Assembly (NCBI GenBank): GCA_002887195.1
Contig: PJAB01000923.1
Span: 1 to 19,051 of the forward strand
Length of the DNA: 19,051 nucleotides
Reading direction: 5' to 3'
From: Chrysochromulina parva
Taxonomy: Eukaryota; Haptophyta; Prymnesiales; Chrysochromulinaceae
The translations under genes and the position numbers were made by a program. Below are positions 1 through 19,051 of the stretch, piece by piece. Numbering within the stretch: the stretch's first letter is position 1; each line of letters starts with the position of its first letter. The notes below the pieces were generated by a model, which was not told the DNA's origin, did not search any database, and saw only the letters and a program-made list of their open reading frames with translations.

Positions 1-504
1 GAGGCAGCGGCCAAGGCGGAGGCAGCGGCCAAGGCGGAGGCAGCGGCCAAGGCGGAGGCAGCGGCCGAGGCGGAGGCAGCGGCCAAGGCGGAGGCAGCGG
101 CCAAGGCGGAGGCAGCGGCCGAGGCGGAGGCAGCGGCCGAGGCGGAGGCAGCGGCCAAGGTGGAGGCAGCGGCCAAGGCGGAGGCAGCGGCCAAGGCGGA
201 GGCAGCGGCCAAGGTGGAGGCAGCGGCCAAGGTGGAGGCAGCGGCCAAGGCGGAGGCAGCGGCCAAGGTGGAGGCAGCGGCCAAGGTGGAGGCAGCGGCC
301 AAGGTGGAGGCAGCGGCCAAGGTGGAGGCAGCGGCCAAGGCGGAGGCAGCGGCCAAGGCGGAGGCAGCGGCAAAGGCGGAGGCAGCGGCCAAGGCGGAGG
401 CAGCGGCAAAGGCGGAGGCAGCGGTCGAGGCGGAGGCAGCGGCCAAGGCGGAGGCAGCGGCCAAGGTGGAGGCAGCGGCCAAGGCGGAGGCAGCGGTCGA
501 GGCG
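1..504 (+). repeat. 18-bp minisatellite, 28 in-frame units
   Basis: Exactly 28 head-to-tail copies of an 18-bp unit (gaggcagcggccaaggcg consensus) run from base 1 to 504 and probably continue to the left. Variation is almost only single-base: Lys/Glu (aag/gag) and Ala/Val (gcc/gtc, gcg/gtg), plus a silent gcc/gca change. Because the unit is six codons, copy-number change keeps the frame. The repeat encodes E-A-A-A-K-x hexads with i,i+4 Glu-Lys spacing. Confidence 0.97.
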
Positions 505-2019
505 GAGGGCGAGCAGATGATGAAGGCTCTGAATGCCTTCCGTGACGATCTCTCGGACGACGATGAAAGCGAGGAAGGCGACGAAGACGAGGAGGAGGGG
601 GATGGTGAGGTCGAGGTGGGCGAGGGTCAGCAGATGTTCACGGAGGAGGACGAGGCGGATGAGAAGGGGGCAGGGAAGGAGCTCAACGGTGAGCTCTACG
701 AGGAGCTCGGCGGTGAGCTCGACGAGGAGCTCGACGAGGAGGTGGAGGAGGTCGACGACGAGGTCGAGGTGATGGAGGCTGCAGATCCCCCCGCCGTGGA
801 GCAGGATGCTTCGGCGGTGTCTGCGACGGCCATGGCTTCCGAGGCGGCGCTGCTCCGATCTCCCGAGCTCCGATCTCCCGAGCTCCGATCTCCCGAGCTC
901 CGATCTACCGAGCTCCGATCTACCGAGCTCCGATCTACCGAGCTCCGATCTCCCGCAGCGGCGCCACTCCACCCCGATGACGAAGCCCTTCTCCGTAAAT
1001 TCCTCACGCGGAGTGAACCCGGAGATCGGACCTCAGGAGATCGGAGCTCGGGAGATCGGAGTGAACCCGCGCCGGTGCCGGCCGCCGCGCTGAGCGAAGC
1101 TGCTGCCGAAGAAGCGCTGGCGCCCGACATGGCGCCCGAGGCACCAGCGGCGGCGTTTCTGCTTGCGCCCCCAGGTCGGATGAGCGTGCTGGAGGCGGCG
1201 GCGGCGGCCCTGGGGCTGACAGCGGCGGAGGCGGCGGCATTGAGCCCCGAGGAGCTCGCCCTCTTCGAGGCCGCTGGCGTCGGAGCGGCCGAGCCTGTGG
1301 CCGCCGACCATCGTCATCCAGCTGATGACCATCGTCATCCAGCCCCCAGACGCCATCCAGACGGGGACGTGGGCGCCCCTGTGGCCATCGAGCTGCAGCC
1401 TGAGGTCGCGATGCTGTACATGCGACAATTGCTCTCGCTCGGCGTGGTGCGCACGCTCGAGGTTGGCCCCGACGGTCAGACTGCTGCACACGCCGATACC
1501 CTCCAAGTGCCCATAGATAATTTCCTGCTCCTCGAGACATCGAGTGATGGGCAGCCGACGCCATGGGGGCAGACGGAGGGCGTGCAGATCGCGCACAAGC
1601 TGCTGCTCGACCTGCTCAACGCGGCGCTCCGTCACGAGACAGCCAAGTGGCATCGCACACGCCAGCTGCGCGTGGGCGCGGTGGAGGCGCTGCCCTTGGG
1701 CGGATGGCGCAGCCTGCCCGAGGGTGCGGCGCTGCAACGGCTTGTCGAGGGTGCCTGCCGGTTGGCGGGCAATTGGCTCGCGCAGGCACACCAGGCGGAG
1801 GGACTGCCAGTCGAGGTGCTCCTCTCGTGCCTACTCGTGACCGACACTTCCGAAATCGAGCGCTGTTGGCTCGAGCAGTCGAAGCACAAGGAGGACGTGA
1901 TCGCCGAAACTTCGGAGCGCGTCCTCGGCACGCTCCTCGCCGAGCTCGACCAGGAAATTGAGGCCGGTTGGCCGCGGACGCAGCAGCAGGCGCGCCGTCG
2001 CGGGCACTTTGCGCAGTGA
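1..2019 (+). CDS. EAAAK-repeat protein with DUF4378-like C-terminus (5' partial)
   Basis: The frame is open from base 1 with no ATG before the repeat, so the gene starts left of the window; 672 codons plus a TGA stop are visible. Domains in order: residues 1-168 are 28 hexads EAAAKA/V or EAA(A/V)EA, expected to form a long charged single alpha-helix; about 180-255 is strongly acidic; about 285-317 is an ELRSP/ELRST repeat; about 360-430 is Ala/Glu-rich; about 461-672 looks globular. In the last part, LYMRQLL, NFLLLE, LLLDLLNAAL (near 534) and W623 followed by a KHKEDV...LLAELDQEI helix occur in the order expected of DUF4378, the C-terminal domain of plant TRM/LONGIFOLIA proteins that bind the TON1-PP2A cortical microtubule complex. 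That assignment is from remembered pattern and is tentative. A cytoskeletal or scaffold role would fit. The coding call is firmer than the family call. Confidence 0.72.
   Translation, partial: EAAAKAEAAAKAEAAAKAEAAAEAEAAAKAEAAAKAEAAAEAEAAAEAEAAAKVEAAAKAEAAAKAEAAAKVEAAAKVEAAAKAEAAAKVEAAAKVEAAAKVEAAAKVEAAAKAEAAAKAEAAAKAEAAAKAEAAAKAEAAVEAEAAAKAEAAAKVEAAAKAEAAVEAEGEQMMKALNAFRDDLSDDDESEEGDEDEEEGDGEVEVGEGQQMFTEEDEADEKGAGKELNGELYEELGGELDEELDEEVEEVDDEVEVMEAADPPAVEQDASAVSATAMASEAALLRSPELRSPELRSPELRSTELRSTELRSTELRSPAAAPLHPDDEALLRKFLTRSEPGDRTSGDRSSGDRSEPAPVPAAALSEAAAEEALAPDMAPEAPAAAFLLAPPGRMSVLEAAAAALGLTAAEAAALSPEELALFEAAGVGAAEPVAADHRHPADDHRHPAPRRHPDGDVGAPVAIELQPEVAMLYMRQLLSLGVVRTLEVGPDGQTAAHADTLQVPIDNFLLLETSSDGQPTPWGQTEGVQIAHKLLLDLLNAALRHETAKWHRTRQLRVGAVEALPLGGWRSLPEGAALQRLVEGACRLAGNWLAQAHQAEGLPVEVLLSCLLVTDTSEIERCWLEQSKHKEDVIAETSERVLGTLLAELDQEIEAGWPRTQQQARRRGHFAQ
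853..957 (+). repeat. 15-bp tandem repeat coding (L)RSPE / (L)RSTE
   Basis: Six complete 15-bp units (ctccgatctcccgag, the later three with tac for ccc) plus a partial seventh. The unit is five codons and encodes L-R-S-P/T-E. Units 1-3 share one variant and units 4-6 another, which suggests block duplication. Confidence 0.95.
868..1061. repeat. Inverted copy of the 15-bp repeat: potential long hairpin
   Basis: Bases 1036-1061 (26 nt, beginning ggagatcggagctcgg) are the exact reverse complement of 868-893 within the tandem array. A further partial inverted unit lies at 1021-1030. In the protein the inverted copies read GDRSSGDRS. A 13-bp direct repeat, cggagtgaacccg, flanks the inverted block (about 1009-1021 and 1057-1069), as if a segment had been inverted or templated during repair. 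Confidence 0.85.
1306..1343 (+). repeat. 21-bp in-frame duplication (DHRHPAD)
   Basis: The 17-bp string gaccatcgtcatccagc occurs at 1306-1322 and again at 1327-1343, a 21-bp period that adds seven codons (DHRHPAD) to a His/Pro-rich linker just before the C-terminal domain of the first gene. Confidence 0.85.
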
Positions 2020-2228
2020 CGTGCCGCCAGTTTCCGCACCAAGGTTTTGTTTCAAGTCATTTACATGTAACTGTCGTGTGCCCCTCGCAATTTTGTGGGA
2101 TTAAGGAGGTGTTCCCATGTGTCGTTTCGCTCTCCAAATTTGGCTTGTTCCTCAATTGAAGTCAGTTTTTGCGCCGCGAACAAGTTCGTGATACGCAACG
2201 CAACGCCTCTCTGAGAGTTTGCGAGGAA

Positions 2229-5200
2229 ATGCGAGGCTCGACAGCGCCCAGACGCGGCGCTATTGGGCAGGCAGCTGCCAAGGCTGGCGGTCGCTCGCCC
2301 GTGTCGTCGGCCCGAACAACTGCGCCGTCCGGCCTTGCGCTCGGCATCGACGGCATCGGGGCTAAGCATCGGGGCTCAAGCCCGCACAAGAGCGGCAAGG
2401 ACAGCACTCGCAAGGAGAGCGGGCGCAGCGTCTCCTCGCCCTCGGCGACGCGTGGCAGCTCGTGCAGCAGCAGCCGCAGCAGCCTCAGCAGCCGCGTCGG
2501 CAGCGGCAAGAGCTTCGACGCACCAGGCACCTCGGCCGCATCGTCGCCACAGATCGGCTCGTTGGTGTCAGCGCCGGCGCTCGTGGAGCAGGTCAGCCTG
2601 GGCTCGTCGCCGTCCGCGCTCTCTCTGGTCGCCTCCGCGAGCTACTCGATCAGCTCCGCGCGGGACACCTATTTGGAGCCGGTCGCTACGGTACCGCTGC
2701 TTGGGCTACTGCAGGCGGCGCCGCTCGTGCACGGGACACCACCGATGGCGGTCGACATGCTCGACCTGAAGCAGGAGCGCGACTGCATCCTCGCATCGCT
2801 CACGCGTGCCGGCCGACAGCTCAGGGTGACCTCCGACTTTTGCACCACGAAACGGCTTCGCCAGCTCCTCACGGACGGTTGCCGTATGCTGCACTACTCA
2901 GGTACAGATTGCCTCTCTGAGTGGGTCTGAGTGGGTCTGATTGGATTGCGTCTGATGGCATCTGATGGCATCTAATGGCTCCACTCCTCAGGTCACGGCT
3001 TCACCTACCTCGATCGGAACGGCCAGCCTAAGGAGCGTCTCGCCTTCGAGGATGGTCAGGGCGGCACACATGCCATCGAGGTGGACCGTCTGACGAACCT
3101 CGTTCAGGCGGGCAACGAGGAGGGCGCTGGGAAGCCGCCGCTCGACTTCGTCTTCATCTCGGCCTGCCACTCAGACCAAGCGGGCGAGGCCTTCGTCGCG
3201 GCGCAGGTACCGCACGTGGTCTGTGTGCGCCGCGAGGCACAGCTGCAAGACAAGGCGGCGTGTGCCTTCGCCGACCAGTTCTATTTTGCGCTCTTCCGCG
3301 GCAAGACCGTCCAGTCCGCCTTCGACATTGCCAAGCAGGCGGTGTCCAACGACCCGTCGATCCTGCGCGCCGATGCGGAATCCGACAAGTTCCTGCTGCT
3401 GCCGCTGCACGGAGAGCACGGGGTGAGCCTGTGCCGTGACGTGCCCGACGGGCCGTACCTCGACTGCTCGCCACCGCCCGCGCTGTGCAACCTGCCCGCC
3501 TTCTTCCCTCTCCAGTTCATTGGGCGGCAGGCGGAGTGGCAGCAGCTCGTCCAGGCAGCCGTTGGGCAAGAGAAGCGCCTACTGACCCTCGTCGGCACCA
3601 CTGGTATGGGGAAGACGTCGCTCGCGCTCGCGACGGCGCACTACTTGTTCGAGAGAGCTTGCTTCCCTGGCGGCGTCTTTTATGTGCATGCGGAGGGTGC
3701 GGCGCATCCCCATGAGTTGTGCGCGATGATCCGAGACGCCATCGCCGAGGCGCGTGCCGGCTTTGCCGAGGAAGAGGGCTATGCCGAAGATGCGGACGAG
3801 GGTGGCGCGCCGGGCGCGCCTCCCTCGATGGCCGAGGCGGCGGCGGCCGCGGCCGGGCAGGCCGCCGCCGCCGCTGCGCTTCCCGTCACGCTGCGTCGAC
3901 TGGGGAGGTGCTTGGTGGTCGTGGACGGCGTTGTGCTCGCTGAGAGGCACGCAGACCCAACGCCGCGCCTCAACGGTGGTGGCGGGGGTGGTGGCGGTGG
4001 CGGTAGCGGTAGCGGCGGCGGCGGCGGCGGCGGCACGCCGGCGAGCGGAGGGCTGAGCGCGCTGCTGCAGGCCCTCCTTCAAAAGGCTCCGGAGCTGCGC
4101 CTCTTCTTGACCTCCACGGAGCCTGTCGCGCTCCCTGGCGTCGCCACACGTCAGCTCGTGCTCGCACCGATGCCTTCGCGAGAGGCGGCGACGCTCTTCC
4201 GCAGGCTGGCACCGCGTGCCATCTCGCGCGACGAGCTCAGCTGCGATGATCCAGCCATGTTGCGCAAGGAGCTGCAGCGTCTCGTTGTCGAGCTCGCCGG
4301 CAAGATCGACATCTCCGACTTCCAGCTATTAGCGGCGGGCCCACAGCCGAACCAGCCGCTCAAGGTGCACTGGCGGCTGCCGAGCCTACACGCGGCCGCC
4401 GCGCTGCAGCGCGAGCTCACGGCCCACAATACGCTGCTGCAGCTCGACTTGCCGCCTGTGTCGACGAGCGGTGTGGCCGGGCTCGTCGGGTACCTCTCTT
4501 TACCGAGGATGCTCGCGCAGCATGCCGCGCTGCATCAGCTCAAGGGGAACCCGAAGGCCATCTCGCTCGCTGTCTCGCTGCTGCAGCCGGACGCGTGCAC
4601 GGTGCGCCCGCTCGGCGAGCTCGGTGAGCTCCTCGGCCACTGCCAGCACCATCCCACCGGCGCCCACGGGCAGACGAGCCTGCCGCCTCCCGACACAGCG
4701 CTCCACGACGTGTCGGATGCCGACCGCTCGGTGCTCGAGCAGCTGACTTCGCTCCTTGCGCCGCCGGAGGCGGCCTCGCCCTCGCGCGACCACTCGCGCG
4801 CCTCGCCGCCGCCGGCCGACCGGTCGAGCTCGATTTCGTCCGAGTCGGACATGGGCGGCTTTGGACGTGATGCGGGGCCGACCGCGCTCGCTGGCGAGCT
4901 CAGCCGTCAGAAGCTGCCCTCGAGCCTCGTGCTGCGTAAGCAGGAGTACCTCGCGATGATGGAGGGCAACCCGCGCTGGCTGGGTTCGGGCTCGCTCGGC
5001 GCCGTGTATGACGTCGACCTGGGCGGTACGCGGGTGGCCGTCAAACAGTTCTTCGAGTCGAGTTGCTCCTCGTCCGCCTTCCAGCGCGAGGCTCTCCTCC
5101 TCGCCGAGCTGCGCCACCCGAACATCGTGCAGCTCATCAAGGTCGCATGCCAGCCCAAGCTGTGCATCGTCACTGAGCTACTCGTGTGCTCGCTGCACGC

Positions 5201-5771
5201 GCTGCTCCACCATCATGCGGGCGGGCCGCTCCGTCAACTGCTACTCGCCACGACGACGTCCACCCTCACCATGTGTATGCACGTGGCGCGCGGCATGAAC
5301 TACCTGCACACGCTCGAACCGCCCGTGCTCCACCGCAACCTCAAGTCGCAGAATCTCCTGGTCGACGAGGGAGGCAAGGTCAAGATTGCGGACTTTGGGT
5401 GGTCACGCCTCAAGACCTTCGACGCGGGAAAGACCTTCTTCCATGGCTGGCAGTGGGTGGCACCCGAGATCCTCTGGGGGCAGCCCTTCACCGAGGCGGC
5501 GGACGTCTACTCGTTCGGCATGGTCTCATGGGAGGTGCTCACGCAAGAGATCCCCTTCAAGGGTCTCAACCCGGTGCAGATCGGTGTGGCAGTACGCGAG
5601 CAGAAGCGCCGGCCGCCGTTGCCCGAGCACGGGCCGCATGGGCTCGATCAGCTGCTCCAGGCCTGCTGGCACGACCAGCCCGAGCAACGGCCCTCCTTTG
5701 TCAAGGTGCTCGGCAAGGTGCAGGCACTCGTTGCCATCGCCTCGACCGAGAGCGGTCCCGATGAATTCTGA
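2229..5771 (+). CDS. CHAT protease - NB-ARC NTPase - TKL (pseudo)kinase fusion
   Basis: Spliced from 2229-2901 and 2992-5771 into 1150 residues. ATG 2229 is the first in-frame ATG after a stop at 2157. Residues 1-150 are Ser-rich. CHAT (caspase/separase-fold protease) spans about 160-365: LDLKQERDCI, HYSGHG with catalytic His226, and FISACHS with Cys283. NB-ARC/STAND NTPase spans about 400-790: FIGRQAE, Walker A GTTGMGKTS (Lys432), a weak Walker B LVVVDGV, sensor-like FLTSTE, and an ARC-type GNPKAISLA; a poly-Gly run interrupts it. A Ser-rich linker follows. The TKL-like kinase spans about 880-1140: LGSGSLGAV loop, VAVK (Lys909), HRNLKSQN with Asn1007 replacing the catalytic Asp, DFG (Asp1025), VAPEIL. 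CHAT next to STAND modules is known from bacterial and fungal defence or cell-death proteins; the role here is inferred. The kinase is likely impaired but may bind ATP. Confidence 0.9.
2902..2991 (+). other. 90-nt GT-AG intron in the CHAT active-site codon
   Basis: Donor ctcag|gtacag and acceptor ctcctcag|gtcacg. Splicing joins g and gt into Gly225 and gives the CHAT motif HYSGHG; unspliced reading gives HYSG then TDCLSEWV and a stop at 2928-2930. The intron holds two short tandem repeats (gagtgggtct and tctgatggca) and a tctaat element 18-20 nt before the acceptor that may serve as branch point. Confidence 0.93.
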
Positions 5772-6593
5772 GACGTTAGAGCTCGTTACGCCTCGATGGA
5801 CTCAATCCGCATCATGATCCTCGATGTCTGTTTGTCATGGATGTGTCTGTTGTCGAATCTTCGAACTGCGTATTTTGTCGAACTCCCGACGATATCGCGG
5901 GTCTCTCGCTCGCGCGGGGCGATCGCCCGGCCAACGCCCGCGAGGCGCCGAGGCGCCGCGTGAGCCCCGTGCGCGATGCACGATCGCGCAGCCCGCCGGC
6001 GCCGCCCCCCGCGGCGCCCCGCTTGTCGCCGGAGTCGCCCCCGGCCGCGCCGGCGCGCGTTCGGAGCCGGCGGTGGGCGGGCGGTGCCCCGCCGCCGCGC
6101 GTACGGAGCCGCGGACGCAACCGCGCCGTCCGCCGACGGTTCGGAACCGCGAACCGAACTCCAGCCCGCTGCCCGGCCGGCAGGCGGTGACGTGCGTCGG
6201 CCCGCCGCGTCGGCCGTCGCGCTCGCGGGCCCGCGGCCCGCGCGGCGTGAGTCTGACGCGACAGGTATTAGTACGGCTCTACGGCACGACGACCGGAACC
6301 CGCGGCGCGATAACCATAACGAAACGTCGAATATTTAGAGACGAGACGCACACCACCAGGCACAGGCACACCCACACCCACACGGCCATACATGCACACA
6401 CGCCGCGCATCATGACCGCCGCAGCAGCCTCACACACCACACCCCACAGCCACACCGCCCCGCGCCACCAAACCAGCCACAAGTACCTGGAACCTGCCCC
6501 CGAAAGCGGGATAGGGAGGGGGTGGAGTTCTCAGCTCTGCACACTTCCAATGCACTTCCGCTCCCACGCCCACGCCTTCTAGGCGCGGCCCTC
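5772..6593. other. Convergent intergenic region, extreme GC then CA-rich
   Basis: This separates the convergent ends of the CHAT-kinase gene and the SUMO protease gene. About 5900-6250 is almost pure G+C with very frequent CpG and includes the 12-bp palindrome gggcgatcgccc at 5917-5928. Frames here stay open only because stops are rare at this composition; their translations are Arg/Pro/Ala-rich and show no domain. I see no tRNA or rRNA signature. Confidence 0.6.
6347..6475. repeat. CA-rich simple-sequence tract
   Basis: A strand-asymmetric, imperfect CA/CCACA tract (cacaccacc, cacacccacacccacac, cacacaccacacccc). In the transcript of the minus-strand SUMO protease gene it would lie in or just past the 3' UTR as a GU-rich stretch, which could act in 3'-end processing. 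That role is a guess. Confidence 0.6.
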
Positions 6594-8624
6594 CTAGGGT
6601 GCAAGCGAGGCGTTTTTGATCTCGAGCACGGTGAGCCGGCGGAGGTTCTCCATGTCCCCCTGGGTGAAGGAGAGCACCGCGTCGCGAGCGAGCCAGTCGG
6701 CCGTGCGGCTCATGAAGATCCCGCAGTCCCAGCCGTTGCACTGCTGGGGCGTTTGCCCCTGCTTCCAGACGACCTCCGTCCACCCCGACGTGTCGAAGGG
6801 CACCTTCTTCTTGTCGAGTGACTCGTCCTCTAGCCAGCGACGTAGGTTCGTCAGCACCATGTTCGGCGAACCGCGCAGCGAGTCGTAGTACTCGAAGCGT
6901 TTCTGCTTCATGTTGATCACCGCGAGAGTCCAATGGTTGCCGTTGCAATGGATGGGAACGATGATCAGGTCCTTGCTAAACACGTCCTTCTTACGAGTCC
7001 ATCTGGCCACCTCACTGTACTTGTAGCCAGCGGGCGTCTCGGCGAGCTTGGTGTAGAAGTTCGTCTGGTGGAAGTGGCAGCGCGGCCACGTGGCTTCGAC
7101 CGCGCTCGCCTCGCGCTGCTCGAGAAGCTTAAAGAAGTAGTTGATCACCTCGTCGTTGAGCCACTGGCGAGGTCGGAGCGTTGCCATGTCCCTTCGTGAG
7201 ATCGGGATGTTCTGGAAGTCGGCGAGAATCTCGTTGGGGTTGCCGGTCCCAAGCGCCTCATCCACGATCTCCGCCTCCTCCGCCGTCAGGGTCGGCAGCG
7301 TGTACGCCCGCTTGCCGGGAGGCATCACCACCGGCGGCTTGAGACGCTCGTGGCCCGCCAGGCGCTCGAGCACCTTGAGCACCGCCTCGGCCTCCGCATG
7401 CAAGTGATCGATCGCCGCATGCACCGCCTGGAGCGCACCGGGCAGGCTCGAGCACATGGCGAGCAGCGTGGCGATCTGCGCCGCCTTGGCAGGCCTCTCT
7501 GCGTCAGCCATGTGCTGCGCCTCCGTGTCGGCGGGATCCCACAGCAAGTTGAATATGCTTCGGGCGCGAGTGCTCGCGAGGTCTGCCAACGCGCAGGCGT
7601 CCTTGGAGGTGCGCTTGAGCTCCGAGGCGAGCACTCGCGCACGCTCGGTCAGCCTGGCGTGGCTTGCCTCATAGTCGTCCATCGGAGCCATCGGGGCGGC
7701 GAGCACGGTGGTGAGCGCGGTGGCCTGCTCGTGCAGCTCCGCCGCCTCGGCAGCGCCTCTGGCGCGAGTCTCCTCGAAGCCGCACAACTTCTCCTCGAAG
7801 TGAAACATCTCTTCGTCCTTCGCAGCGATTTGAGCTGCCATGGCGTCTGCCGAGATCTCCGCAGCGAGCACACCATAGTCAAGCCCGGGGTCGTGTGGGG
7901 CAGGAGACCCACGAAATATGAACGCGTCCACGGCGGCTGCGACCTCCTTGGCACGCGCTACGTACTGAACGAGAGCCTGCCGCTTCTGCTCCGCCGCCTG
8001 CTCCTCTTGCTGGCGGCGCTGGTGCATCCGTGCCTCCTCCGCGCGCGCGTGGTCGCGGAGGAGGTTGATGCTCGCCATCTCCCGATCGAGCTTGATGCTC
8101 GCCATCACCCGATCACTAAATTTGGCCCGGGGCTCGAGGGACCGCTGCGATAGCGAACTTTGAAGCTGCGGCCGCGGCGCGGCTGCAGTTGAAGGCGCTG
8201 GCGCAGCAGCGGGTGCAGCAGCGGACGTAGCAGCGGGCGCAGGAGCAAACGCGGCTGTCCATGGCACGGACAGAGCGGCCGGCCAGACAAACCCTGGCAC
8301 CGGAGCAGCAGCAGCGGTCGCACGTGGCGGCGACGGCGGCAATGTCGCGAGCCCAGCGGCCTCACGATTGTCCTGCTGCGAAGCGGCCACGTAGCCACAC
8401 GAACGCGGCGTGAGCTGCGGAAACAGCCGGCCACGCAAAGCCGAACCCTGCTGGGGTAGTGCTGCCGGGATGTTGATGCGGCGTTGCGAGCTAGGCTCGT
8501 GGGTGCACCGGCGCTTGGTGTCGGCCTGCTCGAGGCAGTCGAGCACGTCGACACGCCGCTTGCGTGCGCCAAAGCAGAGCGGAGCGAAGGTGTGATGGAT
8601 CGAAGGTGCGATCATGGCCAACAT
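6594..8624 (-). CDS. Ulp1/SENP-type SUMO-specific cysteine protease (peptidase C48)
   Basis: 676 residues from ATG 8624 (a second ATG sits three codons on, at 8615). Without spliced upstream exons, 8624 is the first ATG. The C-terminal protease domain (about 455-676) has the family's substrate-groove motif LRPRQWLNDEVIN (Trp488) and a complete active site: His564 (GNHWTLAV), Asp581 (YYDSLRG), Gln628 and Cys634 (QCNGWDCGIF). The 17-residue His-Asp spacing and Gln six before Cys match Ulp1. Such enzymes mature SUMO precursors and remove SUMO from proteins, usually in the nucleus or at the nuclear pore. The N-terminal half has a basic KRR segment, a long Ala/Pro-rich stretch (about 95-165) and a charged coiled coil (about 180-250), none of which I recognise as a known domain; these may set localisation. 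The next gene upstream on this strand is HSP70, 632 nt away. Confidence 0.94.
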   Translation of the reverse strand: MLAMIAPSIHHTFAPLCFGARKRRVDVLDCLEQADTKRRCTHEPSSQRRINIPAALPQQGSALRGRLFPQLTPRSCGYVAASQQDNREAAGLATLPPSPPRATAAAAPVPGFVWPAALSVPWTAAFAPAPAATSAAAPAAAPAPSTAAAPRPQLQSSLSQRSLEPRAKFSDRVMASIKLDREMASINLLRDHARAEEARMHQRRQQEEQAAEQKRQALVQYVARAKEVAAAVDAFIFRGSPAPHDPGLDYGVLAAEISADAMAAQIAAKDEEMFHFEEKLCGFEETRARGAAEAAELHEQATALTTVLAAPMAPMDDYEASHARLTERARVLASELKRTSKDACALADLASTRARSIFNLLWDPADTEAQHMADAERPAKAAQIATLLAMCSSLPGALQAVHAAIDHLHAEAEAVLKVLERLAGHERLKPPVVMPPGKRAYTLPTLTAEEAEIVDEALGTGNPNEILADFQNIPISRRDMATLRPRQWLNDEVINYFFKLLEQREASAVEATWPRCHFHQTNFYTKLAETPAGYKYSEVARWTRKKDVFSKDLIIVPIHCNGNHWTLAVINMKQKRFEYYDSLRGSPNMVLTNLRRWLEDESLDKKKVPFDTSGWTEVVWKQGQTPQQCNGWDCGIFMSRTADWLARDAVLSFTQGDMENLRRLTVLEIKNASLAP
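8065..8118 (-). repeat. 27-bp tandem duplication in the SUMO protease coiled coil
   Basis: Units 8065-8091 and 8092-8118 share 21 of their first 22 bases (ttgatgctcgccatc then t/a then cccgatc). On the coding strand they give two adjacent MASI(K/N)L nonapeptides at the start of the predicted coiled coil. Confidence 0.85.
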
Positions 8625-9256
8625 GATCGCGGTTCGCGGCGCGAAAGACAGGGCTGTCCGAGGCTTGCGCAGACACAGGGAACATTTGCTGAGAACTACG
8701 CAAGTTTGGTTCACAGCAAATGTTAGCCTGTCGAGGCCAAAGGCCCGTGCGCCGTACACCCCCGAGCGCGCGTGGAGTATCCTTTGTTTTGCTCAGGTTT
8801 TCGTTCGTTGCGGCGCGACGTGTCGGCGGCGCGGTGTCGTACGGGCGTGGGGCGAGTTCGGAGTTGGGGTCGGTGCACATGGACAAACAAATGCCAAGCT
8901 TGATGCCAAGAATGTCAATGCGGCGTGTGTGCTGGGCCTAGGAGCTAAATCTCTAACAAGACGTGAATGTTCTTCATGTATAATTCATTACGTTATTCGG
9001 TATTCGCGACGCGACCGCGCGGCTCCGCCGGCGGCGCACACATACGATACGACAAAAATGAAAAAACTCGTACCGCTTCTGGGCTGGGCGCACATTCGCA
9101 TCACTGACGAGAGCTCCCCCGAATCTATCTCTTGCGACACTCGCACGATGCTCTCCAGAACCTCATCCGAACCAAGCTCGCACATGCACCCGCGCAGAGT
9201 CCTCAACGGCACCGCCTGATCGGCATTCATCATGAATCGCGCGCTCTCGCCGCCGT
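8625..9256. other. Intergenic region: SUMO protease promoter side and HSP70 3' side
   Basis: This 632-nt gap lies between two minus-strand genes. It should contain the HSP70 3' UTR (high coordinates) and the protease promoter and 5' UTR (low coordinates). An A/T-richer patch lies at about 8945-9005. A minus-strand frame 8988-9233 starting ATG-ATG could be a small ORF or an unlinked 5' exon of the protease gene; nothing in it identifies a family. Confidence 0.5.
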
Positions 9257-10975
9257 CTACTTCTTGTCGCCCTCCTTCTTCACATCCTCATAGTCAGCCT
9301 TCTTCTCGCCGCCGCCCTCGCCGCCACCCTCGCCGCCGCTCGCCTGCGCTGTCTTGTACACGGCCTCGCCGATCTTCATCGACGACTTCTTGAGAGCCTC
9401 CACCTTCTCTTTGAGGGCGTCAGCCGAGACTGCATCGTCGGCCATCGCCTCCTTGACAGCCGCAATGTCCGCCTGCACCGCGACACGGACACGGGCACGC
9501 ACTCGCACACGGCTAGTGAGCGGCTGCACAGGGCGCTTAGGGAGAGGCTGTCGCGCCGTGTTGGGCTGTCGCGCCGGGCGCACGCACGCCGCGCGTAGGC
9601 GCGCGTGGCGGAGCTCGCGACGCCGGCTGAGCGAGAGCGTGCACTCCGTATCCTGACACAGTGCTTGGCCTCATGGCGTCGCCTCTCGGAGACAAGAAAT
9701 ATGCGTTCAATCGTCCTTGTGCACGCCCAGTCGCGGCTGCCGCGGCGGCGGCGGCGGCGGCGGGCAGTGGCCGCGGGCTCCCAAGGCAGGGGTGAGGCTC
9801 GCTCGCGCACCTTGATGGCGTCTTGGTCCGCCTGTGGCACCTTATCCTTGTGCTCCATCAGAGTCTTCTCGGTGTTGTAGATCGTCGAGTCCGCCTCGTT
9901 CTTCGACTCGACCTTGGCCTTGCGGTCACGGTCCGCGGCGGCAAACTGCTCCGCCTCGCGCACCATCCGGTCAATGTCCTTGTCGGAGAGACCACCCGAC
10001 GACTGGATGCGGATCTGCTGCTGCTTGCCCGAGGCCTTGTCCTTGGCGGACACGTTGACGATGCCGTTCGCGTCGATGTCGAAGGTCACCTCGATTTGGG
10101 GCATGCCGCGCGGCGCGGGCGGGATCCCCACAAGATCAAACTGGCCTAGCATCTTGTTGTCGGAGGCCATCTCACGCTCACCCTGCAGTACCTTGATGCC
10201 CACCTGCATCTGGTTGTCGGCGGCGGTCGAGAAGGTCTGCGACTTTTTGGTCGGGATGGTCGTGTTGCGCGAGATGAGCTTCGTCATCACGCCGCCGAGG
10301 GTCTCGATGCCGAGCGACAGGGGTGTAACGTCGAGAAGCAAAATGTCCTTGACGTCGCCGCGCAGAACGCCACCCTGGATGGCCGCGCCGAGCGCGACGA
10401 CCTCGTCGGGATTGACGCCCTTGAAGGGCTCCTTGCCGAAAAAGGCGTTCACCGTCGACTGCACCTTCGGCATGCGAGTCATGCCGCCCACGAGGATGAC
10501 TTCCTCGATGTCCTTCGTCGACAGGGCGGCGTCGCGCAAGCAGTTCTTACACGGGTCGACGGTGCGCTCTATCAGGTGGCCGGTGAGCTCCTCGAGCTTG
10601 GCGCGAGAGAGCTTGACGTTCAGGTGCTTCGGCCCCGTCGCGTCGGCCGTGATGAACGGGAGATTGATCTCTGTCTGGCCTGTCGACGACAGCTCGCACT
10701 TGGCCTTCTCGGCCGCCTCGCGCAGGCGCTGCACGGCGAGCTTGTCCTTCGACAGGTCGATCGACTGCTCCTTCTTAAACTGGTCCTTGAGCCAGTTGAG
10801 CAGCACGATGTCGAAGTCCTCGCCGCCGAGCAGCGTGTCGCCATTGGTCGCCTTCACTTCGAAGACGCCGCCGGAGATTTCAAGGATCGACACGTCAAAG
10901 GTGCCGCCACCGAGGTCGTACACGGCCACCACCTTGCCGTCCTTCTTGTCGAGGCCGTACGCGAGCGCGGCGGCG

Positions 10976-11010
<35 letters not shown>

Positions 11011-11601
11011 CGCGATCTTGCCAGCGTCCTTGGTTGCCTGCCGCTGCGAGTCGTTGAAGTATGCGGGCACCGTCACCACGGCGTGCGCCACAGGACGGCC
11101 AAGGTAGGCCTCCGCCGTCTCCTTCATCTTGCCGAGCACGAAGGCGCCCGCCTGCGACGGCGAATACTGCTGCCCGTTCACCTCCACCCACGCGTCGCCG
11201 CCGGGGCTGCGCACGATGCTGTACGGGCACGCGGCAAGGTCCTTTTGGATGTAGCTGTCCTCAAAGCGCCGCCCGATCAGGCGCTTGGTCGCGAAGAGCG
11301 TCCCTTTCGGATTCGTGACTGCTTGGCGCTTGGCGGGCGTGCCCACGAGGCGTGTGCCGTCGTCCATGAAGGCGATGATCGACGGCGTCGTGCGCTGGCC
11401 CTCAGCATTTTCGATCACCTTCGCAGTGCCGCCCTCCATGATCGCGACGCACGAGTTGGTCGTCCCCAGATCGATGCCGATCACGTCGCCGATGGGGCCG
11501 GAGGCCATCGATCGCGAGAGGGGCTGCTGCAGAGCGGCGGCGCGTGCGCCGGCGAACCGGCCCAAGCGGGCCGCTGGTCGTGCGACCAGCTTCGCGAGCA
11601 T
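9257..11601 (-). CDS. HSPA9: Mitochondrial HSP70 chaperone (SSC1/HSPA9 type)
   Basis: Spliced from 11601-9811 and 9472-9257 into 668 residues, normal for the family. ATG 11601 begins an Arg/Ala/Leu-rich presequence without acidic residues (about 1-33), a typical mitochondrial transit peptide. The nucleotide-binding domain has [10 protein letters not shown] (41-50), [10 protein letters not shown] (229-238) and [10 protein letters not shown] (371-380). The linker DVTPLSLG (424-431) is followed by the substrate-binding domain and a helical lid ending in a [13 protein letters not shown] tail with ADYEDVKK. There is no cytosolic EEVD end. It is an ATP-driven chaperone of the matrix and the motor for protein import, working with J-proteins and a GrpE-type exchange factor. 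The late intron separates the last 71 residues, so the long exon alone reads into a basic nonsense tail. It is divergently paired with the sulfotransferase-like gene. Confidence 0.98.
9473..9810 (-). other. 338-nt GT-AG intron in the HSP70 lid region
   Basis: On the minus strand the donor is atcaag|gtgcgc (exon ends at 9811) and the acceptor is cggtgcag|gcggac (exon resumes at 9472). Splicing joins DAIK to [10 protein letters not shown] in phase 0 and restores the conserved HSP70 C-terminal helices. The intron contains a (CCG/CGG) run near 9738-9763. Confidence 0.93.
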
Positions 11602-11970
11602 CTTGATCGTCCCGAAGACGCAGAAATGTCCTTGCCACGTCGCTGTACGGGCGTCGCGTCTCTTCACAGTGCTCGGTTGGGCTCTGATAGGGATGTGACA
11701 GTGTTACGAACACGACCAATGCCTCAGGATTGACACATGTTGTCGCGAAGATGTGACGCAACGCGACACTCGCGACAACAGGTGCTTCGGCACTGTTATT
11801 ACTGCTTTACTGCCCAGAATTTACTGTAACACACACCTTACTGACTCCATTCGGAGGCGCGGAGCATGCGCGAGCTCGCGGCAGTGAGGATGGTTTGGGC
11901 GTCTTGACTACATGTACCAAAAATGGTTACCCCATTCACAATGAGAAAAGAGGGGCTGGGTCCAATCTAA
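11602..11970. promoter_or_regulatory. Divergent promoter region, HSP70 (-) / sulfotransferase-like (+)
   Basis: These 369 nt lie between two divergent start codons and must hold both 5' UTRs and core promoters, unless distant noncoding exons exist. CCAAT occurs at 11716-11720 and 11962-11966. I found no convincing TATA box and no clear array of nGAAn heat-shock elements. Confidence 0.65.
11738..11780. repeat. 11-bp perfect inverted repeat in the divergent promoter
   Basis: tgttgtcgcga (11738-11748) and tcgcgacaaca (11770-11780) are exact reverse complements around a 21-nt spacer that itself contains a further gcgacac. It is either a dimeric transcription-factor site or a stem-loop in the HSP70 5' leader. 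Confidence 0.7.
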
Positions 11971-12763
11971 ATGCGGCCAGAGGAAGCGGTGGCGCTGCTG
12001 GCGTTGCTGTGTGGAGGCGCGCTGCTCGCGCTGCTGTTTGGTGGCTCGTCCGATGAGGAGCCTCCACCGCTGCTGCCGCCGCTGGATGAGCGGGACGTTG
12101 ACACCTACACGAGCGAGGCGGCGCTCCTGCGCCATCTGACGTGCCCGCAGCTCGCTCAGCTGCAGCTGCGCTGGCTGCCCAACGCACCTGCACGAGCGAC
12201 GCCGACACTTGGTGGCGCGCCACTAATACCGTTCTTGCTGTTGCACGAGTTGCACGTGGGCGAGGCGTGGCTCGTGCGCATGCTACGTGCATTGGGAGCA
12301 CACGTCGAGGTTGCGCAGGAGACGGGCGCAGAGGCGCACAAGCACGTCCGCGAGTCGGCACACAGGTGGCTCGAGTCGATCACAAAACCCGCTCGGCGTG
12401 GGCGTGCGCCGAATGCCACGCTCGCCGGAGCAGCCGCGGTCGGTCTCGCCATCTCGCCGCAGGCGCTGCGTACGCTCAACCACGGCATCCGAATGCCCAG
12501 CGGCAGCGGCCGAACGGGCTTGGCGCTGCCTTTGCGGCTGATCACGCTCACGCGGCGCAATCGGCTCAAGCATGCCGTCTCGTGCCATGCGCGGCAGCTG
12601 CACCGTCATCGCGGCGGCCTGCGTCTCGGCGACGCCGGCGCGCTGACGATGCCCATCGACGAGTTGACTAAACTCATCGAAGCAGGAGTGAGCGCACACG
12701 CCGCGCTTGAGTGCAGCGCGCGGGAGGTGGTCGGGCGGCTGGCTGCGGCTGCCGCGAGCAGCA

Positions 12764-12817
<54 letters not shown>

Positions 12818-14388
12818 GCAACAGCAACAGCAGCAGCAACAGCAGCAGTCAGCTCGGCGTGCGCAAGAACGCCTCGATTGGCCACTACGTGCCTTCGCTA
12901 GATGCTGTCGTAAGTTCAGAGCCTCGGCTGGCACTTCATTACGAGGATCTTCTGTATGACACTGCACGCACTCTCGCGAGGATGCGCGCGTTCCTCGGCC
13001 TGCACGTGCCGAGCAGCGGCGGCGCCGTGCCTGGTGCCCTGCCGCTGCCACCAGTAGCGAAGCGAGCGCCGAACTCGCTCTGCGTACGCTTGAGGAATTG
13101 GCCGGCTCTGTGCGAGGCCGTCCAAGGCACTGTGTGGGCTGCCGATCTGCAGCGCACCACCTCGGCGGCAGCGGAGGATGCAGCAGGCGGCGGCGGCGGT
13201 GCTGGCGGCAGCGTGTTGGGCGCCGTGATGGACACACGCCGTCGCGGCGCGGCATGGCGCGCTGAAGTTCCGAGCGGCGCGTGCGCTTTGTGTGAGGTGG
13301 GCCAAGCGGGGCTGGTGCTGGGCGGCTCGCACCACAAGACGGGCACCGTGCTGCTCGAGCGGCTGCTTGCCATGTATGCGGCCAAGAGCCGCGTGCACTT
13401 CTACAAGCCTTCGTGGGAGCAGTGCCCGGCGCTCGCTCGGCGCGAGGCGGGCGTGTGCGTGGATGAACACTTGGCGTTACCCAAGCTCCGTCGCTATTGG
13501 GATGATCCGCAGGGCGCACCCACGGCGCTCCTTGCGCCGCTGGTGCATATCGTGCGCGAGCCGCTCGAGACGTGCATCTCGGCGTACCAGTACCACTTGG
13601 TATCGACGGAGGCGTGGCTGCGTACCCCACGGCCAGAGGACTTGGTGCGACGAGGTCCCACGGCGGGCCTGCCTTGGCAGGCAGTGCTGCGACAGGCGGA
13701 CACGCGTACCGGGCTCCGCCTTGAGTGCCGGCGCTCCATTCACGACCAGATCGTGCAGCAGGCGGAGGTGTTCAACGCGACGCGCCGGCACGTGCGCGTC
13801 TTCACACTTCGGATGGAAGCGACCGAACGTGACTTCGACGGCAGCACGCATGCGCTCTTCCGGTTCCTCACGGTAGCGCATGAGCGCTGGCTGGACACTC
13901 GCAGGTCGCCGAGTAGCAGCGAGAATCGCAGTGCTGGCGGCGGCGGTCGTGGCGGCAGCATTGTCCATGGGGCTCGGCTGGGAGGCAGCTCTCGGCAGGA
14001 CGAGGAGCGTATCGAGGCCCTTACCAAGGACGCATCCAAGTTTGACCTGTCGCGCCATCGGCGCGAGCTCGATGATGGGCACCTGAGCGCAGTGCAGCGC
14101 AAGCGCTTGCTGCGGGGGATGCTCCTGAATGAGTCCAAACTGGCCGCCGAGCTCGCGCACTGGCGTGTGGCCGCCGGGTACGACCACAGCTACCGTGTGC
14201 ACTGCGAGCGCTATGGGCTGAGCTACTTTGAAGAGGCGCTCGCCGACGGCATTCGTGTTGGACCCTCGCTCTGGGATGTCGCGAGGCGACGCCGACGGAG
14301 CAGGCGACGCTTAAAGGAACACTCCCCTGCCCGAAACCAACTCCCATGGAAACCCCACGACAAAACTCAAAAAACTCAAAAACTCTAA
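11971..14388 (+). CDS. Tandem sulfotransferase-like type II membrane protein
   Basis: 805 residues from ATG 11971. Residues 6-24 form a hydrophobic N-terminal segment (ALLALLCGGALLALLF) after one Arg, which suggests a Golgi signal anchor. There are two sulfotransferase-like halves. The N-terminal half (about 84-345) has a degenerate 5'-phosphosulfate segment (LIPFLLLHELHVGEAW), a good 3'-phosphate-type segment LTRRNRLKHAVS (193-204), then LALHYEDLLYD and FLGL. The C-terminal half (about 446-760) has GSHHKTGT (452-459, the PAPS 5'-phosphosulfate loop), HIVREPLETCISAYQYH (526-542, the 3'-phosphate element) and a conserved-looking C-terminal AAGYDHSYRV region. A 16-Gly run and an NSS-rich stretch (potential N-glycosylation) separate motifs in the first half. 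By family, it would move sulfate from PAPS to a carbohydrate or other acceptor in the Golgi; the acceptor is unknown. The first half may be inactive. The last ~35 residues are basic and low complexity. Confidence 0.75.
12766..12813 (+). repeat. (GGC)16 run encoding poly-Gly
   Basis: Sixteen consecutive ggc codons inside the sulfotransferase-like gene, flanked by agc/aac codons giving a Ser/Asn-rich spacer. It is a likely length-polymorphic site and an assembly risk. Confidence 0.95.
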
Positions 14389-14728
14389 AACGCTCTCGAC
14401 TACGGCGTCTCGCTGCAAGGCACCACCTTTCAAAAACGCCATAGCGATAGCCGCATACAGTCTAGAGTAGGATGGGCGGACGACATGTTACCCTTTCCGC
14501 AGTGAACCTACTAGTAGACGTCTGCACACTGCAGAGTCGACAGTCGAGCTCTCGAGCATAGGGTGACGAGATACCCCGGGAGCAGCCCCTCCTTTCTCAT
14601 TGTGAGGGGTTCCCACGCCGTGCGTGCAAGCAAGCAAGCAAAGCTTGCTTGCCGTGCGTGAGGAGGCGGGCTCCCATGCGGGCGTCTTCTGTGGGAAAAA
14701 GGGGAGGCGGTCCGAGAGAGCGCCCCGG
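14389..14728. other. Intergenic region with small stem-loops
   Basis: This lies between tandem plus-strand genes. It holds a CCCCTC/GAGGGG short inverted repeat (about 14586-14609), then a strong hairpin at 14630-14652. The frame of the next gene is open back through part of this region but has no ATG before 14729, so I treat it as 5' UTR and promoter. Confidence 0.5.
14617..14660. repeat. Perfect hairpin flanked by 10-bp direct repeats
   Basis: gcaagcaagc (14630-14639), loop aaa, gcttgcttgc (14643-14652): a 10-bp perfect stem with a 3-nt loop. gccgtgcgtg occurs on both sides (14617-14626 and 14651-14660). It sits about 80-110 nt before the ArfGAP start codon and could be a 5'-UTR structure or a footprint of a small insertion. 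Confidence 0.75.
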
Positions 14729-16873
14729 ATGAGCAAGGAGGCTTTTTGCTCGTGGAGAGGGATGACTGCTTCCGCCTCCGAGGGAGGCTTTTTGCTCGTC
14801 AAGAAGGCGAGCAAGGTACCAGGAACAGGCACTTCGTCCTGGAAGCGGCGATATTTTTGGATCAAAGGCAGCACACTCTACTATCGAAAGAAGGCCCAGT
14901 CCGGCGACAACGACGTGCGTGAGATCAACCTGCTCATCTGCACCGTCAAGCCAGTGCTCAGGCGCGCGGCCGATAATCTCGAAGCCGACGCAAAGGGTCG
15001 CTTCTGCTTCGACCTCATCTCACCATACCGCACGCTTACGCTTGCCACGGAGAGCGAAGCCGACATCGCTTTTTGGGTCGCGGCCATACGCTCGTCCATC
15101 GAGGCCACTGTCTACGGGCTGGGCGACCGACCCGGATCGAGCGTGCCTGCTGGGCGGCCTGGCGCGCCCGATGCTGCTGCGGTCGATGCCGGCGCGCCCC
15201 AGGACGGCGGCGGCAAGGCGGCAGCGCTCAGCATACTGAGGAACGTCTCAGCGAAAGCGGGCAACGATGTGTGCGCCGACTGCGGCGATGCGAGCACAAG
15301 CCCGGACTGGGCGGTGCTGCCCTATGGCACGCTCGTGTGCATCCAGTGCTCGGGAATCCACCGCTCACTTGGCGTTCATATCTCCAAGGTGCGCTCGATC
15401 TCGTTGGACACGTGGACCGTCGAGATGGCAGGCACCCTCGCCGCCATTGGCAATCGCGAGGCCAACGAGCTCCTCGCGGCGCGTGCGCCGCTGCCAAGCC
15501 TCACAGTGCCCATGGCCTCGTCTGCGCACGCTGTCAAGGAGGCATGGATTCGCGCCAAGTATGAACAGCGTGCATGCATCGAGCGCCCCGTACCAGCCGA
15601 GCAGCTCCCTACCGCCCTCGCCGCCGCGGCTGCGACCAACGAGGCCCTGCCGCTGCTCGCCCTGCTCCTCCAACTCGCCCCATCAACGGCGGCGCTGGAC
15701 GCGAAGCCAGCACCCCGTAGCGCCGCCCCTCTGACCGCCGACGGACTCGCACCAATGGTCGCACCAATGGTCGTCGTCGGCAACGCCGACGCCGACGCCG
15801 CCGACGCCGCTGCTGCCGTCATCGACGTCGCCGCCGCCGCCTACGCCGACGCCGCCGCTGACGCCCTTGCGACGCCCACAACCGCAGCGGAGAAGCAGGC
15901 CAAAGCAAGTGGCGCGTCGTACAGCTCAGACGCGGAGCCCGCAGCGGAGCTACCCATCTGGCCGAGGAGATCGAGGGAGATCGGCGAGGGCGGCGCAGCG
16001 ACACACGTTGCCGCCCAGAACGACGCGTCGATCTCCCTTGAGCTGCTCCTCCTTGCCGGCGCTTCCCTCGAGCTGCCCGGCCCCAGCGGGCGCACGCCGT
16101 GCCATGTGGCCTGCGCCGCGGGCGCTGAGCTGTGCGTGGCGCTGCTACTGAAGCGCAACGCGGACTGCACCGCCGCAGATGCGAACGGCGACACGCCGCT
16201 CACCCTCGCGCGCGCGTCGGGTCATGCAAGCTGCGAGGTACTCCTGCTCCGGGCCATCGAGGAGAGGGAACGCGCCGCAGCCTCGCGCGTGAACCTTCGA
16301 GGACTGACGAGCTCAGATGACGAACCAGTCACGCCGGTGTCGAGCCGAAACTCCTTCGGCGGCATGGTGCGCTCGTCAACTTCGTCAACTTACAAGCGCT
16401 CCGTTCACACCGGCGGCGGCGGCGGCGTGTCCAGCAGCTTCAGCCGAGCCATGCACCGCCGCACCAAATCAGCTGCGCCGAGCTATCGTCCGGGGCGCGC
16501 CAGCGGCATCGAAACACTCGGACCCATCCCGACAAAAGCAGCCGCCACGTCCCAGCTGGCCGACGCAGCGACCACCGGAAGCGCCGCCACGAGCGTCGCC
16601 ACGAGCGCCGCGGGCACCCCCGTCGCCACGCGTCTCGAGCGCGTGCTCTCGGGCAAAGAACTCTCGAGCGATGGCGACGAGGGCGCAGCCGAGGGCGCAG
16701 CCGAGGGCGCAGCTGAGGGCGCAGCCGAGTCCACAGCGAGGACCCCACAGGCTAGCGATTTGCCGCCGCCGCCCTCGCCCGCGAGCCGGCGCTCGTCGAT
16801 GAGCGTACGGCGGCTGTTCGGGGGGCTGTCGGCTGGCCGCCGCACTCATCGGCGCTCGCTAAGCGGCGCCTGA
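14729..16873 (+). CDS. PH - ArfGAP - ankyrin protein (ACAP/AGD type)
   Basis: 714 residues from ATG 14729; ATG 14762 is an alternative that still precedes the PH domain. PH domain about 19-125: GGFLLVKK, WKRRYFWIKGSTLYYRKK and the closing Trp helix (FWVAAI). ArfGAP domain about 170-290: zinc finger Cys182, Cys185, Cys204, Cys207, followed by GIHRSLGVHISKVRS with Arg212 in the arginine-finger position. The second zinc-finger loop is 18 residues, about two more than usual, inserted before the conserved Trp. After an Ala/Asp-rich low-complexity insert, two to three ankyrin repeats lie at about 420-520 (GRTPCHVACAAG, GDTPLTLARASGH). The tail is Ser/Ala-rich with EGAA repeats and a basic end. Such proteins stimulate GTP hydrolysis on Arf at membranes carrying phosphoinositides, controlling vesicle traffic. 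The order matches animal ACAP and plant AGD1-4, but the N-terminal BAR domain of those is absent unless it lies in unseen exons. Confidence 0.93.
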   Translation: MSKEAFCSWRGMTASASEGGFLLVKKASKVPGTGTSSWKRRYFWIKGSTLYYRKKAQSGDNDVREINLLICTVKPVLRRAADNLEADAKGRFCFDLISPYRTLTLATESEADIAFWVAAIRSSIEATVYGLGDRPGSSVPAGRPGAPDAAAVDAGAPQDGGGKAAALSILRNVSAKAGNDVCADCGDASTSPDWAVLPYGTLVCIQCSGIHRSLGVHISKVRSISLDTWTVEMAGTLAAIGNREANELLAARAPLPSLTVPMASSAHAVKEAWIRAKYEQRACIERPVPAEQLPTALAAAAATNEALPLLALLLQLAPSTAALDAKPAPRSAAPLTADGLAPMVAPMVVVGNADADAADAAAAVIDVAAAAYADAAADALATPTTAAEKQAKASGASYSSDAEPAAELPIWPRRSREIGEGGAATHVAAQNDASISLELLLLAGASLELPGPSGRTPCHVACAAGAELCVALLLKRNADCTAADANGDTPLTLARASGHASCEVLLLRAIEERERAAASRVNLRGLTSSDDEPVTPVSSRNSFGGMVRSSTSSTYKRSVHTGGGGGVSSSFSRAMHRRTKSAAPSYRPGRASGIETLGPIPTKAAATSQLADAATTGSAATSVATSAAGTPVATRLERVLSGKELSSDGDEGAAEGAAEGAAEGAAESTARTPQASDLPPPPSPASRRSSMSVRRLFGGLSAGRRTHRRSLSGA
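14737..14799 (+). repeat. 17-bp direct repeat in two reading frames
   Basis: ggaggctttttgctcgt occurs at 14737-14753 and 14783-14799, offset 46 bp, so the second copy is in another frame. Copy 1 reads EAFCS; copy 2 reads GGFLLV and begins the PH domain. Confidence 0.85.
16679..16726 (+). repeat. 12-bp tandem repeat encoding EGAA x4
   Basis: Four copies of gagggcgcagcc (one with a silent gct) in the C-terminal tail of the ArfGAP protein. Confidence 0.95.
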
Positions 16874-17257
16874 TGCACTCGGCTTGTGCTCTTCGTGCCC
16901 GGAGTCCGGTCCCCGATGTTGTGGCGGTGCGTGTCGGCGTCCGACCGTACGTTCGTGCGCGGACGCCTTAAGTCGTGGTCGAGGGCGTGTCGTTCCGTAT
17001 TAGTCCAGGGGGGGCGACCGTGTGCTGGCATGTGCTACTGCGACGCAAGGCATGGCCCGGATATTCATATTACCCTATGAGTGTGGCTGTGGGTTCGGTG
17101 TGAAGGTGTTGCTGATAATGGGAATGTGATGCAGCACAATCATGTCAGCACAATTCGCCTTCACTAAGGACTTCCGACTCACGCTGAGCTGACCTTTACG
17201 AAAAAAACGGCGCAATTTTGGGCTTCGTGGGATGAGACGCCCCGATAGTGGACGACC
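16874..17257. other. Intergenic region with a stem-loop after the ArfGAP gene
   Basis: This 384-nt gap lies between tandem plus-strand genes. ggcgtccg (16936-16943) and cggacgcc (16960-16967) form an 8-bp inverted repeat with a 16-nt loop, 63 nt past the ArfGAP stop, possibly in its 3' UTR. The right part is A/T-richer (tacgaaaaaaacgg near 17197) and should hold the promoter and 5' UTR of the next gene. I see no RNA gene. Confidence 0.45.
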
Positions 17258-18295
17258 ATGAATTTCTTCGGCACGATGCTCGGCCCACCGACTGTCATGC
17301 CGTCGCCGCCGCCACTAGACATGCCGCCGACGCCACCACCGCCCCCATCACCAGCTGAAAATTCATCGCCGCAGTCCACGACTAGCAGCAGTTTTTCCCT
17401 TCCCACGGGGGGTGAAAGCAGTGTTCTTGCTCGTCCCATCGCCAAGAAGGCGCCGCAGGACGACGAGCTTCGGAAAGAGGTTCTGAAGCAACAGCAGCAG
17501 CAGACACCAGTCAAGCACGCGCAACAGCAGGAGGAGGGGCACGCACCCAGGGATGAGGATGAGCGACGTGCGTCTCATCTAGGCGCCCACCGCTTCAATA
17601 CTGCGCGTGGTGGCACATCTTCTGGACAATTGACCGGCTCTTCGGCGCGGTACGCCTCCCCCAAGGGCAAAGCGTCGAGCCGCTTCCAGGCGATGACGGC
17701 GCGCGACGCGGAGCGCGATGCGGCGGACCGCGCAAAGGAGCTTAAGCGTCGAGAATCAGCGAGGTTGACTGCGCGCAAGGCTTCTGCCTCGCGGACGCCG
17801 CTGCCCTCGTCACGGCCGCCACCGGCCGCGTGGCGTAAGTTACCAAACGGCCAATCGCTTGCGGACATGCACGTCGCCGGTCGCGCTTCGGCTTCTCCAC
17901 AGCTGGACGAGCTGTGGGAGAAGGCGGAGGACTCCTCTTACCATCTGGGGCTGCCACCGCAGCCTCAGGAGCAGCTGCAGGAGCCTGTGTACGGCTCGGA
18001 GCGGCAGCCCACGGCCAAGGAGCGTCGCTTCCAGGCCGACAAGATGGAGCAGATTGCGGTGCGCAAGCGGCTGATTGCGCTGCGCGAGCAGGAGAAGGAG
18101 CGCAAGGCGATCTTCAAATATGAAGCGCGACAGAAAGAGCTCGAGCACTTTCGCAAGGCGGCGCAGCGCCCGAAGAACGAGCTCAAGGCCAGCCAAGACA
18201 AGGCGAAGGAGATTCGCGAGCGGCTCAACGAGAAGATGCGTCAGGAGATAGAGCAGGAGCGAGAGGAGGCGTGGAAGCAACGTGCCGCCGCGTGA
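17258..18295 (+). CDS. Proline-rich, coiled-coil protein of unknown function
   Basis: 345 residues from ATG 17258. I do not recognise the family. Residues 9-33 are Pro-rich (PSPPPLDMPPTPPPPP), about 79-90 Gln-rich, and about 140-185 basic and Ser/Arg/Ala-rich (RFQAMTARDAERDAADRAKE). A short conserved-looking segment LDELWEKAEDSSYHLGLP lies near 216-233. About 250-345 is a continuous charged helix, very likely coiled coil, rich in Lys/Glu/Gln/Arg. There is no signal peptide or membrane segment. The Pro-rich start could bind SH3/WW or profilin partners; the helix suggests a cytoskeletal or scaffold role, but this is inference from composition. A good GTAAGT donor at 17835 and a pyrimidine-rich acceptor ending at 17902 lie inside the frame; using them would shift the frame and remove the coiled coil, so I kept the unspliced reading. 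Confidence 0.7.
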   Translation: MNFFGTMLGPPTVMPSPPPLDMPPTPPPPPSPAENSSPQSTTSSSFSLPTGGESSVLARPIAKKAPQDDELRKEVLKQQQQQTPVKHAQQQEEGHAPRDEDERRASHLGAHRFNTARGGTSSGQLTGSSARYASPKGKASSRFQAMTARDAERDAADRAKELKRRESARLTARKASASRTPLPSSRPPPAAWRKLPNGQSLADMHVAGRASASPQLDELWEKAEDSSYHLGLPPQPQEQLQEPVYGSERQPTAKERRFQADKMEQIAVRKRLIALREQEKERKAIFKYEARQKELEHFRKAAQRPKNELKASQDKAKEIRERLNEKMRQEIEQEREEAWKQRAAA

Positions 18296-18403
18296 GCGCG
18301 CAGCACCGTGCGTTCACCAAGATACGTCAGGAGTACGGACGCAGGAGCGAGTCAGAGGTGGTAGGAGACGAGGCGTCGTGGAAGTATCGTGCCGCCGCAT
18401 GAG
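18239..18403 (+). repeat. Degenerate duplication of the gene's 3' coding end
   Basis: Bases 18239-18296 (cgtcaggag ... gtggaagcaacgtgccgcc ... tgag) are echoed at 18325-18403 (cgtcaggag ... gtggaagtatcgtgccgcc ... tgag). The first encodes RQE...WKQRAAA-stop. The second, in another frame, encodes RQE...WKYRAAA-stop with a longer middle. Confidence 0.7.
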
Positions 18404-19051
18404 TTTGTTCCTGAAAGACACCCACGAGAGTCACGACTCAATCAGAAAGCCACTAGTGAGAACCGGCAACCGCGCGCACGTCGTCTCCACTGCGCTGCTG
18501 AGAGCGGCTCCGCGTAATGCTGAGCAAACTGTGCAGCGTTTGTCAGATGAGCGTTTGTGCAGCTGCATACGGCAAGTACACTGCACGACGTCGCACACGT
18601 CCGATCGTCCTCGCCGCTCGCGGCACCGCCCCCCGCCCGCCACCGGTCGCAACTGCTGTAGCTCACTGAGCACATTATGTGTTTATGTCTTATTAACTTA
18701 TATGACATTAAATATGAGCCACGCGGCACCTGTTCCTGTAGACAAAATCTATTCAGAACCTGCGACCGGGCTCCTCGGATAGAGGACGGCCGGCCGGCAC
18801 GAACCTGCCTAGGGGCGGCCTTGGAGGCATCGGCTCCATTGAGCCCCAGGCGTCGCGAGAAGAGGGTTTAGACTCAACAAGGTCACGACCAGTCTCAACT
18901 CACCCTCAAGGAATCCGCCGGTATCTCGCCGGAGCTCACCGCGTGTACCGGTCCCTAAGTATGGTTCCGTTAGGCCCGTTACTCGCATGCCTAAAGGACC
19001 CACACCTCACCGATGACGTCAGCATGACGTCATCCCCTCTCTCCCGCTCGC
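18404..19051. other. Noncoding right edge
   Basis: I see no convincing gene in these 648 bases. An AT-rich island (about 18670-18715) interrupts otherwise GC-rich sequence. The frames present are short and have no domain. The end may be the promoter of a gene beyond the window. Confidence 0.45.
19014..19032. promoter_or_regulatory. Twin TGACGTCA palindromes (CRE-like bZIP sites)
   Basis: TGACGTCA occurs at 19014-19021 and 19025-19032, 11 bp apart start to start, close to one helical turn. This is the canonical CREB/ATF or plant TGA-type bZIP site. No gene is visible next to it in the window. Confidence 0.6.

What the first reader, a model, noticed from the sequence alone, without database searches (positions are those of the whole stretch)
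2229..5771. CHAT protease, STAND NTPase and kinase in one algal protein
Seen: CHAT His226/Cys283 motifs, a Walker A plus ARC-like GxP motif, and a full TKL kinase fold in one spliced frame. Known: CHAT effectors are joined to STAND NTPases in bacterial defence and fungal cell-death proteins, and NLR-type switches pair an effector with a sensor. Inference: here the C-terminal sensor slot is filled by a kinase-like domain, giving a possible receptor in which kinase-domain perturbation releases NTPase oligomerisation and CHAT proteolysis. I do not recall a described protein with this exact order.
Basis: partly seen in the sequence, partly recalled or inferred. Interest (0 to 1): 0.9.

Follow-up and report, generated by a model that had tools for sequence, protein, structure and literature searches.

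The report
Caspase-like protease, NLR switch, dead kinase
One gene of a likely haptophyte alga encodes, in a single predicted protein, a caspase-like (CHAT) protease module, an ATP-switch module predicted to fold like those of NLR immune receptors, and a kinase module whose catalytic aspartate is replaced; it is likely an intracellular receptor whose dead kinase would act as the sensor that releases the protease.

The parts
2229..2901 (+). exon 1: Ser-rich N-terminus (aa 1-155) and first part of CHAT
   Evidence: N-terminal MRG also in P0004 and P0006
2902..2991 (+). intron, 90 nt, GT..AG, in-frame TGA
   Evidence: the splice gives HYSGHGF, which relatives carry uninterrupted
2992..5771 (+). 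exon 2: rest of CHAT, STAND, linker, kinase, stop; lies in one 931-codon open frame 2976-5771
2694..3416 (+). CHAT protease domain, aa 156-366 (intron inside); His226 codon 2994-2996, Cys283 codon 3165-3167
3504..4613 (+). STAND NTPase, aa 396-765; Walker A 3594-3617, Walker B Asp536 3924-3926, GxP motif 4545-4565
4254..4511 (+). about 86-residue insert (roughly aa 646-731) in the STAND module of this clade
   Evidence: matches of P0078, P0079 and P0085 skip about profile positions 204/215 to 296/302; strands and helices there in the P0004 model
4614..4931 (+). low-complexity linker aa 766-871; of 9 relatives only the near-identical P0001 matched
   Evidence: P0004 model low pLDDT at 708-751
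4977..5711 (+). TKL pseudokinase domain, aa 887-1131
5331..5339 (+). HRN (aa 1005-1007) in place of HRD; Asn1007 codon 5337-5339
5436..5474 (+). family-specific activation-loop end FFHGWQWVAPEIL (aa 1040-1052)

Best explanation
The gene encodes a three-part predicted protein, CHAT cysteine protease, STAND NTPase and C-terminal TKL pseudokinase (Asn for the catalytic Asp), that is likely an NLR-like intracellular receptor in which the pseudokinase would be the sensor and the CHAT protease the effector. Inferred working: at rest the pseudokinase, tied by a flexible linker to the end of the STAND module, would hold it in the ADP-bound form; a change in the pseudokinase (binding of a pathogen protein aimed at host kinases, phosphorylation by an upstream kinase, or loss of bound nucleotide) would allow ATP exchange and ring assembly; CHAT domains brought together would become active and cut a still unknown substrate, probably starting cell death or defence. 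Shown: the domain order, intact CHAT dyad and Walker motifs, and family-wide loss of the kinase catalytic base. Predicted: the folds. Not shown: RNA, nucleotide binding, assembly, proteolysis, trigger, substrate.
Confidence: 0.6

Rival explanations
1. The kinase domain is the output and still signals (weak kinase or allosteric activator of a partner kinase, as pseudokinases of the HER3 kind do by recall); CHAT trims or releases it.
For: ATP-site residues, alpha-C Glu and DFG kept; TKL/MAP3K kin; a low-confidence, variable linker suited to cleavage.
Against: Catalytic Asp lost in 7 of 7 readable family rows and activation-loop end remade; in STAND proteins the C-terminal slot is normally the sensor (recalled).
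Confidence: 0.2
2. Non-immune regulator: a CHAT-STAND-pseudokinase used in development, stress or cell-cycle signalling, not pathogen sensing.
For: Kinase well conserved (63% to P0005, 66% to P0007); ordinary neighbours.
Against: At least 9 CHAT domains in the genome (8 matches plus the window's), with a CHAT/NB-ARC/LRR locus; CHAT proteases of fungi control gasdermin cell death (PMC10197012 passages).
Confidence: 0.25
3. Artefact: neighbouring genes joined by the gene model.
For: CHAT His and Cys sit in different exons' reach (the junction precedes His226); no transcript seen.
Against: A 931-codon frame holds His226, Cys283, NTPase and kinase; P0005 has all in 1002 residues on a contig of 3257 bases, leaving at most about 250 bases for introns; same order across a supported clade.
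Confidence: 0.03

Closest known systems
Fungal NLRs with CHAT protease effectors (and protease to kinase-like fusions)
   Same: CHAT as effector part of an NLR; the review also says such protease domains can be fused to predicted kinase-like domains (PMC12881547, passages; PMC10197012, passages)
   Different: Fungal ones are described with gasdermin clusters and WD40/TPR/ANK repeats; here no repeat sensor, a HRN pseudokinase instead, and no gasdermin match by PF04598
Plant NLRs with integrated kinase domains (such as RPG5) and Pkn-NLRs
   Same: NLR switch joined to a kinase domain; kinases are among the commonest integrated domains (PMC9528084, passages; PMC11218826, passages)
   Different: Plant ones have LRRs and, as far as I recall, no CHAT protease
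CHAT-STAND-SH2 proteins (Ectocarpus P0094, P0095 and unnamed ones)
   Same: Homologous CHAT-STAND core and a C-terminal phospho-signalling module; FLxR-type motif in 9 of 10 candidates looked at
   Different: SH2, not kinase; the CHAT tree places them outside the kinase clade
CTR1 kinase domain, PDB 3p86 (D676N mutant)
   Same: Best sequence match in PDB, E 1.8e-51, with the same HRN (mutant named)
   Different: There Asn is an engineered change; here it is natural and found in 7 of 7 readable family rows
SAVED-CHAT filament protease 8tl0
   Same: Closest solved fold to the CHAT domain of P0004
   Different: Prokaryotic cyclic-nucleotide defence effector (recalled), no STAND or kinase

Membership tests
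CHAT peptidases | Pfam CHAT above curated cut-off | tested here: met
   29.9 vs 24 bits
CHAT peptidases | caspase-like fold with His/Cys dyad | tested here: met
CHAT peptidases | proteolytic activity | not testable with these tools
   bench only
STAND / NLR-type NTPases | Walker A, Walker B, GxP motif | tested here: met
STAND / NLR-type NTPases | Pfam STAND-type model above cut-off | tested here: inconclusive
   below cut-off in window, above in P0005: AAA_16 33.5/32.6, nSTAND1 30.4/27.1, NACHT 28.9/26.7
STAND / NLR-type NTPases | Apaf-1/CED-4/NLR fold of the nucleotide-binding module | tested here: met
STAND / NLR-type NTPases | C-terminal repeat sensor (LRR, WD40, TPR) | tested here: not met
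   no repeat family in the window protein at E<=1; hence 'NLR-like', not a canonical NLR
STAND / NLR-type NTPases | ligand-induced oligomerisation | not testable with these tools
   bench only
TKL kinases | kinase fold and TKL kinship | tested here: met
TKL kinases | catalytic HRD Asp | tested here: not met
   Asn in window and in 7 of 7 readable family rows
Fungal-type CHAT-gasdermin system | gasdermin partner nearby or in genome | tested here: inconclusive
   no PF04598 match in own genome, model sensitivity doubtful; none among the six neighbouring frames scanned

The most novel reading that the evidence does not exclude
Haptophytes and stramenopiles share a class of caspase-armed NLR-like receptors that watch the cell's kinase signalling: the C-terminal sensor of the CHAT-STAND core is a phosphotyrosine-reading SH2 domain in brown algae and kin and, in this haptophyte clade, a dead TKL kinase that serves as built-in bait for pathogen (perhaps giant-virus) proteins that attack host kinases, with CHAT as the death effector.
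Probability: 0.3. Interest if true: 0.85.

Novelty: new variant of a known kind. Interest (0 to 1): 0.66.

Why it matters
Intracellular immunity of bloom-forming microalgae is poorly described (recalled). A conserved protein that carries effector, switch and probable sensor in one chain gives a directly testable candidate receptor, and with the SH2 relatives suggests that NLR-like switches outside plants, animals and fungi may read kinase signalling. It would also be a pseudokinase sensor on a caspase-type effector, separate from MLKL and from plant kinase-NLR fusions.

Tried and rejected
Sequence search of the CHAT-STAND part against PDB gave mostly Gly-rich chance matches, best E 0.0025, so structure comparison was used. 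First model, P0005 with 9 rows, was poor (mean pLDDT 64.2) and its fold list was filled by kinases; a 32-row alignment with P0004 first gave good CHAT and STAND parts. In the Foldseek list of that model the rows after SAVED-CHAT are mostly AAA+ proteins at rmsd near 20 over long alignments and were not used. PADLOC matches of the kinase-bearing proteins are mostly to kinase models, with a few weak P-loop ones (5 proteins scanned). Scans of viral contigs and of prokaryote genomes with the profile found no encoded relative (24 and 69 pattern matches, none confirmed; two patterns each, so only close kin are excluded). SH2 in own genome: nothing, but the controls were silent too. One clade for the SH2 rows is neither shown nor rejected (p 0.368, 9 rows against 26; P0091 fell out of the tree as too short; some long branches, root weak). 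The lineage name 'haptophyte' rests only on the nearest named relative, Prymnesium parvum. Considered and dropped: gene-model artefact; ordinary active TKL kinase; bacterial defence system.

Full report
WHAT IS THERE. The window is a whole 19,051-base contig of a 45-Mb, 2199-contig assembly. The gene runs 2229-2901 and 2992-5771; the intron is 90 nt with GT..AG ends and holds a stop in frame. The product has 1150 residues. Pfam finds CHAT at 118-347 (29.9 bits, cut-off 24), AAA_16 at 399-538 and NACHT at 421-630 (both below cut-off) and PK_Tyr_Ser-Thr at 887-1131 (1e-48). Exon 2 lies in a single 931-codon open frame that already holds His226, Cys283, the NTPase and the kinase, so the fusion does not depend on the splice.

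IT IS CONSERVED. A search with residues 150-780 gave 8 proteins, among them P0001 (99% identical, the same gene or nearly so) and a partial P. parvum protein, P0006. A search with the kinase part of P0005 gave 65, and a profile search 39 (all three capped to the candidates sharing most words). By Pfam, P0005, P0004 and P0026 carry CHAT, a STAND-type P-loop domain and kinase in that order; in P0004 only the kinase N-lobe is present, in P0026 the STAND match is below cut-off and the kinase is broken by what looks like an unspliced intron. P0006 shows CHAT and, just below cut-off, AAA_16; its kinase start (52 aa, E 5.7e-08) comes from BLAST with the window kinase. P0007, P0029 and P0077 hold STAND ends plus kinase. 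In a tree of 35 CHAT rows (rows with at least 95 filled columns; P0091 fell out) the 15 rows of this clade group with support 100/99. Of 9 relatives only P0001 matched the linker between STAND and kinase.

THE KINASE IS A PSEUDOKINASE BY SEQUENCE. The catalytic loop reads HRNLKSQN. I aligned 8 family proteins (window, P0001, P0004, P0005, P0007, P0026, P0029, P0077) and the other 59... proteins P0009-P0069 to a family profile; Asn stands at the base position in 7 of 7 readable family rows (window and P0001 are near duplicates), and 92 readable non-family domain rows have 86 Asp, 3 Asn, 2 Glu and 1 Arg. The best PDB sequence match is CTR1 D676N, with the same HRN. The family also shares F-F/Y-HGWQWVAPEIL, present in 5 of 9 family proteins (window, P0001, P0005, P0007, P0029); P0004, P0006 and P0077 end before it and P0026 is broken there. 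Most other rows have G-T/S-x-x-W there. Glycine loop and Lys stand in 9 of 9, the alpha-C Glu in 8 of 9 (P0006 ends), DFG in the 6 that reach it. ATP binding is therefore plausible, phosphotransfer unlikely; neither was measured.

SETTING. The profile search also reached CHAT-STAND proteins of stramenopiles and probably of bacteria. I scanned 29 of its 39 hits with Pfam. SH2 lies C-terminal to the STAND part above cut-off in 7 (P0082-P0084, P0089, P0093-P0095; only P0094 and P0095, Ectocarpus, are named); P0085 and P0091 (Phytophthora) score below cut-off and P0080 has a sub-threshold Cbl SH2-like match. The FLxR-S-E type motif is present in 9 of these 10, not in P0085. Others: SAM-CHAT-STAND-TPR in Aphanomyces (P0086), FHA before CHAT in Albugo (P0088), LRR before CHAT in P0087, EAD7-CHAT-STAND-TPR in P0079 and P0081. 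Thus the C-terminal slot varies, and phospho-signalling modules recur in it. The window's genome has 8 further CHAT matches (the window's own was not among them), including C210 with CHAT and NB-ARC in one frame and LRRs in an overlapping downstream frame, and C894 with a kinase frame ahead of a CHAT frame (that each is one gene is inferred). No gasdermin by PF04598 (weak control).

MECHANISM. The anatomy is that of an NLR: effector, switch, sensor. The kinase is unlikely to be the enzyme, is joined by a variable linker, and sits where repeats or SH2 sit in kin. I therefore read it as the sensor. Trigger, assembly, CHAT activation and substrate are inferences.

KNOWN OR NEW. Passages read: fungal NLRs with CHAT, gasdermin clusters, and protease domains fused to predicted kinase-like domains (PMC12881547; PMC10197012); PKinase listed among domains of fungal NLRs (PMC4986451); kinases as common integrated domains and RPG5 (PMC9528084); N-terminal kinase NLRs (PMC11218826). 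Searches for CHAT with haptophytes, with SH2, with STAND and NLR, with gasdermin and kinase-like domains, with pseudokinase decoys, and for NLRs of haptophytes or P. parvum listed no title or abstract on this architecture (open-licence library; listings cut, for example 12 of 589 and 10 of 16). Hence a new variant of a known kind.

Noticed in passing
P0080, residues about 97-477: CHAT domain is interrupted just after the His motif by a stretch that looks like an intein (Cys start, TRVLT; recalled motif); CHAT matches split at 19-96 and 478-605.
   Followed up: no
own genome C649:9995-19309, minus strand: 3105-codon frame with CHAT-STAND followed by a second, degenerate CHAT (no His motif, CARQ for ACHS) and a second STAND.
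   Followed up: partly
own genome C210:9648-12969 (L021): CHAT and NB-ARC in one frame, LRRs in an overlapping downstream frame: a likely classical NLR with a CHAT effector.
   Followed up: partly
own genome C894:16037-18076 (L023): Kinase frame (HTD for HRD, DYD for DFG, read by eye) before a CHAT frame: a possible second kinase/CHAT pairing in reverse order.
   Followed up: partly
P0082-P0084, P0089, P0093-P0095: CHAT-STAND-SH2 proteins (Ectocarpus named) with the phosphotyrosine-binding Arg motif.
   Followed up: partly
window 4254-4511: Insert in the STAND module of this clade, modelled with strands and helices in P0004 but unidentified.
   Followed up: no
window 1-520: The frame 1-2019 opens with a tandem EAAAKA-type repeat.
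   Followed up: no
window 6594-16873: Neighbours: Ulp1/C48 peptidase (-), Hsp70 (-, perhaps mitochondrial), weak sulfotransferase match (+), PH-ArfGAP-ankyrin (+).
   Followed up: no
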